From the NCBI GenBank assembly GCA_014239155.1, contig JAAZZQ010000088.1:62001-126000 (forward strand): 64,000 nucleotides of DNA, written 5' to 3'. The position numbers and the translations under genes are program-made. This stretch comes from Lachnospiraceae bacterium. Its GTDB lineage: Bacteria > Bacillota > Clostridia > Lachnospirales > Lachnospiraceae. This document shows, piece by piece, positions 1 to 64,000 of the stretch (position 1 is its first letter; each line of letters opens with the position of its first letter). Below the pieces are notes generated by a model. It made no database searches. It had not been told where the DNA came from and saw only the letters and a program-made list of their open reading frames with translations.

Positions 1-798
1 GTCTGTTACATTTGCAAGATTGGATCGATCCTCCCCTGTTGCAGTTGACACATACTCTGCTGTAGTATCTGCTGCAATAACATTTCCAGAAGCATCTTTA
101 AACGCAATATTGTCTATATACAAAATTGCAGGCGTAGCACCCGCATCCTTGCCATTGTCTGTCTCAAGGGATACAACCATATAATTGCCCTCTCCAAAAG
201 ACATTTCATCAGGAACCGCATAGACTGCTGTCTTGGGATTTGCTGTTTCCAAATATACAGACCAATCCCCATCTTTGCGCTCATTCTCTGCTCCAAGAAA
301 CGCATATATTTTTCCGGATACCGCGTTAAATTCACCGTCAGGATTTTCAATGCCAAGTGACATCTCTACTGTCTTTACATTCGCTGCTTTATCGCCTAAA
401 AGTGCATCTACTTGGATTCCCACATAAGGTATCTTTCCATTAGACTCAACTTTCAATGCCTTAGACCCGCCAAAATCAGCTATGGAAAGCGTGGAATCGT
501 CTCCTACTGGATTTACGCTCTTGTCAACGCCCACAAATCCATAGACACCATCTTCAAAGTCAATGCTTACCTCTCCCACAGGAGCTGCCGTCTGCGTATT
601 CGCAACTGGTGTTGTCTTTGCAGATGTTGTCTCTGCTGTCGGTGTGCTCTCCGCAACAGATGTCTCTGTATTTGCCTGTACAGTTGCATTCGTATCTTTT
701 GCATTGTCTGTACCTTTGCCGCCACATGCAACCACACTCATTGCCATAGCCGCTGCCAAAGATAAAGTGATTCGTTTTTTTGTTTTCAATTTTCTCAT
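1..798 (-). CDS. Carbohydrate-binding-type lipoprotein, C-terminus cut by window edge
   Basis: The reading frame is open from an ATG at 798 (AGGAGG just upstream) to base 1 without a stop, so at least 266 residues are present and the 3' end lies outside the window. The product starts with a lipoprotein signal peptide whose lipobox ends V-V-A-C with Cys25, followed by a Thr/Ala/Glu-rich linker to about residue 65. The rest is beta-rich with alternating Gly/Asp and aromatic residues, like a jelly-roll carbohydrate-binding domain; a mannan-binding CBM27-like fold is possible but only a guess. It is the last visible gene of the mannan operon, 48 bases after the second MalG-type permease, so it probably captures glycan at the cell surface. 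It could also be the amino end of an anchored glycosidase whose catalytic domain lies beyond the edge. Confidence 0.75.
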   Translation of the reverse strand, partial: MRKLKTKKRITLSLAAAMAMSVVACGGKGTDNAKDTNATVQANTETSVAESTPTAETTSAKTTPVANTQTAAPVGEVSIDFEDGVYGFVGVDKSVNPVGDDSTLSIADFGGSKALKVESNGKIPYVGIQVDALLGDKAANVKTVEMSLGIENPDGEFNAVSGKIYAFLGAENERKDGDWSVYLETANPKTAVYAVPDEMSFGEGNYMVVSLETDNGKDAGATPAILYIDNIAFKDASGNVIAADTTAEYVSTATGEDRSNLANVTD

Positions 799-846
799 CC
801 TCCTTTTGATTAAAACAGACTCTTAAAACCTATTGAAAATTAGTTT

Positions 847-1830
847 TTATCCCACAATACCGCTTCGCTCAACGCCTTCAATAAACTGCTTTTGCAACAA
901 CACATAAATAATAACAATTGGTATCATGACAAGCACAATGCCTGCGTCAAGAAATAGCTGTAATATTGCCGGATCAAGAATCTTCTCTAATGTGGAAATC
1001 GTCGCTGTAATCGTAGAAATCTTTTTGCTGATAACAATGCTATCGCTGATTAAAAATAACTTTGCATAAAATGTATCATTGTACTGCCACACCATTGAAA
1101 AAATTGCAACTGTAACCGCAGATGGCAGTGCATTGACTAACATAATACGAAAATACGTATACAATGTGCCTGCGCCATCCACAAATGCTGCCTCCTCAAT
1201 CTCTTTGGGAAGTCCGCGGAAAAACTGATTAAAGATATAAATATATAATCCTGAGCGCAACCCGCAGCCAAACAGCGTCATAATATACATTGGTACAGGT
1301 GTCGATAATAAATTTACCGACGACCCTTTTATTAATTTAATAATGCCCAACACGTCAAATTTTGCAAAGGTCATATACAGTGGAAGCATAATTGTGTTCG
1401 TTGGAATTACAATCATAATAACTACACACGCAAACAGAATATTTTTTCCCGGAAACTTATAGCGTGCAAAGCCATATCCCACCATAGAACAAATAAACAC
1501 TTGAATTGCCATTAGCGATGCCGCGTAGATTAGCGAGCGAACCATTGACTTTGCATAATCAAGGTATTTCGAAGCCAGCTCATACCGATACAGTGTTGGG
1601 TCCTGTGGTATCATGTACACCATAGGATTGTAACTGTCCGCATCGGAGAAAAAAGAACTGCTAATAATACCAATGACAGGTCCTAAAATTACATAGCAGA
1701 TTCCGACAATAATGACTAGACGAAATAGGAATAGAATAAAGCCCTTAAAATTGGACACCCAGCGCATTCTGTCATTTGCAAACTGCCTGTCGTTTTTTGC
1801 ATCTTGAATAATGCTTTTGATAGTTGCCAT
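847..1830 (-). CDS. Carbohydrate ABC transporter permease, MalG type (second pair)
   Basis: Predicted 327-residue inner-membrane protein with about six transmembrane helices and the EAA loop near residue 225 (E-E-A-A-x-x-D-G), which docks the shared ATPase. This is the usual size and layout of the MalG/LacG half of a CUT1 sugar importer. The ATG at 1830 was chosen over longer forms because a GGAGG sits directly before it and the in-frame upstream codons encode a non-membrane, Arg-rich stretch made of repeat DNA. Unusually, about 110 bases containing a strong palindromic element separate it from its MalF partner, whereas most genes in this operon overlap or nearly touch. The substrate cannot be read from the sequence; context suggests manno-oligosaccharides. 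Confidence 0.9.
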   Translation of the reverse strand: MATIKSIIQDAKNDRQFANDRMRWVSNFKGFILFLFRLVIIVGICYVILGPVIGIISSSFFSDADSYNPMVYMIPQDPTLYRYELASKYLDYAKSMVRSLIYAASLMAIQVFICSMVGYGFARYKFPGKNILFACVVIMIVIPTNTIMLPLYMTFAKFDVLGIIKLIKGSSVNLLSTPVPMYIMTLFGCGLRSGLYIYIFNQFFRGLPKEIEEAAFVDGAGTLYTYFRIMLVNALPSAVTVAIFSMVWQYNDTFYAKLFLISDSIVISKKISTITATISTLEKILDPAILQLFLDAGIVLVMIPIVIIYVLLQKQFIEGVERSGIVG

Positions 1831-1861
1831 ATAAAACCTCCCTCTATGCGTAATAATCGAA

Positions 1862-1931
1862 TCGGGAAGATTCCTTTCCCTACTCGCGCGACCTGTGCGC
1901 CACCTTAGCAGCTTATTTCCTCCGCACAGGT
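1862..1931 (+). repeat. Palindromic intergenic repeat, family 1, copy C
   Basis: A small hairpin (GGGAAG with CTTTCCC) is followed by TACTCGCGCG and a second cruciform whose arms are ACCTGTGCG (1891-1899) and CGCACAGGT (1923-1931). The same architecture and partly the same bases recur at 32906-32980, 44976-45052 and, inverted, 45110-45187. The loop of the second arm closely matches the 45110 copy. It lies between the two permease genes, antisense to them. Confidence 0.7.
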
Positions 1932-1942
1932 AAAACAACTTC

Positions 1943-2860
1943 TTAATTATAGTAGAATGTCCGTTTTTGTATAAAGCCACACACAATTACCAATATCAGA
2001 CAGGTAATCGCTGTGGAGCACAGACTGAAAACAGAACTAAGCCCATAGTTACTCTCTGTGAATGCCGTCTTGTAGGCAAGTTCCACAACGTCTGACTGTG
2101 TAAAACTGTCCACCACCGTGTAGACAATATTTGTGATAATATGTGGCATTACCATTGGAAATGTTACTTTCCAAAATGTCTCGTATGTCGTTGCGCCCTC
2201 AATCTTGGCAACCTCGTACATGGATCCCGGAACGGATTGCAATGCTGCGATAAAGATAATAATCTGCACGCCGGAAGCATTGATAATATCGCTGACGCGC
2301 AGCACCGCACCCATTAAATATTCAATTAGAGATTCAGGAATACCAAGCGCGCCAAACATTTGCATATAGTAAGCAATGCCCATACCGCCTGACGCCGCCT
2401 GCGCCATCTCTGCACTCGCATTGGAAAGACCACCACTCATCATATTTCTTGCCAAATCCATCGCATCCACAATCGCTTCTGAATTAAGAATTACTGGCAG
2501 GAAAAAGATTGCTCTTACAAGCGTTCTTCCCCGAAATTTCCGATTTAACAAAATTGCCATAAACAGACTAAAAAAAGTAATAAGCGGCACATCAATTAGC
2601 ATGTTACCAATAGAAGTTGTAAGCACCTGTTTATATGTGGCATGTGCCCGAAACGCATAGAGAAAGTTGTCTAATCCGACAAATTCTAGCGTGTATCCAC
2701 CTCCCGGACTAACCGTCAAATCCGAGAGGGAAAACTGTACTGACATAAACAGACTTCTGGCATAAAACCAGATAAAACCAACCAGCCACGGAAGGACAAA
2801 CAGAAATCCTGTGCGGCTTCTCTTTGCGGAAAGAGACATTTTTTTCTTTTTACCATTCAT
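1943..2860 (-). CDS. Carbohydrate ABC transporter permease, MalF type (second pair)
   Basis: A 305-residue integral membrane protein with a lysine-rich cytoplasmic start, six predicted transmembrane helices and a recognisable EAA loop (E-V-A-K-I-E-G-A) in the last third. It is the MalF-like half that pairs with the MalG-like protein encoded just downstream. The ATG at 2860 has AGGAGG upstream and overlaps the stop of the preceding DUF5696 gene by four bases (ATGA), indicating translational coupling. With its partner it would form the membrane channel of a CUT1 importer. No binding protein with a classical solute-binding domain lies directly beside this second pair, so its binding partner may be shared or may be the lipoprotein at the left edge. 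Confidence 0.9.
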   Translation of the reverse strand: MNGKKKKMSLSAKRSRTGFLFVLPWLVGFIWFYARSLFMSVQFSLSDLTVSPGGGYTLEFVGLDNFLYAFRAHATYKQVLTTSIGNMLIDVPLITFFSLFMAILLNRKFRGRTLVRAIFFLPVILNSEAIVDAMDLARNMMSGGLSNASAEMAQAASGGMGIAYYMQMFGALGIPESLIEYLMGAVLRVSDIINASGVQIIIFIAALQSVPGSMYEVAKIEGATTYETFWKVTFPMVMPHIITNIVYTVVDSFTQSDVVELAYKTAFTESNYGLSSVFSLCSTAITCLILVIVCGFIQKRTFYYN

Positions 2861-5439
2861 GATTTATCTCCTCCTAACCGATAGCTTTTTGCAGGTACTT
2901 CCACACCGTCAACAATCTGGTCAGAAGCACTTTTATTGATATAAATCGTTACTCCATTGTTGTAAGTTATAATGCGGGTGTCATTTTCTAAAATTTTGTG
3001 GTCTATAATATGTGCACCGTTCACATGCTTCAACGCTTCATTGACTTCCGCGTAAATCCCCAGCGCGTCACTCTTCCAGTTGTCATAGTTTGTGGAGTAG
3101 AACCGATTAAGTCCTGTTTCTTTTATCTCACTTGAGGATTGATGTGTAAACATAAAATGTGGTGATGCACCTGTCTCCACTAATTCAAGCACAATCTCGC
3201 TTCCATCATAAGTATCACTTAGATTAATGGCTGCGCCACAGTAATCAATATACCCATGAATTAACATCTCATAAAAAGGCACTGTCTCGTCAACAATAAA
3301 GTAATCATTATCAGAAAGCGGAGCATTAATAATATCATTTGCATACGCAAATGCATAACAATTGCTGTCATTCACCATAATATTTTTTCCAACTGCAGCA
3401 ATCTGTGCAAATGATGCCTCCACAACATCGAGCGCTTCTTCACGGTTAATAATATTGGTCCGCTTTTTGTCAGAGTGCAGCGCATTTCCAAGGTCTCTAA
3501 GCGAAATACCATCCACCTCATATTGACCAATTTTGGAGGTAAATTGATCAATATAGCGAACTAAAAATTTGGGAGAAATTAAATAGTAAATATTTTCTTC
3601 CCATCCAAGTCCTGACGTCTGGCGCAGCGTTGCCGGATTGACCAGTCCAAAATTCGCAATATATCCTCCTCCATAGTAGCGTGCAGTTTCATTTCCCTCA
3701 GAATACCGCTTGCTAATCTCTGTCACCTTTTGAAAAGCCACATCTGTATACAATGTTCCGCCATTGTTTGCCACAGTCTCATTCAATTTTTTTAAGGCAC
3801 TTTTTCCACCAAGCGCCGCCGGAACCTGAATCTTATCCACAACATCATGATAATATCCACGGTTCATCCAACCTTGAAAATTCATTACCTGATTCGCAAT
3901 GCCATTTTCCGCAAGGTCTGATGAAATATCCGCTGCTTGGTCAAATGTGGTCATGGCGTATAATCCCTGATAGCGCGTGCCAAGGAAAAACTTGTTCATC
4001 ATAACGCCGCCAAGCACATCATAATAAAATTTAATATCATCCGTAGTCTTTTCCTGTGCTTTAAGCACACCCTCATTTACAAGACGTTCCCTGTAATAGT
4101 TTGCTGCCCCAGCATAACCTGCATTGTCCTTGGTCAGCATTGTATACTTAACTGTCAAGTTTGCATCATAGAAATTCTTTTCCACAATAGGAATATCCGC
4201 CTCGTTGCCCGTTGTGCCAAACATGGAAAGCTTATCATTTCCACGCAGTACAAAAGACGAATACACATAGTTATAATTATGTATTTTGCCGGATATACCC
4301 GCACTGATGTTTGCAAATGCTGCACCGTCTTCAATTGTTGCAAAAATGCTGCTCTCCTCTCGAAACAATCCATACACTGGAAGCTTTACATCCTCTGTGT
4401 TCTCGCGAACTGTATACTCCGCCGCTAGCTTGTCAATGCCATATACATACTCAGAATAATTCTCTGATGTTGTCTTTCCATTGTTAAAGTTTATTAGAGA
4501 GCCAGAGCCATTTGGCACCAGCATATAGCCCTCTTCTTCTGTGCCTGCTGCTCCAAAATAGCGCAGCAATTGGATTCTAAAAACACTTCCGCCGCCGTTT
4601 TCCTGAACCCCGCACATAGGAATTGACACATCTACCGCATCCTTGTTCAACCGATACTCAAGCGGTATTACAAACGAGATAGGCACTGCGCCCTCAACCC
4701 CAGAATTTTGCATTTCTGCCACATAATCCTCATTTGTAAATCCAGCCTGCTCAAAATATTTATTTAGTTTCCGAATCTGTGAAGCACCCTTCATTGCAGC
4801 GGGAATCAGTTCCAAATAATCCTCGCCAACAGCGCTTTCCACATATTTCATCTGAACAAATTTCACTCCGTCTTCATCCAATGCGCCAAGCACTCTGTCA
4901 AGTGTCGCTCTGCTAATATACTGTGGCACAATTCCTGTAGCGCTCTCCAAATCACCCAATGTATAGATAAAACGGATTCCATCTTGAATTGATTCCACCT
5001 CAAGCTGTCCCCTTGAAGTGCAATAACTAAAAGAGTCATATGTTCCCTCTGTGCGCGACGTATTAAAAAAATCTAGTATAAGTTGTGATTTCAGATAATT
5101 CTTGTTGGTGGTGCTGGCGATTGCATCGTCGTCTGCATCCTGTGGATTGGAGTAGGTAATCTGTCCATTTCTCTTGTCCACAATTGCTACCTCTGCGGTT
5201 TCTATATCCGCATAAAGCTTTAGTGTATCGTTTTCTGCTGCAAGTTCCATACCTGCAACTTCCTTCCCACTGTCTGCCAGAGCCTGAAATGCACTTCCTT
5301 CCTCATATGCATAGGAAGAAAGACTTTCCCGATAATCGTTGTAAAAATAATAGCGAATCAGCCAGCGTGAAAAGTAGATGGCCGCCACTGCTAGAATGAG
5401 GGTTACGATAGCTATCACAATCTTCTTACTCTTTGCCAT
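2857..5439 (-). CDS. DUF5696 family membrane-anchored protein
   Basis: About 860 residues. A single hydrophobic helix close to the amino end, with no lipobox, predicts an extracellular protein anchored by an uncleaved signal. The rest alternates beta-rich segments (first half) with a region rich in Tyr, Asp and aromatic motifs resembling the TIM-barrel part of glycoside-hydrolase-like proteins; I could not identify catalytic residues. I recognise it as DUF5696, a family usually found beside CUT1 permeases, YIP1 proteins and NHL proteins, which is exactly the context here. Start: ATG 5439 has AAGGCAGG before it; an upstream ATG at 5499 lacks a well-placed ribosome-binding site. Its job is unknown; an accessory binding or processing subunit of the importer is an inference. 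Confidence 0.75.
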   Translation of the reverse strand: MAKSKKIVIAIVTLILAVAAIYFSRWLIRYYFYNDYRESLSSYAYEEGSAFQALADSGKEVAGMELAAENDTLKLYADIETAEVAIVDKRNGQITYSNPQDADDDAIASTTNKNYLKSQLILDFFNTSRTEGTYDSFSYCTSRGQLEVESIQDGIRFIYTLGDLESATGIVPQYISRATLDRVLGALDEDGVKFVQMKYVESAVGEDYLELIPAAMKGASQIRKLNKYFEQAGFTNEDYVAEMQNSGVEGAVPISFVIPLEYRLNKDAVDVSIPMCGVQENGGGSVFRIQLLRYFGAAGTEEEGYMLVPNGSGSLINFNNGKTTSENYSEYVYGIDKLAAEYTVRENTEDVKLPVYGLFREESSIFATIEDGAAFANISAGISGKIHNYNYVYSSFVLRGNDKLSMFGTTGNEADIPIVEKNFYDANLTVKYTMLTKDNAGYAGAANYYRERLVNEGVLKAQEKTTDDIKFYYDVLGGVMMNKFFLGTRYQGLYAMTTFDQAADISSDLAENGIANQVMNFQGWMNRGYYHDVVDKIQVPAALGGKSALKKLNETVANNGGTLYTDVAFQKVTEISKRYSEGNETARYYGGGYIANFGLVNPATLRQTSGLGWEENIYYLISPKFLVRYIDQFTSKIGQYEVDGISLRDLGNALHSDKKRTNIINREEALDVVEASFAQIAAVGKNIMVNDSNCYAFAYANDIINAPLSDNDYFIVDETVPFYEMLIHGYIDYCGAAINLSDTYDGSEIVLELVETGASPHFMFTHQSSSEIKETGLNRFYSTNYDNWKSDALGIYAEVNEALKHVNGAHIIDHKILENDTRIITYNNGVTIYINKSASDQIVDGVEVPAKSYRLGGDKS

Positions 5440-5523
5440 ATCAAACCTGCCTTTCCATTTATTTGCAAAACTGAGCCTTTGCTCAAATTTGCTATGCATG
5501 AAATTTATTTCAACGCAGTCCCC

Positions 5524-6156
5524 CTATAATCTAAAAATCAGTTCCTGATAAATACTGTAGAAAAAACTGTAAACCTGCGTGATAAGGTCCACAAACAGCA
5601 ATACCACAAAGATAATGATCAGCATGGCGACAAAGGTCAGAAAAATAGTGACCAGCGTCTTGCCAAGCGTGTAATTGTGCACTTGCATAATGCCCATCAG
5701 CGCCATAATTAGACTGTACGCCACGCCAAACGCAATAATCATATAGTAAAATCCACCCTCGTCAAGCGTTACATACTGGCTAAACAGCGTGCCAATATTG
5801 AAACACACAATCATAGGCGTCAGTGCATAACCTGTAGCGATAGCAATATCCTTAAGCCTTCCTTCGCCTTCCATCAGGCAAGTGATTGACCAGTTTCCAA
5901 CACAGAACAGCAAATACATCAACAGCACTGCAATCAACTCTGTCAGCGCATTGACAGCTAACGGATTTAAGTCATTGACAATAAAACTTGCTGAAATGCG
6001 GTTGATGGAAAAACTAAACGCAAACAGAATTACAAGAGTGATTGCCACTGGAACACTGCCTCGTTCTCGATGCCGAATCTCATAGTATGCATCCATCGGG
6101 TGACTCACAGTGTAAAATGCATATTTCCATTTTTCCTTCGATAACAGTTGATTCAT
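5524..6156 (-). CDS. YIP1 family integral membrane protein
   Basis: A 210-residue protein with an amphipathic amino end of about 35 residues and five predicted transmembrane helices, including an A-x-G-Y-A-L-T-P-like stretch typical of YIP1 proteins. Its ATG overlaps the stop of the upstream NHL-repeat gene by four bases, so the two are probably made together. Bacterial YIP1 proteins have no assigned activity. Their repeated occurrence with DUF5696 and sugar permeases suggests a membrane scaffold for the transport system, but nothing in the sequence proves this. Confidence 0.8.
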   Translation of the reverse strand: MNQLLSKEKWKYAFYTVSHPMDAYYEIRHRERGSVPVAITLVILFAFSFSINRISASFIVNDLNPLAVNALTELIAVLLMYLLFCVGNWSITCLMEGEGRLKDIAIATGYALTPMIVCFNIGTLFSQYVTLDEGGFYYMIIAFGVAYSLIMALMGIMQVHNYTLGKTLVTIFLTFVAMLIIIFVVLLFVDLITQVYSFFYSIYQELIFRL

Positions 6157-7625
6157 CTGACAAGCCCTCCTTCCTTCTTTGCAAACCGCTTTCTAATTAT
6201 TTTTTTGTAAATAAGCACCAGAATTATAACAACACCGATAATGGTAAATGCTGGCCCAATACTCTTTGCCATCAATTCATTTCTATAACGCCTCCACGCA
6301 ATAGAATAATACTTTCTGTTCATTGCAAGCTTTAAGTATTTCATTGCGGTCTTATTATCTCCGGCTGTCAGATAAGCTTTGCCAATACCACTATTTGCAA
6401 GCTCATTGTTCTCGTTTAGTTTTAGAACACCCTGCCACTTTTCAATCGCTTCTGTCTCATCGCCATCATAGCGCAGACCAACCGCATCGTTAATCAGTGC
6501 ACCATACTGCGTCTCACTAAATTTGAGAATTGCGCCGCTGTACGCGTCAAGCACAATAATCATATCTCCAACTGCCTCAATTGCAACTGGCGTGTTAAAC
6601 GTTCCTTCCTGACTGCCAAGACCGCCAAAAATATACAGCAGATTTCCTTCTTTGTCATAAGTAAAAATGCGGCCACGCTTTCTGTCAAGCAGAGAGTAAA
6701 TCCCCTGTCCACGGTACACGACATCCGTAAATTCAGAAGGTCCTGCATACGTTCCAAACATTCCTACAATTAAATCCCCGCCAAGGTTCTCATTCTCACC
6801 CTTTTGAATCACATCTTCCCCTCTGGGATTTAGGCGCCGCACGCCCTGTATTCCCGCAGAATCAATATTAGACGCATAAACAAAACCATCGCTGTCAATG
6901 TCAATTCCTGTAAACTCTGTTGGAATAAACAACAATTGTTTAGAGCGTTCTTCCTTGCTTGCAAGCCTTCTCCAAAATTTTTCCCACGCGGTAATCTTGA
7001 CATCAATTGTTCCAAAATATCCAGTAAAATCGCCTGTGCTCTCAAACACTAAGATTCCCTCAAAGGCATTTTTTGCAATTACATACACGCGATCTGCATA
7101 ATCCACTGTCACTTTTAAAGGGACAAAATCAAATCCCTCCTCAAGAATCTCCGACTGCGGATTGTCAATAATTTTTATAAATTCCCCCTCTGGTGTCATC
7201 ACAACAATGCGTTTGTTGTTGGAATCTGCCACATAGAGTTGATTGTTCTCCGACACGCACACACCGTAAGGTGCATTGAAAGTGTCCGCCGCTCCCTCTC
7301 TGTCAAAGCTGTCAATCACCCGCACAAGCGCTTTCATGTCAGCACTAAGCACAACAATTCGGTTGTTTTTGGTGTCTGCCACATAGACAAGTCCATCTGG
7401 CGCCACACACAAATCCTGCGGCTCTGCAAAGTTTGTAGTCCCTACCGAAAGTCCTGTGACACTGCCATTTGGCACATATGCCGCAGGTGTGATTGCAATA
7501 TCCTCCCAGTAAGTGTATGTATAAGTATCATATGGAAGTTCTTCCGCATGTACACGCACACCGATACAGGTCACTGTGACCACTGCTGCCATCAAAAATG
7601 CAGCAAGTCTTTTTATAATCCTCAT
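6153..7625 (-). CDS. NHL-type beta-propeller plus TPR protein, membrane anchored
   Basis: 490 residues with a clear signal peptide (positive start, hydrophobic core to about residue 27). Residues about 60-365 carry NHL-like blades with the recurring pattern P-x-D/G-x-x-V/x-x-x-G-x-x-Y/V-V-A-D-x-x-N-x-R-I. About residues 375-450 form TPR-like helical repeats, and a transmembrane helix near residues 455-475 is followed by a basic tail. The propeller and TPR would therefore sit outside the membrane, anchored at the carboxy end. The start at 7625 has AAGGAGGG. It is encoded 22 bases after the first permease pair and is coupled to the YIP1 gene. A binding or assembly platform is plausible; no enzyme motif is visible. 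Confidence 0.8.
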   Translation of the reverse strand: MRIIKRLAAFLMAAVVTVTCIGVRVHAEELPYDTYTYTYWEDIAITPAAYVPNGSVTGLSVGTTNFAEPQDLCVAPDGLVYVADTKNNRIVVLSADMKALVRVIDSFDREGAADTFNAPYGVCVSENNQLYVADSNNKRIVVMTPEGEFIKIIDNPQSEILEEGFDFVPLKVTVDYADRVYVIAKNAFEGILVFESTGDFTGYFGTIDVKITAWEKFWRRLASKEERSKQLLFIPTEFTGIDIDSDGFVYASNIDSAGIQGVRRLNPRGEDVIQKGENENLGGDLIVGMFGTYAGPSEFTDVVYRGQGIYSLLDRKRGRIFTYDKEGNLLYIFGGLGSQEGTFNTPVAIEAVGDMIIVLDAYSGAILKFSETQYGALINDAVGLRYDGDETEAIEKWQGVLKLNENNELANSGIGKAYLTAGDNKTAMKYLKLAMNRKYYSIAWRRYRNELMAKSIGPAFTIIGVVIILVLIYKKIIRKRFAKKEGGLVR

Positions 7626-7647
7626 ATTGAACCCTCCTTGCTGCTTA

Positions 7648-8541
7648 TCAGTCTTTCATACCAGAGGTTGTCATGGTCTCCAACACATTGCTCTGACAGA
7701 TTAGAAAGAAGATAATTGGTACTGCCGCGACAATAAAGGTCACTGCCGCTGCTGCGCCGGCTCTCGCTGTACCACCTGCCGTAATCTGCTGCAACGCGTA
7801 CTGTAAGGGCTTTAACTCCTCGTTTCTCAAGAACAATCCACCTGTGTTTCCCCACATCTGCTGAAATTGGAAAATCGCCAGCGTCAACCATGCAGGTTTT
7901 ACATTGGGCATCACAATTGACCAGAAAATCTTCCACTCGCTCGCCCCGTCAAGCCGCGCTGACTCCATTAACGAATCCGGCAACTGCTCCATAAACTGTT
8001 TCATCAGATAGAGCCCCATACCAAACGAAAATGCTGGCAAAATCAGCGCTGCATACGTATTGTTAATACCAAGCCAACTGATAATAATATATTGTGGAAT
8101 CTGCGTTACTGTCCATGAGAACATCATGGACAACACAACCATGCTGAATAAAATGCCCTTGCCTGGAAAGTGATGCTTTGCAAGTGGATATGCCGCAAGA
8201 GAGGCACACACAACATGCCCCACCATGCCAAATCCTGTTATAATAACTGTGTTGATAACATATCTGGAAAATGGCACCCACGAATTGTTCATCAGCACAA
8301 ACAAATCTGAGAAATTCTCCAAAGTTGGATTCCGCACAAATATCTTTGGTGGAAACTGAAAAATCTCGTCAAGCGGCTTTAGTGCATTGTTGATAATCAT
8401 AACAAGTGGCAGTGCCATAAACACCCCACAAATCGCCATAAGAAAGAACAAAATGCCATTTCCTGCCACAGAGCGATTTAATCGTTTCTCTTTTGGTCGT
8501 TTTCGGAAAGGGTTTTTGAACGTTTTCTTTGTATCTGCCAT
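7648..8541 (-). CDS. Carbohydrate ABC transporter permease, MalG type (first pair)
   Basis: 297 residues, basic cytoplasmic amino end, six predicted transmembrane helices and the EAA loop E-S-A-R-L-D-G-A. ATG 8541 lies one base after the stop of the MalF-type gene (TGATATG) with a GGTGAG-like site inside that gene's end. A TTG four codons upstream is possible but is too close to its purine-rich site. It forms the channel with the 8543-9496 product and is the natural partner of the large solute-binding protein encoded two genes upstream. Confidence 0.9.
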   Translation of the reverse strand: MADTKKTFKNPFRKRPKEKRLNRSVAGNGILFFLMAICGVFMALPLVMIINNALKPLDEIFQFPPKIFVRNPTLENFSDLFVLMNNSWVPFSRYVINTVIITGFGMVGHVVCASLAAYPLAKHHFPGKGILFSMVVLSMMFSWTVTQIPQYIIISWLGINNTYAALILPAFSFGMGLYLMKQFMEQLPDSLMESARLDGASEWKIFWSIVMPNVKPAWLTLAIFQFQQMWGNTGGLFLRNEELKPLQYALQQITAGGTARAGAAAAVTFIVAAVPIIFFLICQSNVLETMTTSGMKD

Positions 8542-8542
8542 A

Positions 8543-9496
8543 TCACTCACCAACCCTTCTTAATATTCTCTGCACAAGCTTGTTCGTGCCAATCATGAGC
8601 AGGAACAATACTGTCGCAATTGCAGACGCATACCCCATCTCAAAGCGCGTGGAACCATAGTCAAGCAAGTGCGTTACAACCGTCGCACCGGCGTAGTTGA
8701 CGGAAGGATTTCCAGCCAACTGGATAGAAATATCTGCCACTGCAAAAGACTGTGTAATCTGCATTACTGCACCAAACATTAGCTGTGGTTTCATAGATGG
8801 CAGCGTCACATACCACAATTCCTGCCAGCGGTTTTTAATGCCATCAAGTGCTGCTGCCTCGTACAAGCTTTTATCAACGGTCTGCAAACCTGCAATAAAT
8901 GACAGAAACCCAGTACCAAGCGACAACCATAATTGTACGACAATTAACACTGGAAGCACATACTTCTCTGTCTTCATCCAAAGAATCGCCTCATCCATAA
9001 CACCAAGTTTTAATAAAATACCATTTAAGTATCCATATCTGTCACCAGTCAAGATTAGATTCCACACCATGTAGGCGTTACCGCAGATGCTTGGCGCATA
9101 GAAAATCAATGTTAAAAACGCCCTGACTTTTCCCTTAAACTCATTGATAATCCAAGCAAAAAGCAAACATAAAATATAGCTGACTGGTCCTGTAATCACT
9201 GCAAAAATCAGTGTGTTTTTTAATGAAATTAAGAAAATATCATCTTCAAGAAACAATTTAATATAATTTTTCCATCCCACAAAGGTTGGCGCCTCAAGCA
9301 TATTAAAGTAGGTAAAGCTCAGCCCTATAGAAATCACCACCGGAAGCACTGTGAACAGAAAAAACAAAATAAAATATGGCGCTAGCATTAGATAGGAGGC
9401 TTTGTTTCTCTTAATCTGGTAACTCAATTTTTTTTGTTTTGCGGCAATCTCATACGCCTCTCTCGAAATTGTCGTCGATTCATTTTCTAATGGCAT
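8543..9496 (-). CDS. Carbohydrate ABC transporter permease, MalF type (first pair)
   Basis: 317 residues with a charged amino end of about 30 residues, six predicted transmembrane helices and the EAA loop E-A-A-A-L-D-G-I. Start ATG 9496 has GGAGGG upstream. It lies 48 bases after the solute-binding protein gene and one base before the MalG partner, the standard order for a CUT1 importer (binding protein, MalF, MalG). No ATPase gene follows, as is usual in Gram-positive sugar loci where one MsmK-type ATPase serves many importers. Confidence 0.92.
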   Translation of the reverse strand: MPLENESTTISREAYEIAAKQKKLSYQIKRNKASYLMLAPYFILFFLFTVLPVVISIGLSFTYFNMLEAPTFVGWKNYIKLFLEDDIFLISLKNTLIFAVITGPVSYILCLLFAWIINEFKGKVRAFLTLIFYAPSICGNAYMVWNLILTGDRYGYLNGILLKLGVMDEAILWMKTEKYVLPVLIVVQLWLSLGTGFLSFIAGLQTVDKSLYEAAALDGIKNRWQELWYVTLPSMKPQLMFGAVMQITQSFAVADISIQLAGNPSVNYAGATVVTHLLDYGSTRFEMGYASAIATVLFLLMIGTNKLVQRILRRVGE

Positions 9497-9544
9497 GAAT
9501 TCCCTCCATTCTTTGATTTGTAAAACCTGTTTTCATTCTCTCCA

Positions 9545-12500
9545 TTATGGTGAAGTATTCTTAACACTGCTTTCCACACTGGCAACAGGTAAATTTAACT
9601 CTTGCCGCTTGTAGTCAATTTCCGCATTAATATAAATGACTTTATCCATCAATTCCTCTCTTGGAGACGCTGTGTCTGTCTCTGTTGTCACTGCATAAAA
9701 TGCGTTGTTAACATTTCTCCAAGAATAATATCCACCTGGCACTTGCGGAATACCCTTCACCCACGCAAATGCTTCTTCAAGCGCCCTAAAATCATCAACA
9801 GGCCACGGCATATTCTCAAACGCCTCAAGATTTGCTGTGGGAACACGCGCCGCAGATCCCATCAAGCTCTCCATCTCACGACCATATTGTGTCTGTACCT
9901 CTGCTGAAGTCCACCATTTTAAAAACTCCCAACATTCTTGAGGATACTTGGTGTTTGCCATAATAATACTGGCAAGTCCTGTGCATCCAGTACTTCTGTC
10001 AACTGTACCATCCTCCTTTACGGTTCCGGGAACTGGTACAAAATCCCATAATCCTGCAATATCTGGCGCCGACACAACCAGATTATTATAAATGGTGTAA
10101 TCTGCTATAATAATTGGGCACTCCCCTGTACGGAAGCGCTCTTCCACGCTCGTTTCCTTGTCAAGTTTATAATCCGTATAAAACTCACAGTAATCCTTAA
10201 ATACATTGACTGCCACATCAGAATCCAGTGCAGAACGGTCTCCATTTTCACTGTAATACTCGCCGCCATTTTGATATAACATCATTGCAAAAGTCTGTTC
10301 CCCCGGCAGCATACCAAACTCCATCTGATTCTTTGCAAGCACTGTCATTGCAACTTTCACATCATCCCATGTCTGCGGAACTCCTATACCAAGTTCTGCC
10401 AAAATATCCCTTCTGTAAAACATTACTGGAAATGTTGTGGTCTCAGGCAATGCATACGTGGCACCGTCAAACTGAAATGGCACTATAGACGCCTTAGAAA
10501 ATCGCTGTGCAACCTCATTCAAATCACTAAACTGTGTCAAATCCAGCACCGCATTTCGGATACCATAGTTGACAGGCGTGTCATTTCCAGTATTGAGCAC
10601 TTGTCCTGCAATTCCTGTTGTGTTTGCAACTTGTATTGCCACATCAGGTCCCTCGCCTGCCAGCTCTGCGCGCAACAGCGTGGACATATCGACAAGTTGC
10701 ACATTGACATTGACACCATATTCACTGGTAAATGTTTCGTCAATCATTGCTTTAATCACATTGGCTTGGTCACGCCCTGATCCAATCCAGAGCGTAATAG
10801 TTGGCGCTGTACTGCCTTTTTCAGCCACATTTCCAATCTGGTTATAGTCTATAATAAAGGAGAAAAACAACCGCTTAATCTCATAAATAAACTTTGACCA
10901 GAACGAAGTATTTTCATATTTCAACTGTACATCTGATGAATACACATGAATCCTGTCAATTGCAAGTGGCTGCTCAATAACACTTGTAATCCAGTTGCCG
11001 CACGCCCGAACATTAATTTTGTATGTACCAATCACCTTGACAAAATACTCACCATCTTTTATTAAATCATCCAGTTGGTCACGCATTGTCAAAAGCGTTG
11101 TCTCTTTGTCTGACTTTTTGCCAGTCAGCGCTCGCAAATTCGTGATTGCTGCGTCGAGCTGCCCGCGCACTGCCACAAGCTCATCATGTAACTCTGGCAA
11201 CGTCGCTTCAATCTGATAATCACGATAAGTATCTGGCGATACACCTGTCACCTTAATAACTTTTCTATAAATATTGTTTAACTGTTTTACGCAGTCCTCA
11301 ACCTCGCTGATAATACTGGAGAAATCGCCGAGCACCACTTCCATACGAATGGTGTGATGTCCTTGCTCCAAATAAAAGGAGTATGGATTGCCTTGCGCAT
11401 CTGCAAGCACATCTTCACGCCAGCTCTGCCCATACCGAAAACCATAGTCTTCCAATTCTGAAAATGGAACCTTTCCATCAATCATAATTCTGCGCGATAC
11501 ATAAATGCCGCGCACAAAATTCTGGCAATCATAGAGCGAAATATTGTAATATCCAGTTTCTGCTGTGTCAAACTCCCATTCAATCCACTGTCCTACAAGT
11601 CTCCATGAATTACCGCCAACGGTATTATTTAACAATTCCTTATGACTAGAAGGAGACACTGCTGGAGAAGACTGATCCTGTTGAGGATATAGCATCTGCG
11701 AGGAGGACCTTGACGCATCCTCACCTTGTATCACTATCTTTTGCCCTGTTGTCGCTTTGGCTCCATTCTGGTCCTGCTGTGATTTTACTTCTACATAGCT
11801 CTTTGTAGCCGAAGCATTCTCAAAGGTTAATCTACGAATCAACATTGGCTCCTTGAGAGAAAGCATTGTTATTGTGTGACTTCCCTTTGTCAAATAGATA
11901 GAAAGTGGCGCTGTGACATACCCATCACTGTCATAACAATAACTTGTCATCCACTCTGGTGCTTCCACCATGCCGGGCTTACAGTCATTTCCCTGATTGT
12001 CTTTCTCCCACTGGTAAGTCTGTGAACCACTCTCACTTGTGCTCTGTGGTAGGTCGTATTTCCATACTCGGTGAAATGTCAGAAGCGCCATTTCTCCGTA
12101 TGGAAGTTCCCCATCCACAAAAATACTTCTTTGAATATCCGAGCTTTTTCCCTCCACTGGAAAATAGTCAATTGCAAGGTTATAAAAGCCCTCCTGTGAC
12201 ACATTGACCTCAAACTCCACAATTGCTTTCTCACTTGTCAGAATACTCTCCCCTGTCATTCCCTCATAATCAGACAGAAGCTGTGGTTCTACTGTCACAC
12301 TGTCCTCCTCATACCGAACAAAATCCTTCGCTTCCACAGAAATGCTGTCGTCTGGGTAAACCGCGTCAAAACCTGACACATAGGATTTGTAATCTGGTAC
12401 AGCAGAATCAACGGAATATGTACTTACAATTTCATCGTACACATCCATCGCTTTGTCTGTCATGGCATGAACCTCCATAAGCGTCTGCGGAACCAACATT

Positions 12501-12595
12501 GTCAAGCCTGTCATTCCTGTCACGCCCACAGTGACCGCCAAAAGGGCTGCTGTGCATTTTCTTGCACACTTCTTTCGCCATTTCGACTCTCTCAT
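9545..12595 (-). CDS. Very large extracellular solute-binding protein fused to binding modules
   Basis: 1016 residues, over twice the usual length of a sugar-binding protein. A basic start and long hydrophobic core give a secretion signal, but there is no Cys lipobox, unusual for a Gram-positive binding protein. Two beta-sandwich-like modules fill roughly residues 60-280 and 285-450, both with the Y-E-x-x-x-x-G-F-Y-N-I/L style of CBM-like domains. A helical spacer follows near residues 440-530. The last ~420 residues form a family 1 solute-binding domain (W-I-G-S-G-R near its start; E-T-T-T-F-P-V-M-F-Y-R-R-D for the ligand cleft region). Start ATG 12595 follows GGAGGT. It is the receptor for the permeases encoded next. 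The fusion would let one protein grip polymer and hand over oligosaccharides; that role is inferred. Confidence 0.85.
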   Translation of the reverse strand: MRESKWRKKCARKCTAALLAVTVGVTGMTGLTMLVPQTLMEVHAMTDKAMDVYDEIVSTYSVDSAVPDYKSYVSGFDAVYPDDSISVEAKDFVRYEEDSVTVEPQLLSDYEGMTGESILTSEKAIVEFEVNVSQEGFYNLAIDYFPVEGKSSDIQRSIFVDGELPYGEMALLTFHRVWKYDLPQSTSESGSQTYQWEKDNQGNDCKPGMVEAPEWMTSYCYDSDGYVTAPLSIYLTKGSHTITMLSLKEPMLIRRLTFENASATKSYVEVKSQQDQNGAKATTGQKIVIQGEDASRSSSQMLYPQQDQSSPAVSPSSHKELLNNTVGGNSWRLVGQWIEWEFDTAETGYYNISLYDCQNFVRGIYVSRRIMIDGKVPFSELEDYGFRYGQSWREDVLADAQGNPYSFYLEQGHHTIRMEVVLGDFSSIISEVEDCVKQLNNIYRKVIKVTGVSPDTYRDYQIEATLPELHDELVAVRGQLDAAITNLRALTGKKSDKETTLLTMRDQLDDLIKDGEYFVKVIGTYKINVRACGNWITSVIEQPLAIDRIHVYSSDVQLKYENTSFWSKFIYEIKRLFFSFIIDYNQIGNVAEKGSTAPTITLWIGSGRDQANVIKAMIDETFTSEYGVNVNVQLVDMSTLLRAELAGEGPDVAIQVANTTGIAGQVLNTGNDTPVNYGIRNAVLDLTQFSDLNEVAQRFSKASIVPFQFDGATYALPETTTFPVMFYRRDILAELGIGVPQTWDDVKVAMTVLAKNQMEFGMLPGEQTFAMMLYQNGGEYYSENGDRSALDSDVAVNVFKDYCEFYTDYKLDKETSVEERFRTGECPIIIADYTIYNNLVVSAPDIAGLWDFVPVPGTVKEDGTVDRSTGCTGLASIIMANTKYPQECWEFLKWWTSAEVQTQYGREMESLMGSAARVPTANLEAFENMPWPVDDFRALEEAFAWVKGIPQVPGGYYSWRNVNNAFYAVTTETDTASPREELMDKVIYINAEIDYKRQELNLPVASVESSVKNTSP

Positions 12596-12737
12596 TATTT
12601 TTTACCTCCATTCTTAGATACCTTTGATTGAAACATTTGCCCAAATCCATTGGAAAAAGCACTGCCATTCCACTCCCTAATTTGAACATTTGTACAAATC
12701 CACCATGTAAAAAAGCACATAAATTTTTTCGCGCTGC

Positions 12738-13382
12738 TTAATCGTAATACCATGCGTCAGTCTCAATACTTTGGCTATCTTCTTTAACTTCCTCTTTTGC
12801 TGGCATATACCCCAACAGCGCCCTCTCCATCATAAAAGTGACCATGTAACACCACACTCCCGGAAGTATGAAAATACAGGGTATGGGCAGATAAAAATAC
12901 TGAAACCATACAAGCAACACTGTTCCTATCAAGATAGGTATTGTATAATAGAAATAGCGTATGCTCATCACAAAGGACAACTTGACAATTCCTGTAAGAT
13001 TCATTTCAAAACGAGATAACACTGGAAAAATATATACAGAAACACAGATACTCACAATGATTAGTGTATTGTATGCCAATGCCATATGTCCGTTTGTCTG
13101 CCTTTTACCAAGCCAAAGCAGACCAAACCATGCCAACATACCAACAGTCAAAATGCTTCCCCTTCCAAGTGTCCGCCGCAAAGAACGCATAAACTCCGCT
13201 GTGACATAACCACGTTCTCTGCGAACACTCTTAATCACCGTATAGTAAAATGAAGTGATGGAAGCTCCCACAGTGACAATAGGAATGCAAAACAACAAAA
13301 ATAGCATTGTCGCAATAATCAGCTCGCCCGTTTTATGAAAAAACTGGATTATGGGACCTTCAAATGTCAAAATCTTTCTCAT
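12738..13382 (-). CDS. YesL-like (DUF624) membrane protein
   Basis: 214 residues with five to six hydrophobic helices; the family is often encoded with CUT1 sugar importers and polysaccharide genes in Firmicutes. The amino region (F-x-x-x-G-E-L-I, then S-I-T-S-F-Y-Y-T-V-I-K) matches the conserved start of DUF624. ATG 13382 has a GGGGGA site. It lies between the mannanase and binding-protein genes in the same direction, so it is probably co-transcribed. The molecular role of YesL proteins is not established. Confidence 0.8.
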   Translation of the reverse strand: MRKILTFEGPIIQFFHKTGELIIATMLFLLFCIPIVTVGASITSFYYTVIKSVRRERGYVTAEFMRSLRRTLGRGSILTVGMLAWFGLLWLGKRQTNGHMALAYNTLIIVSICVSVYIFPVLSRFEMNLTGIVKLSFVMSIRYFYYTIPILIGTVLLVWFQYFYLPIPCIFILPGVWCYMVTFMMERALLGYMPAKEEVKEDSQSIETDAWYYD

Positions 13383-13424
13383 ACATTCCCCCTGAATTAA
13401 ATTAAATTTATTTTCACAACCACT

Positions 13425-15047
13425 TTATGGAATCGGATACGACTTCAAATCGGGAAGCTCGTCAAGCGTAAGAACAAGCTCACTGTCATAAGCTTTCTTG
13501 AGCATGGCTTCTTCCGTGTATTGTTCACTCAGCGCATAAATAGAAGAATCTTTTGCCACAAACTCACCGCCCCATGTGCAGAAAAATCCCCACATTGCAC
13601 CGTCTCGCGCCATCAAATCGGGGTCTGGCACACAACCATTTTCTGACAAAACAATTAATTTTTTATTTGCTGTATAGTTTACTGCCTCCAGATATTTATT
13701 GACCTGAGAACCATAAACGCGCTCCCCCGGATAAATGTCTTCGCCAATTATATCCACATAAGCATCCCCCGGATACCATTCTTTGCCCTGCCCATTCCAC
13801 AGCCAGATTAGATTGTTTAATTTATATTCATTGGTCAGTTTGTCATACAACAATATGTAAAGTTCTTTGTACGCCTCCGGTCCGCTTGCACCCCACCAAA
13901 ACCAGCCGCCAGCCGCCTCATGCAGCGGCCGCCATAACACCGGAACCTTTGCTTCCTGCAAAATTAATAATTGCTGTGCAATTGCATCAATATCCTCCAT
14001 TAAGAGGTCATACCCTTCCTTGTCCTCACCCTTCATAATCTTTGCAAGGTCAATATTTGTCGCATTTGTATTAAAACCTTTGTACCACTCAGCGGTCAAA
14101 TATTTTTCTGGTGCATTCCAGTGCCAGCAAAACGTAACAATACCGCCATTCTCCCAAAATTTTATGGCATAGTCCGTCGCCTTTCCCACACTTCCATTTG
14201 CCACGCGCGAAGGCGTATATTCAATAAAATCCAGTCCTAACACTGCCGGAAATTTTCCCGTCGCCTTGTTAATTACAGTCATCTCCTTGCCAAACTGCCC
14301 CTGATCACAGTACTGTCCTGACAGAACATTTTTTCCATAAATGTCTGTCAAATAACACATTAACTGTTTTGTCTCCTCTGTTGCATTCTGATTTACCAAG
14401 TCAGCCGATACCTGATAGATGCCTTTATCTATTGGCGCAGCCGTCTGTACAACTAATTTATCCAGTTTAATCCACCCCCAATATTTTGACACCACAATAT
14501 TATGTACACCCTGCGTAAGATAAACGCGCGCGATAACTGCATCCGAAAAGTCCGCACTTTCCGCAACGATTGTGCCCATGCTGTCGTTGTCTACAGTCAC
14601 ATAATTTTCCTTGTATCCACCCTCTGCTGCACTCACAAAATTAAGATCATAAAAACCCTCTATAGGAATATCAACTGCAAAACTACAACTGTCGCCATCA
14701 TTCTCAAAGCCTGATACATAGCCGCCATCCACATTTGCCTTTACATTTCCTGTAAGCTGTGCCTCCTCCGCCTCGTAAGTTCCCACAATTTCCACAGTGT
14801 ACTTTGTATCTGTACTATTTTCTTCTTGAGAAGTTTGGTTTTCCTGTGATACCTGTTGTTTCTCTATTTTGTTGGTATTGTCCTGTGTTGTCTCCTCCTT
14901 CTCATTTTCTGGTTCGGACTGCTGCGCACTCGTCTGCACAGAACTTTGAGACACATTATCCATTTTCTCTGTTGTATTGCCACACCCTGATGCCTGCACG
15001 ACCGCCATCAGCAAAAACAACAGTGCTGTTATCTTTTTTTCTTTCAT
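13425..15047 (-). CDS. GH26 beta-mannanase lipoprotein with CBM35-like domain
   Basis: 540 residues counted from ATG 15047, chosen because GAGAGGTG lies upstream; the longer ATG at 15068 has no site. The signal peptide ends A-S-G-C (Cys22), so the enzyme is lipid-anchored. A Gln/Glu/Ser-rich linker runs to about residue 80. A beta-sandwich with Y-E-A-E-E-A-Q and G-Y-x-x-G-F (about 88-202) looks like CBM35/CBM6. The remainder is a GH26 barrel: the acid/base is Glu377 in W-R-P-L-H-E and the nucleophile is Glu469 in V-L-S-E-N-G, with the family's G-W-F-W-W-G aromatic patch. It would cut beta-1,4-mannan outside the cell and feed the importer encoded downstream. It is the promoter-proximal gene of the operon. 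Confidence 0.92.
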   Translation of the reverse strand: MKEKKITALLFLLMAVVQASGCGNTTEKMDNVSQSSVQTSAQQSEPENEKEETTQDNTNKIEKQQVSQENQTSQEENSTDTKYTVEIVGTYEAEEAQLTGNVKANVDGGYVSGFENDGDSCSFAVDIPIEGFYDLNFVSAAEGGYKENYVTVDNDSMGTIVAESADFSDAVIARVYLTQGVHNIVVSKYWGWIKLDKLVVQTAAPIDKGIYQVSADLVNQNATEETKQLMCYLTDIYGKNVLSGQYCDQGQFGKEMTVINKATGKFPAVLGLDFIEYTPSRVANGSVGKATDYAIKFWENGGIVTFCWHWNAPEKYLTAEWYKGFNTNATNIDLAKIMKGEDKEGYDLLMEDIDAIAQQLLILQEAKVPVLWRPLHEAAGGWFWWGASGPEAYKELYILLYDKLTNEYKLNNLIWLWNGQGKEWYPGDAYVDIIGEDIYPGERVYGSQVNKYLEAVNYTANKKLIVLSENGCVPDPDLMARDGAMWGFFCTWGGEFVAKDSSIYALSEQYTEEAMLKKAYDSELVLTLDELPDLKSYPIP

Positions 15048-15086
15048 ATGTTCTTTCACACCTCTCATAATTAAGCAGAATCCAAT

Positions 15087-15115
15087 TTTATATGCTAAAT
15101 TTTTATGTTGTTTAA
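15087..15115 (-). promoter_or_regulatory. Candidate promoter of the mannan operon
   Basis: Read on the minus strand, TTAAAC (15115-15110) and TATAAA (15092-15087) are separated by 17 bases, 40 bases before the mannanase start. The -10 is good and the -35 weak, which would suit an activated promoter. Two copies of GTTAAGTA lie just upstream (about 15122-15150), possible regulator sites. Confidence 0.4.
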
Positions 15116-15596
15116 CTTTTTGTTAAGTAGTTTTTTAGTGTTAGTTAAGTAATTTAATTATAAACTATTTATTAAAGATTGCACGTTTTATTATTGATAT
15201 TAATATTCAAAAGTTGATTTTATTATACATTTTAGACAATGTAACAAAGATTAATATATAATTTTGTTTATTACTTACAATTGTATTTTTTTACGCTTAT
15301 TTAATTTTTACTTTATTTTAACTAAATTTTATGCATTGTTACTGACAATTTTAAGATATTCCAATAAGTCGTAGTATCTTTATTTTCAAAGAGTTACTTT
15401 CATGGCATCTTTTTCTCCACATGGAGCAAACCAATTGATTGAAAAAGATTTGCATATGCCGCTATTACTAAAATCAACAATATATAAAATGATGTGCGTA
15501 GAAATTGCTGCTGAAAACTTTTTATTTTAACGTTCTTAAATTTATGCTAGAATAAAGAAAACAAAGCGATAAATTGATTTAGAAAAGAGAGGGACT
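15116..15596. other. AT-rich intergenic region, no gene seen
   Basis: About 480 very AT-rich bases between the divergent mannan operon and the broken SMI1/KNR4 gene. Beyond the GTTAAGTA direct repeats near 15122-15150 and a purine-rich GAGAGGG at 15586-15593 that would serve the broken gene, I see no coding or structural signal. Confidence 0.5.
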
Positions 15597-16150
15597 ATTA
15601 TATCATTAGAAGAGGTTTACAATTATTTTCACAACTACGATAAGCAGACTTATCAAGTTACAGCCTGTATGGGAAATGAGCCATCAGAACAAGGTATAAA
15701 AGCATTTGAAAAAGAATATAATACAAATCTTCCTGCCGACTTTAGGGAATTTACAATGTCTCCATTAGGCGGACTTTATATGGAAATGCGGGAAGACATA
15801 TGGTCGAAAGCAAAATTGTATGATGTTGGTCCATTCTGGTCATTCTGCCGTGGAATTATCGTCTATGAATCGCCAATCAAATACCTGAGTTTCTTGATAT
15901 TCGTATAAAAACAAAGCAGTTACACAGTGATGGTTTTACTGATTTTATTCCATTCCTATCTATTATAGGAAATGGAGATGAAATATTTTGTTTTGATAAA
16001 GACAATCAAGTCGTGCTCCTTGACTTTATAACAGAAAAGACCACACCAATTGAGGGAACTTTTTCAGATTGTCTAATGAAACAAATTGAAGAACTAGAAG
16101 AACGGAAAAATATGAAAATTCGAGGCGAAGATAAAACCAACAGATTTTGA
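15597..16150 (+). pseudogene. SMI1/KNR4 (SUKH) family protein, start lost and frameshifted
   Basis: Reading from about 15600 gives S-L-E-E-V-Y-N-Y-F, then an SMI1/KNR4 core with F-E-K-E-Y, L-P-A-D-F-R-E-F and G-G-L-Y near residues 30-60. Two lesions are visible. The codon correctly spaced after GAGAGGG is ATA, not ATG, so the start seems lost. Near 15870-15887 the frame shifts by one, after which the other frame continues convincingly (E-F-L-D-I-R, G-N-G-D-E-I-F-C-F-D, V-V-L-L-D-F) to a stop at 16148-16150. SUKH proteins are often immunity proteins against polymorphic toxins. An internal ATG at 15669 could still make an 80-residue stub. No toxin gene is nearby. Confidence 0.7.
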
Positions 16151-16239
16151 CTTGTTAAGAATCTACAACTTAGGAACCGAACAGTTCCTTAAATAGTTAT
16201 AAAAACTCAACAAAAAATAGAACGAAAAGGAATCACAAA

Positions 16240-16817
16240 ATGAACACAAACATTATTGATAAAAAAATGGATATCTAATACGATTAGCAAAAACCGAAGA
16301 CGTAACAAACTATTTTGAACAAAACTTTTGCCCCTTAGATAAGGAAGTAGCGCGATTGACAGGCTGTAAAGAAGAATTTACGAAAGAAGAAGTGTATTCA
16401 TTTTTCTTAAAATCTCTTGAAGAAAACAATCGATATTTCTTTTTGATTACTGCGCCTGATGGCAAAATAATTGGTGAAAGTGTAATCAATCATATCAATT
16501 GGAAATTGCGATGCGCAAACTTTAGAATTGCGCTTTTTCATAAAACGGAAAGAGAAAAAGGAATTGGGACATGGGCAACAGAAGTCACCCGTGATTTCGC
16601 CTTTGAAAAATTACATCTACATCGTTTGGAATTAGATGTATACTCATTTAATCCAAGAGCCGAAAAGGCATATTTAAAAGCCGGATTTAAAAGAGAAGGT
16701 GTTTTGAGAGATGCCATTATGGATAATGACAACTATGCAGATGATATATTAATGTCAATTTTAGAAGATGAATGGAAGACAATAAAAAGAAAACACAATC
16801 TCACCCATCTATACTAA
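16240..16817 (+). pseudogene. GNAT acetyltransferase, frameshifted in a seven-A run
   Basis: An ATG at 16240 with GAAAAGGA upstream opens a frame that hits TAA after 12 codons. If the A run at 16261-16267 had eight instead of seven bases, the frame would read straight into G-Y-L-I-R-L-A-K-T-E-D and then the full acetyltransferase to 16817. The body has the acetyl-CoA motif R-E-K-G-I-G-T-W-A-T (Q/R-x-x-G-x-G/A type) and the V-Y-S-F-N-P-R-A-E-K-A-Y-L-K-A-G-F segment of ribosomal-protein/antibiotic GNATs. It is broken, phase-variable by slippage, or a sequencing error; translation could also begin downstream at a TTG near 16356, giving an amino-truncated protein. Confidence 0.75.
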
Positions 16818-16825
16818 TGGATAAC

Positions 16826-16867
16826 TGAAAACAGGACTCCGTTTCCAATCTTAACGCCCTGTTTTCA
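16826..16867 (+). terminator. Hairpin terminator after the GNAT gene
   Basis: TGAAAACAGG and CCTGTTTTCA form a ten-pair stem with a 22-base loop; the T-rich descending arm serves in place of a clean U tract. Confidence 0.5.
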
Positions 16868-17349
16868 TACCATTTCCAACTGCCTGTCCTCCCCGATTAT
16901 CTAAAAAGAATCTATATTTTCGCTATATCAACATATCTCACAATGTATTATTTTATTACAAGCGCGCATTTATGATCCTTAAGGATTTTTAGTACACAAC
17001 TTTAACTGCTCCAAACTGCCTGAAACTGATTATAGAAAAAAATCTTAATGCTGAAACTGCCCGAAACTGCACAATTCTAACCAAAAGGTAACTATGCCAC
17101 AATAAAGTGCGTACTTTTATTTTTAATTATTGCAACTTATACTAAATATAGACCAAATGAGGTTATACTGTCAAAGGGTTTGACAGCAAAAATCAATCAA
17201 CAGTTTAAGGAGGTCTAAGCATAAATATTTTAGAGTTCATAAAACAACACAGGTCAATTATTTGGAATACTGCAATGGAGACTATCCGCAGAGCAAGCCA
17301 AGAAAAGCCGCACGATATCTGATTATTCATTGAATTTGGAGGTGACACG
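16868..17349. other. Intergenic region with short direct repeats and a start-less mini-frame
   Basis: AAACTGCCTGAAACTG near 17012 recurs as AAACTGCCCGAAACTG near 17053. AAGGAGGT at 17208-17215 is followed by a 33-codon frame (N-I-L-E-F-I-K-Q-H) beginning with ATA at 17220 and ending at a TGA near 17321. It has a perfect ribosome-binding site but no legal start, so it looks like a decayed gene. The promoter of the downstream operon probably lies near the AT-rich 17120-17190 stretch. Confidence 0.35.
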
Positions 17350-17982
17350 ATGGATGCACAAACTTGTTTAAAAAAACTGCAATATGTCGGAGTATTAAAT
17401 TTTGCAACAGTAGACAAATTTGGAAAGCCACAGATAAGAAATATTAGCGCAATCCATTATGAAGAACAATCCATGTATTTTTTTACTGCAAGGGGTAAAT
17501 CCTTTTGCGAAGAATTACTTGAAGATGGCAACGTTCAGATATTGGGTTACACAAAATACAAAGAGATGATAAGACTGTCTGCAAAAGTTGAAAGAGTATC
17601 CGATGATGAACAGAAAAAATGGATTGATTTAATCTTTGAAGAACAGCCTTATTTGTCAAATGTCTACCCTGATAACACAAGAGAAATCGGCATTATTTTT
17701 TGTATTAGAAATGCAGCAATAGAGTATTTTAACCTTGGAGTCAATCCAATTTTTCGTGAAAATTTTTGTATTGGCAATGCCATAGTAAACGAGAAAGGAT
17801 ACTATATATCCGAAAGCTGTATTGGTTGTGGAAACTGTGTAAAAAACTGCCCGCAACAGTGTATTATATCTGGTAAACCTTATCAAATTGTACAGGAGCA
17901 TTGTCTTCATTGTGGAAATTGCGTGGAAAAATGTCCTGTGGGAGCAGTTAAAAAGCGAGGAATATCAAATGAATCAGAGTGA
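17350..17982 (+). CDS. Pyridoxamine-oxidase-like flavoprotein fused to 2x[4Fe-4S] ferredoxin
   Basis: 210 residues. Residues 1-135 are a split-barrel FMN-binding (PNPOx-like) domain, with V-L-N-F-A-T-V-D and G-K-P-Q-I-R-N near the start. Residues 150-200 carry two [4Fe-4S] motifs: Cys157/160/163/167 and Cys185/188/191/195, each C-x2-C-x2-C-x3-C-P. Start ATG 17350 follows GGAGGTGA. The product could pass electrons between a ferredoxin pool and a flavin; the substrate is unknown. The gene overlaps the macrodomain gene by 14 bases, so this redox protein is translationally linked to an ADP-ribosylation pair. That association recalls oxidative-stress-linked SirTM operons. Confidence 0.88.
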   Translation: MDAQTCLKKLQYVGVLNFATVDKFGKPQIRNISAIHYEEQSMYFFTARGKSFCEELLEDGNVQILGYTKYKEMIRLSAKVERVSDDEQKKWIDLIFEEQPYLSNVYPDNTREIGIIFCIRNAAIEYFNLGVNPIFRENFCIGNAIVNEKGYYISESCIGCGNCVKNCPQQCIISGKPYQIVQEHCLHCGNCVEKCPVGAVKKRGISNESE

Positions 17983-18802
17983 AAGAAGAAACTATCTTAT
18001 ATATAGTCTTTTAGACGAACAACCACAATATAAAAACATTATTGCACAGCAATTATGCGAACATAAGCAAGAAATGAAACGAATTGCAAATAATTTATAC
18101 AGCATTCCAACAGATGTGAAGGAACAAAAGAAACTATTGCGCGCATTGTTTAATGTGCGTATGCCACAGAGTATCTCAGAAGAATTTTTAAAGATACAAG
18201 ACGAGTATCTACAAAAGGAACTCTCAGAAAAGGGAATTGTAAATCTCTCTGATTTACAGAAGATACAGAAAGATATTTATCTATGGCAGGGAGATATTAC
18301 AAGGTTAAAGGTAGACGCCATTGTCAATGCAGCCAATAGTGGAATGACAGGGTGCTACCAGCCGAATCATACTTGCATAGACAACTGTATCCATACATTT
18401 GCAGGGGTACAATTAAGGCTTGCTTGTGCAGAGATTATGGAGCAGCAAGAGGGTGATGAACCTACTGGACAGGCAAAAATCACGCTTGGCTATAATCTGC
18501 CCTGCAACTATATTCTGCATACAGTAGGACCAATTGTCAATGGAGAATTAAACGACAAACACTGTGAACAGCTTGCTTCTTGCTATCGGTCTTGTATGGA
18601 ACTTGCAGAAAAAAATAACTGTAAAAGTATTGCGTTTTGCTGTATCTCAACGGGTGTCTTTTGTTTTCCAAATGATAGGGCCGCAGAGATTGCTGTACAG
18701 ACAGTAAAGCAATACAAAAGGAAAACATTCAGTAAAATGGAGGTGATATTTAATGTCTTTCAAAATAACGACTATGAAATATACAAATCCTTGCTTGAAT
18801 GA
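17969..18802 (+). CDS. Zinc-type macrodomain protein-ADP-ribose hydrolase
   Basis: 277 residues. An all-helical amino part (about 1-95) precedes a macrodomain: G-D-I-T (109-112), V-D-A-I-V-N-A-A-N (115-123), then G-C-Y-Q-P-N-H-T-C-I-D (128-138). Cys129, His134 and Cys136 are likely zinc ligands of the Zn-macro class; H-T-V-G-P and S-I-A-F-C-C-I-S-T-G-V-F complete the ADP-ribose pocket. This class removes mono-ADP-ribose placed by SirTM sirtuins. ATG 17969 (GCGAGGAA upstream) lies inside the end of the preceding gene; a longer upstream frame only reads the ferredoxin gene out of phase. The sirtuin gene starts within its last 50 bases. Confidence 0.9.
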   Translation: MNQSERRNYLIYSLLDEQPQYKNIIAQQLCEHKQEMKRIANNLYSIPTDVKEQKKLLRALFNVRMPQSISEEFLKIQDEYLQKELSEKGIVNLSDLQKIQKDIYLWQGDITRLKVDAIVNAANSGMTGCYQPNHTCIDNCIHTFAGVQLRLACAEIMEQQEGDEPTGQAKITLGYNLPCNYILHTVGPIVNGELNDKHCEQLASCYRSCMELAEKNNCKSIAFCCISTGVFCFPNDRAAEIAVQTVKQYKRKTFSKMEVIFNVFQNNDYEIYKSLLE

Positions 18803-19637
18803 GCTGGATACATCAGAGAAAATAATGCAATTAAAGAGCAAAATAGAAAATGCAGATGCTATCTTAATTGGCGCTGGAGCGGGACTTTCCACTTCTGCCG
18901 GATTCCTTTATAATGGAGAGCGGTTTCAGCAATATTTTAGTGACTTTATTGAAAAATACCACTTCCATAATATGTATGAGGGCGGTTTCTATCCTTTTGA
19001 TACTTTGGAGGAATATTGGTCGTATTGGAGCAGATACATTTATATCAACCGCTATATGGATGCACCAATTCCAGTTTACCAAAAACTGTTTCAACTGGTT
19101 AAGGACAAAGATTACTTTGTATTGACAACAAACGTAGACCATTGCTTTCAAAAGACCAATTTTGCAAAAGAGCGATTATTTTATACACAGGGAGATTATG
19201 GACTATTCCAATGCCAGACGCCATGTAATCCATACACTTACGATAATGAAGCGCAGGTTCGGCGTATGATGGCAGAACAAAAAGACATGCGTATTCCAAC
19301 CGAATGCATACCAAAATGCCCAATTTGCGGCAAACCAATGACTATGAATTTAAGGGCAGATTCTACCTTTGTAGAAGATTCCGGCTGGAATATTCATGCG
19401 GAGTATTACAAGCAATTCCTCAATAAACATAAACGAAGCAAAATATTATTTTTGGAATTAGGTGTGGGATATAATACCCCCGGAATTATTAAATATCCCT
19501 TTTGGCAGATGACAACAAAAAATAAAAATTCCACATATATTTGTATCAATAAAGGTAACGTATCTGTTCCGGCAGAACTTCATTCTCGGTCCATTAGTAT
19601 AGATTCTGATATCTATAATGTGTTATGTTGCCTGTAA
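18753..19637 (+). CDS. SirTM-type sirtuin, probable protein ADP-ribosyltransferase
   Basis: 294 residues. The NAD-binding motif is G-A-G-A-G-L-S-T-S-A-G (40-50) and T-T-N-V-D-H lies at 125-130. At the place of the sirtuin catalytic His-Gly the protein reads T-Q-G-D-Y-G with Gln146, a hallmark described for class M sirtuins, which transfer ADP-ribose rather than deacetylate. Cys154, Cys158, Cys189 and Cys192 are plausible structural zinc ligands. The ATG follows GGAGGTGAT and lies inside the macrodomain gene (50-base overlap), so the writer and eraser are made from one message. Known SirTM targets are lipoylated GcvH-L proteins; neither GcvH-L nor a lipoate ligase is encoded nearby, so the target here is open. 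Confidence 0.88.
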   Translation: MSFKITTMKYTNPCLNELDTSEKIMQLKSKIENADAILIGAGAGLSTSAGFLYNGERFQQYFSDFIEKYHFHNMYEGGFYPFDTLEEYWSYWSRYIYINRYMDAPIPVYQKLFQLVKDKDYFVLTTNVDHCFQKTNFAKERLFYTQGDYGLFQCQTPCNPYTYDNEAQVRRMMAEQKDMRIPTECIPKCPICGKPMTMNLRADSTFVEDSGWNIHAEYYKQFLNKHKRSKILFLELGVGYNTPGIIKYPFWQMTTKNKNSTYICINKGNVSVPAELHSRSISIDSDIYNVLCCL

Positions 19638-20053
19638 CTTATATGCATGTGCAAAAGAAAAATCAACAAGTTTACGAGAAAACATTTCTTTTTTCCTCCT
19701 CGCGAAACACCAAAAATCCTGCATAATCTTCCTGATAGAGTTTTCTTTGTATTTGTGTCAATGGATTCCTACCATAAAAATACTCCTACCATCATCATTC
19801 TCCTTCTCAAGCACACTCTAAAATTTTATTTCACCCGGCAAAGACGCTCACTTTTATAAGTGGGTGTCTTCTTCAACTGAAACAAAAATAGACATAGTAG
19901 AAAATTAGTTTAAAATATGTTATATTGTAAAAAGAATATTAGTTTGATTACACCGTAATTTGTTCTGAAATCCTACAGAGTCTTTTGCCAGCATATAAAG
20001 AAAACTTGTATGACAAAACAACCGTTGCTAAAATAAAGAAAGGAAACAAAAAT
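19638..20053. other. Intergenic stretch with a possible decayed minus-strand coding fragment
   Basis: On the minus strand, 19790 to 19672 reads as an open 38-codon frame with protein-like composition (Y-F-Y-G-R-N-P-L-T-Q-I-Q-R-K, then E-D-Y-A-G-F-L-V-F-R-E-E-E) ending in TAA, but with no proper start codon. It may be the remnant of a gene; I do not recognise it. The rest holds the terminator-like hairpin and AT-rich promoter sequence for the methyltransferase. Confidence 0.25.
19842..19869 (+). terminator. Hairpin after the macrodomain-sirtuin operon
   Basis: AGACGCTCAC and GTGGGTGTCT pair over ten positions (two G-T wobbles) around an eight-base loop. The following bases are only partly T-rich, so it could be a processing or pause site rather than an efficient terminator. 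Confidence 0.4.
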
Positions 20054-20983
20054 ATGGATTATAGCAGAAAAATATCGGAGCGTTTATGGAATATGCCAGA
20101 TAAAGGCGAACTTGAAAGCCATCGTGAAGAAACCTTTATTGATGATATTATCCAAAAAAGCCATATTGAAAAGGAACTACTCTCTCATTTAGATGGAATT
20201 AAAACTGTGTTTGATGGCGGTGCAGGCTGTGGAAGATTTTCCATTCTTCTTGCAAAGCAGGGTTGTGAAGTTACACATTTTGATATTTCGCAACCCATGA
20301 TAGATAAAGCAAAGGAATTAGCCAAAAAAGAAGGTGTTCTTGACAGAATCGTTTTTGTCAATGGAGCATTGGAAAATCTAGAAACTTTTAAAGATAACTC
20401 TTTTGATATGGTGATTTCTTTTGATGCCCCTATTTCATATACATATCCCAACCAAGAAAAGATTATTAGCGAGCTTATCCGTATATGCCGCAAACGAATT
20501 ATGATAAGTGTATCAAGCCGTTTAGGATATCTTCCATATTTAGCGAATCCAATACAAAAGAACCAATTTATATTGGACGAGAACTGTGGTGATCCTTTTG
20601 TAAAGTGGTGCATTGACAATAAAGAAAATGCAATCAAAGCTTTTCATTTCAGCAAAAATGCTGTTATAAATCTGTGGAAAGAAGGACTTATGGGTGGTGA
20701 CAGCGAAATTGCTGAGTACGAAAATGGAGGTACACCGTGGTGCATCACATACACCTTTATGCCAGATGAATTAGAAAATATACTAAAACGTTATGGAGTA
20801 AAAAATATAAAATTGGCGGGACCCGGCGCATATGCAAGGACTCTCCCTAATGAACTGCTTGTAAAAATTATGAAAGATTCCAAACAGCGTTCTGAATTTT
20901 TGGAGTTTTGTCATCTTTATGATTCTAATCCATTTGTGTGCGGTATGGGGAAAGATAACTTATTTGCCCAAGGCGAACTGTAA
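20054..20983 (+). CDS. Class I SAM-dependent methyltransferase
   Basis: 309 residues from ATG 20054, which has AAAGGAAA upstream; an upstream in-frame codon lacks a site. The Rossmann methyltransferase motif I is V-F-D-G-G-A-G-C-G-R-F (about 53-63), the acidic end of strand 2 is H-F-D-I-S, and motif IV is F-D-M-V-I-S-F-D-A-P. After the catalytic core a 130-residue carboxy part contains paired aromatic and charged segments. Small-molecule methyltransferases often look like this, but no substrate can be assigned. It stands alone between AT-rich spacers. Confidence 0.85.
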   Translation: MDYSRKISERLWNMPDKGELESHREETFIDDIIQKSHIEKELLSHLDGIKTVFDGGAGCGRFSILLAKQGCEVTHFDISQPMIDKAKELAKKEGVLDRIVFVNGALENLETFKDNSFDMVISFDAPISYTYPNQEKIISELIRICRKRIMISVSSRLGYLPYLANPIQKNQFILDENCGDPFVKWCIDNKENAIKAFHFSKNAVINLWKEGLMGGDSEIAEYENGGTPWCITYTFMPDELENILKRYGVKNIKLAGPGAYARTLPNELLVKIMKDSKQRSEFLEFCHLYDSNPFVCGMGKDNLFAQGEL

Positions 20984-21236
20984 ATTTACTGTTTGTTCCA
21001 TTGGTCTTTCATATAATTTTAGGTGTTGTTGGTGTAAACAGCAACAATTTTGCACAAAATGCAAAAAAACAAGCGTCTTGGCACATATTTTTCACTCCTT
21101 TTGCAGAAGTATGAAAAGTAACCAGTTTTTTAACTAAAAGTTTCATAAAATATGGAAAACTCATTGATTTTTGAATAAGATAAGTATAAAATAAGGATAA
21201 CAGAAAAACTTTTTATTGAGTGAAGGAGTGATGAGT

Positions 21237-22445
21237 ATGGCATTTATGAACTTTTGGAACAGCAGTTCGCTATATGGTTCCAACAACGGTTCGACTAACC
21301 TGTACAGTCTGTTCTCTGAACGAAACGCAATAAAGAACGGTACATATAAAAGACTACTCAAATCCTACTATAGTTCTTTAGAGGAAAATTCAGGTTCAAC
21401 GACATCTACAAGCAGGAGACGCGGCTCGAACAACATTATTGATACGCTGCTTCGGGAGAAAATGTATCCCACTGTTTCCAAGGAGACAGAAAAGGCAAAT
21501 TCTGATTTGACTTCTGGAATTAGCAGCCTAAAATCCTCTGTTTCTACATTACAGAGTGAAAAGACTTATGAGGACACAGAAAACGGCTCGACCGCGGCGG
21601 AGAAGGTTGTTTCCGCAATGAAATCTTATGTAAATAACTATAACAATGTTGTGACTGCATCAAAAAGCTCTACGCTTTCAAACAAGACAGCGTATGTGGC
21701 AAATATGATGAGTACCACCTCAAAATTTGAGAAAGAACTCAAAGAAATTGGCGTTATGCTCAAAAATGATGGAACACTTCAGCTTGATGAGACCAAATTA
21801 AAGGGTGCTGATCTCTCTAAAGTACAGAAATTGTTCTCCACAGACAACATTCAAAGTTATGGTTCTACAATCGCTTCCCGCATTAAGTTTGCAGGCAGCA
21901 ATACCACGACAACAAGCACAACAAATAACAACACGAGTACGGATACTAAGAAACCTACCAGCACAAGTGCAGCAGCGCTCAAAAAAGACGGGGAAGCTCT
22001 TGCTTCCAACGAATTATACGCCAAGGTAAAGGATGAGGATGGCAATGAGACAGACGAATATGATGTTAAAAAGATCCTTTCCACAGCAAAGAGCTTTGTG
22101 AGCAACTATAATGCTATGTTTGATAAGGCTGAGTCTAGCTCCAATTCGGGCGTATTGTCAAATTTATCTTATATTAGAGAAAGAACAGCAAACAGTACCA
22201 AAGCATTAAAAGAGTTGGGATTTAGCGTAGACAAAAAAGGCAGATTATCACTTGATGAAGATACTTTCAAAAAGGCGGATATGTCCAAGGTCCATGACTT
22301 TTTCAAGAATTATGGTTCTTATGTTGCCAGCAATGCATCTCGTGTAGATTATTATATGAACACCAATGCAAACGCAACCAGCGGATATACTTCCAAAGCA
22401 TCCTACAATATACCGTCTGTTTCTGGTTACAATTCATTCATCTAA
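21237..22445 (+). CDS. FliD-like protein with two tandem repeats
   Basis: 402 residues, rich in Ser, Thr, Asn and Lys, without signal peptide. It contains two copies of a helical domain of about 95 residues: about 122-218 and 276-372. Each has S-x-V-x-N-Y-N, L-x-N/S-x-x-Y, T/S-x-K-x-L-K-E-L/I-G, then L-x-L-D-E-x-x-x-K-x-A-D-L/M-S-K-V and F. The L-x-E-L-G plus D-G-x-L-x-L-D-E segment resembles the end of FliD (flagellar cap), so it may be a FliD-related or surface-filament protein, but no flagellar genes are near. A Thr/Asn linker (about 220-245) joins the copies. The ATG at 21237 is favoured by spacing from GAAGGAG; ATG 21231 is too close. Confidence 0.7.
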   Translation: MAFMNFWNSSSLYGSNNGSTNLYSLFSERNAIKNGTYKRLLKSYYSSLEENSGSTTSTSRRRGSNNIIDTLLREKMYPTVSKETEKANSDLTSGISSLKSSVSTLQSEKTYEDTENGSTAAEKVVSAMKSYVNNYNNVVTASKSSTLSNKTAYVANMMSTTSKFEKELKEIGVMLKNDGTLQLDETKLKGADLSKVQKLFSTDNIQSYGSTIASRIKFAGSNTTTTSTTNNNTSTDTKKPTSTSAAALKKDGEALASNELYAKVKDEDGNETDEYDVKKILSTAKSFVSNYNAMFDKAESSSNSGVLSNLSYIRERTANSTKALKELGFSVDKKGRLSLDEDTFKKADMSKVHDFFKNYGSYVASNASRVDYYMNTNANATSGYTSKASYNIPSVSGYNSFI

Positions 22446-22453
22446 AACAAAAG

Positions 22454-22492
22454 CCCTTTATGCTGTGCACTTGACGCAACCAGCATAAAGGG
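22454..22492. terminator. Bidirectional terminator between convergent genes
   Basis: CCCTTTATGCTG and CAGCATAAAGGG form a perfect 12-pair stem. It is followed by TCTTTATATTT on the plus strand and by CTTTTGTTTTA on the minus strand, so it can stop both the FliD-like gene and the converging adenylyltransferase gene. Confidence 0.85.
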
Positions 22493-22507
22493 TCTTTATA
22501 TTTCTAC

Positions 22508-23383
22508 TTAAAATATACTTGACGCATCCGGTGGCAACTGTCTCACTTGTTCGAGATATCTTCTCGCCGCTTCTCCCTCTGCAACATTGTATGTATAATC
22601 CAATTTATCTGCCACATACTTTGATGTGCACGCAAACAAATCGCACATATGCATAACAGCCTCCCAAGCTTCCTCAACACATCCGCCAAAATAGGTATCC
22701 AGATAACTTTGATATTCTTTCGGGTCAAGCCACCGATACAAATATTTTGCTGATTTTCCAACGCTCACCTGAAAATTGGTTTTAATGCCAACCTTCCACG
22801 AAAGCATTTTTTCCAACTGTTTGCGGACAACAAAATTGGTCATGTCTTGCACATAGGGTATTTCTTTGCGCCACAATCCCTTCGCCAGATTATTACTGCA
22901 CCACCAAAACTCATTGGTACACGCATAAAACTGCATTTGTGTGGGTTTTTGCACACAATAATCTACATCTGTTGCTTCCGATATTTCAGGCAATACATTA
23001 TTTTTATCCAATAAAATCGTGCAAAGCTTATCATCATAAATATGCTCTCTGGCATATTCAATTGTCTGTACCGTCAAATCAATGCGAACACCGTCATCAA
23101 ACTGCATTAGCCAACCATAGTGGCATTTTCTGTCATTTGGATAATCTGGGCTTTCATCTGGATATTGCATATAGAGAATCGTTCCAAATTTGTGAATCCA
23201 GTTTTTGTCTTCTATAAAAGAACTTGTCTCTCCCACCACATACACAATATCATAATCTTGAAAAATATCCTTCGGAGCATTCTTGTTTGTCCTTGAGCCA
23301 TTCATATATACTGCAAATATCCTATCGTCCTCTCTAGCAATCCCTGTCAGTAATTGATACATTTGCGTTTCATCGCGCATCAT
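22508..23383 (-). CDS. Aminoglycoside 6-adenylyltransferase-like nucleotidyltransferase
   Basis: 291 residues, the usual length of ANT(6)/AadK-AadE enzymes. The nucleotidyltransferase core shows G-S-R-T-N (29-33), then F-Q-D-Y-D-I-V-Y (41-48) with the metal-binding Asp pair, and R-I-D-L-T (about 100-104). The carboxy half has the family's conserved N-E-F-W-W and Y-V-x-K-x-L segments. Family members transfer AMP to the 6-hydroxyl of streptomycin; many chromosomal homologues give little resistance and may act on something else. ATG 23383 has AAGGAG at good spacing. It lies 52 bases after the unknown 506-residue gene in the same direction. Confidence 0.88.
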   Translation of the reverse strand: MMRDETQMYQLLTGIAREDDRIFAVYMNGSRTNKNAPKDIFQDYDIVYVVGETSSFIEDKNWIHKFGTILYMQYPDESPDYPNDRKCHYGWLMQFDDGVRIDLTVQTIEYAREHIYDDKLCTILLDKNNVLPEISEATDVDYCVQKPTQMQFYACTNEFWWCSNNLAKGLWRKEIPYVQDMTNFVVRKQLEKMLSWKVGIKTNFQVSVGKSAKYLYRWLDPKEYQSYLDTYFGGCVEEAWEAVMHMCDLFACTSKYVADKLDYTYNVAEGEAARRYLEQVRQLPPDASSIF

Positions 23384-23435
23384 AAAATATTTCTCCTTTT
23401 CCTTTCAGTCTTTCATGCCTTCTGCACAAAAATTT

Positions 23436-24956
23436 TTATCTGCCATCTGTGTGCGCAACTCTATTATTTAATATCTGCTCTATTTTCTGACGAATATCAT
23501 CCCGCACTTCCCCCTGTAATATCTCTTTAAGATATTCCGCCATATTGGGTGAGATTTCCTGTATTGTCTTACCCGAAGTCTTCATCCACTCTTCCAGAAC
23601 GGACAATGCCATATTTCTATTATTAACTACAGGCGACTTCAATGCGGGTCTAATCAAATTCTCTCCAACATTCATTCGATTGCGCAACACTTGTAAAACC
23701 ATTGTCAGTGCTTGGTGTGCTTTGAATTCCTCTCCTAGACCGAGTTCATCGGCTGTACCTGTCGCAAGACGTTCTACTTGCAATTTGTCATACGCCAAAT
23801 CAACAACCTCTTGTACTTTATAATCATCTACAATCAAGAGCGATGCAATCCATGCATTTTTTACAAAGTCCTCCTTGATGGCTTGATATGCATATTCCTG
23901 ATAATTCATTCCAAGCCGCCGCGCTATCTCAAATCCCTCTTTGCGTATTAATGCACTCTGCACAGTTTTCTTTACTGGATCAGACTGCAAAAAATCTGAT
24001 AAATCCATATAAAACGCTGATGGAGACTCCTCATTTGCATCTGCAATACGCTCCTTTAAATTTATTAGCGGCACATAATCCTGTGCTTCCAAATCTGTTC
24101 GTGCCTTTGCAGCCTCAAAAAATGCCTGTACCACCTCCTGAGCATTCTCCAATGCAGAAATTCCCGCAACAGGACCTTCGTCTAACATTGCATCCAGAAT
24201 ATTTGCAAGACCGCGATATGCTTCCAAATCCAACGCTGGATTCTGAATCCGCTCTAAATAATGCACCTTTGTATAACAATCTAGCCCAGAATATGCAGGA
24301 ATCACATCATTGTGAACACCATTCCGCACTAGCCATTCCTCAATTTCTTCTGAGTCCGCCTCAATCATGCGCACAAGATGAACACGCCCCCAACCCTCAA
24401 CCTTCTGCAAAATATAAAACAGTTCTTTGTTGGGATTTTCCCAGTTTTGCATCAAAAATGCCGCATACAAAGTAAACTCATCTTCAAGCGCCAACAGCCT
24501 AATTGAATCTTTAAGTTCATCCTGTCCATCAAGATTAATCAATTCCAGCAATGACATTCCAAACTTTACAGCCTCCGCCTTTGTACCTTTTATCATCAGA
24601 TGAACTGCCAAATCAATAATATTTCCAACCGGAATCCTATCTCGATTCTCCATCACATATTCCTGAAATAAATCAATCATTCCCAGAACATGATATTTTG
24701 CTGCAAAATCGTAAACCAATCTAACTGCCTCATCTCTCTTACCTTCCGCCGCAGTCTCAATTGCATTTATTAAAAGCGAATACCCCTCTGGCTCTTCTGA
24801 CTGTGACCCTGTGTGATAAAAGATAATTCCATCCATTGCACCAGGTGCGAATTTAACCTGAGTATCAGGCGCCTCATCCGGCAGTTGAAAATCTTCTGGA
24901 AGCCTTCCTTGTGCAGTAACTGCATTTTGAATCTGTTCATAAATAGAATATTCCAT
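23436..24956 (-). CDS. Large helical protein of unknown function
   Basis: 506 residues from ATG 24956, which is better spaced from AAAGGGG than ATG 24962. I recognise no enzyme motif. The amino 60 residues contain M-D-G-I-I-F-Y-H-T-G. The rest is predicted almost entirely helical and acidic, with repeated pairs such as A-V-R-L-V-Y-D-F-A, L-L-A-L-E-D-E-F-T-L and N-M-A-L-S-V-L-E-E-W-M-K, typical of ARM/HEAT-like solenoids. There is no signal peptide or transmembrane helix, so it is probably cytosolic. It is transcribed towards the adenylyltransferase gene and divergently from dpaA. Confidence 0.7.
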   Translation of the reverse strand: MEYSIYEQIQNAVTAQGRLPEDFQLPDEAPDTQVKFAPGAMDGIIFYHTGSQSEEPEGYSLLINAIETAAEGKRDEAVRLVYDFAAKYHVLGMIDLFQEYVMENRDRIPVGNIIDLAVHLMIKGTKAEAVKFGMSLLELINLDGQDELKDSIRLLALEDEFTLYAAFLMQNWENPNKELFYILQKVEGWGRVHLVRMIEADSEEIEEWLVRNGVHNDVIPAYSGLDCYTKVHYLERIQNPALDLEAYRGLANILDAMLDEGPVAGISALENAQEVVQAFFEAAKARTDLEAQDYVPLINLKERIADANEESPSAFYMDLSDFLQSDPVKKTVQSALIRKEGFEIARRLGMNYQEYAYQAIKEDFVKNAWIASLLIVDDYKVQEVVDLAYDKLQVERLATGTADELGLGEEFKAHQALTMVLQVLRNRMNVGENLIRPALKSPVVNNRNMALSVLEEWMKTSGKTIQEISPNMAEYLKEILQGEVRDDIRQKIEQILNNRVAHTDGR

Positions 24957-25029
24957 AAACATTCCCCTTTCTATCTCTCTTTATTTTGTAATTTAATCGT
25001 ACTCTATCACAGCAAATTTGTAAACTATG

Positions 25030-25057
25030 AACCTTTTTCATTTTTTATCATATTTTA
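25030..25057 (+). promoter_or_regulatory. Candidate SigK-type sporulation promoter before dpaA
   Basis: The mother-cell sigma-K consensus is an AC at -35 and CATAnnnTA at -10, about 16 bases apart. Here AACC at 25030-25033 is followed, 16 bases after its AC, by CATATTTTA at 25049-25057, 33 bases before the dpaA start. The match is exact at -10 and fits the known expression of dipicolinate synthase in the mother cell. Confidence 0.5.
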
Positions 25058-25089
25058 ATCATAAGTCAATTAAAACAAGGAGGTGCGAT

Positions 25090-25977
25090 ATGCCTCCAAG
25101 AACGATAGCAAAGTATGACATTGCAATCATAGGCGGCGACAGGCGGACTGCGTGCATGGCACCTATATTAGTGGAAAAAGGGTATCGTGTACTCTGCTTT
25201 CGCACTGTTGAAATCGCCTGCAACCCATCCATAAAATCTAAAATTTATTTTACAGAATCTTTGCGCGAGGCTTTCGATTCCGCACCTGTGATTATAGGCG
25301 GTATTCCTTTTACCAAGTCGGACTCCCTCTACTGTGAGGTAAATTCCTCTGACACAACAGTCAGCCTTGCCGAAATTCAGCGCAGTATCCGCAAACATCA
25401 GAAAATTTTTGCAGGTATTATTCCAGAAAACTTCCGCCGCACCTGCGAGGAACGAGAAATTACCTGCTATGACTTTATGCTCGACGAACCCATGACACTT
25501 TACAATGCGGTTTCCACAGCGGAGAGCGCAATTTTGGAAGCATTGTTGCACAAGGACACAAATCTCCACATGAGCAACGCACTTGTGCTAGGCTACGGCA
25601 GATGTGGCAAGATGATTGCAGACCGCTTAAAAGGACTTCATGCTTGTGTCACTGTTTGCTCTAATGATACCAACGAACTCGCCCTCGCATGTGCACTTGG
25701 TTTTGATACCATGCACCTATCAAACCTCTGGAAAAACATCTGCTGTTATGAGTACATTTTCAACACAATTCCAGCGCGGATTTTAAATCGCAGATGCCTA
25801 GAAAAAGTATCCTCAAATGCAATTATTATTGATATTGCCTCCAATCGAACTGGAGCTGACTACGAGATTGCTAAAAAGTTAAAGATTAACATTCATTTCT
25901 GTCCGGGACTTCCCGGAAAATACGCAGGAGAAAGCTGTGCAAAATATTTGACAGACTACGTAATTAACCGAATATAA
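25090..25977 (+). CDS. dpaA: Dipicolinate synthase subunit A
   Basis: 295 residues from ATG 25090 (AAGGAGGTG). The amino part begins with a Rossmann-like I-A-I-I-G-G-D-R-R, the typical start of DpaA/SpoVFA. A second nucleotide-binding motif, V-L-G-Y-G-R-C-G-K, lies near residue 175, with I-D-I-A-S near 256 and the conserved ending P-G-L-P-G-K-Y-A. With subunit B it oxidises dihydrodipicolinate to dipicolinic acid, which is pumped into the forespore for heat resistance. The gene for subunit B follows by 69 bases. Its presence indicates an endospore former. Confidence 0.92.
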   Translation: MPPRTIAKYDIAIIGGDRRTACMAPILVEKGYRVLCFRTVEIACNPSIKSKIYFTESLREAFDSAPVIIGGIPFTKSDSLYCEVNSSDTTVSLAEIQRSIRKHQKIFAGIIPENFRRTCEEREITCYDFMLDEPMTLYNAVSTAESAILEALLHKDTNLHMSNALVLGYGRCGKMIADRLKGLHACVTVCSNDTNELALACALGFDTMHLSNLWKNICCYEYIFNTIPARILNRRCLEKVSSNAIIIDIASNRTGADYEIAKKLKINIHFCPGLPGKYAGESCAKYLTDYVINRI

Positions 25978-26046
25978 AAGAAAAGCAAAACGGTCTTTTA
26001 TCTCACAAATTTGCAGACTCTGGCAGAAACGGGGGGTTTTAACAAT

Positions 26047-26634
26047 ATGGATATCAAAGGAAAAAAAATTGGAATTGCATTGACTGGTTCCTTTTGTACC
26101 TTCGAGAAAATGTTTCAACAACTACAAGAACTAAATGATGTTGGCGCTGATATTTATCCAATTATGTCCGATGCCTCGCAAACTATTGAAAGTCGCTTTG
26201 GGAAACCTGACACATATATCACCAGAATAAAAGAAATCACTGGAAAAGACCCTATTATATCTATTACTGGCGCAGAACCTATTGGTCCCAAAGCTTATCT
26301 TGACGCTCTGGCAATCCTTCCCTGCACTGGGAACACCGCTGCAAAACTTGCAAATGGTATTACTGACACTCCAGTGTTAATGGCGGCAAAAGCGCATATG
26401 CGCAACAACAAACCACTTGTAATCTCCATCTCAACCAACGATGGTCTTGGCATGAACTTAAAAAATATTGGGCTTTTGTGTAACAGTAAAAATATCTATT
26501 TCGTCCCATTTGGGCAGGATAACTATCAGGCAAAACCCAATTCCCTAGTCGCTCATGTCGAACTGTTAATACCAACATTGGAAATGGCATTAGAACATAA
26601 ACAGTATCAGCCTATCTTGAAGGATTATCTCTGA
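26047..26634 (+). CDS. dpaB: Dipicolinate synthase subunit B (flavoprotein)
   Basis: 195 residues, normal for DpaB/SpoVFB, which belongs to the flavoprotein/decarboxylase fold. The start I-G-I-A-L-T-G-S-F-C-T-F is characteristic, as are P-C-T-G-N-T-A-A-K-L-A-N-G-I and F-V-P-F-G-Q-D. Start ATG 26047 has a GGGGGG site; an in-frame upstream extension contains spacer sequence only. It works with subunit A in the mother cell. The asparagine synthase gene follows by 25 bases. Confidence 0.92.
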   Translation: MDIKGKKIGIALTGSFCTFEKMFQQLQELNDVGADIYPIMSDASQTIESRFGKPDTYITRIKEITGKDPIISITGAEPIGPKAYLDALAILPCTGNTAAKLANGITDTPVLMAAKAHMRNNKPLVISISTNDGLGMNLKNIGLLCNSKNIYFVPFGQDNYQAKPNSLVAHVELLIPTLEMALEHKQYQPILKDYL

Positions 26635-26659
26635 ATAATTAGGAAAGGATTATTATAAA

Positions 26660-28525
26660 ATGTGTGGAATCGCAGGATTTAGCAGTTTTCATGTAAACTA
26701 TAAAGAGGAGTCCGCAAGATGGTTTTCCATTCTGCAAAAAATGAATACTTGTCAAAATCACCGCGGTCCGGACGAAAACGGCGTATATCTATCAAGAAGT
26801 TGTGGGCTTTCCCACACGCGCTTATCCATTTTGGATCTCGCATGTGGGCAACAGCCTATGACAAGGCAACTTGGAAACCATCGCGCAGTTATTGTCTACA
26901 ACGGTGAAATCTACAATATGCCTATCCTCCGCCGCACACTAGAAAAGGAAGGCATTGTATTCCAAACAACTTGTGATACAGAAGTGATTTTAATGGGTTA
27001 TCTTCTTTACGGCACTTCCTATGTAACACAGCTCAACGGCATTTTTGCTTTCGCAATCTACGACGAAACCATACAAAGATTATATCTCTTTCGTGACAGA
27101 CTCGGGGTAAAACCTTTATTCTATACCCTTTTTCGCAACACCCTCATCTTTTCCTCAGAGCTAAAGGGAATTTTGTGCTATCCTGACTTTAAGGCACAAG
27201 TGAACTGTGACGGACTCTGTGAGATATTTGGTCTTGGCCCTGCAAAGACTTACGGAAAGGGTGTTTTTAAAGACATAGATGAGCTGCTACCGGGACATTA
27301 TCTCGAATATTATGGCTCTGACTTTTCTCAGCACTTATCCACAAAATGCTACTGGAAACTAGAGAGTTCTCCACATGAAGAGGACTGGCAAAACACAGTC
27401 GAGAAAACCCGATATCTAATCACAGACGCTATCAAGATGCAAATGCTCTCCGATGTGCCCGTCTGTACTTTTCTGTCGGGCGGTGTGGACAGTAGTCTTG
27501 TCACAGCGGTATGCAGCAACGAGCTTCGGAAGCAGGGTAAGAGGCTCGATACATACTCCTTTGACTTTAAGGACAATGACAAAAATTTTAGAAAAAATAC
27601 ATTTCAACCCTCCCAAGATAGACCTTGGGTAGATGTTATGATTGCTTACTGTCAGACCAACCATCAATATCTAGAATGCACCAACACGGATTTGTACAAA
27701 TACTTATTTGATGCCGTGGATGCCAGAGACCTGCCTTGCATGGCAGATGTCGAGGCATCTATGCTCTATTTTTGTAAAAGAGTCGCTACTACTCACAAAG
27801 TAACACTTACCGGAGAATGCGCGGACGAGATCTTTGGTGGTTATCCGTGGTTCCATAAAAAAGAGTGTTTTGAAGCAAACTGCTTCCCGTGGTCTATGGA
27901 CTTTACACCACGCACCATGCTGCTAAAAGACAACATACTGTCCATCCTTCCATTGGAAGAATACGTCCATGCTGCTTACACAAAAACAATATCCGAAGTT
28001 CCTGTATTAGAAGAGGAAAACAAAGAAGAAAAACGCAGACGAGAAATTTCTTATCTCAATATCAAATGGTTTATGCAGACGTTACTTGACCGCATGGACC
28101 GCACCAGTATGCATGCTGGACTTGAGGCGCGGGTCCCATTTGCCGATCACCGTATTGTGGAATACCTTTGGAATGTGCCTTGGTCTATGAAATGTAAAGA
28201 TGGCGTAGTCAAAGGATTGTTGCGCGCCTCCGCAGATGGACTGTTGCCCGGAGAGGTACTATATCGCAGGAAAAGCCCCTATCCCAAAACCTATGATCCC
28301 GCATACGAAAACCTGCTGCGCACAGCGATTGTAGAAACGCTATCTGACACACGTGCACCACTGCGAGCACTTATCGATCTCAACAAAGTACTTGAGTACA
28401 TCAGCCAGCCTTCCGACTATGGCAGACCCTTCTATGGTCAGCTTATGGCAGGGCCGCAGCTGCTCGCATACCTTTTGCAAGTCAATTACTGGCTAAAAAA
28501 ATATAATGTCGAACTATTATTATAA
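26660..28525 (+). CDS. asnB: Asparagine synthase (glutamine-hydrolysing)
   Basis: 621 residues. The amino glutaminase domain begins M-C-G-I-A-G-F with nucleophile Cys2, then N-H-R-G-P-D-E, L-S-H-T-R-L-S-I and Y-N-G-E-I-Y-N. The synthetase domain carries the ATP pyrophosphatase motif S-G-G-V-D-S-S (273-279), G-E-C-A-D-E-I-F-G-G-Y and R-M-D-R-T-S-M. It makes asparagine, or amidates a related carboxylate, using glutamine and ATP. ATG 26660 has AGGAAAGG. The 25-base gap to dpaB suggests one sporulation message, which recalls the sporulation-linked AsnO of Bacillus subtilis. Confidence 0.92.
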   Translation: MCGIAGFSSFHVNYKEESARWFSILQKMNTCQNHRGPDENGVYLSRSCGLSHTRLSILDLACGQQPMTRQLGNHRAVIVYNGEIYNMPILRRTLEKEGIVFQTTCDTEVILMGYLLYGTSYVTQLNGIFAFAIYDETIQRLYLFRDRLGVKPLFYTLFRNTLIFSSELKGILCYPDFKAQVNCDGLCEIFGLGPAKTYGKGVFKDIDELLPGHYLEYYGSDFSQHLSTKCYWKLESSPHEEDWQNTVEKTRYLITDAIKMQMLSDVPVCTFLSGGVDSSLVTAVCSNELRKQGKRLDTYSFDFKDNDKNFRKNTFQPSQDRPWVDVMIAYCQTNHQYLECTNTDLYKYLFDAVDARDLPCMADVEASMLYFCKRVATTHKVTLTGECADEIFGGYPWFHKKECFEANCFPWSMDFTPRTMLLKDNILSILPLEEYVHAAYTKTISEVPVLEEENKEEKRRREISYLNIKWFMQTLLDRMDRTSMHAGLEARVPFADHRIVEYLWNVPWSMKCKDGVVKGLLRASADGLLPGEVLYRRKSPYPKTYDPAYENLLRTAIVETLSDTRAPLRALIDLNKVLEYISQPSDYGRPFYGQLMAGPQLLAYLLQVNYWLKKYNVELLL

Positions 28526-28535
28526 CCTGCATTCA

Positions 28536-28586
28536 AAACAACGTTTCTGTATCCCAATTAGCGGAGAACAGAAACGTTGTTTTTTG
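28536..28586 (+). terminator. Rho-independent terminator of the dpa-asnB operon
   Basis: AACAACGTTTCTGT and ACAGAAACGTTGTT form a perfect stem of about 14 pairs with a 17-base loop, followed by a T-rich tract. Confidence 0.85.
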
Positions 28587-28717
28587 TTTCTATTTCTTAA
28601 AATCTTTGACATATCAATAATAAATTAATATAATCTATAATAAGGATCTGTAGGAAAATAATGAACTCTTACTGTCCCTAAAAACTTCAACTTTTACAAT
28701 ATTTAAAGGAGAATTTT

Positions 28718-29839
28718 ATGAAAATTGCCATATTATTTCCCGGAATTGGATATCACTGTGACAAACCTTTGCTTTATTATAGCGGAAAACTTTGCGCGCA
28801 GTACCAATATGAAACAGTCAAACTAACCTACACCAATCTAAGCCGTTCTATTCCAGAGGCTTTTGAGCAGGCTTATGCACAGACAGAAGTCTCCTTAGAA
28901 AAATTCAACTGGGATGACTATGAAGAGATCCTTTTTATCTCCAAAAGTATTGGAACAGCCATCGCTGCAGCTTATGCCCAAAATCACAATATCACTTGCA
29001 GGAATATCTTTTATACTCCACTGGCACAGACATTTGATTTTACACCACAGTCCGGTATTGTTTTTCATGGTACAAAGGATCCTTGGATAGAAACTACAGT
29101 TATTGAAAACAAATGCCGCGATTATCATCTGCCGTTCTATGTTATTGAAGAAGTCAACCATTCTTTGGAATTGAATTTGACTTCACAAGGCAAAGATCAA
29201 CCTTCTTGCGACCTTTGGAAATCAAGCCATGCAGTTTCCTTAAACCTTAAAACACTTGAAAATGTAATGGTTTTATCTGAGCAATACATTGCCAACGATA
29301 TCTGGTATCGTTCCCTCCGCACAGACGAAATCTGCCTTAAATTATTTCACAGTTTTATTCGACACCAAAACGTTGGAAAGTGTTGGCGCAAGGAAAATGA
29401 AAAGTGGGTTATTAAAGATGCCCCCTTTATTGATGATTGGTCAGAAACAGATTATCTTTTTTTAGTTGATTGCTTAAAAAATACCATTCAAACCGACGGT
29501 TTTGTCTACGCGGCATTTTGCAATAAAACACAAAAAAATGCACTCAAAGGTTTTGTCTCTGTCGAATCGGATTTCTTTGGCAGCGCAAAGGAATACCTCG
29601 ATCTCTCTTGTATCCATGTATCCGAGGATATGCGCAAAAAAGGAATCGGTAAAGTTCTTTTCTGCGCTGCCAAGAATTGGGCTAAGAGAAAAGGCGCTAA
29701 GAAACTTTATATTTCTTCACACTCCGCTGTTGAAACCCAAGCTTTTTACAAGACTATGAACTGTGTCGACGCGCAGGAATACAATCAACATCATGTTGCG
29801 CAGGAACCCTATGACCGTCAATTAGAATGCGTGCTATAA
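28718..29839 (+). CDS. Alpha/beta-hydrolase-like domain fused to GNAT acetyltransferase
   Basis: 373 residues in two domains. Residues 1-185 look like a small alpha/beta hydrolase: I-A-I-L-F-P-G-I-G-Y-H-C-D-K-P at the start, I-S-K-S-I-G-T (about 75-81) at the nucleophile elbow, G-T-K-D-P-W for the acid and V-N-H-S for the His. The elbow lacks its first Gly, so activity is uncertain. Residues 225-373 are a GNAT with V-S-E-D-M-R-K-K-G-I-G-K-V-L (acetyl-CoA loop) and S-S-H-S-A-V-E-T-Q-A-F-Y. Start ATG 28718 follows AAAGGAG. The fusion suggests a tailoring or resistance enzyme acting on one substrate; that is inference. It converges with the ABC operon. Confidence 0.75.
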   Translation: MKIAILFPGIGYHCDKPLLYYSGKLCAQYQYETVKLTYTNLSRSIPEAFEQAYAQTEVSLEKFNWDDYEEILFISKSIGTAIAAAYAQNHNITCRNIFYTPLAQTFDFTPQSGIVFHGTKDPWIETTVIENKCRDYHLPFYVIEEVNHSLELNLTSQGKDQPSCDLWKSSHAVSLNLKTLENVMVLSEQYIANDIWYRSLRTDEICLKLFHSFIRHQNVGKCWRKENEKWVIKDAPFIDDWSETDYLFLVDCLKNTIQTDGFVYAAFCNKTQKNALKGFVSVESDFFGSAKEYLDLSCIHVSEDMRKKGIGKVLFCAAKNWAKRKGAKKLYISSHSAVETQAFYKTMNCVDAQEYNQHHVAQEPYDRQLECVL

Positions 29840-29853
29840 GATTCCAATTTGAG

Positions 29854-30522
29854 TTAAAACTGTTTTCTCTCCAAAATAAAACATGAAATTTTATAAGACA
29901 CCATAATCAATATTATTGTCACCAATACTATCAGCAGTGTCATCCACCATATATTTAGACCACGGATACTGCTGATAATTTCCATACGGTCCCCACCTGC
30001 CATTTCATAGAGAGAACCCAATGCCCCAAGGCAGGCAGATATCATCCCCACTGATATTATTGTAACAATTCTGCGCTTCTCCTGTCCAAACTTGATATAC
30101 AATGGAATCTGTAATGCTAGCAGAAATAACACTACTGGAATTGTTATAATGGAAGATAAAAAATAATCCAAAAATGGTATGTCTGTACCTGCCACAAGAA
30201 AGGGAATATAAGAAATCAGGGATACAACCAACGACGGCAATGTGCTTATTATGAACCCTAACAGATATTTTTCCCGCAAATAGTCTTTCCGCATTATGGG
30301 CAATGTAAAAATATAGGCTAATCCCTTCTCTGTCTCATCATAAGTAAATGTACCTAATGTTATGAAGGAAAACATCAGTGCAATATATCCCACAAAAAAT
30401 GCCCCTCCTATGCTGGTCATCATAATGACTCCCCACACAATAATAATTGCAATAAACAGCCTCATCTGTGACATTATCAATTTCAAATCCTTTATTATTA
30501 AGCTTTTTATTGGTCTGCTCAT
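29854..30522 (-). CDS. ABC-2 type transporter permease
   Basis: 222 residues with six hydrophobic helices, an amino end P-I-K-S-L-I-I-K-D-L-K-L, and E-x-x-x-x-G-L-A-Y-I-F-T-L-P in the first loop: the ABC-2 permease type (ABC2_membrane_5-like) common beside YtrA regulators. ATG 30522 has GGAGGAG at ideal spacing; a longer upstream start is less likely. It would form the membrane part of the exporter with the ATPase encoded 55 bases upstream. Substrate unknown; such systems often respond to cell-envelope antibiotics. Confidence 0.85.
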   Translation of the reverse strand: MSRPIKSLIIKDLKLIMSQMRLFIAIIIVWGVIMMTSIGGAFFVGYIALMFSFITLGTFTYDETEKGLAYIFTLPIMRKDYLREKYLLGFIISTLPSLVVSLISYIPFLVAGTDIPFLDYFLSSIITIPVVLFLLALQIPLYIKFGQEKRRIVTIISVGMISACLGALGSLYEMAGGDRMEIISSIRGLNIWWMTLLIVLVTIILIMVSYKISCFILERKQF

Positions 30523-30577
30523 CTTTACTCCTCCACTTTTCATCGTTATAGATCTTTGGAATTTACAGGGTCATCTT

Positions 30578-31414
30578 TCACACAGTCAACATTGTAATCA
30601 CCTCGTCAATGCTGCCTTTTTCTATGATTATTGACGGATAATTTTCCTGATAAAATTGCCGCTGGTTGGTCAAGCAGCTATACCCAAAGTTTTCTTTCTT
30701 TGTCTTAATAAAATATCTATGGTCTAGCTTCTCAAACTGATCAAGTGTTACCTTTAACAATCCATATTCATTTAACAGTACATCTGTGTCCTCATGAAGC
30801 ATGATTTTTCCGTTGTCAATCATGTACACATCATCACAGATACCCTCTAAATCGCTGGAAATATGCGAGCTAATAACAATGCTTCGCTCCTCTGTCTCCA
30901 TATATTCCCGCAGTAAACTTAACAGTTCATCCCGCGCCACCACATCAAGCCCCGCAGTTGGCTCATCGAGTATCAAAAGCTTCGCATTGTGTGAGAGTGC
31001 CGCAAGTATCTGTAACTTTCGCCGCATACCAGTAGAAAAATCTTTAATCTTCTTTTTCAATGGCAGCTGAAGGCGTTCGCAGTCCGCCACAAACTTTTTG
31101 CGCGAGAAATCTTTATACATAGCATCCAGCACCGGAAGCAAATCATGGATACTAAGATACCCGCTAAAACCAGAATCCGCAAGCACGACTCCCATCATTT
31201 CCCGGTCCTGTGCGGTCAGGTTTCCAATCTCTTTTCCAAATATCGTTACGCTCCCGCCATCTATAGCAATCAATCCCAACATCGCTTTAAACGCTGTGCT
31301 TTTTCCAGCACCGTTTCTGCCAATTAATCCTGTGACTTGTCCTGCAAGTACCTCCATAGAACATTCCAGCCGAAAATTATCATATTCTTTTACTATATTA
31401 TCTAATCGAATCAT
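30578..31414 (-). CDS. ABC transporter ATP-binding protein
   Basis: 278 residues. Walker A is G-R-N-G-A-G-K-S-T (32-40), the signature F-S-T-G-M (126-130) is a slight variant of LSGGQ, and Walker B is L-L-I-L-D-E-P (146-152), with switch His in S-S-H-I-S. The short length and F-S-T-G-M motif fit the drug/antibiotic exporter class paired with YtrA-type GntR repressors. It is the middle gene of the operon GntR, ATPase, permease. Confidence 0.93.
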   Translation of the reverse strand: MIRLDNIVKEYDNFRLECSMEVLAGQVTGLIGRNGAGKSTAFKAMLGLIAIDGGSVTIFGKEIGNLTAQDREMMGVVLADSGFSGYLSIHDLLPVLDAMYKDFSRKKFVADCERLQLPLKKKIKDFSTGMRRKLQILAALSHNAKLLILDEPTAGLDVVARDELLSLLREYMETEERSIVISSHISSDLEGICDDVYMIDNGKIMLHEDTDVLLNEYGLLKVTLDQFEKLDHRYFIKTKKENFGYSCLTNQRQFYQENYPSIIIEKGSIDEVITMLTV

Positions 31415-31473
31415 TCAAAACGCTTCCCTTCTAAAAATAAACTTATTAAGAGTCAATCTATTCGGATAGAGTG

Positions 31474-31848
31474 CTAAATATCATCTAACACAATCTGAAA
31501 CAATTCTTGTATTTCTTGGTCCTCCATACCACAACTGCGTGCCTTCCGAATGCTCTGTTCAAACTCTGACTCCACCTCTTTTTTCTTCTCCTCAAGCATC
31601 TGTGCTTGATTTGTGCTTGCCACAAAACTTCCTTTGCCATGTACAGTAATAACAAACCCTTCTACTTCTAACTGATCATATGCCTTTTTTACTGTTAACG
31701 CACTGACTTTCAATTCCTTAGCCAGCGTTCTGACGGACGGAAGAACAGACTCCTCAACTAACTCTCCATGTATAATCTTATCTTTAATTTGACATACAAT
31801 CTGTTCATAGACAGGTTGCATTGAAGTATGATTAATTATTAAATTCAT
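31474..31848 (-). CDS. GntR family regulator, YtrA type
   Basis: 124 residues: a winged helix (about 10-77; P-V-Y-E-Q-I, L-P-S-V-R-T-L-A-K-E-L, T-V-K-K-A-Y-D-Q-L-E, G-K-G-S-F-V) followed by a short helical dimerisation tail of about 45 residues. This length and the absence of an effector domain define the YtrA subfamily, which represses its own operon with an ABC exporter. The operator-promoter at 31942-31989 lies directly upstream, supporting autoregulation. Confidence 0.92.
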   Translation of the reverse strand: MNLIINHTSMQPVYEQIVCQIKDKIIHGELVEESVLPSVRTLAKELKVSALTVKKAYDQLEVEGFVITVHGKGSFVASTNQAQMLEEKKKEVESEFEQSIRKARSCGMEDQEIQELFQIVLDDI

Positions 31849-31941
31849 AAGTTATCAACATCCCTTTCGTTCCTAACACGGAACTCCTGCTATTGGTTCA
31901 TGAACACAACACAAGAAACAGGAGATACGTTTCTTGATATA

Positions 31942-31989
31942 AACAGTATATAACAGTTTTAAACTGTTGTCAACTGTTTTATACTGTTT
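31942..31989 (-). promoter_or_regulatory. GntR operon promoter with operator palindromes
   Basis: On the minus strand TTGACA (31973-31968) and TATACT (31950-31945) are 17 bases apart, a near-consensus promoter. The spacer consists of the palindrome AACAGTTTTAAACTGTT (minus-strand sense AACAGTTTAAAACTGTT), and AACAG/CTGTT half-sites flank it on both sides. A dimeric repressor bound here would cover both promoter elements. The transcript would run into the GntR gene about 90 bases downstream. Confidence 0.8.
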
Positions 31990-32300
31990 ATTTTTATGTA
32001 CACGAACGTCTAAATAAAATATATTAGCGCGCTGACAAATTGTAACAATTCAACCAGACCATTCATAATTCGCCAGAATATACATTTTCATCAATGATAT
32101 TAAGTCTTTGCTGGCAAATTATTTTATATTAAGTGCACGCCATATAGAATTAATTGTGCATGGCTGAACTGTTACGACAAACTATTTTCCCCTAGTATTA
32201 CATTTGTATAACTGTTGCAAAACACAGCGCAATACCTTATAATATTGTAATTGTTCTGATAAAACACTCTCCTACACCAAAGGAAGGCGGGATCTATTTC
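31990..32300. other. Intergenic region between divergent units
   Basis: About 310 AT-rich bases without a gene. AAAGGAAGGCGGG at 32279-32291 is the ribosome-binding region of the following gene. No further signal was recognised. Confidence 0.4.
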
Positions 32301-32900
32301 ATGATTTATGAATATGAGCAAAAAGAGGGATTTTATTTGATCTCAGAATTGGAAAAACTGCGCAAGAAAAAACGACATGATAAGCTGGTGGTCAAATGCG
32401 ATGAAACCACAAATCCACAAGTAGTCAATTTTAAAAGAATATATCTTTTAGACGGTGCCGTAAATACAATCCTATATAATGCGAAGAACTATTATATTTA
32501 TATCAACAATAACGATATAACTGTATATCTAATCTATGATACCTGCCGCATTGCGTACTGTCTGCGGACAGAAAATGACTGGAAGATTATTGGCGTAGAA
32601 TTTTTACCATCTGCACGTCTAAATACTCCACCCCATAAAGATGATCTAGTTGGACGAACGCTCACCTCCACTCTAATTAGAGTTCTGTCCTTTTGCTATA
32701 CACTTGGTTTTTCCAATGTGTTTGATACGAAACAAACCGGACAAATACAAAAAATATGCACTGCAATTATGAATAAAGAATTTATCAACAACAAATTTGA
32801 GCCCGAATACGAAATTCAACAAAAAATCAACTTGTTCCTTATGAAACATGCAATCAGAGGGGATTTTGCAGAAAAATATCTGTTACAAAAAAGACATTAA
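32301..32900 (+). CDS. Hypothetical protein, 199 residues
   Basis: I do not recognise this protein. It has a Lys/Arg-rich amino part (about 15-35), a central beta-rich stretch with I-Y-L-L-D-G-A, Y-Y-I-Y-I-N-N-N-D and T-V-Y-L-I-Y, then R-T-E-N-D-W-K-I-I-G-V-E-F near residue 90 and a helical carboxy half ending L-L-Q-K-R-H. No signal peptide or transmembrane helix. The ATG has a purine-rich site with GGAAGG at 9-15 bases. It is monocistronic, followed at once by a family 1 palindromic repeat and a terminator. Confidence 0.65.
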   Translation: MIYEYEQKEGFYLISELEKLRKKKRHDKLVVKCDETTNPQVVNFKRIYLLDGAVNTILYNAKNYYIYINNNDITVYLIYDTCRIAYCLRTENDWKIIGVEFLPSARLNTPPHKDDLVGRTLTSTLIRVLSFCYTLGFSNVFDTKQTGQIQKICTAIMNKEFINNKFEPEYEIQQKINLFLMKHAIRGDFAEKYLLQKRH

Positions 32901-32905
32901 ATCAA

Positions 32906-32980
32906 GTAGGAAAGTCTTATCTTACCTACTCGCGCGCCGGGCGTATGTCAGCTTTGCTGACATACTTCATTTGGACGCCC
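32906..32980 (+). repeat. Palindromic intergenic repeat, family 1, copy A
   Basis: GTAGG and CCTAC close the first hairpin (32906-32929), followed by TCGCGCGCC. A second arm GGGCGT (32939-32944) with ACGCCC (32975-32980) encloses the nested hairpin GTCAGC-TTT-GCTGAC and the string TTCATTTGG. The copy at 44976-45052 matches it almost base for base. It lies six bases after a stop codon in sense orientation. Confidence 0.8.
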
Positions 32981-32991
32981 ATATGTATAAA

Positions 32992-33033
32992 AATAACGAC
33001 TGCCGTATTTATGAGGCAATCGTTATTCCTTTT
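32992..33033 (+). terminator. Hairpin terminator after the 199-residue gene
   Basis: AATAACGACTGCC and GGCAATCGTTATT pair over 13 positions with one C-A mismatch around a ten-base loop, followed by CCTTTTAT. It directly follows the family 1 repeat, as in the copy at 44976. Confidence 0.7.
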
Positions 33034-33064
33034 ATATCAAATATTATCCATTTGACGTATACTC

Positions 33065-34348
33065 CTACATAGCCAAATACTTTTCAACAGAAGCCATCTT
33101 TACACAAAGCACAAACACGGCGCACGCCTGTTTCAATTCTTCTGGTGTTGGAAGAGTCGGTGCAATGCGAATGCTTGTATCAGCAGGGTCCTTCATGTAT
33201 GGGAAAGTTGAACCAGCTGGCGTCATAACAACACCTGCCTCTTTGCACAAAGCAACCACGCGCTTTGCGCAGCCTTCTAGTGTATCAAATGCGATAAAAT
33301 ATCCGCCAAGCGGCTTAATCCAACTTGCAATCTCAAGACCGCCAAGCTCTTTTTCTAGGCAGTCCAAAACAGCTTCAAACTTAGGTTTTAACAGAGCTGC
33401 ATGTTTCTCCATATGTGCATGCACACCTGCGGCGTTTTTAAAATATAGTACATGACGCATCTGATTTATCTTGTCAAAGCCAATTGTCTGTAGAGTCACG
33501 GTCCTTTTCACTTCTGCGAGATTGGCAGGGGATGTGATTAATGCCGCCACACCTGCACCGGGGAATGTAACCTTAGAGGTTGAACATACCTGATAATACA
33601 AATCTGGATTGCCCGCTTTCTCACACTCAGTCACAATGTTGAGCATCTCCACTTTATTATCCACATAAATATGATGGAAAGCGTATGCATTATCCCAGTA
33701 AATTCTAAAGTCAGGCGCCGCGGGCTTTAAGTTTGCAAATCTCCTGACCACCTCATCAGAATAAACCACACCTGCCGGATTTGTGTATTTTGGAACATTC
33801 CAGATTCCTTTGACCGCAGGGTCATTGTTGACATATTTTTCAACAAGGTCCATATCTGGTCCATTCTCATCCATCGGAATGTTAATCATCTCAATGCCAA
33901 AGCTTTCGGTGATAGCAAAATGCCTGTCATATCCTGGCACTGGACACAAGAATTTTACCTTCTCCTGCTTGCACCACGGCGTATTGCCCCCAATGCCATG
34001 CACCATCGCTCTTGAAACCAAATCATACATAATACTTAAGCTGGAATTACCAAACACCATCACATGGTCTACAGGACACTCCATCAACTCTGCAAAAAGC
34101 TCTTTTGCCTCCTTAATACCGTCAAACGCCCCGTAATTTCTAAGGTCCACCTTATCTTCACCCTTGAACAACGACTTACTGTTCAACACATCAAGCATAT
34201 CAACAGATAAATCTAACTGATCTGCCGCTGGCTTACCACGTGACATATCAAGCTTAATATTTGACTCCTTTAACTTCTCATACTGTTCCTGAAGCTCCAT
34301 CTGAAGTGCACGCAATTCTTCCTTACTCAAATCCTTGTATGCTTTCAT
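33065..34348 (-). CDS. Aspartate aminotransferase-type PLP enzyme (Rv3722c-like family)
   Basis: 427 residues from ATG 34348, which has GGAGGGT upstream; an in-frame codon ten residues further up is less well placed. The amino signature L-D-M-S-R-G-K-P-A-A-D-Q-L-D-L-S marks the aminotransferase family that includes the mycobacterial aspartate aminotransferase Rv3722c. W-N-V-P-K-Y-T-N-P-A-G, W-D-N-A-Y-A-F and the PLP-lysine motif C-S-T-S-K-V-T-F-P-G-A-G-V-A are clear. It would interconvert aspartate/oxaloacetate with glutamate/2-oxoglutarate. It is transcribed alone from a strong promoter. Confidence 0.88.
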   Translation of the reverse strand: MKAYKDLSKEELRALQMELQEQYEKLKESNIKLDMSRGKPAADQLDLSVDMLDVLNSKSLFKGEDKVDLRNYGAFDGIKEAKELFAELMECPVDHVMVFGNSSLSIMYDLVSRAMVHGIGGNTPWCKQEKVKFLCPVPGYDRHFAITESFGIEMINIPMDENGPDMDLVEKYVNNDPAVKGIWNVPKYTNPAGVVYSDEVVRRFANLKPAAPDFRIYWDNAYAFHHIYVDNKVEMLNIVTECEKAGNPDLYYQVCSTSKVTFPGAGVAALITSPANLAEVKRTVTLQTIGFDKINQMRHVLYFKNAAGVHAHMEKHAALLKPKFEAVLDCLEKELGGLEIASWIKPLGGYFIAFDTLEGCAKRVVALCKEAGVVMTPAGSTFPYMKDPADTSIRIAPTLPTPEELKQACAVFVLCVKMASVEKYLAM

Positions 34349-34499
34349 TTTTTCATACCCTCCATCATCCATACGCAACCACGCATATCAACTTCGTACT
34401 CTCTTGTATTGATTATCTTTGTGCACCTTAATCCCTCCTCTAAAGCCTTGGGATTGCGGCCACGTTTTTCAAAAACTGTTTCTCAACAGTTCCTTTCCT

Positions 34500-34529
34500 A
34501 CTATATAACAACTCTTCTGCATCTGTCAA
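34500..34529 (-). promoter_or_regulatory. Promoter of the aminotransferase gene
   Basis: On the minus strand TTGACA (34529-34524) and TATAGT (34505-34500) are 18 bases apart, giving a leader of about 140 bases. No attenuator or riboswitch was recognised in the leader. Confidence 0.65.
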
Positions 34530-34881
34530 TAACTTGTATACGTGTATATCGGTATTTTTGTAATTTTGCAAAAAAGCTACAACATTCCATTGTATTTTAT
34601 TCATTATTTATTGCATTTTAACTGTTACTTTCCGCTTCTCTATAAAACAAATAAAAATCATGTGCCCAAGCTGCCCCTCACTTCTAAGCCATATTCTCAC
34701 AAAATACGCAGTTTGGGTACACTCCTGATCTTTGAGAAGCAACAACAGTAACTTTTAACTACCTTATATTGCAAAATTTGGCTTGTCAACCACAATGACA
34801 GATAGTATGATAAATACAAAAGATATATTATATTTCAAATCTTATGTAATGAAAACTCTTTTCCAAAAACGGGGGATTACT
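34530..34881. other. Intergenic region between divergent genes
   Basis: About 350 bases, AT-rich, with no convincing coding sequence. An in-frame extension of the next gene up to 34783 is open but has no ribosome-binding site and reads spacer-like sequence. Confidence 0.4.
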
Positions 34882-35364
34882 ATGTTAAATCAAAAAGAAA
34901 CAATTATACCAAAAGGAGAAGTTCCAGAAAAAATGCCCTCTGATCTACAAGTCTTATACACATTTGATGCCTTTGGTCATGATGGTGAAAGGCTCACAGA
35001 GGAAACATTAAAAAAGCTGGTGAAACGCATCCGAAAATCCAAGAATATTTCCATTTTCCTTTGTCCGAATTCCGACATCGAGACCGCACTGCAGGAAGAA
35101 TATATGAATTTGGAAATAAATGGTGATTGGATTTTTTTTCAGTATGTTGTATATAATGGCGCCCCGGATTATTGTATCTACTCCTGCTTTGACCCGGATT
35201 ATCTTAACTCCGAAGAGGAATCTCCAATGATACCCGGTGACGGGCAATCTATCATTCTCAAAAAATGTACCATGCATGATCCTGATCTTGCTGCCAACTG
35301 TATTGAATACTATGCGCGCACCAGACAGCTTTACCCGGGTATGGCATGGTTAAAAGCAGAATAA
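34882..35364 (+). CDS. Hypothetical protein, 160 residues
   Basis: Not recognised. ATG 34882 follows GGGGGATT and is preferred over the longer frame. The protein is acidic and apparently soluble. Visible features are L-Y-T-F-D-A-F-G-H-D-G-E-R (about 23-35), a basic helix K-K-L-V-K-R-I-R-K-S-K, W-I-F-F-Q-Y-V-V-Y-N-G-A-P-D-Y, and a Cys-containing end (C-T-M-H-D-P-D). The compact alpha/beta pattern and isolated position would fit an orphan immunity-like or regulatory protein, but nothing establishes a role. A family 2 repeat follows it. Confidence 0.65.
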   Translation: MLNQKETIIPKGEVPEKMPSDLQVLYTFDAFGHDGERLTEETLKKLVKRIRKSKNISIFLCPNSDIETALQEEYMNLEINGDWIFFQYVVYNGAPDYCIYSCFDPDYLNSEEESPMIPGDGQSIILKKCTMHDPDLAANCIEYYARTRQLYPGMAWLKAE

Positions 35365-35391
35365 TCCTCCACTATATCATTCGAGAATAAA

Positions 35392-35471
35392 TTTTATTGC
35401 AGGTGTCCGAATCCGTAATCTGTCAGCAGAGCTGACACGCACGCCGCAGCAAGAACGCCGATAGCATTCTT
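35392..35471 (+). repeat. Structured intergenic repeat, family 2, copy E
   Basis: Aligned to the inverted copy at 55808-55887 it is identical in 70 of 80 columns. It can form an outer stem GGTGTCCG/CGCACGCC around the invariant AATCCGTAATCT, an inner hairpin GTCAGC-AGA-GCTGAC, and a 3' hairpin AAGAACGC/GCATTCTT. In the other copy the 3' stem reads AACAATGC/GCATTGTT, with a compensatory G-C to C-G change. Confidence 0.85.
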
Positions 35472-35540
35472 AAAACTGCGCCATTACATCGAATACGGCA
35501 GTTGATTGAAAGAATGGTAACTTAAAAAGGAAATAATATT

Positions 35541-36377
35541 ATGATTAATGAAAAAGCAAAAACACTGTACATAACCGATTTGGACGGAACACTGCTCCAC
35601 CATGATGAACGTATTTCCGCATGGAGTTGCAAGACACTAAATCAGCTAATTGATTCAGGAATGTTGTTTTCCTACGCCACAGCGCGCTCTATTTTTACTG
35701 CCAGTATTGTGACGCAAGGACTATTTCCAAAACTTCCAGTTATTGTCAACAATGGAAGTTTCATTATGGACTCCTCTACTAAAAAGCGAATTGTAGTCAA
35801 CCAATTTACTGACAGCCAAGCACAGGAAATCTATGCGACGCTGCGCAAGCATCAAATTGTGCCACTTGTGGACGCCATTATCAATGACCACGAAAAATTT
35901 TCTTACGATGAAAAAGCCATCAATCCTGCCCTTGCCGAATTTGTGGCAGCACGCAAAAATGATGCCCGTAATAATCCCTTAAATGACACAAGTATTATAT
36001 TAAATGGCACAATATTTTATTTTACTTGCATTGGTGAGGAGGAAAAACTTAGAGCAGCATATGAATCACTCAGAAAAACTTACAACTGTATCTTTCAGTT
36101 TGATATCTACTCCCATGAACCGTGGCTGGAAATTATGCCGCACACTGCTTCAAAAGCTCACGCCATACTACAGTTAAAGAAACGCTGTCGCTGCGACAAA
36201 GTTGTTGTTTTTGGTGATGGAGCAAACGATATTCCAATGTTTCAAGTTGCTGATGAATGCTATGCGATGGAAAATGCCATTGATGCACTAAAAGAAACTG
36301 CGACCGCCGTCATTGACAGCAATGAAAATGACGGGGTCGCAAAATGGCTTCTTCAAAACGCAAAACAAAATTTCTAA
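35541..36377 (+). CDS. Cof-type HAD-IIB phosphatase
   Basis: 278 residues. HAD motif I is D13-L-D15-G-T-L-L, and the IIB cap lies between motifs II and III. The carboxy signature V-V-V-F-G-D-G-A-N-D-I-P-M-F is diagnostic for the Cof/YidA group. These enzymes dephosphorylate sugar phosphates, flavin mononucleotide or pyridoxal phosphate with broad specificity. ATG 35541 has AAAAAGGA upstream. It stands alone, converging with the discoidin-like gene with only three bases between stops. Confidence 0.9.
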   Translation: MINEKAKTLYITDLDGTLLHHDERISAWSCKTLNQLIDSGMLFSYATARSIFTASIVTQGLFPKLPVIVNNGSFIMDSSTKKRIVVNQFTDSQAQEIYATLRKHQIVPLVDAIINDHEKFSYDEKAINPALAEFVAARKNDARNNPLNDTSIILNGTIFYFTCIGEEEKLRAAYESLRKTYNCIFQFDIYSHEPWLEIMPHTASKAHAILQLKKRCRCDKVVVFGDGANDIPMFQVADECYAMENAIDALKETATAVIDSNENDGVAKWLLQNAKQNF

Positions 36378-36380
36378 TTT

Positions 36381-37190
36381 TTAAAGAACAAAATCAACGC
36401 TGTTTCCTACTTCTATGCCATATACTTCAATCTGTGTCAGTGCCGGAAATGGCGATGCGTCTTCTGATTTTACCATATGGTTCATCTCAAGCCATTTTAC
36501 TTGTCTCATAGGAAATGTTATTTCAGATGGGAGTTCGCTTTTTTCCATTTCCATATCAAGTTCACTCCCATCTGAAAAGGTAAAATGCACACTTTTCCAC
36601 CAGTTATCATGCGGAAAATCTGCTCTCGTATAGAGAACAATACAGTCAATTGCCACAGTCCTTCCAAACTCAATTTTTATTAGTGCATCCTCCTTTCTGT
36701 CAATTCCCCATGACTGATAGGGCCACTCTCCATAACTGTTGTTCACCACCACGCCATCAATTGCGTTTTGTGCTGCAAATACTGTTTTTCCCCGTGTCTC
36801 CACATTTGTTACAGCATGTGGAAAACAGTCCTTCATTTGATATTGATCATATATATTTAAAGAAAGATTGCGGTATCCTTCAACATCATAATCCTTTGCG
36901 GCACGTGCGTGTAACAGATGGCGATTTCCATAAAAAGCCTTTGGAGACAAGTTGCTGCGCTGTTCTTCAAACGGGACAATATACTCTACATTTCCCGTAA
37001 TATAAACTAATCCCTTTCCAATTGCATCATCCATCTGAATCCATACAAATCCCTCTTCCCCAGAAGTCTCTAAAATAATTCTGTCACCGTGCGCATATGC
37101 CTGCGTGTAGACAAGACTAACTTCGTTCACTCCTCTGCTCACTGCCTTAATGTTCATATCCACATCCAAAATTTTAAAACATAAATCCAT
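36381..37190 (-). CDS. Cytosolic protein with discoidin-like carbohydrate-binding domain
   Basis: 269 residues, no signal peptide. Residues 1-100 form a beta-rich domain (I-L-E-T-S-G-E-E-G-F-V-W-I-Q). Residues about 105-265 look like an F5/8-type C (discoidin) domain: N-A-I-D-G near residue 140, G-E-W-P-Y-Q-S-W-G-I, then L-I-K-I-E-F-G-R-T-V-A-I-D-C-I-V-L-Y-T-R-A-D and I-E-V-Y-G. Such domains normally bind glycans outside the cell, so lack of an export signal is odd. ATG 37190 follows AAAGGAG. No catalytic motif seen. Confidence 0.7.
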   Translation of the reverse strand: MDLCFKILDVDMNIKAVSRGVNEVSLVYTQAYAHGDRIILETSGEEGFVWIQMDDAIGKGLVYITGNVEYIVPFEEQRSNLSPKAFYGNRHLLHARAAKDYDVEGYRNLSLNIYDQYQMKDCFPHAVTNVETRGKTVFAAQNAIDGVVVNNSYGEWPYQSWGIDRKEDALIKIEFGRTVAIDCIVLYTRADFPHDNWWKSVHFTFSDGSELDMEMEKSELPSEITFPMRQVKWLEMNHMVKSEDASPFPALTQIEVYGIEVGNSVDFVL

Positions 37191-37302
37191 ATATATGTTC
37201 TCCTTTCTCTTATAGTCTTTATAGTCTGCTACTACAAATACTATGAAATATTCTCACCAGAATACAATAGGGAACTTTCTTGATTTATTGTTTGTTTTAG
37301 AT

Positions 37303-38001
37303 TTATTCTACAGCCAGTCTCCGAATCCTTCCAATTGCTCGTTTTACTGGTGGTAAAAGAATTATAATTACACTGATAGCTGCCTCCGCAAAAATATAAG
37401 TTCCATTATATACCAATGAATATGGAAGCACTCCCCAGCCTTCCCATGCATAAGCGCCAAAGAAAATACAGCCAGACAGCACTGCAAACACGTATCGTCC
37501 CAGCACTGCTGTAAGATATCCTTTAAGCAGACCATTTTTGGTCTGTGAGAAAATTCCAGACAGTCCTAGTGCGCCAAAGGCAAGTAAATAATCCACAATC
37601 AATTGCATTGGATACAACACATATGGATCAATTAGCAACTGCAATACACCATATGCCAACCCTGTCATAATCCCCGCACCAAGACCAAAAAAATATCCCG
37701 GCAGACAGCAGACAAGCATTGACAGCAATGTAATTGAGCCGCCGGTCGGAAAGTGAAATAGCTTGATATTTGCAAGTACTGTGCCAAGTGCAATTGCCAT
37801 AGCACAGAACGCAAGTTGTTTGACCGTTAATTTCCCACTTGCAACACCACTATCTTCCTTGTGTCTTCTGGCATAACTTCTAGCAAAAAACACCGCCACC
37901 AAAAGTAAAATTGCGATAGCTGCTGCCAACAATACATTTCCAAGTGTCGTGGGAACATACGTTGTCTCTTCCCATTCGTTTACTACTACTTTGTACAACA
38001 T
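37303..38001 (-). CDS. thiT: Energy-coupled thiamine transporter S component ThiT
   Basis: 232 residues with six predicted transmembrane helices plus one extra amino-terminal helix (about 20-40) followed by a basic segment. The thiamine-binding region G-G-S-I-T-L-L-S-M-L-V-C and the Y-V-L-Y-P-M-Q-L-I-V-D-Y segment match ThiT. It captures thiamine and works with a shared ECF energising module encoded elsewhere. Control is by the TPP riboswitch at 38170-38246 and by a hairpin that can mask its AAGGAGG site. Confidence 0.9.
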   Translation of the reverse strand: MLYKVVVNEWEETTYVPTTLGNVLLAAAIAILLLVAVFFARSYARRHKEDSGVASGKLTVKQLAFCAMAIALGTVLANIKLFHFPTGGSITLLSMLVCCLPGYFFGLGAGIMTGLAYGVLQLLIDPYVLYPMQLIVDYLLAFGALGLSGIFSQTKNGLLKGYLTAVLGRYVFAVLSGCIFFGAYAWEGWGVLPYSLVYNGTYIFAEAAISVIIILLPPVKRAIGRIRRLAVE

Positions 38002-38008
38002 AAAAAAT

Positions 38009-38031
38009 CCTCCTTCGTTTTCGCGAGGAGG
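38009..38031 (-). promoter_or_regulatory. Ribosome-site-masking hairpin before thiT
   Basis: On the minus strand CCTCC (38031-38027) and GGAGG (38013-38009) form the arms of a hairpin with an 13-base loop containing GCGAAAACG. The 3' arm is the thiT Shine-Dalgarno sequence, so the hairpin would block translation. This is the expected expression platform for the riboswitch about 140 bases upstream. Confidence 0.65.
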
Positions 38032-38169
38032 TCAACATCGTAGCAATTCAGTATTCCCGCAATCACAGCATTTATCTCAAATGTATAATCTGCAACTACT
38101 TTTTAAGGCTTTCGCAATACAATACAAAATCCCGTCCAGAATCTGAACAACTTTCCTATTATTCCCATA

Positions 38170-38246
38170 CTGCTTCCTTACGCCGGTATTATCCGGTTCA
38201 AGTAATGAGGGTAAAGTCTCAGCGATGTGCACCCCTAGCGTGATAA
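38170..38246 (-). ncRNA. TPP riboswitch (thi box)
   Basis: The minus strand carries the canonical aptamer in order: GCTAGGGGTGCA, GCTGAGA, ACCCTCATTACTTGAACC and GGATAATACCGGCGTAAGGA. These are the conserved P2-P5 segments that bind thiamine pyrophosphate. It lies in the leader of thiT and should shut the gene off when TPP is plentiful. Confidence 0.97.
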
Positions 38247-38284
38247 AGCATATTGTTATTCTATATGCTTCAAGTACAGAAACA

Positions 38285-38313
38285 ACTATATCGTTCTTTT
38301 TGCACAATGTCAA
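38285..38313 (-). promoter_or_regulatory. Promoter of the riboswitch-thiT transcript
   Basis: On the minus strand TTGACA (38313-38308) and TATAGT (38290-38285) are exactly 17 bases apart, placing transcription start about 30 bases before the aptamer. It lies between the 73-residue gene and the riboswitch. Confidence 0.85.
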
Positions 38314-38343
38314 GAATTTTTTATTTAGAAAACGATATAAAAA

Positions 38344-38565
38344 TTACTTAAATACACCCTTTAAAGTACTGGCAACCTTAGATATATCATCTATTGTTAG
38401 CTTTGCTTTTACACCATCAATAATTTTCATAACAATATCATCTGGCAAATCAATACCAACTAGCTTCTCTATTAATTTTACGGGCTCCTTTTCAAACTGT
38501 TCCTTAATATTGGGATTTTTAGAAATCTCCTCCACAATCTTATTAATCTGCTCTTTAATATCCAT
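38344..38565 (-). CDS. Small helical protein resembling NHLP/Nif11-type leaders
   Basis: 73 residues, Lys/Asp/Ile-rich, no Cys. The centre reads E-K-E-P-V-K-L-I-E-K-L-V-G-I-D-L-P-D-D, then a helix I-D-G-V-K-A-K-L and a tail T-L-K-G-V-F-K. The x-x-P-x-x-x-x-E-x-x-x-G-I-x-L-P-D-D pattern is what nitrile-hydratase-like leader peptides show, but there is no core region rich in Cys/Ser/Thr and no maturation enzyme nearby. It is more likely a free-standing small protein of the same fold. The ribosome-binding site is weak (AGAAAAG). Confidence 0.6.
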   Translation of the reverse strand: MDIKEQINKIVEEISKNPNIKEQFEKEPVKLIEKLVGIDLPDDIVMKIIDGVKAKLTIDDISKVASTLKGVFK

Positions 38566-38637
38566 TACTTTTCTGCTACTGAAAACTTATAAAAAATTAT
38601 AAATCAAACTTTTATATTACATTCCTACTGTGCCAAA

Positions 38638-38961
38638 TCAACTACTCACAAGTTCGATGGACTCATCGAACACATTGTACTTTCCATAGGTGTTAATTTT
38701 TGACGAACCAAACTTGTCTGACACATTTAACTCTTCTACACAGATAAACATTGGTTTTCTATTTGCGAAGTTGTCTTGTGTATGTAATCATGACAAATAC
38801 TCATTAATCGTTTTGCAGTTCTTAAAAGTTTTTCTTCACTCTTTATAATGTTGCTCGTTTTACAGTATTCTTCTCCTTTCTTATTGTTTTCATATCTTCT
38901 CGACACGAAACGCCGCAACCTGCATTTTCTTTTTCTAATTTCTTACTTTTTGTGCTTTGTT
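38638..38961 (-). pseudogene. Decayed tnpB (IS200/IS605/IS607 accessory nuclease) fragment
   Basis: Three frames together read as a TnpB middle section. First comes E-Q-S-T-K-S-K-K-L-E-K-E (38961 downward). In another frame, R-F-V-S-R-R-Y-E-N-N-K-K-G is followed by C-H-D-Y-I-H-K-T-T-S-Q-I. A third frame gives F-I-C-V-E-E-L-N-V, which is the RuvC-II E-D-L-N-V region. At least two frameshifts are present, and the segment after E-L-N-V no longer looks like TnpB. Neither ends nor a recombinase gene are recognisable. It is an old relic unrelated in position to the IS607 copy at 61.7-63.1 kb. Confidence 0.65.
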
Positions 38962-39336
38962 CATATTTATGTAGCTATTTATTATTGTCGCGCAGTTATT
39001 ATACGACATTTTAATATAAATTTCAAGAAAATAGCAAATTATATAAAGCTTTTAATTACAATTCATATTACGGTTTACACTATATCAGTTTTGTATTCCC
39101 GCGAGCGGAAATCAATTTGCACAATTTATCCCTAATTTTGGAAAATATAGTTGTAATTTTTGTAAATCTAAATTATAGTTTTCTTATACCCTATTGTAAA
39201 AACATAGACAGTTTTGGCTGTGTAAAACGAATATATGTTTCTTATATTTATCTGCTTTTTGGCTATCACTGCTGTGTTTTAAACAAATAGCCTCTCAAAC
39301 AGAGACTATCATAATCTAATATGGAGGAAAATCACT
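38962..39336. other. AT-rich leader region of the large surface protein gene
   Basis: About 375 bases with no convincing coding sequence. GGAGGAAAA at 39323-39331 is the ribosome-binding site of the following gene. The rest is AT-rich and may hold its promoter and more tnpB debris. Confidence 0.4.
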
Positions 39337-42300
39337 ATGAAAGGAAAACTGAAAAAAAGGCTATTAAGTCTTCTGTTGTCGGTAGCTCTGATTATCACTG
39401 GGCTGGATGTAACAACAGTTTCTGCTGCGGAGGAATCTAATCATACAGAAGAATCTGCCTTGGAACAAGAATCTGAAAAGACACAACAGTCAGAAAAAAC
39501 TTCCACAGAGCAGGAATCTGACAGTGTACAGTCACCGGAGGAAACGATAACAGAATCCGAAGAAATCTCTACCGAATTGCAGACAGAAGCAAATTCGTCG
39601 GAGACTGTAACAGAAAGCCAAGCGGAAGAAGAAACCACTACACAACAAACGGAGAGCAATTCTTCTGCGCTGGAAACAGAGGAGAGTTCTTCCGAATCAC
39701 AGACAGAGACAGGTGATTCAGAGTCAGAACAGGAGAGCGAAACACTCACTGAAGAACAAACCTCAGAAACCACTGAAGAGACAACAGAAACTATAACAGA
39801 GGTAGAAACAACGGAGCTGGCAACAGAAGAACTAAAGCGTTCAGATGCATCAGAAATGCAGTTTGAAATTTATGTCAATCCACTATATAAAGACGTTATA
39901 GACCCTGACGAACTCTCCCAGCAACTAAATTCTCTACAAGTTAAGAATCTAAATAGTATAAAGAGTACCACACAATCTTTTGAGACCTTTGATGCGGCAG
40001 TAGACTATTTAAGAGAACAAATGGTTGCACGCGAGACAACAGTATCTGTGCAAGTTCCCTCTAGTGTCTCCGAGGCAAATAAAGGAGAAGAGGGGTTTCA
40101 TAAAACACTTCTTGATGCCGCACTTGCGCATACAGAAGAATGCTCTGGACAGGAGGGTGATGCGCTAAGGTGGCAGTATGGCGGCGCTAGAATGTCTATG
40201 AGCAGCTCCTCGACTTATACAGTTACCTATACAATTTCTTATTATACAACCCTAGCTCAAGAACAGGAACTAACAAAAAAGGTTAACGAAGCATTAAATA
40301 GTCTAAATCTTTCTGGAAAAACTGACTATCAAAAAGTTAAGGCAATCCATGACTATATCTGTGACACTACAGATTATGATTACGATAACCTTAATAATAA
40401 TGAACAAAAAATTAAATTTACTGCCTATGGTGCATTGTGTACAGGAAAAGCAGTGTGTCAAGGCTACGCGGTTGCTTTTTACCGTATGTGTAAAGAGGCA
40501 AACCTTCCTGTAAGAATTATTACTGGAATCGGAAATGGCGGTCCTCATGCATGGAATATTGTAAAAATAGGCAGCAACACCACTAGAGCAGCCGGAAAAT
40601 ATTACAATATTGACTGTACTTGGGACGGTCAGGATAAAGAAACACGCCATACCTACTTCTTATTAAATGAAAAGGACTTTGAAGATCACACCAGAGATGC
40701 AGAATATAATACTTCTGATTTCCATGCACAGTATCCTATGGCAGAGACTTCATACGTGGACGAAAGTTCTCTGCCAGCAGGACTAAATAAAGAAAATCCT
40801 AACGCTACATTTACTACAATTGACGACCAAACAGTAAGTTCTGCTGCAGATGGGAAACCTAAGATTTTGATATTCTTCCAGCCCCGCTGTACAAATAGCC
40901 AGAATACAATTCGAGCAATTGCCAATCAAGGATTTACAGGCGTAGATATTTATGCTGCGGAAATTTACGGAGGCAGCAAAGATACTGTTACCGACTTTAA
41001 AAATACTTATGGCAGCAATGCAATTACCTTTTTATATGATACTGAATTTGTGTATGGAATGAACACACAAATTGGTCTTGATATGTTTAAATATGCGCAA
41101 GAAGGCGGTTTAACTGACGGTAATTCAATGAGTATTGCACTCCCAATGATTTGTTATATTGACGCGAACAATATGCTCCAGCATATTACACAGGGGATAC
41201 AGAATGCCAGTCAGATTGAGGCGAATCTAAAGAATTATTGTAGTGCGGCACCAGTAAAACAATATAAAATTACCTATGAATTAAATGGTGGTACAAATCA
41301 CAGCGAGAATCCAACTGTATTTAAAGAAAACTCTGAGACAATTATTTTAAAGGATCCAACAAAATCTGGTTTTACGTTTGCAGGATGGTATCTTGATGCG
41401 GCATTTACACAAAAGATTACACAAATTGAACAAGGAACTGCAAGTGATATTACCTTGTATGCAAAGTGGTCAACAAGTGGAGCAACAGATAAACTAAATC
41501 TGGATAATCCGACATATTTGCTTACTACTCTTGATGATGAGGATGTAACTTCCGCCGCTAATGGCAGACCCAAGATTTTGATTTTCTTTAGTCACACTTG
41601 TGCTAAAAGCCAACAGACAATAAAGAGCATTGCATCAAGCAGCATACCAAATGTAGATATTTTTGCACTAGAAACGAACAAAGGTTCAAAGGCAGTAGTT
41701 CAATCTTTTAAAAATACTTATGGCAGTGATGCAATTACATTTTTATATGATGAGTATGGTGTGCAACATACTAGATATGCGAATGATTATGTAAATTTAT
41801 CAGGTATTAACAATTTTTCTACTGTTATCATCTGTTATATTGATGCAAATAATAAATTTCAGCACATTACCTTTGACACCAGCAGCGCTAGCGCGATTAA
41901 AACCAACCTTGACTTATATTGCAATGGCACATCAGAAGAGCCAGCTCCTTCTGAAACTTACAACATCACTTATGAGCTAAACGGTGGTACGAACAACAGC
42001 GATAACCCTGTTACATACACCACAGAGACAGATACCATTACCCTAAAAGCGCCTACCAAAGAAGGCTATCTATTTGGCGGCTGGTATCGCGACGCAGCAT
42101 TTACTTTGCCAATTACACAGATTGTAAAAGGAAGTTCTGGCAATCTTACGCTCTATGCAAAGTGGGAAAATGAGACACAAGAACCCGGTGATGATAAAAT
42201 TTCTATCTCCAACGCCACAATTATACTCAGTGAAAAAACTTTCTCTTATAATGGCAGAAATCAAGAACCAAGAGTAACCATACAATATGAAAATAAGCCA

Positions 42301-44943
42301 CTTACTTTAGATAGCGATTATACATTAGAATACAAAAATAACCGAAATGCAGGCACTGCTACAATAACCATTACAGGTATCAACAACTACAAAGGAACTG
42401 TAGAGGAGAACTTTACCATACAGCCTGCACAACTGATTATTACTGCACTTGACAAAGTGCTTCTTGCAGGATCCCCTGCACCGAAAGAGTACCGCTATGA
42501 GATAAGCGGACTTGTTGATGGTGAAAAACTATTGACATTGCCAACTTTTACATGCAATGTACCAGATCCTGTTAAAATCGGCAAATATGAGATTATTCCA
42601 AGCGGGGCAAAAGCAGACTCCAATTATAATGCCGACATTACTTATCGCAATGGAACACTTGAAGTGGTAAAAGAATTTACAGGCTATACAGTTACATTTG
42701 ATACACAAAAACACGGAACTGCACCAGAACCATACAATAATATTTCCGCTGGAACTACTATTGAGAAACCTGTAACTCCATCTGCTGAAGGCTATCAGTT
42801 TGAAGGTTGGTATTGCGAACCAGAATGCAAAACCGAATGGAATTTTAATACAGATATTGTACAATCTGATATTACCTTATATGCCAAGTGGTCCATTTCC
42901 CTCGGTGACAAAAGTACCTTCCGCGTACAGGAAGTTGCTGATATGGAGTATACCGGAAAAGCCTGCAAGCCTGCTGTAAGTGTGTATGATGGTGACACTC
43001 TGTTAAAATTAAACAAAGATTACAGTGTAAAATATAAAAACAATATTGAAGTAAAAGAGAAAAAAGGAAACGGCATTGGTTCTAACTATCGGGATGATCT
43101 CCCTTCCATCACTATTACAGGAAAAGGTAATTATGACGGAGAAGAACTGTGTGTAAACTTTACAATACAAAGAGCCAAGATTGCAGATACATACGGAAAT
43201 CTAGCAAAAGGCGTAACCCTAAAATATACAGACCAGCTTGTTACCAATCCGTCAAAAGCAGTAAATCCATTTGGTTCATTAAAATATGGAAAAACACTCA
43301 AAGAGGGCACTGATTTTACACTTTCCCTAGCAAAGCTTAATGAAACCAACCAGACAACACAGACTTTATCCAATGCAGAAATTCCCGCTGGAACTTCTGG
43401 AAAATTTTTATTAACAATTACAGGAACAGGAAATTACGATGGTACAATAGAAAAAACAATCTATGTATCTGATAAATCGAAATTGCTGAAAAATGCCAAA
43501 ATTACACTTGGCACCAATATAAAAAATATTGCATTTTCAAATGCAAATCCAGAAAAGAAGGTTGTTTTACCTGTAGGATATAGGGACAAAGAAAAAAATG
43601 CCTATTTTAAAGTGGATCAAGACGGCAATATTGGAAGTGAAACAGTAAACGCAAAAGATATTTTCACTGTTACATGCAATGGAGACGCGCTTCTTTATAA
43701 AACAGACTTTGATGTGATCTATATGGATAATGATAAAGTTGGAACAGCGTCTATGACCATTATTGGAAAAGGAGAATATGTTGGCGAAAAGACTGTGTCT
43801 TTCCGCATAACAGGAGACGCTTTTAAAGCCAATACGGTTATAGTTGATGGCATTGAAGACAAACAGTATACTGGAACCCCCTTAACACAAGATATAAGTC
43901 AAATTAAATTGACTTATAAGGGAAAAGAAGGCAATACTCTGCTGACCTTCCGCAATGATTACACTGTCAGCTATAAGAAAAATATTAACAAAGGAACTGC
44001 AACGATAACTTTTACCGCGGCAAAAGGTTCTATCTATAGCGGCTCTTTTAACAAAACCTTTAAAATTATTGCTGCTGATATTGCTGATGTCCTAGTCTCC
44101 AGCGAAAATAATAGTGTATATGAAATTATCGCCGCCTATGAAAAAGCGGGCGCAAAGCCAACGATTGACTTGACCTATAATAAAACACCACTCCAAAATG
44201 GCAAGGATTATACCATTAGCTATAAGAATAATAAAGCTGTTGCTGCTAAAACTGCTGCCAAATCTCCCAAAATGATTATTAAGGGAAAAGGCAACTTTAC
44301 TGGAGTAAGCGAAGAAATTCCTTTTACAATCACACAAGGAACTATCAGCAAAGAAAATGTAACAATTACTCCTGTCGCATACAACGCAAATAAGCCAAAC
44401 ACCTATAAATACACTCCTTCTGTAAAGATAAAGGTTGGAAATACTACCCTAAAAGCAAACACGGATTATAAGCTTGAATTTAAGAACAATGACCAAGCGT
44501 CCTGCAAGGCTTATTTTGAAAATCAGGGAAGCACCCCTATTGCAATCATTACTCCTGTTGATGGAAGTAATTATAGGATGGATACCGAAATACAAATACC
44601 ACTTCCTATTTACCAGACAAAGCTTACCAAGAATAATGTCTATATTGTGGTGGAATCAACAATATATGACGGAACACAGCGAACACCAGATGTGCGAGTT
44701 TACTTTGCAGATTCTGAACACACACAAGCGTTAAAAGAAGTTAAGAATGAAAAACTAACTAAGGATGAAGACATAAAAAAGAAAGGTTTAATTCTGCTAG
44801 AAAATACAAACTACACACTAAGCTATGGAGCTAACATTAGTGCTGGAAAAAATAAAGGCAGTGTAACCATTAATGGTATGAGTCCTAAATATGGCGGAAG
44901 TATCACACAGAAATTTGACATATTAAAAAAGACAATAGAGTAA
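39337..44943 (+). CDS. Giant secreted protein with transglutaminase-like, thioredoxin-like and InlB-type repeat domains
   Basis: 1868 residues. A signal peptide ends near A-E-E at residue 32. A Ser/Thr/Glu/Gln-rich low-complexity stalk runs to about 165. A transglutaminase-like domain at about 300-440 has Cys374 (A-V-C-Q-G-Y-A), His404 (P-H-A-W-N) and Asp426, the full triad. Two related thioredoxin-like units at about 490-640 and 725-870 carry F-F-Q-P-R-C-T-N-S-Q and F-F-S-H-T-C-A-K-S-Q, each with a single Cys. Three InlB/Listeria-Bacteroides repeats (about 643, 875 and 1117; Y-E-L-N-G-G-T, F-A-G-W-Y, Y-A-K-W) alternate with them. From about 945 on, repeated beta domains carry D-Y-T-x-x-Y-K-N-N-x-x-A-G-T-A. 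No LPXTG or other sorting signal at the end. Likely a surface or secreted adhesin/processing protein. Confidence 0.85.
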   Translation: MKGKLKKRLLSLLLSVALIITGLDVTTVSAAEESNHTEESALEQESEKTQQSEKTSTEQESDSVQSPEETITESEEISTELQTEANSSETVTESQAEEETTTQQTESNSSALETEESSSESQTETGDSESEQESETLTEEQTSETTEETTETITEVETTELATEELKRSDASEMQFEIYVNPLYKDVIDPDELSQQLNSLQVKNLNSIKSTTQSFETFDAAVDYLREQMVARETTVSVQVPSSVSEANKGEEGFHKTLLDAALAHTEECSGQEGDALRWQYGGARMSMSSSSTYTVTYTISYYTTLAQEQELTKKVNEALNSLNLSGKTDYQKVKAIHDYICDTTDYDYDNLNNNEQKIKFTAYGALCTGKAVCQGYAVAFYRMCKEANLPVRIITGIGNGGPHAWNIVKIGSNTTRAAGKYYNIDCTWDGQDKETRHTYFLLNEKDFEDHTRDAEYNTSDFHAQYPMAETSYVDESSLPAGLNKENPNATFTTIDDQTVSSAADGKPKILIFFQPRCTNSQNTIRAIANQGFTGVDIYAAEIYGGSKDTVTDFKNTYGSNAITFLYDTEFVYGMNTQIGLDMFKYAQEGGLTDGNSMSIALPMICYIDANNMLQHITQGIQNASQIEANLKNYCSAAPVKQYKITYELNGGTNHSENPTVFKENSETIILKDPTKSGFTFAGWYLDAAFTQKITQIEQGTASDITLYAKWSTSGATDKLNLDNPTYLLTTLDDEDVTSAANGRPKILIFFSHTCAKSQQTIKSIASSSIPNVDIFALETNKGSKAVVQSFKNTYGSDAITFLYDEYGVQHTRYANDYVNLSGINNFSTVIICYIDANNKFQHITFDTSSASAIKTNLDLYCNGTSEEPAPSETYNITYELNGGTNNSDNPVTYTTETDTITLKAPTKEGYLFGGWYRDAAFTLPITQIVKGSSGNLTLYAKWENETQEPGDDKISISNATIILSEKTFSYNGRNQEPRVTIQYENKPLTLDSDYTLEYKNNRNAGTATITITGINNYKGTVEENFTIQPAQLIITALDKVLLAGSPAPKEYRYEISGLVDGEKLLTLPTFTCNVPDPVKIGKYEIIPSGAKADSNYNADITYRNGTLEVVKEFTGYTVTFDTQKHGTAPEPYNNISAGTTIEKPVTPSAEGYQFEGWYCEPECKTEWNFNTDIVQSDITLYAKWSISLGDKSTFRVQEVADMEYTGKACKPAVSVYDGDTLLKLNKDYSVKYKNNIEVKEKKGNGIGSNYRDDLPSITITGKGNYDGEELCVNFTIQRAKIADTYGNLAKGVTLKYTDQLVTNPSKAVNPFGSLKYGKTLKEGTDFTLSLAKLNETNQTTQTLSNAEIPAGTSGKFLLTITGTGNYDGTIEKTIYVSDKSKLLKNAKITLGTNIKNIAFSNANPEKKVVLPVGYRDKEKNAYFKVDQDGNIGSETVNAKDIFTVTCNGDALLYKTDFDVIYMDNDKVGTASMTIIGKGEYVGEKTVSFRITGDAFKANTVIVDGIEDKQYTGTPLTQDISQIKLTYKGKEGNTLLTFRNDYTVSYKKNINKGTATITFTAAKGSIYSGSFNKTFKIIAADIADVLVSSENNSVYEIIAAYEKAGAKPTIDLTYNKTPLQNGKDYTISYKNNKAVAAKTAAKSPKMIIKGKGNFTGVSEEIPFTITQGTISKENVTITPVAYNANKPNTYKYTPSVKIKVGNTTLKANTDYKLEFKNNDQASCKAYFENQGSTPIAIITPVDGSNYRMDTEIQIPLPIYQTKLTKNNVYIVVESTIYDGTQRTPDVRVYFADSEHTQALKEVKNEKLTKDEDIKKKGLILLENTNYTLSYGANISAGKNKGSVTINGMSPKYGGSITQKFDILKKTIE

Positions 44944-44975
44944 AGTTTCTTATCTCTTTATAAGTATCTACAATC

Positions 44976-45052
44976 GAGTAGGGGAAGGTTACTTCCCCCT
45001 ACTCGTGCGCCGGGTGTCCGTCAGCTTGCTGACATATTTCATTTGGACACCC
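44976..45052 (+). repeat. Palindromic intergenic repeat, family 1, copy B
   Basis: GTAGGGGAAG and CTTCCCCCTAC form the first hairpin, then TCGTGCGCC, then GGGTGT/ACACCC (45012-45017 region to 45052) enclosing GTCAGC-TT-GCTGAC and TTCATTTGG. Compared with copy A the outer arm changed from GGGCGT/ACGCCC to GGGTGT/ACACCC, a compensatory C-G to T-A change that keeps pairing. It lies 30 bases after the surface protein's stop. Confidence 0.85.
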
Positions 45053-45059
45053 GTGTGCA

Positions 45060-45101
45060 TAAAAACCCAGTCGTTGAGCAATACCAATGACTGGGTTTTT
45101 T
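45060..45101 (+). terminator. Rho-independent terminator after the surface protein gene
   Basis: AAAACCCAGTCGTTG and CAATGACTGGGTTTT form a stem of about 14 pairs with one mismatch, followed by a T6 tract. It sits between two inverted family 1 repeats and, because the ascending arm begins with an A tract, could also work for ddh on the other strand. Confidence 0.85.
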
Positions 45102-45109
45102 CTGCACAG

Positions 45110-45187
45110 ATCCGTGCAGAAAAAATATGCCACTAACGTGGCGCACGGATCGCGCATTGAGTAGGGAAGATAAAACTTCCCTACTCG
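45110..45187 (-). repeat. Palindromic intergenic repeat, family 1, copy D (inverted)
   Basis: On the minus strand GTAGGGAAG and CTTCCCTAC (within 45185-45160) form a perfect hairpin, followed by GCGCG and the arms ATCCGTGC/GCACGGAT (45150-45110) enclosing CCAC-GTTA-GTGG. It lies 19 bases after the ddh stop, in sense with that gene. Its second arm resembles copy C rather than A and B. Confidence 0.8.
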
Positions 45188-45205
45188 ATTCTCTGTCAGC
45201 TACTT

Positions 45206-46192
45206 TTACAGCATAGAAGCTCTTAGCTCCTGTGCACTTTTTGCGCTCAAATACGCTGGCGCAATGTCAAAAACAGTCTTGCATCCACTCTGTCCCTCCT
45301 GTGCCAAACGGTACGCTGCCCTTGCATATGCAACAAGCACACTTGCTGTAAATTCTGGGTTGGAATCTAATTTAAGACGATATTCAATTAAATGTTTGTG
45401 TTCTTTCTCCCAGCCTGTCGCACCACTTCGCAGTACAAAGCCGCCATGTGGAATCCCACTGTGATTTGCAAGCAATTCCTCCTCACGAATAAAATGCACT
45501 ATCGTATCGTAATCAGCAAAATAATTTGGCATTGTCTTAATTTGTTCTTCAACCTTAGCCGCATCGGCGCCCTCCTCCAAAACAACAAAGCACTCCCGTA
45601 TGTGCTTCTGGCGTGTGGTCAGTTCTGGATTGCTGCCTGAGCGCGCCGCTTCCAGTGCAGCTTCAACTGGAATTGTATATTGTTTTGCATCTTTTACGCC
45701 TTCAATACGGCGAATTGCATCTGAATGCCCCTGACTAACACCCTTTCCCCAAAATGTATAGTCTTTGCCTTCTGGCAGGATTGCATTGGCATACAAACGG
45801 TTGAGCGAAAACATTCCCGGATCCCAACCCACAGAAATAATCGCAATATGTCCGCTTTCTTTTGCGGCAGTATCCACTTTTTCAAAATGCTCAGGAATGC
45901 GCGCGTGGGTATCAAAGCTGTCAATCACATGAAAATATTTTACATACTTCGGTGTCTGCGTTGGAAGGTCTGTCGCACTGCCACCACAAATAATCATCAC
46001 ATCAATCTTATCTTTCCATGCCTCCACATCTGCGATATTGCACACCTTTGCAGTGTCTGTCAGAATAGAAACTGACTCTGGATTTCTGCGCGTAAACACT
46101 GCAACAAGCTCCATATCGTCATTTTGCTGCACTGCACACTCAACACCGCGTCCTAGATTTCCATATCCTAAAATTCCTATGCGTGTACCCAT
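45206..46192 (-). CDS. ddh: meso-Diaminopimelate D-dehydrogenase
   Basis: 328 residues. The amino Rossmann motif is I-G-I-L-G-Y-G-N-L-G-R-G, and F-T-R-R is an NADP-binding loop; I-I-S-V-G-W-D-P-G-M-F-S and G-V-S-Q-G-H-S-D-A-I-R match the substrate-binding region of Ddh. It makes meso-diaminopimelate from tetrahydrodipicolinate in one step, bypassing the longer routes to lysine and peptidoglycan precursor. ATG 46192 has GGAGG at eight bases; the TTG five codons upstream overlaps that site and was rejected. It is followed directly by a family 1 repeat. Confidence 0.93.
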   Translation of the reverse strand: MGTRIGILGYGNLGRGVECAVQQNDDMELVAVFTRRNPESVSILTDTAKVCNIADVEAWKDKIDVMIICGGSATDLPTQTPKYVKYFHVIDSFDTHARIPEHFEKVDTAAKESGHIAIISVGWDPGMFSLNRLYANAILPEGKDYTFWGKGVSQGHSDAIRRIEGVKDAKQYTIPVEAALEAARSGSNPELTTRQKHIRECFVVLEEGADAAKVEEQIKTMPNYFADYDTIVHFIREEELLANHSGIPHGGFVLRSGATGWEKEHKHLIEYRLKLDSNPEFTASVLVAYARAAYRLAQEGQSGCKTVFDIAPAYLSAKSAQELRASML

Positions 46193-46353
46193 TTTATTTT
46201 CCTCCAATACACTCTACAATTCTTCTATTTTTCATTAATACCTCTAAATTCAAACCATAAAACAAATTCAAAGTTTTTCTAAAGCAGATGATCACTTTTC
46301 TTTTGCCTTTTATATCATTATTCTCTCAATTTCAAATATTGTCTCCTACGATA

Positions 46354-47004
46354 TTACTGTAAAGCAATTTGCTCCATAAGCTCTGGAAGAGTTGAGAACG
46401 CATCCAATATATAGTCTGGCGCCTTTGCCTCGCCAAATCCATATTTTGCAAAGATAAAGGGTATGCCTGCCACGCGCGCCGATTCCTCGTCACCCGCTGT
46501 ATCGCCCACATACACTGCTCTTGTCACCCCATTACGTCTCATAATAAGCTTGTTGTTCTCCCCTTTTGGCAGCAGATTGTTTCCCCAACACTCAATATCA
46601 TCGAAACACTTTTCAAGCTTATGTGCCTTGATAAAGCTTTCAATATACCCCGGCTGACAATTGCTCACCACAAAAAGACGATAACTTTTTTTTAATTTGA
46701 GCAATGTCTCCTCCAGCCTTGGATAAAGAATACCACCATGTTCTGCAAGATAGGCATTCTCCTTCGCGCAGCACTCGCTCATTAACGCCTGCTGTTGTTC
46801 TGTTGTTGTATCTGGAAACAGTCTCGCCGCGATCTCTGTCATAGGAAGCCCCAGACAACCTTCTAATTCCTCAAAAGTAATTGGTTCCTTTCTGTACTCC
46901 GAATGTTCTGCCACTACCTGATTCCACGTCAAACGAATTCCATCCAGAGCATTCCACATGGTTCCATCCAAATCAAATATAATTGCTTCTATATTATTTT
47001 CCAT
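46354..47004 (-). CDS. HAD-superfamily hydrolase, phosphoglycolate-phosphatase type
   Basis: 216 residues. Motif I is I-F-D11-L-D13-G-T, with the helical cap of subclass IA after it. Motif II is V-V-S-N-C, motif III involves K-G-E-N, and motif IV is Y-V-G-D-T-A-G-D-E. It resembles Gph/PpaX-type phosphatases that act on small phosphorylated metabolites; the exact substrate is unknown. ATG 47004 has AGAGGA. It lies between metG and ddh on the same strand, with 161 bases to ddh. Confidence 0.88.
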   Translation of the reverse strand: MENNIEAIIFDLDGTMWNALDGIRLTWNQVVAEHSEYRKEPITFEELEGCLGLPMTEIAARLFPDTTTEQQQALMSECCAKENAYLAEHGGILYPRLEETLLKLKKSYRLFVVSNCQPGYIESFIKAHKLEKCFDDIECWGNNLLPKGENNKLIMRRNGVTRAVYVGDTAGDEESARVAGIPFIFAKYGFGEAKAPDYILDAFSTLPELMEQIALQ

Positions 47005-47111
47005 TTTAATCCTCTTTTACTCTGCTATACTCACGATAAATAAAATTTGCCGCGAGTGTCCCGCCAGTCGCAAAACAGCATACTTCCTTATACAGCTGTG
47101 TGCATTACTTT

Positions 47112-47143
47112 ATACTAGCAGTCAGTTTTTTTGACTACCAGTA
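47112..47143 (-). terminator. Possible hairpin terminator after metG
   Basis: ATACTAGCAGTCA and TGACTACCAGTAT pair at 11 of 13 positions, 32 bases after the metG stop. No U tract follows on the minus strand, so it may be only a pause or stability hairpin. Confidence 0.35.
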
Positions 47144-47175
47144 TAAACAACTGTTTAAAGAAGTGTTCCACATTT

Positions 47176-49158
47176 TTACATAATTTCCGCCCCTGATGGC
47201 ATTTCCTTCTCCGATGTCATCAGCGCAAGATTTCCGTCCGCATCCTCAGCGCACAAAAGCATTCCCTCTGACAACACCCCTGCAAGCTTCGCTGGTTTTA
47301 GATTTACAAGTACCATCACTTTCTTGCCAACCATCTCCTCGGGACTGTAAAATGCCTTAATGCCAGACACAATCTGTTTTACCTGTGAACCAATTTTTAC
47401 CTGACTGCACAAAAGTTTCTTTGACTTTGGCACTGCCTCACAGGAAAGAATTTCACCTACTTGAAACTGCATTTTGGTAAAATCCTCATAGGTAATTTCT
47501 GGCTTTGGTTCAATATCAATACAATTTATGACACTTGTGTCATCTTTTGTTTCCTGCACAACACCAGACTCTGCTGCCTGCTTCTCTGCAAGCGCTTCTA
47601 CCTTGGCATCAATTTCTTTCTGATTGAGGCGCGCAAAGAGAATTTCGGTTGTTTCTACTACTTTTGTACCAGATGCATACACACCAAATGTCTTTGTAGA
47701 CTCAAAATCACGAACAGCACTGTTAAGCTGCTTCATAATCCGCTGCGCAGTCTCTGGCATAAATGGCTCAAGCAATCCTGTTCCAATGGAAATACCTTCT
47801 ACAAGATTGTACAGCACTGTCGCAAGTCGGTCCCTCTTCGCCGCATCCTTTGCAAGCACCCACGGCTCTGTTTCATCAATATATTTATTGCAGCGCTTAA
47901 ACAAATTAAAGATCTCCGTCAGTGCATCTGCAACACGAAGCTCTGCCATCTTTGCCTCAACCTTATCATAAGTCCCTATTGCAACCGCCTTTAATTCCGC
48001 GTCAACGGCCTCCTCAACACCCTGATTCTCCACAACACCACCAAAATATTGATTGCTCATAGAAATGGTTCTGTTTACAAGATTTCCAAGCGTATTTGCC
48101 AAATCAGAATTTAGCCGCTCAACCATCAAATCCCATGTGATAGACCCATCATTTTCAAAGGGCATTTCATGCAGCACAAAATAGCGAACTGCATCCACAC
48201 CAAACAGTTCCACTAAGTCATCTGCATACATAATATTGCCTTTTGACTTACTCATCTTATCATTATTCTGCAAAAGCCACGGATGTCCAAACACTTGATG
48301 GGGCAACTCCTCGCCAAGCGCCATTAAGAAAATTGGCCAGTAAATTGTATGAAACCGAATAATATCCTTCCCTATTAAATGCAAGTCAGCAGGCCACAGC
48401 TTTTGATACTGCTCCGTGCTATTTCCATCCGCGTCATAACCGATTCCTGTGATATAGTTTGTGAGCGCATCCAACCACACATAGACAACATGACGGTCGT
48501 CAAAATCTACAGGAATCCCCCATTTAAACGAGGTGCGCGACACACACAAATCCTGTAATCCCGGGAGCAGAAAGTTGTTCATCATCTCATTTTTGCGGGA
48601 GACTGGCTGAATAAACTCCGGATGTTGGTTAATGTGGTCAATCAGCTTGTCCGCATACTTACTCATCTTGAAAAAATATGCCTCCTCCTTCGCTGGTTTC
48701 ACTTCACGCCCACAGTCGGGGCACTTACCATCTTTTAGTTGGGACTCTGTCCAGAATGACTCGCAGGGCGTACAGTACAATCCTTCATACGCACCCTTAT
48801 AAATATCGCCTTGATTGTACAGGCGTTTAAAAATTTTCTGTACTTGTTTCTCATGAGCTGGATCAGTCGTGCGGATAAATTTGTCATAAGCAATATTAAG
48901 CATATCGCAAAGTCCCTGAATGGTACCTGCTACCTTATCCACAAATTCTTTGGGAGTTACCCCTGCCTCCGCCGCTTTCAACTCAATCTTTTGTCCATGT
49001 TCGTCCGTTCCAGTCTGGAAATAGACATCATAACCATCTTTTCTTTTATAGCGCGCAATACTGTCTGCCAACACAATCTCATAATTATTTCCAATATGTG
49101 GTTTGCCCGATGTATATGCAATCGCTGTCGTAATATAATATTTGCCCTTATTCTTCAT
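47176..49158 (-). CDS. metG: Methionyl-tRNA synthetase
   Basis: 660 residues. The class I signature is H-I-G-N (21-24), a four-Cys zinc knuckle C-T-P-C and C-P-D-C lies near 127-147, and K-M-S-K-S near 299-303 closes the active site. The carboxy 110 residues form the EMAP-like tRNA-binding domain (F-Q-V-G-E-I-L-S-C-E, V-N-L-K-P-A-K-L-A-G-V-L-S-E-G-M). It charges initiator and elongator tRNA-Met. ATG 49158 follows GGAGAAAGGA. No T-box was recognised in the short leader. Confidence 0.96.
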   Translation of the reverse strand: MKNKGKYYITTAIAYTSGKPHIGNNYEIVLADSIARYKRKDGYDVYFQTGTDEHGQKIELKAAEAGVTPKEFVDKVAGTIQGLCDMLNIAYDKFIRTTDPAHEKQVQKIFKRLYNQGDIYKGAYEGLYCTPCESFWTESQLKDGKCPDCGREVKPAKEEAYFFKMSKYADKLIDHINQHPEFIQPVSRKNEMMNNFLLPGLQDLCVSRTSFKWGIPVDFDDRHVVYVWLDALTNYITGIGYDADGNSTEQYQKLWPADLHLIGKDIIRFHTIYWPIFLMALGEELPHQVFGHPWLLQNNDKMSKSKGNIMYADDLVELFGVDAVRYFVLHEMPFENDGSITWDLMVERLNSDLANTLGNLVNRTISMSNQYFGGVVENQGVEEAVDAELKAVAIGTYDKVEAKMAELRVADALTEIFNLFKRCNKYIDETEPWVLAKDAAKRDRLATVLYNLVEGISIGTGLLEPFMPETAQRIMKQLNSAVRDFESTKTFGVYASGTKVVETTEILFARLNQKEIDAKVEALAEKQAAESGVVQETKDDTSVINCIDIEPKPEITYEDFTKMQFQVGEILSCEAVPKSKKLLCSQVKIGSQVKQIVSGIKAFYSPEEMVGKKVMVLVNLKPAKLAGVLSEGMLLCAEDADGNLALMTSEKEMPSGAEIM

Positions 49159-49276
49159 TGACTTTCAATCCTTTCTCCATAATAAAACTCCTTTTCAGTA
49201 CCCAATTATCTATAATTTACCATACTATACAAACTTTGTAAACGAAAATAAAAACAGAAAATAACCTTCCAATAAC

Positions 49277-49310
49277 AGTTCTTTACCTCCCTATCACAAG
49301 CATCAAATCA
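49277..49310 (-). repeat. Partial copy of repeat family 3
   Basis: On the minus strand TTTGATGCTTGT followed by an AGGG/AGG tract and AACTGTTA matches the 3' half of the larger element at 52389-52449, with TGCATGATTTGATGC replacing its second arm. It follows the aldo/keto reductase stop by about 20 bases. Confidence 0.5.
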
Positions 49311-49331
49311 TGCAAAACCACTCTGGCTTGT

Positions 49332-50327
49332 CTACAGAATACCACATATTTGTTCTATTTTATGTAACTCTTCATCACTAAACTTTTGCTTAGACAACAT
49401 ACCTACATTGTCGATAATCTGTGCAGGTTTTGATGCTCCGATTAGAACGCTTGTAATATCGCCATCTCGTAAAATCCATGCAAGTGCCATTTGTGCAAGA
49501 CTCTGCCCTCGCTCTTTTGCAAGTTCATTTAACCCCCTAATCTTACGGATTGTGTCAGTGTTAAGCGCATCTTCCTTTAAAAATCTACCGTCCGTGCGGA
49601 TACGACTGTCTTCTGGAATGCCATTAACATATCGATCTGTAAGAAGTCCTTGCGCCAACGGGCAAAACGTAATAATACCAATTCCATTAGAAGCTGCATA
49701 ATCCTTTAATCCATCTTTTTCTATTGTTTTATCGAACAGAGAATATTTTCTTTGATTGATAATAAACGGTGTCCCCATCTGCTGAAAAAGACTTGCAATT
49801 GTAATTGTCTCCTCTTTATTATAATTTGAAATTCCAATATAAAGCGCCTTTCCACTGCGCACAATCGCATCCAATGCCCTTGCAGTCTCCTCTACTGGTG
49901 TATTATAGTCGGGTCTATGGTGATAATAGATATCAACATAGTCAAGTCCCATCCGCTTTAGGCTCTGATCTAAGCTTGCCACCAAATATTTTCTACTGCC
50001 TCCATCTCCATAAGGTCCTTTCCACATATCATATCCTGCCTTGGTGGAAATCACCAACTCATCCCGATAGATGCCAAGCCCTTTCTCAAGAATATGTCCA
50101 AAATTCTCCTCCGCCGCACCATAGACGGGACCGTAGTTATTTGCCAAATCAAAATGTGTGATTCCATTGTCAAAAGCAGTATAGCACATTGCCTGCATAT
50201 TGTCGAAACTGGCATTGGAGCCAAAATTGTGCCATAACCCAAAAGAAACTGCTGGCAACTTTAAGCCACTCTGCCCACAACGATTATATTGCATTGCTTC
50301 ATATCGTTTATCATCAGCTATATACAT
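49332..50327 (-). CDS. Aldo/keto reductase, YghZ/glyceraldehyde-phosphate-reductase type
   Basis: 331 residues. The TIM-barrel catalytic tetrad is visible as D-L-A-N-N-Y (Asp and Tyr of the tetrad), the Lys in S-T-K-A-G-Y and the His in Y-Y-H-H-R. R-Y-S-L-F-D, F-C-P-L-A-Q-G-L-L-T and I-L-R-D-G-D-I-T-S-V-L-I-G-A-S are typical of the AKR14-like family that includes YghZ. It reduces aldehydes with NADPH. ATG 50327 has GGAAAGGA at good spacing; the TTG six codons upstream overlaps that site. Confidence 0.9.
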   Translation of the reverse strand: MYIADDKRYEAMQYNRCGQSGLKLPAVSFGLWHNFGSNASFDNMQAMCYTAFDNGITHFDLANNYGPVYGAAEENFGHILEKGLGIYRDELVISTKAGYDMWKGPYGDGGSRKYLVASLDQSLKRMGLDYVDIYYHHRPDYNTPVEETARALDAIVRSGKALYIGISNYNKEETITIASLFQQMGTPFIINQRKYSLFDKTIEKDGLKDYAASNGIGIITFCPLAQGLLTDRYVNGIPEDSRIRTDGRFLKEDALNTDTIRKIRGLNELAKERGQSLAQMALAWILRDGDITSVLIGASKPAQIIDNVGMLSKQKFSDEELHKIEQICGIL

Positions 50328-50777
50328 ATTATAATTCCTTTCCAAATAAGTTTATTATCTACAATTATTTTATTTTACACCTTATATTATCTTAAAACAG
50401 TTTGTTAACAAAAGCAACAAGAACAAATACACTTCTCATGGTAAGCGGCATAATATACTATGCTTATTTGTAAGAGTTGCCTGCCCAAAACAAAAATGGA
50501 CAAAACAGGGACGCGATCAATCGGCACTTCAGTTAATCATGTCTTTTTTATTTCTTTTCATCTGGTACAATATTGTAAATCTGAAAAAGTAACCTAAGAG
50601 ACCAGCAAAGAGACCATGAGTGAAAAGATTAAGCATATACTGAAAAGCGAAATACAACAGACGTAAAAAAGCCATAATGAAAAGGAGCCGGTTACTGACT
50701 TGAAAGCTCAAAAGGTTCATGGTAGTATGAAGATATAAAACTAATTCTAAAGTACAATCTAAAAAGGAGGGGTTCTT
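50328..50777. other. Intergenic region with a doubtful minus-strand small frame
   Basis: About 450 bases. A minus-strand frame at 50720-50529 would encode a hydrophobic 63-residue peptide but has no ribosome-binding site. On the plus strand TTGAAA near 50700 and TAGTAT 17 bases later could be the promoter for the zinc-ribbon gene; AAAAAGGAGGGG precedes that gene. Confidence 0.35.
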
Positions 50778-51029
50778 ATGCCAAAATGTCCATCCTGTGG
50801 TTCTTCAATGGTAAAGCGTAATGGTCGATATGGTGAATTCTGGGGATGCTCTAAGTACCCAAATTGTGAAACAACTGTTAGTCTAAATGATATTGACGAT
50901 GAATTTGATGTTCCGCAATACAGCCATCATGGACCATCATATGGAACTTGTTGGAGATGTGGTGAGCAGGATACTTTAAGTGAGGAGGGGCTATGTAGTT
51001 ATTGCCAACATATGTTGGAAAAGGATTGA
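50778..51029 (+). CDS. Small zinc-ribbon protein (topoisomerase C4 zinc-finger type)
   Basis: 83 residues. Residues 4-30 are a C4 finger of the kind found at the end of topoisomerase I: C-P-S-C-G-S-S-M-V-K-R, G-R-Y-G-E-F-W-G-C-S-K-Y-P-N-C. A second pair, C-W-R-C-G and C-S-Y-C, at about 60-77 forms another metal site, with Y-S-H-H-G-P between. Such stand-alone proteins may bind single-stranded nucleic acid. ATG 50778 has a strong AAGGAGG, and a terminator follows. Confidence 0.85.
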   Translation: MPKCPSCGSSMVKRNGRYGEFWGCSKYPNCETTVSLNDIDDEFDVPQYSHHGPSYGTCWRCGEQDTLSEEGLCSYCQHMLEKD

Positions 51030-51074
51030 TAAAACGCCAAGGATATAAAATTTTGGTTTGTCTGTAAAATAGTA

Positions 51075-51107
51075 AAAAACAGAGATTCAAAAGAACTCTG
51101 CTTTTTT
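51075..51107 (+). terminator. Terminator of the zinc-ribbon gene
   Basis: AAAAACAGAG and CTCTGCTTTTTT form a short G-C hairpin (CAGAG/CTCTG, loop 11) flanked by an A tract and a T6 run. Confidence 0.75.
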
Positions 51108-51250
51108 GTGCGTAAAATTAAACGCATTACTTGACAATACTGTATACATTTAATGCATTTATCGTAGTACTAGTATTCTATACAATCCTATGATACAATA
51201 GAAATAAATTTTTATAAAATACAAAACTGCAAAGAAAGGCATGATAACAA

Positions 51251-52375
51251 ATGACTGCACTTTTTGATGAGCGCGTGGACAATGCGATCCAGATTATATG
51301 GTTTGACAGAGACTTTGCACGGCGTGAAGAAGCACTTTCTATGCTTCGTTCTGCTGCCAATATGGGTGATGGAGATGCTTATTACTTTCTTGGACGCTGT
51401 TATCTTGGAAAAAGTTATGTGGATCCAGTGATGGAAATGCCCCTTGACCCACAATTTGCTTTTGAGTGTCTTCGTACCAGTCTAACACTTGAAAGTGCTG
51501 TTGGTATGTTTGGCGCTATCCATCAAGATGGATTTGAACCGCCAAATAATACATTTGTCCATCCTCCCTACCACTCGAAAAAAGAACTCTGGGACGTTGT
51601 TTCCGAAAAAGCATCACAAGGGCATATTTTCTGTAAATATTTGATTGCAAATGCCTATTATTATGGCACAGTTGGCGACTTTTTGGACCTTACACCTGCA
51701 CATATTGGCAGCAAAAAATATGAGCGCTTTCAATATGAATGGATTGCAACTGCCATGCGGCTCTACGAGGTGTGCGTCGCAGCCGGACTCGGCATTGCAA
51801 TTCCAAATCTGGTAGATATTCTTCGCACTGGAAAACATGGTGCGCCAGTACAAAACCAGCGGGCAAAAGGCTATATTCAAAAAGGCGCCGATATGGGAAT
51901 CGGCGCATATGAACGCATTGTCGGCAATCAGTACCGCGATGATGGCAAACTTACAAAAGCCGTTGAGTTGTATGAACGCGCACTGTCACATAAAGATGAC
52001 TACGCCTATTATTGCCTTGGCAAACTCTATACCTTTAATGGTGTACTGCCTCTGGATTTAAAAAAGGCACTGTCCTATCTGGAGGAGGGATATTCTCGGC
52101 TTCCAGATGACGCGGGCTTTTGCAACTTGTTGGGCGAAATCTATTTTCGCGGAGGACAAGATATTCTGCCAGATTACAATCAGGCATTTCTGCTGTTGAG
52201 CAAAGCATATTTTAAAGGCAGCACATGGGGCTCTGACATGCTGGGCACCTGTTATCTCAACGGATTAGGAACTAAGACAAACTTAAATATGGCACAGAAA
52301 CTTTTTGAATTGCATCCGAAAAAACCACTCGCCGCAGGGGGCTTAAAGCGCCTGCGGCGGTCAGGTACAGATTAA
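51251..52375 (+). CDS. Sel1-like/TPR repeat protein
   Basis: 374 residues, soluble. Sel1-type repeats recur: A-A-N-M-G-D-G-D-A-Y-Y-F-L-G-R-C-Y (about 36-52), A-Y-Y-C-L-G-K-L-Y and L-L-G-E-I-Y-F-R-G-G near 255-300, and G-S-D-M-L-G-T-C-Y-L-N-G-L-G-T near 335. Each has the S/G-A-x-x-x-L-G-x-x-Y spacing. These modules mediate protein-protein contacts. The first 130 residues also contain a D-G-F-E-P-P-N segment outside the repeats. The ribosome site AAAGGC is modest. It is monocistronic and converges with the GH43 operon. Confidence 0.75.
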   Translation: MTALFDERVDNAIQIIWFDRDFARREEALSMLRSAANMGDGDAYYFLGRCYLGKSYVDPVMEMPLDPQFAFECLRTSLTLESAVGMFGAIHQDGFEPPNNTFVHPPYHSKKELWDVVSEKASQGHIFCKYLIANAYYYGTVGDFLDLTPAHIGSKKYERFQYEWIATAMRLYEVCVAAGLGIAIPNLVDILRTGKHGAPVQNQRAKGYIQKGADMGIGAYERIVGNQYRDDGKLTKAVELYERALSHKDDYAYYCLGKLYTFNGVLPLDLKKALSYLEEGYSRLPDDAGFCNLLGEIYFRGGQDILPDYNQAFLLLSKAYFKGSTWGSDMLGTCYLNGLGTKTNLNMAQKLFELHPKKPLAAGGLKRLRRSGTD

Positions 52376-52388
52376 TCTTAACAGTTCA

Positions 52389-52499
52389 GCCTTTGGCTTC
52401 CTGTTACAAGCATCAAGCCGTGCATAATCGCTTCGCGATGGCTTGATGCATCTCAACTACTACGCTTTCCCACGGACTTTGCAGCGCAGTGCAAAGTCC
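52389..52499. repeat. Repeat family 3 with double hairpin, between convergent genes
   Basis: Two perfect ten-pair hairpins lie in tandem: GCATCAAGCC (52410-52419) with GGCTTGATGC (52440-52449), whose loop contains CGCTTCGCG, and GGACTTTGCA (52474-52483) with TGCAAAGTCC (52490-52499). They probably stop transcription of both converging units. The first element recurs in part at 49277-49310. Confidence 0.7.
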
Positions 52500-52516
52500 T
52501 GTCTCAACTGATACGA

Positions 52517-54055
52517 TTAATCTCTATATTCAAAGTAGTCAAAATCTGCTGGTATTCGTGTGCCACAACCTCCATTGTTGGCATAAATGCCAACTAGAGT
52601 TCCTGTGTGGCGCTTGGGGTCGTCAGGGACACCCTCATCACAGAGATAAATACAATTTTCAAGCACGCCAGCAAGCATCCAATCCGCACCGTCATAACTG
52701 TAATAAAAACTTCTAGTAAGTCGCTCTACCACAACTTTCAGATAGACGCTTTGCTCTTTTATTTCATCGACGGATGCGATTAACTCCTCGCCATGATTGC
52801 GGTTGATAACCAATTGCAATTTTCTCCCTTCTTCATAGCAGAGAGAAAATCTTGCGTAAGTCGCTGTACTGTAATAGCAGGTAAGTCCCGCCTGCTCTCC
52901 ATTTCTGGATGGATAAAAATCAACTTTGGTTGAAGCAGTATAATTCAACTCTTGTTCCCGCCGCACAAGTGTATTTTTTGCACGGATTTCTGAGAGCTGT
53001 CCATCTCGTGTCCAAATACGAAAATATCCGGGTCTCTCTGTCAGCGAATAGCTTCCTCTTGCTGGATTGCGTACAAATTCCCAATTTAAATTTAATTTTT
53101 CACTGTCAAAATCGTCCCGCGTCCATTTTTCAAATAGATGTTGTGGAAGATCTGGCGCCGTCTGTTTTGTGCTTGGCCCTTTCCTGTCATTGATAATAAA
53201 CCAGTCATCCTCAAGCCATGTAACCGGGTCCAGACCAGATTCCCTGCCAATTGTTGTGTAATGCCCCTGATTGGGTCTTCCCATTAGATAATATACCCAC
53301 CAATCGCCATTCTGTGTCTCAATTAACTTGCCATGCCCTGTCCGCTGGATTGGTGCATCTGGATCAAACTGGCGCATTAATGGATTGTAAGGCGACGGCT
53401 CATAAGGTCCGAACAAACATTTGGAACGCCCAACATTAATCCCATGCCCATAACCAGTTCCCCCCTCTGCAAGTATTGCATAATAGTATTGACCGCGCTT
53501 TAACAGATGTGGTCCTTCTGGGCAGCGCTCCCCGGTTCCCGACCACACTGAAATCTTTTCCCCAACCACTTTTGTGCAATCATCACTTAATGGCACCAGA
53601 TTGATACCGGGGCTAATCACCATATAATGCTTTCCGTCCTCATCCACAAAATGCGATGGGTCAATGCTGTCAACTTCCAACCAACTTGGTTTGCTGTAGG
53701 GTCCTTCTGGCTTTTCTGAAGTAACCACAAGCTGTCTGCGCATAACGTTATTATCGCGCTTTCCATCTGCATTAAGCCGTAGAGTCGCCATAATAATAAA
53801 CTTGCCGTTACAATAAGAAATGTCCGGTGCCCAGATACCATGCGAATCCCTAATATCCTGTAAATCTAATTCATCCGGGTCTGTAACAGCATGTCCAATC
53901 ACATGCCAGTGCACCATGTCTCTAGAATGGCTAATGGCAATTGCTGGAAAATACTGAAACGTAGAATTGACCATGTAATAGTCTTCCCCGACACGCACAA
54001 CAGACGGATCGGGAAAAAAACCTCTCTGTACTGGGTTTTGATAAGTATTGCTCAT
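52517..54055 (-). CDS. GH43 glycoside hydrolase (beta-xylosidase/arabinofuranosidase), intracellular
   Basis: 512 residues, no signal peptide. A five-bladed propeller (about 1-320) has the GH43 catalytic triad: base Asp in F-F-P-D-P-S (about 14-19), pKa-tuning Asp in S-I-D-P-S-H-F-V-D and acid Glu in C-P-E-G-P-H-L. The carboxy beta-sandwich (about 325-512; D-D-F-D, L-T-C-Y-Y, F-Y-Y-S-Y-D-G) is the XynB-type domain. It should release xylose or arabinose from short oligosaccharides inside the cell. ATG 54055 follows TTGGAGGA, 29 bases after the second GH43 gene. Confidence 0.92.
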   Translation of the reverse strand: MSNTYQNPVQRGFFPDPSVVRVGEDYYMVNSTFQYFPAIAISHSRDMVHWHVIGHAVTDPDELDLQDIRDSHGIWAPDISYCNGKFIIMATLRLNADGKRDNNVMRRQLVVTSEKPEGPYSKPSWLEVDSIDPSHFVDEDGKHYMVISPGINLVPLSDDCTKVVGEKISVWSGTGERCPEGPHLLKRGQYYYAILAEGGTGYGHGINVGRSKCLFGPYEPSPYNPLMRQFDPDAPIQRTGHGKLIETQNGDWWVYYLMGRPNQGHYTTIGRESGLDPVTWLEDDWFIINDRKGPSTKQTAPDLPQHLFEKWTRDDFDSEKLNLNWEFVRNPARGSYSLTERPGYFRIWTRDGQLSEIRAKNTLVRREQELNYTASTKVDFYPSRNGEQAGLTCYYSTATYARFSLCYEEGRKLQLVINRNHGEELIASVDEIKEQSVYLKVVVERLTRSFYYSYDGADWMLAGVLENCIYLCDEGVPDDPKRHTGTLVGIYANNGGCGTRIPADFDYFEYRD

Positions 54056-54084
54056 ATAAAATCCTCCAATCTAATCAATTATTG

Positions 54085-55701
54085 CTACTTCGTAGAATAT
54101 GTGACAGAATCGATCACTGCATAGCCAGTATGTTCTTTTTCTATAGCACCTGCATAAGTACAGAACACTCCATTTTTGACACCTACCCAGCGCCCGGGAA
54201 CAGCGTTCATCTCGCCTGCTTTTTGGTAATTTTCTCCATCTGTACTGTATTCCATTGTCACAAGCTCAAGCGGAAATGCCTTCTCCTTGTCATTTAGGTC
54301 CTGCGTTCCAACACACTTTACCACATATTTTATATAAAGTTCCCCCGCCTGATTCCAGTTAATTTTAGGAAGATACCTATTTGCTGTCTCCTGCACTGTC
54401 TCTGGCAATACTTTTCCATAATTCTGTACACCCAGTATAAAACATGGCAAAAGCCAATCTCCCTCCTTTCGGAAAGTGAGCACCCCATACCGCATTCCCA
54501 TAGAAATAATGCCTGCCTCTTCCCCATCCATAAGATGGGAAAGATTTAATTTTGTAATACAGATAAATTCTGGCGCTGGCCACTTTTGCAGCAAAAGATT
54601 TGGCAAATCTCCATAAACCGTTTCTAAATGGACCGCATTCAATTGCAATTCGCTTCCTGTAAGCTTATACCAGTCTTTTTGCGGATTTGCATTCCACTGC
54701 CATTGTAATCCTAGTGTCTCTTGCGTAAAATCATCGGAAGTATCTGGTTCGCATATCTGTGCAGTTACATGTCCTACATTGGGCTTATGGTATTGCGTCA
54801 CTGGCTCTCCATAATCATTTCCCTCCTTGGCAATTCCAATTATTGGCCAATCGTTATGCCAGCTCATAGGTTGTAGATGTGTAATACGCCCCGCTGCGTA
54901 AACATCCTGAAAATGAAGAAACCAATCTTCTCCGGAAACGGTATCCACCCATGCACCCTGATGTGGTCCATTTACAGCACTGCTGCCCTGACGCATCACA
55001 ACCTTATATTCATAAGGACCAAACACATTTTTGGAACGAAGCACTGTCTGCCACCCAGTCTTTACACCGCCCGCCGGGGCAAAAATATAGTACCAACCAT
55101 TCTTTTTGTACATTTTAGGACCTTCTATAGTCTCTTGATCATTCTCATTTCCGTCAAAAATTTTGACTGCATCGCCAATTAACCCCATTCCATTTGGCTG
55201 CATCTCAACCATATGAAGAACACTCTTGTAACCAATACGACTTTTTGCTACACCAGCGACTAGATATGCTTTTCCGTCATCATCCCAAAAAGGACAAGGG
55301 TCAATCCACCCTGAACCCGGGCGAATATTAACTGGTTTTGACCAAGTCCCAAAAGGATCTGTTGCAGTGCACATATAGATTCCTTCATCTGGCATAGGAA
55401 AGCAGACAAAATATGTCCCCTTATGATACCGAATTGCCGGCGCCCACACACCACATCCATGAATTGGTACTTTGTAGCGCTCTTCTGGGATTTCACTAAT
55501 AATATAGTTCACTACTTTCCAGTTAACAAGGTCCTTTGAGTGGAGCAAAGGAAGCCCGGGAGCATTACAGAAACTTGACGCAATCATAAAATAATTCTCA
55601 CCCACACGGATCGCATCTGGGTCTGAGTAGTCTGCATAGAGAATTGGATTTCGGTAGTTTCCATCTCCAATATCTGCCTTCCAAAGATTGCTTGCAATCA
55701 T
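54085..55701 (-). CDS. GH43 glycoside hydrolase (GH43_12-like), intracellular
   Basis: 538 residues, no signal peptide. The propeller shows D-Y-S-D-P-D-A-I-R (base Asp near residue 27), G-W-I-D-P-C-P-F-W-D-D-D-G and the acid Glu in T-I-E-G-P-K-M. A carboxy beta-sandwich begins near D-D-F-T-Q-E-T-L-G-L-Q-W-Q-W-N (about 335). It differs from its neighbour enough to suggest complementary linkages. Start ATG 55701 follows AAGGTAGG. It is the first gene of a two-gene operon divergent from an AraC regulator. Confidence 0.92.
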   Translation of the reverse strand: MIASNLWKADIGDGNYRNPILYADYSDPDAIRVGENYFMIASSFCNAPGLPLLHSKDLVNWKVVNYIISEIPEERYKVPIHGCGVWAPAIRYHKGTYFVCFPMPDEGIYMCTATDPFGTWSKPVNIRPGSGWIDPCPFWDDDGKAYLVAGVAKSRIGYKSVLHMVEMQPNGMGLIGDAVKIFDGNENDQETIEGPKMYKKNGWYYIFAPAGGVKTGWQTVLRSKNVFGPYEYKVVMRQGSSAVNGPHQGAWVDTVSGEDWFLHFQDVYAAGRITHLQPMSWHNDWPIIGIAKEGNDYGEPVTQYHKPNVGHVTAQICEPDTSDDFTQETLGLQWQWNANPQKDWYKLTGSELQLNAVHLETVYGDLPNLLLQKWPAPEFICITKLNLSHLMDGEEAGIISMGMRYGVLTFRKEGDWLLPCFILGVQNYGKVLPETVQETANRYLPKINWNQAGELYIKYVVKCVGTQDLNDKEKAFPLELVTMEYSTDGENYQKAGEMNAVPGRWVGVKNGVFCTYAGAIEKEHTGYAVIDSVTYSTK

Positions 55702-55807
55702 ATTAATACCTACCTTTCTTAATTAGGGCGCGTTTGAAAAATCATTCCTATCATCTACACGCCCTAGAGCATCTTGGCTCTATAAAAACAGCGCCTTATT
55801 TTTGATC

Positions 55808-55887
55808 AACAATGCCATCCGCATTGTTGCTGTGGCGTGCGAGTCAGCTCTGCTCACAGATTACGGATTCACACACCTGCAATAAAA
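55808..55887 (-). repeat. Structured intergenic repeat, family 2, copy F (inverted)
   Basis: Minus-strand sequence aligned with 35392-35471 matches 70 of 80 columns. The outer stem GGTGTGTG/CGCACGCC pairs at all eight positions (two wobbles), and the 3' hairpin AACAATGC/GCATTGTT is perfect. It sits in the intergenic space between the divergent GH43 and AraC genes, in the GH43 leader direction. Confidence 0.85.
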
Positions 55888-56023
55888 ATAGTATACAACA
55901 CATCTTTTGCTACCTTCTATGTCCTACGCTCATTTTCTCTTGCCAAATATTGCGGTTTCCTTGGATTTTTTCCTACAAAGTATTATAATAAAGAAAATAA
56001 ATCTTGTCACAGAGGAGATTTCA

Positions 56024-56788
56024 ATGATTTATCAAAAAAGAGATGAATATCTATTTGTAAAAGAAACCCGGGATAACAACTATCTTGCACATATGCACCG
56101 ACAGGTAGAAATTTTTTATGTGCTTGACGGCGCTATTGAAATCACTATATCTAGTCAGAAAAAACTCTTGAAAAAAGGAATGATATCAATTGCCTTTCCT
56201 AATATGGTGCATGAGACACATACCCCAGAACATTCTCTGGCAGTTATGATTATCTTTAATCATGATTTTCTACCTGATTTTTCTGTGGAATTTCATACAC
56301 AACACCCACTGATTCCTTTTATCACCGACTTACAAAATTCTGAGCGATTTTCTTCACTGGTATCTGGGCTGTCAGAAAGCACACAAAAAAATACAGATAT
56401 CCGCATTGCAAAAGGATATCTGTATATTCTTACTGCCATCATTTTGTCACAGATGACACTTGTCAGGCAAAAGACGATTTCCACTGGTATCTGCCAAGAT
56501 ATTTCCAATTACTTAAATCAACATTTTACAGAGGAATTAAGTCTGTCACAACTTGCAACTGCCCTTGGCTACAGCAAATATCATATCTCTCATATTTTTA
56601 AAAATAATTTTGGCTGTTCCTACAATGATTATCTGAAACGCCTGCGCTCAGAACATGCAATGGGATTGCTCACGCACTCCGAATTGTCGATGACAGAAGT
56701 CTGCTTTGCCAGTGGCTTTAACAGTCTGCGTTCCTTTTACAGAGCATTCCATGAAGTCTATGGAACCGCACCCGGTACCGTCAAATAA
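56024..56788 (+). CDS. AraC family transcriptional regulator
   Basis: 254 residues. A cupin-type sensor domain at about 1-110 (H-M-H-R-Q-V-E-I-F-Y-V-L-D-G, F-P-N-M-V-H) is followed by a two-helix-turn-helix domain at about 155-254 (L-S-L-S-Q-L-A-T-A-L-G-Y-S-K-Y-H-I-S-H-I-F-K without break, then V-C-F-A-S-G-F-N-S-L-R-S-F-Y-R-A-F). ATG 56024 has GAGGAG; a longer open frame upstream lacks a site. Its divergent position indicates it activates the GH43 genes in response to xylan-derived sugars. Confidence 0.9.
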   Translation: MIYQKRDEYLFVKETRDNNYLAHMHRQVEIFYVLDGAIEITISSQKKLLKKGMISIAFPNMVHETHTPEHSLAVMIIFNHDFLPDFSVEFHTQHPLIPFITDLQNSERFSSLVSGLSESTQKNTDIRIAKGYLYILTAIILSQMTLVRQKTISTGICQDISNYLNQHFTEELSLSQLATALGYSKYHISHIFKNNFGCSYNDYLKRLRSEHAMGLLTHSELSMTEVCFASGFNSLRSFYRAFHEVYGTAPGTVK

Positions 56789-56793
56789 AAAAT

Positions 56794-57939
56794 TTAAGGT
56801 TCTTTGTTCTCTGGTTGATTTTGTTGTAAATCTTGTGCTTGCTGTTGATCCGAAGTTGGCTGAATCGTCGATTGCTGCATAAGCGGCTGTTGCACAGAAT
56901 ATGGCGGCATGGAAGGATTTGGCAAATTCTGTGAGTGTTTTGTCTCTTTTCTATGATTTAAGAGATTTCGTATCTTTTTTCTGAGGAAAACGAAACAGAT
57001 CAATGCAATAATCAGAATGTATGGAGCCAAACTAATCACAAGAAATAGCAATCCCTCAAGAAAATACAAAAATCCTCTTCCAGTAGATGCGACTGTATTT
57101 TTCAGTCGGTCCACAAAAGTATTCCTTCTGACAGGCTCGCTGTCCTGACGATACTCCATCACTTCGGATACGCTGATATTGACATAAGAATATGCGACAT
57201 CCATATCCATATAGCGGCGGTTAGTCTGCAATGTATTCAGCTCGTATTGAACTTCTGACAGCCGCTGTTCTACTGTAATCATATCTTCAATGGTCTCACA
57301 TTTTTCCAACATTGCCAGCAGATTTTTCTCTTGTATTTGCAGCGCTTCAATCTGCGCTGTTGTATCATAATATTTCTGACTAATATTATCCACGCTGGTG
57401 GACTTTGCAATAATCTTTCCTACACCGTCAAGCTCAGACAAAAAATTTTGATAGTCCTTTGACGGAATTCGCACTTCCAGATAGTTATGCATGGTACCAC
57501 CTGTTTTGCGATAATCTGCATAATACCAATCATGCCCGCTGTCACTCTCGCTCTCCGACTGAATAACACCTCCATACTTGGAGATGGTTTCCTTAATTGA
57601 TACCATTGTCGCTGGATAGTCAAGTGTCTCAATATCAAGATTACAATGATAGACCAACTTTTCTTCCAAAAGCGTAACGTTATCAGAAATTTGCGTTTGT
57701 TCTTGCCCCTGACTCGCTGTCGCTCCTTCCCCGCCTTCCACAGCCATTTCCTCTGTCACCAATTCTGCGTTGTCATATGCGACACCCCCAGAATAGTCCT
57801 CGCGCGCCATTGTATTTGCAACAGACGCTGCCGAATCTGACATTGTTAAAGATTTTGATGTATTTGCCCCTCCGCAGCCTGTCAGCAGACCTACTGTGAT
57901 AAGAAGCAGTGAAAGCAGTTCTCTCCAATTTTTTTTCAT
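56794..57939 (-). CDS. DUF4349 lipoprotein
   Basis: 381 residues. The lipobox is L-L-T-G-C with Cys near residue 22. After an acidic linker a DUF4349 domain (about 80-280) starts with L-V-Y-H-C-N-L-D-I-E-T and contains a coiled coil near 175-225 (Y-Y-D-T-T-A-Q-I-E-A-L-Q-I-Q-E and R-L-S-E-V-Q-Y-E-L-N). A transmembrane helix (about 290-320) and a Pro/Gln-rich cytoplasmic tail follow. Function unknown in the family. Start ATG 57939 is best spaced from GAAGGG; two in-frame codons lie upstream. It ends five bases after the AraC stop, convergent. Confidence 0.85.
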   Translation of the reverse strand: MKKNWRELLSLLLITVGLLTGCGGANTSKSLTMSDSAASVANTMAREDYSGGVAYDNAELVTEEMAVEGGEGATASQGQEQTQISDNVTLLEEKLVYHCNLDIETLDYPATMVSIKETISKYGGVIQSESESDSGHDWYYADYRKTGGTMHNYLEVRIPSKDYQNFLSELDGVGKIIAKSTSVDNISQKYYDTTAQIEALQIQEKNLLAMLEKCETIEDMITVEQRLSEVQYELNTLQTNRRYMDMDVAYSYVNISVSEVMEYRQDSEPVRRNTFVDRLKNTVASTGRGFLYFLEGLLFLVISLAPYILIIALICFVFLRKKIRNLLNHRKETKHSQNLPNPSMPPYSVQQPLMQQSTIQPTSDQQQAQDLQQNQPENKEP

Positions 57940-58062
57940 AATCATCCCTTCCCTTTCATAATAGTTTTGCTTTGTCAAATTATTACAAACAATTCAATTT
58001 TCTATCTATTATAAATACGTTGCAGCCAATTGAAATTTATGGCAAAGGAAAGAAGAATTTTT

Positions 58063-58806
58063 TTACTTGATTAAAATTTCACTACTCTCACAATAATAAT
58101 TAAAGTATCTTTCTCGAAGTGGGTGATAGGATCCCCTTGGCAAATAAATCTTTTTCCCGCTATCCATCTGTACTTCCTGTGCACTAAGGCTCTCCACATG
58201 TTCCAGATTTACAATATAGGCAACCCCGACGCGCACAAATTGTCTATAGCCAATAAGCATCTCATAAATTTCTGTCATTGTTCTTCTCAGACCAAACTGT
58301 GTGTTATTTGACAAATATAAATATTGTAGTTTTCTCTGTGCTTCACAACAGACAATATCACTTACTGCCACTCGCTGTATCCTACCTTCAACGCGCAGCA
58401 ACAAATACTTTCTATTCGTTTCGTTTATATCTTTCAGACATCTATCCAGCACTAAAAAAAGCGTTTGTTCTGTTATCGGCTTGACTAGATACTGTGATGC
58501 CTCCACACCAAATGCATCCAGTGCATACTCCCGCGAAGTAGTAAGAAATATAATCTTTCCGTTGTTTCCCATAGCCCGCAACTCTCTAGCCGCATCCATT
58601 CCAGACTTCTCTGACATATAAATATCCATAAATATAAAATCTGGTCTATAATTTTTCTGTTTGACCTTGTTTAGCAGACTGTCTGCATTCAAAAAACGTT
58701 CCACAACAAATTCTATTTCGGAATGTTCTTTCTCATAATTTCTCAATATCTGCTCTGTCTTGTCTAATTCTGCATTTTCATCATCGCAGAGTGCTATCAG
58801 ATACAT
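58063..58806 (-). CDS. LytTR response regulator (AgrA/VirR type)
   Basis: 247 residues. The receiver domain has the acidic pocket C-D-D-E (8-11) and phospho-acceptor Asp in F-I-F-M-D-I-Y (about 58), with V-K-P-I as the conserved Lys. A LytTR DNA-binding domain follows at about 140-240 (L-R-V-E-G, D-I-V-C-C-E-A, F-V-R-V-G-V-A-Y-I-V-N-L-E-H-V, L-P-R-G-S-Y). ATG 58806 lies inside the end of the kinase gene (26-base overlap) with GAAGGGAAG upstream. It is the output of the kinase encoded just before it. Confidence 0.92.
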   Translation of the reverse strand: MYLIALCDDENAELDKTEQILRNYEKEHSEIEFVVERFLNADSLLNKVKQKNYRPDFIFMDIYMSEKSGMDAARELRAMGNNGKIIFLTTSREYALDAFGVEASQYLVKPITEQTLFLVLDRCLKDINETNRKYLLLRVEGRIQRVAVSDIVCCEAQRKLQYLYLSNNTQFGLRRTMTEIYEMLIGYRQFVRVGVAYIVNLEHVESLSAQEVQMDSGKKIYLPRGSYHPLRERYFNYYCESSEILIK

Positions 58807-60148
58807 TATCTGCTTCCCTTCCCTTCGCTGGATTGTCATCTGATGACGGAATATTCATAATTAATCGAAATACAAACACGCCATCATCATTTTTAAAATC
58901 ATACTCTCCACCAAAATTTTCTGCTGTCTTAACAATGCTTAATACCCCGATACCTCCAGTAAACTCAGGCTTTGGCTGTCCATTTTTCATCTCGGTCTCT
59001 CTCCTGCAACTATTACTACAGCAAATCACAAGTTTATTTCGCTTTCTCTTTAACATTAAATGAATAAAACACGCTTGTTCAGGCGACTGTTTTTTGACTT
59101 CAATGCATCCATATATCGCGTTTTCATATGCATTTGCCAATATTGTAACCAAATCAATGTTCGGTATTACCAGATTGACACCAATTTCCACATCTAACGT
59201 AACGTTAATCTGTTCCTGCTGTGCCCATCTAGTGTATGCCGTAAGAATGTTATTGACGGCTGTGTTAGAGCAGATTTGCTGTACTATACTCTCCTCTGTC
59301 TCCTTGTTATACTCTTTAAGATATTCCAACAGCTCATCATTTTGCCCACGGCGGGCATACTCCGCAATCACTGCATTGTGATGTCTGGCATCATGGCGAA
59401 TACGTCTGCTAGATGTGACGGATTCCTCCAATAATTCCATATTGCGCTCTAATAGACGATGATTCATCTGCATCAACTGATTTTCTTTCTGATATTCTTT
59501 TTCCTTTCCAATATGCAAATACAGACGATAGACTAAAAGCTGCAAAGCCCCTGTCAGAAAAAAATTTGTCATAAGCTGAAAAAGACGATATGGTGTTTGG
59601 TCCTTGACATTTGGGTTTAAAATAAATCCAATTCCAAAAAGAATACTTAAAATCATAATAAAAATACTAAATTTGTCTAACTCTGTCTCTACATAATGCC
59701 CGAATCCACGAATAGACTCCTTAATTTTTTTGTCAATAAACACAATCATTAGTACAATTAGAATTATCCGTGTAATAATATCTACCCATATATTTCTATG
59801 AAAGAAAATAATAGAAACCTCAATGCCACCAATTAAAAATACTGCAAGTAGATAAAACGTAAGTGCAAGTTTGTAGAGAGAAAGGTAAAGAGGATCACTG
59901 CTCATTAAAGTTGCAAACACAGAAAAGCATAAATACATTACAAAAGCTGACATTTTTACACAACTCATCCAGTCTACCACATACCAGACACAAGCACAGA
60001 AAATCAGAACGATTTCAAACATAATATAACATATAGTAGTTTTCTTCCGGTCATATCGCGGCGCACTCATCAGAGAAAACAGTATAATTGTTCCTGTAAG
60101 ACTTATTACATACCGAAGTAATGCTACATATACAGAACCGCCTAACAT
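58781..60148 (-). CDS. GHKL-type sensor histidine kinase (AgrC-like)
   Basis: 455 residues. Six to seven transmembrane helices occupy about 1-215, without an extracellular sensor domain, as in peptide-sensing AgrC kinases. A coiled coil precedes the phospho-His box R-R-I-R-H-D-A-R-H-H (about 255). The GHKL ATPase has N-A-Y-E-N-A-I (N box) and G-G-I-G-V-L-S-I-V-K-T. ATG 60148 follows GGAAGGGGAAGG. Gene order chemoreceptor, kinase, regulator with 14 bases and a 26-base overlap shows a single message. Confidence 0.92.
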   Translation of the reverse strand: MLGGSVYVALLRYVISLTGTIILFSLMSAPRYDRKKTTICYIMFEIVLIFCACVWYVVDWMSCVKMSAFVMYLCFSVFATLMSSDPLYLSLYKLALTFYLLAVFLIGGIEVSIIFFHRNIWVDIITRIILIVLMIVFIDKKIKESIRGFGHYVETELDKFSIFIMILSILFGIGFILNPNVKDQTPYRLFQLMTNFFLTGALQLLVYRLYLHIGKEKEYQKENQLMQMNHRLLERNMELLEESVTSSRRIRHDARHHNAVIAEYARRGQNDELLEYLKEYNKETEESIVQQICSNTAVNNILTAYTRWAQQEQINVTLDVEIGVNLVIPNIDLVTILANAYENAIYGCIEVKKQSPEQACFIHLMLKRKRNKLVICCSNSCRRETEMKNGQPKPEFTGGIGVLSIVKTAENFGGEYDFKNDDGVFVFRLIMNIPSSDDNPAKGREADNVSDSTLR

Positions 60149-60162
60149 TGCCTTCCCCTTCC

Positions 60163-61653
60163 TTATAGATATCGGTCAATCGCCTTGATAGTATCAAGCA
60201 ATCCAATCATCAATTTTCTTGCCTGTTCTGCTTTTTGGCTGGTATCCGCACCGAGATCTGCTGCTTGCTGCGTGCTTGCGGTCACTTCCTCACTGACCGC
60301 AGAAATATGATTAATACTGTCCACAATTTTATTGTTTGATTCCAAAATTTCCTCTATTCTTCCGTAAATCTCCTGAACATTAACATACAACCCTTCCATG
60401 CGGCTTCCAATCTCACTAAACTGTGTATTTGCATTTAAAATTAGGTCATGCTCTGTACTAGATGCCTTCATTACATTATCCACAGTACTTTTTGCAGTGT
60501 CAGCATTTGTCTTTAATTCCTCAACAATCTTGCGAATCCCCTCTGTCAAATCTCTCGTCTCATCCGCAAGGGAACGAATTTTTGTAGACACAACAGCAAA
60601 TCCTTTTCCAGCCTCGCCAGCCCGCGCACTTTCAATTGAGGCATTGAGCGCCAGAAGATTGGTTTGACTAGAAATCGAAAAAATGCGTTCGGTAATCTCC
60701 TCCACCGCCTTTGCATTAGAAATAAGACTAGACACAGATACAACTACTTGCTCATTTGCCTCGCGTGTCCTCTGCGCCTGCAATTGTAGTTGATTAACCG
60801 TTTGCTTTCCATCCTGAACCGCCCGCCCTGAATGCTCCGCCATCGCCAGCATTTCATCAGACATGTGCTTTGTCTCCAATATCATATTTTGGATATTTCC
60901 AGTCATTACCGTTTGTTTCTCAATACTTTCTGCATTGTTGCTATTGCCCTGTGCAATCCCATCCAACTCAGAGACTGTAGAATCAACATATTGACTTAGC
61001 TGCCGAATATGTTCTGCTGCCTCTGTTGAATTTTGTCTTACAGAAGCTGCGACTTCCAAAACCTCCTGCAAAAGCACAGTGCTTTTTTGTCGCTCCTCAT
61101 CAATGCTAGCAATCTTTCTAGCATTGTTGTCATTTGAAATCTGTGTAGTTCCACACAGCACAATCATATACACAACTGTAGAAGCGCCCTGCAACAAAAG
61201 TGAGGTGCTGTTGAATGGTGCTCCAGAATGCATATGTTTTAGCAACACCGCAATATAACCCACATCTAGCAGATTAATCATGCCAAATATCACAGCAATC
61301 CCAAGAATAAGTTTCATATCATAATATAATATGTAAATCACTGTCAGTGGAAAAACCATAACAAACACCAAATCATTTTGAGCCCCAATCACGGCAAGCC
61401 CGTATACCACCATATACCCAATCACAGACACGTACTTAAATATCGCACTGTCTTTCTTGTGAAAATAAACTGCATAACATGCAATCATCGATAGGATAAC
61501 AGACAAATCAACTGCCATCATAAATCCAAAACTGATATTTCCCTGCGCATAATCCCCAATATATCCAAAAAACAGAAACATATCAATAATCGTAATAATC
61601 ATAAGTACAAATTTGTTCACACGTTTTTCATTTTGTCCATTATTTCCCCTCAT
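60163..61653 (-). CDS. Methyl-accepting chemotaxis-type protein with polytopic sensor
   Basis: 496 residues. About six transmembrane helices (20-185) replace the usual periplasmic ligand domain and there is no HAMP. A long coiled coil carries the MCP hairpin near 325-375, with tip residues [20 protein letters not shown] (the conserved glutamine-rich signalling tip region) and G-K-G-F-A-V-V. ATG 61653 follows AGGAAGATG; the preceding GTG is less likely. It is the first gene of an operon with a histidine kinase and LytTR regulator, an uncommon setting for a chemoreceptor. Confidence 0.9.
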
Positions 61654-61689
61654 CACATCTTCCTGCTACTCAAAATATGGATAAATAGA

Positions 61690-61839
61690 TCCATATCAAG
61701 ATGTTAAGAATCCTCATGAATTTCTTTTGCTGTTTCACCGTGTATGCTCTCGTTAAAAATCAAACTACTCACATGTTTTTGTACACTCCACAGCCGTAAA
61801 TTCCCGACTAGCCGTCGGTACACACTTACAAACGCTTGT
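61690..61839 (-). ncRNA. Putative omegaRNA/right-end region of the IS607 element
   Basis: Downstream of tnpB on the minus strand lies a stretch with the hairpin CCGAC-GGCTA-GTCGG and a conserved-looking GGCTGTGGAGTGTAC segment, ending near GGATTCTTAACATC. In IS605/IS607 elements this position encodes the guide RNA used by TnpB and the recombination end. The exact boundary and function are inferred from position. Confidence 0.45.
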
Positions 61840-62478
61840 TTATGCCATTTTGTAAGTCATAGCATCTCTTAAATTAACACTTGCATTATAATCTCTATCC
61901 GCAGGATAACCACATTCACAAATGTATTCCCTGTCAGATAATTTCATATCTGTTTAAATACAACCACATTCGTGACATAGCTTACTGGACGGATAAAATC
62001 TATCCACAATCCTTAATTCAATTCCAAATTCACTACACTTTGATTGCAGTTTTGCCCTAAATTCATAAAGCTTTTGCCCAGCAACTGCTTTGGATAAATG
62101 CCTGTTCTTCATCATTCCTGATACATTCAAATCTTCAGTGGTTATATAAGATGGTTTGGCTTTCACTATCTTACTTACACATTTATTAATGTAATCTGTA
62201 CGAATATTATCTATCCGTTGATGAAGTTTCTGTACCTTTAGCACTTGTTTTTGGATATTCTGTCGAGTAGCTTCTCCTTTCTTTTTATTGCGCTTTTTTA
62301 AGTCTTCGTATTTCCTCGAAAGACAACGCTGTTCTCTTTTTAATTGTTTCTCTAACTTTTTTAATTTCTGTGTTTTGTTCATGTTTTTATAAATATCGCC
62401 ATTACTTAACACAGCAAATTCTTTTTGCTTAGGAGTTGGACTTATTTCCGTTTTGTAACTCTTTAGCAATTTCTTCAT
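61840..62478 (-). pseudogene. tnpB: TnpB, internally deleted and interrupted by a nonsense codon
   Basis: The first 17-19 residues (M-K-K-L-L-K-S-Y-K-T-E-I) are the normal TnpB start, but residue ~20 jumps to E-F-A-V-L-S-N-G, normally just after the RuvC-I Asp of G-I-D-L-G-L-K. About 200 residues including the REC/wedge part and the first catalytic Asp are missing. RuvC-II is present (T-E-D-L-N-V-S-G-M-M-K-N). After C-H-E-C-G-C-I a TAA (61954-61956) interrupts the zinc finger, beyond which the frame continues with L-S-D-R-E-Y-I-C-E-C-G and A-D-R-D-Y-N-A-S (RuvC-III) to 61840. It cannot be an active nuclease. Confidence 0.88.
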
Positions 62479-63079
62479 CCTTCTTTATCTGATTTTTGTA
62501 TTTCCTTAATCCATATAATCTAAAAGAAAATATATGTAAGATTGATATAATATCTTGTACAAGTTCTTCATTTGGAGATAGTGTTTCATTATTTACAATA
62601 ATAATATTTGTACTAAATTTCATACAAAATTTTTCAAACCAGTCATATCCAAAACGAATAAATCTGTCTTTACTAGAGATTATTATTGTTTTTATTTTAT
62701 TTTCCATCACTTCTTCAAGAAGTTTGTTCCATTTTTTACGGTTATAATTCAGTCCGCTACCAAAATCTTCAATACACTGATTTACAATAATGCCTTTTGC
62801 ATTGCAAAATGTTTTTAAAAATTCCACTTGATTCTGTAAGTCATCTTTTTGATTTCTTGTAGATACTCTTGCATATATAACCGTATCTCTTATATCATTC
62901 TCTGTTTGTATCCCTTTAAATTGTAGATACTGGTCATAAGTATAATACCTTCTGTCAGTAGGAGTGCGATTTGCTTTTAAAATCCCATCTCTGTCCCATC
63001 GTTGCAAAGTCTTTACCGAAACTCCAAGAAGTTCAGCAAAGTCTTTTGGTTTGTAATTTGTGATATTTGATGTGTTCAT
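62429..63079 (-). CDS. tnpA: IS607 serine recombinase TnpA
   Basis: 216 residues. An amino MerR-like helix-turn-helix (about 8-60; F-A-E-L-L-G-V-S-V-K-T-L-Q-R-W-D-R-D-G) precedes a serine-recombinase domain with catalytic Ser in Y-A-R-V-S-T (about 68-73), the L-x-x-Q-x-x-x-L helix and S-S-K-D-R-F-I-R-F-G. This amino-HTH layout is specific to IS607. It appears intact. ATG 63079 has AAGGAGG at 11 bases. It moves the element by site-specific strand exchange with little target specificity. Confidence 0.92.
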   Translation of the reverse strand: MNTSNITNYKPKDFAELLGVSVKTLQRWDRDGILKANRTPTDRRYYTYDQYLQFKGIQTENDIRDTVIYARVSTRNQKDDLQNQVEFLKTFCNAKGIIVNQCIEDFGSGLNYNRKKWNKLLEEVMENKIKTIIISSKDRFIRFGYDWFEKFCMKFSTNIIIVNNETLSPNEELVQDIISILHIFSFRLYGLRKYKNQIKKDEEIAKELQNGNKSNS

Positions 63080-63472
63080 GTAATTATATTCCTCCTTGTA
63101 AACACACTATACCACATTTGAGTATATTTATCTATATTGTTGTTATCTTAAGACATTCTTCTTTATATGTTACCACAGCATCAGATACAAAAAACTTTCA
63201 AAAATTTATATTATTGTTATTTAAAATTTTTTCCATATCTATTAAGGAAATTTCAAAGACAACCTATAAAAAGCAAACTGCCGGGAAATTCATTTTTGGA
63301 GGAAAATGAATACCCCAGCAACTTATAGAGTAGTTATTGAATGAAATTGTCGCGACAATTCAAAGATCATTATACCTATTACCTTGCTGAAAGAAAATAC
63401 TTCTGGTATATATTGCATTTTTTGCGGTATGGTTTGCATTTCAAAGCCATTAAACTATTGTGGAATGCATAA
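63080..63472. other. Intergenic region with a perfect 16-base palindrome
   Basis: AATTGTCGCGACAATT at 63345-63360 is a perfect palindrome in otherwise AT-rich DNA and could be an operator or a short cruciform. GGAGGAAAATGAATACC at 63297-63313 resembles a start region on the plus strand, but no frame of useful length follows. The left end of the IS607 element lies within about 63080-63110. Confidence 0.4.
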
Positions 63473-64000
63473 TTAGACACATTCCAAAGCAGATCGTAAA
63501 AACCGCGCCGACTGCTCAATACTTTCCATCTGATTAAGTTTTCCAAAATGTTCAATTGACAGATATCCGCTATATCCTGCTTGCTTAAGTTTTCTGACAA
63601 GCTGTGTAACTGGAATGTAACCACTTCCTGTCGGAACAGACTTCAGACCATTTCCCTCGCTTCCCCTGTCCTTACAATGCACATGTACAATATATCGTTT
63701 TAGCAACTCATATGCCTCCATCACATTCTCATAGCTAAACGCAAAATTTCCCATATCAAATGTACATTTTAAGTCAGGCACATTGCGCAAAAACCAGAGG
63801 AGTTCATTCATTCGTGAACACGGGGATCCAACTGCATCAAAATCCTCAAGTGTTATCTGTATCCCCAATGGCTTTGCATACTGTGTCAGTTCTGTCAGTG
63901 CTGTCCTCATTGCCTGTACGCGCAAATTCTGCTCCATAAGTCGTGCAACTGCAAAATAATCGTTACTCACGCTATGCAGCGCTCTTGCCTCTTCCTCATC
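63473..64000 (-). CDS. Sugar phosphate isomerase/epimerase family protein, amino end cut by window edge
   Basis: 176 residues are visible; the frame is open to base 64000, so the start lies outside. The AP-endonuclease-2/xylose-isomerase-like barrel is recognised by I-Q-I-T-L-E-D-F (metal Glu), D-L-K-C-T-F-D-M-G-N-F (metal Asp), V-H-V-H-C-K-D-R (metal His pair) and Y-S-G-Y-L-S-I-E-H-F (metal Glu). Such enzymes interconvert keto- and aldo-sugars or inosose derivatives with a divalent metal. A full family member has about 270-290 residues. Confidence 0.88.
   Translation of the reverse strand, partial: DEEEARALHSVSNDYFAVARLMEQNLRVQAMRTALTELTQYAKPLGIQITLEDFDAVGSPCSRMNELLWFLRNVPDLKCTFDMGNFAFSYENVMEAYELLKRYIVHVHCKDRGSEGNGLKSVPTGSGYIPVTQLVRKLKQAGYSGYLSIEHFGKLNQMESIEQSARFLRSALECV

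Follow-up and report, generated by a model that had tools for sequence, protein, structure and literature searches.

A SirTM and zinc-macrodomain pair in the surviving half of a decayed ACGX peptide operon, and a candidate SirTM target beyond GcvH-L

Three intact genes and their identity

The DNA analysed here, referred to as the window, is a stretch of 64,000 nucleotides from a gut bacterium of the Lachnospiraceae (assembly GCA_014239155.1, contig JAAZZQ010000088.1, positions 62,001 to 126,000 of the forward strand). The assembly is 4.57 Mb in size and 98.4% complete. Three genes, designated P, M and S, and a series of relics upstream of them are listed in Table 1. All three ORFs are open; P and M overlap by 14 bases and M and S by 50. 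Since the 50-base overlap recurs in many relatives, the starts assigned to M and S in the window are supported. An earlier note on this DNA had described the same three genes and overlaps, with Gln replacing the catalytic His of the sirtuin and a zinc motif in the macrodomain, and the ORFs, profiles and motifs all agree with that description.

Table 1. Genes and relics in the window (positions are those of the window)
Feature	Position	Strand	Basis
Operon-leader relic; the leader precedes the ACGX peptide gene in relatives	17083..17163	+	blastn
Probable remnant of the ribosome-binding stretch that preceded the ACGX peptide gene; deletion junction	17189..17214	+	blastn, weak
Relic of the nitroreductase gene, 5' end, start codon lost	17207..17258	+	blastn
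Relic of the nitroreductase gene, 3' end, different frame	17262..17330	+	tblastn
P: fusion of PNPOx-like flavin domain and 2[4Fe-4S] ferredoxin domain, 210 aa	17350..17982	+	profile searches, model
M: zinc-dependent macrodomain, protein-ADP-ribose hydrolase family, 277 aa	17969..18802	+	ATG start; NCBIfam
S: class M sirtuin (SirTM), 294 aa	18753..19637	+	alignment to 5a3a, motifs

In profile searches P matches PNPOx_N with 35.4 bits (cut-off 28.1) and Fer4 domains as well, and two CxxCxxCxxxC motifs are found at residues 157 and 185. Its predicted model (mean pLDDT 89.7) is nearest to a NimC/NimA-family protein and to other PNPOx-type flavin folds (2ig6, E 1.6e-9). M scores 363 bits against NCBIfam NF003163, protein-ADP-ribose hydrolase (cut-off 272). 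It has the features of a Zn-macrodomain, the zinc motif CYQPNHTC at residue 129 followed by Dx3H (DNCIH) at 138; the C-x4-H-x-C motif is present in 69 of 70 relatives. The best solved relative of S is SpySirTM (PDB 5a3a, E 4e-69). Residues Asn127, Gln146 and Arg201 of S align to Asn118, Gln137 and Arg192 of Rack et al., and GVGYNTP at residue 237 matches the class motif GVGx[NT]TP. Judged by these features, namely Gln for the catalytic His, the conserved Asn and Arg, and the class motif, S is a class M sirtuin. The genetic linkage to a Zn-macrodomain that goes with this class is present too, M overlapping S. Neither P, M nor S has a match in PADLOC-DB 2.0.0 at E 1e-5, and P has none in a phage collection at 1e-10.

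Relics of a lost upstream half

The earlier note took P to lead the operon. In close relatives, by contrast, P follows a gene for a peptide with ACGX repeats, a gene for a radical SAM/SPASM maturase and, usually, a nitroreductase gene, and is itself followed by M and S. Traces of this arrangement, the operon leader and parts of the nitroreductase gene, are preserved in the window directly upstream of P, within 17083-17330, and are absent from the earlier note. Six of eight close relatives match the leader within 17077-17163 with 79-87% identity (blastn, E 7e-13 to 3e-17), and in the remaining two comparisons (L204 and L205) the contigs begin too late for a full leader. The probable remnant of the ribosome-binding stretch gives a match that is weak taken alone (E 0.006 to L198 and 0.9 to L202), and it stands in the right order. 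The 5' relic of the nitroreductase gene translates in frame and is matched with E values of 1e-4 (L202) and 0.006 (L198) by blastn; the 3' relic was recovered by tblastn of the nitroreductases of three relatives against the whole window (E 3e-6 to 1e-5). The middle of the nitroreductase gene is deleted.

When the peptide and the maturase were compared with the window by tblastn no match was obtained, and the window's genome has no match to the maturase family TIGR04340 at E 1e-80. Thus the two components that define an ACGX system, the ACGX-repeat peptide (acgA, TIGR04341) and the TIGR04340 maturase (acgM), are both encoded in relatives upstream of the nitroreductase and P, and the window has neither. 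The deletion junction falls in AAGGAGGT, which is common to both ribosome-binding sites; this suggests that the peptide and maturase genes went in a deletion between short homologous stretches. We are confident that P-M-S in the window is the 3' half, still intact, of an ACGX operon that has lost its 5' half, comprising peptide, maturase and nitroreductase.

The dN/dS ratios of P, M and S against close relatives are about 0.02-0.12 where computable, no higher than among intact operons. Codon rates cannot date the deletion. As dS is near saturation and the relics can still be recognised, the loss may postdate most of the divergence over which dN/dS was computed. The peptide being gone, P-M-S in the window either has some other target or is on its way out.

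A second decayed ACGX operon was seen at L071 (G171:C18), where the maturase gene is in pieces and M and S are kept together with an HxlR-type gene; no P and no nitroreductase were found at this locus. A further locus, L083, has P and S and gave no match for peptide, maturase or nitroreductase.

The complete operon in relatives

A scan of named genomes with an alignment of P (16 rows) yielded 365 relatives. The best 80 were retained, and counts based on them apply to the P clade closest to the window and not to P homologues at large. Within the best 80 of 365, 55 loci extend 4 kb or more upstream of P; all of these contain the maturase, 50 the peptide and 41 the nitroreductase. On the other side of P, S is present in 55 of the 68 loci with at least 2.2 kb downstream, accompanied by M in 39 of those 55, and the remaining 13 have neither S nor M. 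These 13 P loci, and four others (L184, L295, L299 and L300), are ACGX operons lacking SirTM in the stretch fetched, and could serve as natural controls for the contribution of the S-M pair.

Two maturases were compared with NCBIfam TIGR04340 ('radical SAM/SPASM domain protein, ACGX system') and scored 562 and 583 bits (cut-off 400); two peptides scored 39.5 and 99 bits against TIGR04341 (cut-off 28). An assignment of the maturase to the pVip defence proteins was rejected, its score there (53 bits) being far under that for TIGR04340. Haft and Basu are said to have described the ACGX system in silico.

In the first sample the locus closest to the window is L036, whose P and S are 84% and 81% identical to the window's. 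It has a divergent HxlR-type regulator, the ACGX-repeat peptide, maturase, nitroreductase, P and S in that order; M does not adjoin this operon and lies on a different contig of the same genome. An HxlR-type regulator is the commonest neighbour, present in 45 of the 80 loci (best 80 of 365) and nearly always divergent. The one tested is an HxlR protein by Pfam and resembles the redox regulators RrpA and RrpB, with scores below their cut-offs. The next commonest neighbour, an ABC ATPase, occurs in only 10 of the same 80 loci, so that no export gene is a constant part of the operon. Names on the records of P-locus carriers include Coprococcus comes, [Ruminococcus] faecis, Ruminococcus turbiniformis, Eisenbergiella, Hungatella, Blautia and Oscillospiraceae. 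The RefSeq annotation of plasmid NZ_CP135163.1 of Roseburia sp. 831b lists a complete operon at 49970-54166, with acgA, acgM, a nitroreductase, a 4Fe-4S protein, a protein-ADP-ribose hydrolase and Sir2.

Linkage in the family, genus and phylum

The family sample consisted of 200 genomes from 199 genera, the window's genome included; genome tallies of linkage leave that genome out and refer to the 199 others. Of the 200 genomes, 126 have a SirTM-like match at E 1e-5, 88 a Zn-macrodomain at 1e-40 and 48 a P homologue at 1e-20. Around the family matches 120 regions were fetched and searched for the P, M and S families and for recurring neighbours. The order P-M-S recurs in these regions, often with a radical SAM protein and at least one nitroreductase upstream of P.

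The earlier note linked the flavin/ferredoxin fusion to the SirTM pair and named a lack of clustering elsewhere as grounds for refuting its reading. The linkage is supported, and the reading is not refuted on that ground: across the 200 family genomes P lies within 6 kb of S or M at 34 of 53 places, and does not at the other 19. This tally used 53 of 54 P rows, the second segment of one ORF in G091 being omitted, and S rows of E 1.4e-61 or better (down to G154:C31) plus one fragment (G198:C71), and weaker tandem SirTM paralogues are thus uncounted. The maturase occurs at 25 places in the same sample, 14 of them within 6 kb of S and 13 within 6 kb of P; taken together, 16 are near S or P and 9 near neither. 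S is found in 21 of 24 genomes carrying the maturase versus 63 of 175 others (Fisher 2e-6, uncorrected for relatedness in a sample of almost one genome per genus).

In a sample of the phylum the maturase is present in 8 of 398 genomes. Five of these eight loci have P and four have both M and S, with S in one of these (L298) either a fragment or cut by the end of the stretch. Within the window's genus P was found at 1e-15 in 11 of 38 genomes, the window's included, and all six other carriers in the genus whose P is at least 67% identical have the maturase. Divergence runs in parallel among maturase, P, M and S, whose pairwise distances were correlated across 34 loci (r 0.49-0.74; none of 2000 permutations as high). 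Of 34 P homologues below 58% identity, 19 have S or M nearby and only one has the maturase nearby, and P-M-S linkage therefore exists also without the peptide. On a tree of 158 SirTM sequences, any longer than 345 aa trimmed to the last 345 residues, the ACGX label (which also counts maturase fragments of at least 60 bits within 6 kb) changes 25 times. The mean for shuffled labels is 50.8 and none of 500 shuffles was as low; at 25 changes, the linkage of ACGX and SirTM has often been gained or lost.

Comparison with known SirTM systems

In Rack et al. 2015 (PMC4518038), the extended SirTM operon of Lactobacillales and Staphylococcaceae encodes GcvH-L, LplA2, a Zn-macrodomain, SirTM, OYE and LLM. 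According to that study, GcvH-L was the only one of the operon proteins tested that SirTM modified, prior lipoylation strongly stimulated the modification, the macrodomain reversed it, and OYE binds lipoylated GcvH-L; the flavin proteins figure as partners that are not modified (PMC4518038). Ariza et al. 2024 (PMC11490716) name GcvH-L as the only known target of a SirTM, the targets of the others being elusive, and report that Zn-macrodomains from lone pairs and fusions fail to demodify GcvH-L and that Zn-macrodomains can cleave both acidic-residue-linked and cysteine-linked ADP-ribose. In S. aureus, the iron-limitation RNA IsrR has been reported to raise the operon (PMC11257911).

The extended operon shares with the window its writer and eraser families, overlapping genes and flavin-type oxidoreductases encoded in the operon, and complete ACGX operons resemble it further in having a small carrier-like substrate and the enzyme that modifies it (PMC4518038). 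Unlike it, the window and the ACGX operons have no GcvH-L, LplA2 or OYE/LLM; in their stead relatives have the ACGX peptide, the radical SAM maturase, the nitroreductase and the PNPOx-ferredoxin protein, the first three of which the window has lost. The lone SirTM/Zn-macrodomain pairs of Enterococcus faecalis, Treponema pedis and others (PMC11490716) are the same pair with no GcvH-L; unlike them, the pair in the window is linked to P, and its counterparts in relatives are linked to an operon for a radical SAM peptide. A search of open-licence papers found no link between ACGX and SirTM or Zn-macrodomains. As far as this search reaches, the complete ACGX operon is an undescribed kind of extended SirTM operon, one without lipoylation.

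The absence of GcvH-L and lipoate ligase nearby, stated in the earlier note, extends to the whole assembly: searches with PF01597 (GcvH) and TIGR00545 (lipoate ligase) gave no match, and the GcvH-L and LplA2 that mark the extended operon are thus neither in the operon in the window nor matched in its genome. In the family sample, full-length GcvH (28 places in 27 genomes, E 5.7e-30 or better) occurs in only 12 of 84 SirTM genomes, and by coordinates none of the 28 places adjoins a SirTM. Weaker GcvH matches of about 19-27 bits cover just part of the model, and we take them to be biotinyl/lipoyl-like domains. The note's overall reading of the locus holds in part: the SirTM/Zn-macrodomain pair has no lipoyl carrier and is linked to P, but this is not the whole story, as the upstream genes have been lost.

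The target of the SirTM/Zn-macrodomain pair

By role, the parts of the ACGX operon are a substrate with repeated cysteines and acidic spacers, a modifying enzyme, flavin-type oxidoreductases, an eraser and a writer. Because these roles parallel those of the GcvH-L operon, the matured peptide is proposed here as the target of SirTM; argued by analogy, this is possible but rather unlikely. The peptide would be a more natural counterpart of GcvH-L than P is. In a complete operon the radical SAM/SPASM enzyme would modify the repeated Ala-Cys-Gly-X units of the small peptide, which would presumably remain intracellular. The nitroreductase and P may supply the maturase with electrons, or exchange them with the modified peptide. 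SirTM would then attach ADP-ribose to acidic or cysteine residues of the matured peptide, switching it off, and the Zn-macrodomain would remove the ADP-ribose. The logic would be that of the GcvH-L/LplA2/OYE/LLM/Zn-macrodomain/SirTM operon with a ribosomal peptide replacing the lipoylated carrier. It suggests that ADP-ribose, used as an on/off tag, may control such cysteine-repeat peptides.

For the locus as a whole, a decayed ACGX operon together with switching of the matured peptide by SirTM and the Zn-macrodomain is the best explanation that we can offer, and it is a tentative one. A broader form, in which the ACGX peptide is an intracellular redox carrier switched by reversible ADP-ribosylation and SirTM/Zn-macrodomain pairs generally act on dedicated carriers (lipoyl-GcvH-L in Bacilli, ACGX peptides in Clostridia), we consider unlikely. 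In any case the ACGX operon supplies a concrete, small, co-encoded candidate target for SirTM beyond GcvH-L, and the orphan ACGX peptide gains a possible regulator and redox partners. The window, in which the tail of the operon survives the loss of the peptide, provides a natural test for a second target of the pair. Several observations count against the peptide as target: 63 of 84 SirTM-bearing family genomes lack the maturase, M-S outlives the peptide in the window and at L071, and some ACGX operons have neither S nor M (13/68), just as some maturase places are near neither S nor P (9/25). To these are added the 25 changes of the ACGX label on the SirTM tree, the P and S of L083 with none of the upstream genes, and the distant P homologues, which lie near S or M more often than near the maturase.

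The chief rival to the peptide as target is that M-S is a self-standing module, either regulatory or addiction-like with SirTM harmful and the macrodomain its antidote, which joins many redox operons; the target would lie elsewhere and the ACGX operon would be merely a frequent neighbour. This is a serious possibility, if still a doubtful one. Of the 90 family genomes with S or M, 81 have both, while the maturase is in only 24, and the survival of M-S through operon decay in the window and at L071 points the same way. Where S has no adjoining M, in five genomes (G184, G042, G041, G028 and G091), M is on another contig, and four of these five loci have P beside S. The pair also has a second recurring context, with an Rrf2-type regulator, an NAD(P)H-binding/SDR protein and a short PNPOx-family protein, seen on plasmid pTS1 of Treponema saccharophilum (L309), on a plasmid of Enterococcus casseliflavus (L310) and at L042, L098 and L102. 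These neighbours, mostly tied to that context, are absent beside the window genes. Against an independent module stand the frequency of S in maturase genomes, far above that in the rest, the correlated distances of M, S, P and maturase, the tight operon structure with its overlapping genes, and the lack of a PADLOC match for P, M and S.

It is improbable that P itself is the target of SirTM or the source of a redox signal. P is beside S or M at most of its places, even with no maturase near, and P-M-S is what the window retained; however, many SirTM loci have no P, which is near S in 33 of 101 S loci (a shortfall due in part to contig ends), and over a third of the P places, the 19 of 53 given above, are not near S or M. 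In the known operon, moreover, the flavin proteins are partners, GcvH-L alone being modified (PMC4518038). That P-M-S in the window is a functionless leftover in the course of decay is likewise quite improbable. The window has lost the peptide, the maturase and most of the nitroreductase, and L071 has decayed as well, but P, M and S are intact, the leader is kept and dN/dS is low, with the qualification that the deletion may be too young to tell. A target of the staphylococcal kind, a GcvH-type lipoyl protein whose gene lies elsewhere in the genome, is favoured only by the class of the enzymes and is so remote, given the lack of GcvH and TIGR00545 ligase in the genome and the rarity and separate location of GcvH in SirTM genomes, that it is rejected here, unless both genes happen to lie in the part of the genome left unassembled.

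Other arrangements of SirTM-like genes

Tandem SirTM-like genes were seen at L103 and L126-L130, with no macrodomain directly adjoining the pair; at L103 a separate S-M pair lies about 3 kb away. In most of these tandem pairs one copy has Asn/Gln/Arg and the other Asn/Glu without the Arg. Such a pair is possibly a writer with a degenerate partner. Several of the pairs adjoin an Rrf2-type regulator. At L079 (G128:C97, 1936-3477) a single ORF of 513 aa matches both macrodomain and SirTM models. It could be a bacterial macro-SirTM fusion or else an artefact, since its macro portion is not full length and the assembly, 69% complete, contains masked stretches. The window's own genome has a second, distant Sir2-like gene (L152, G000:C41:65871-66587) with 28% identity to S. 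It shares similar gene surroundings with L153 (G196), the two being from two species of the genus, and both have Cys/Cys/Leu at the three SirTM catalytic columns, where the alignment is unsure.
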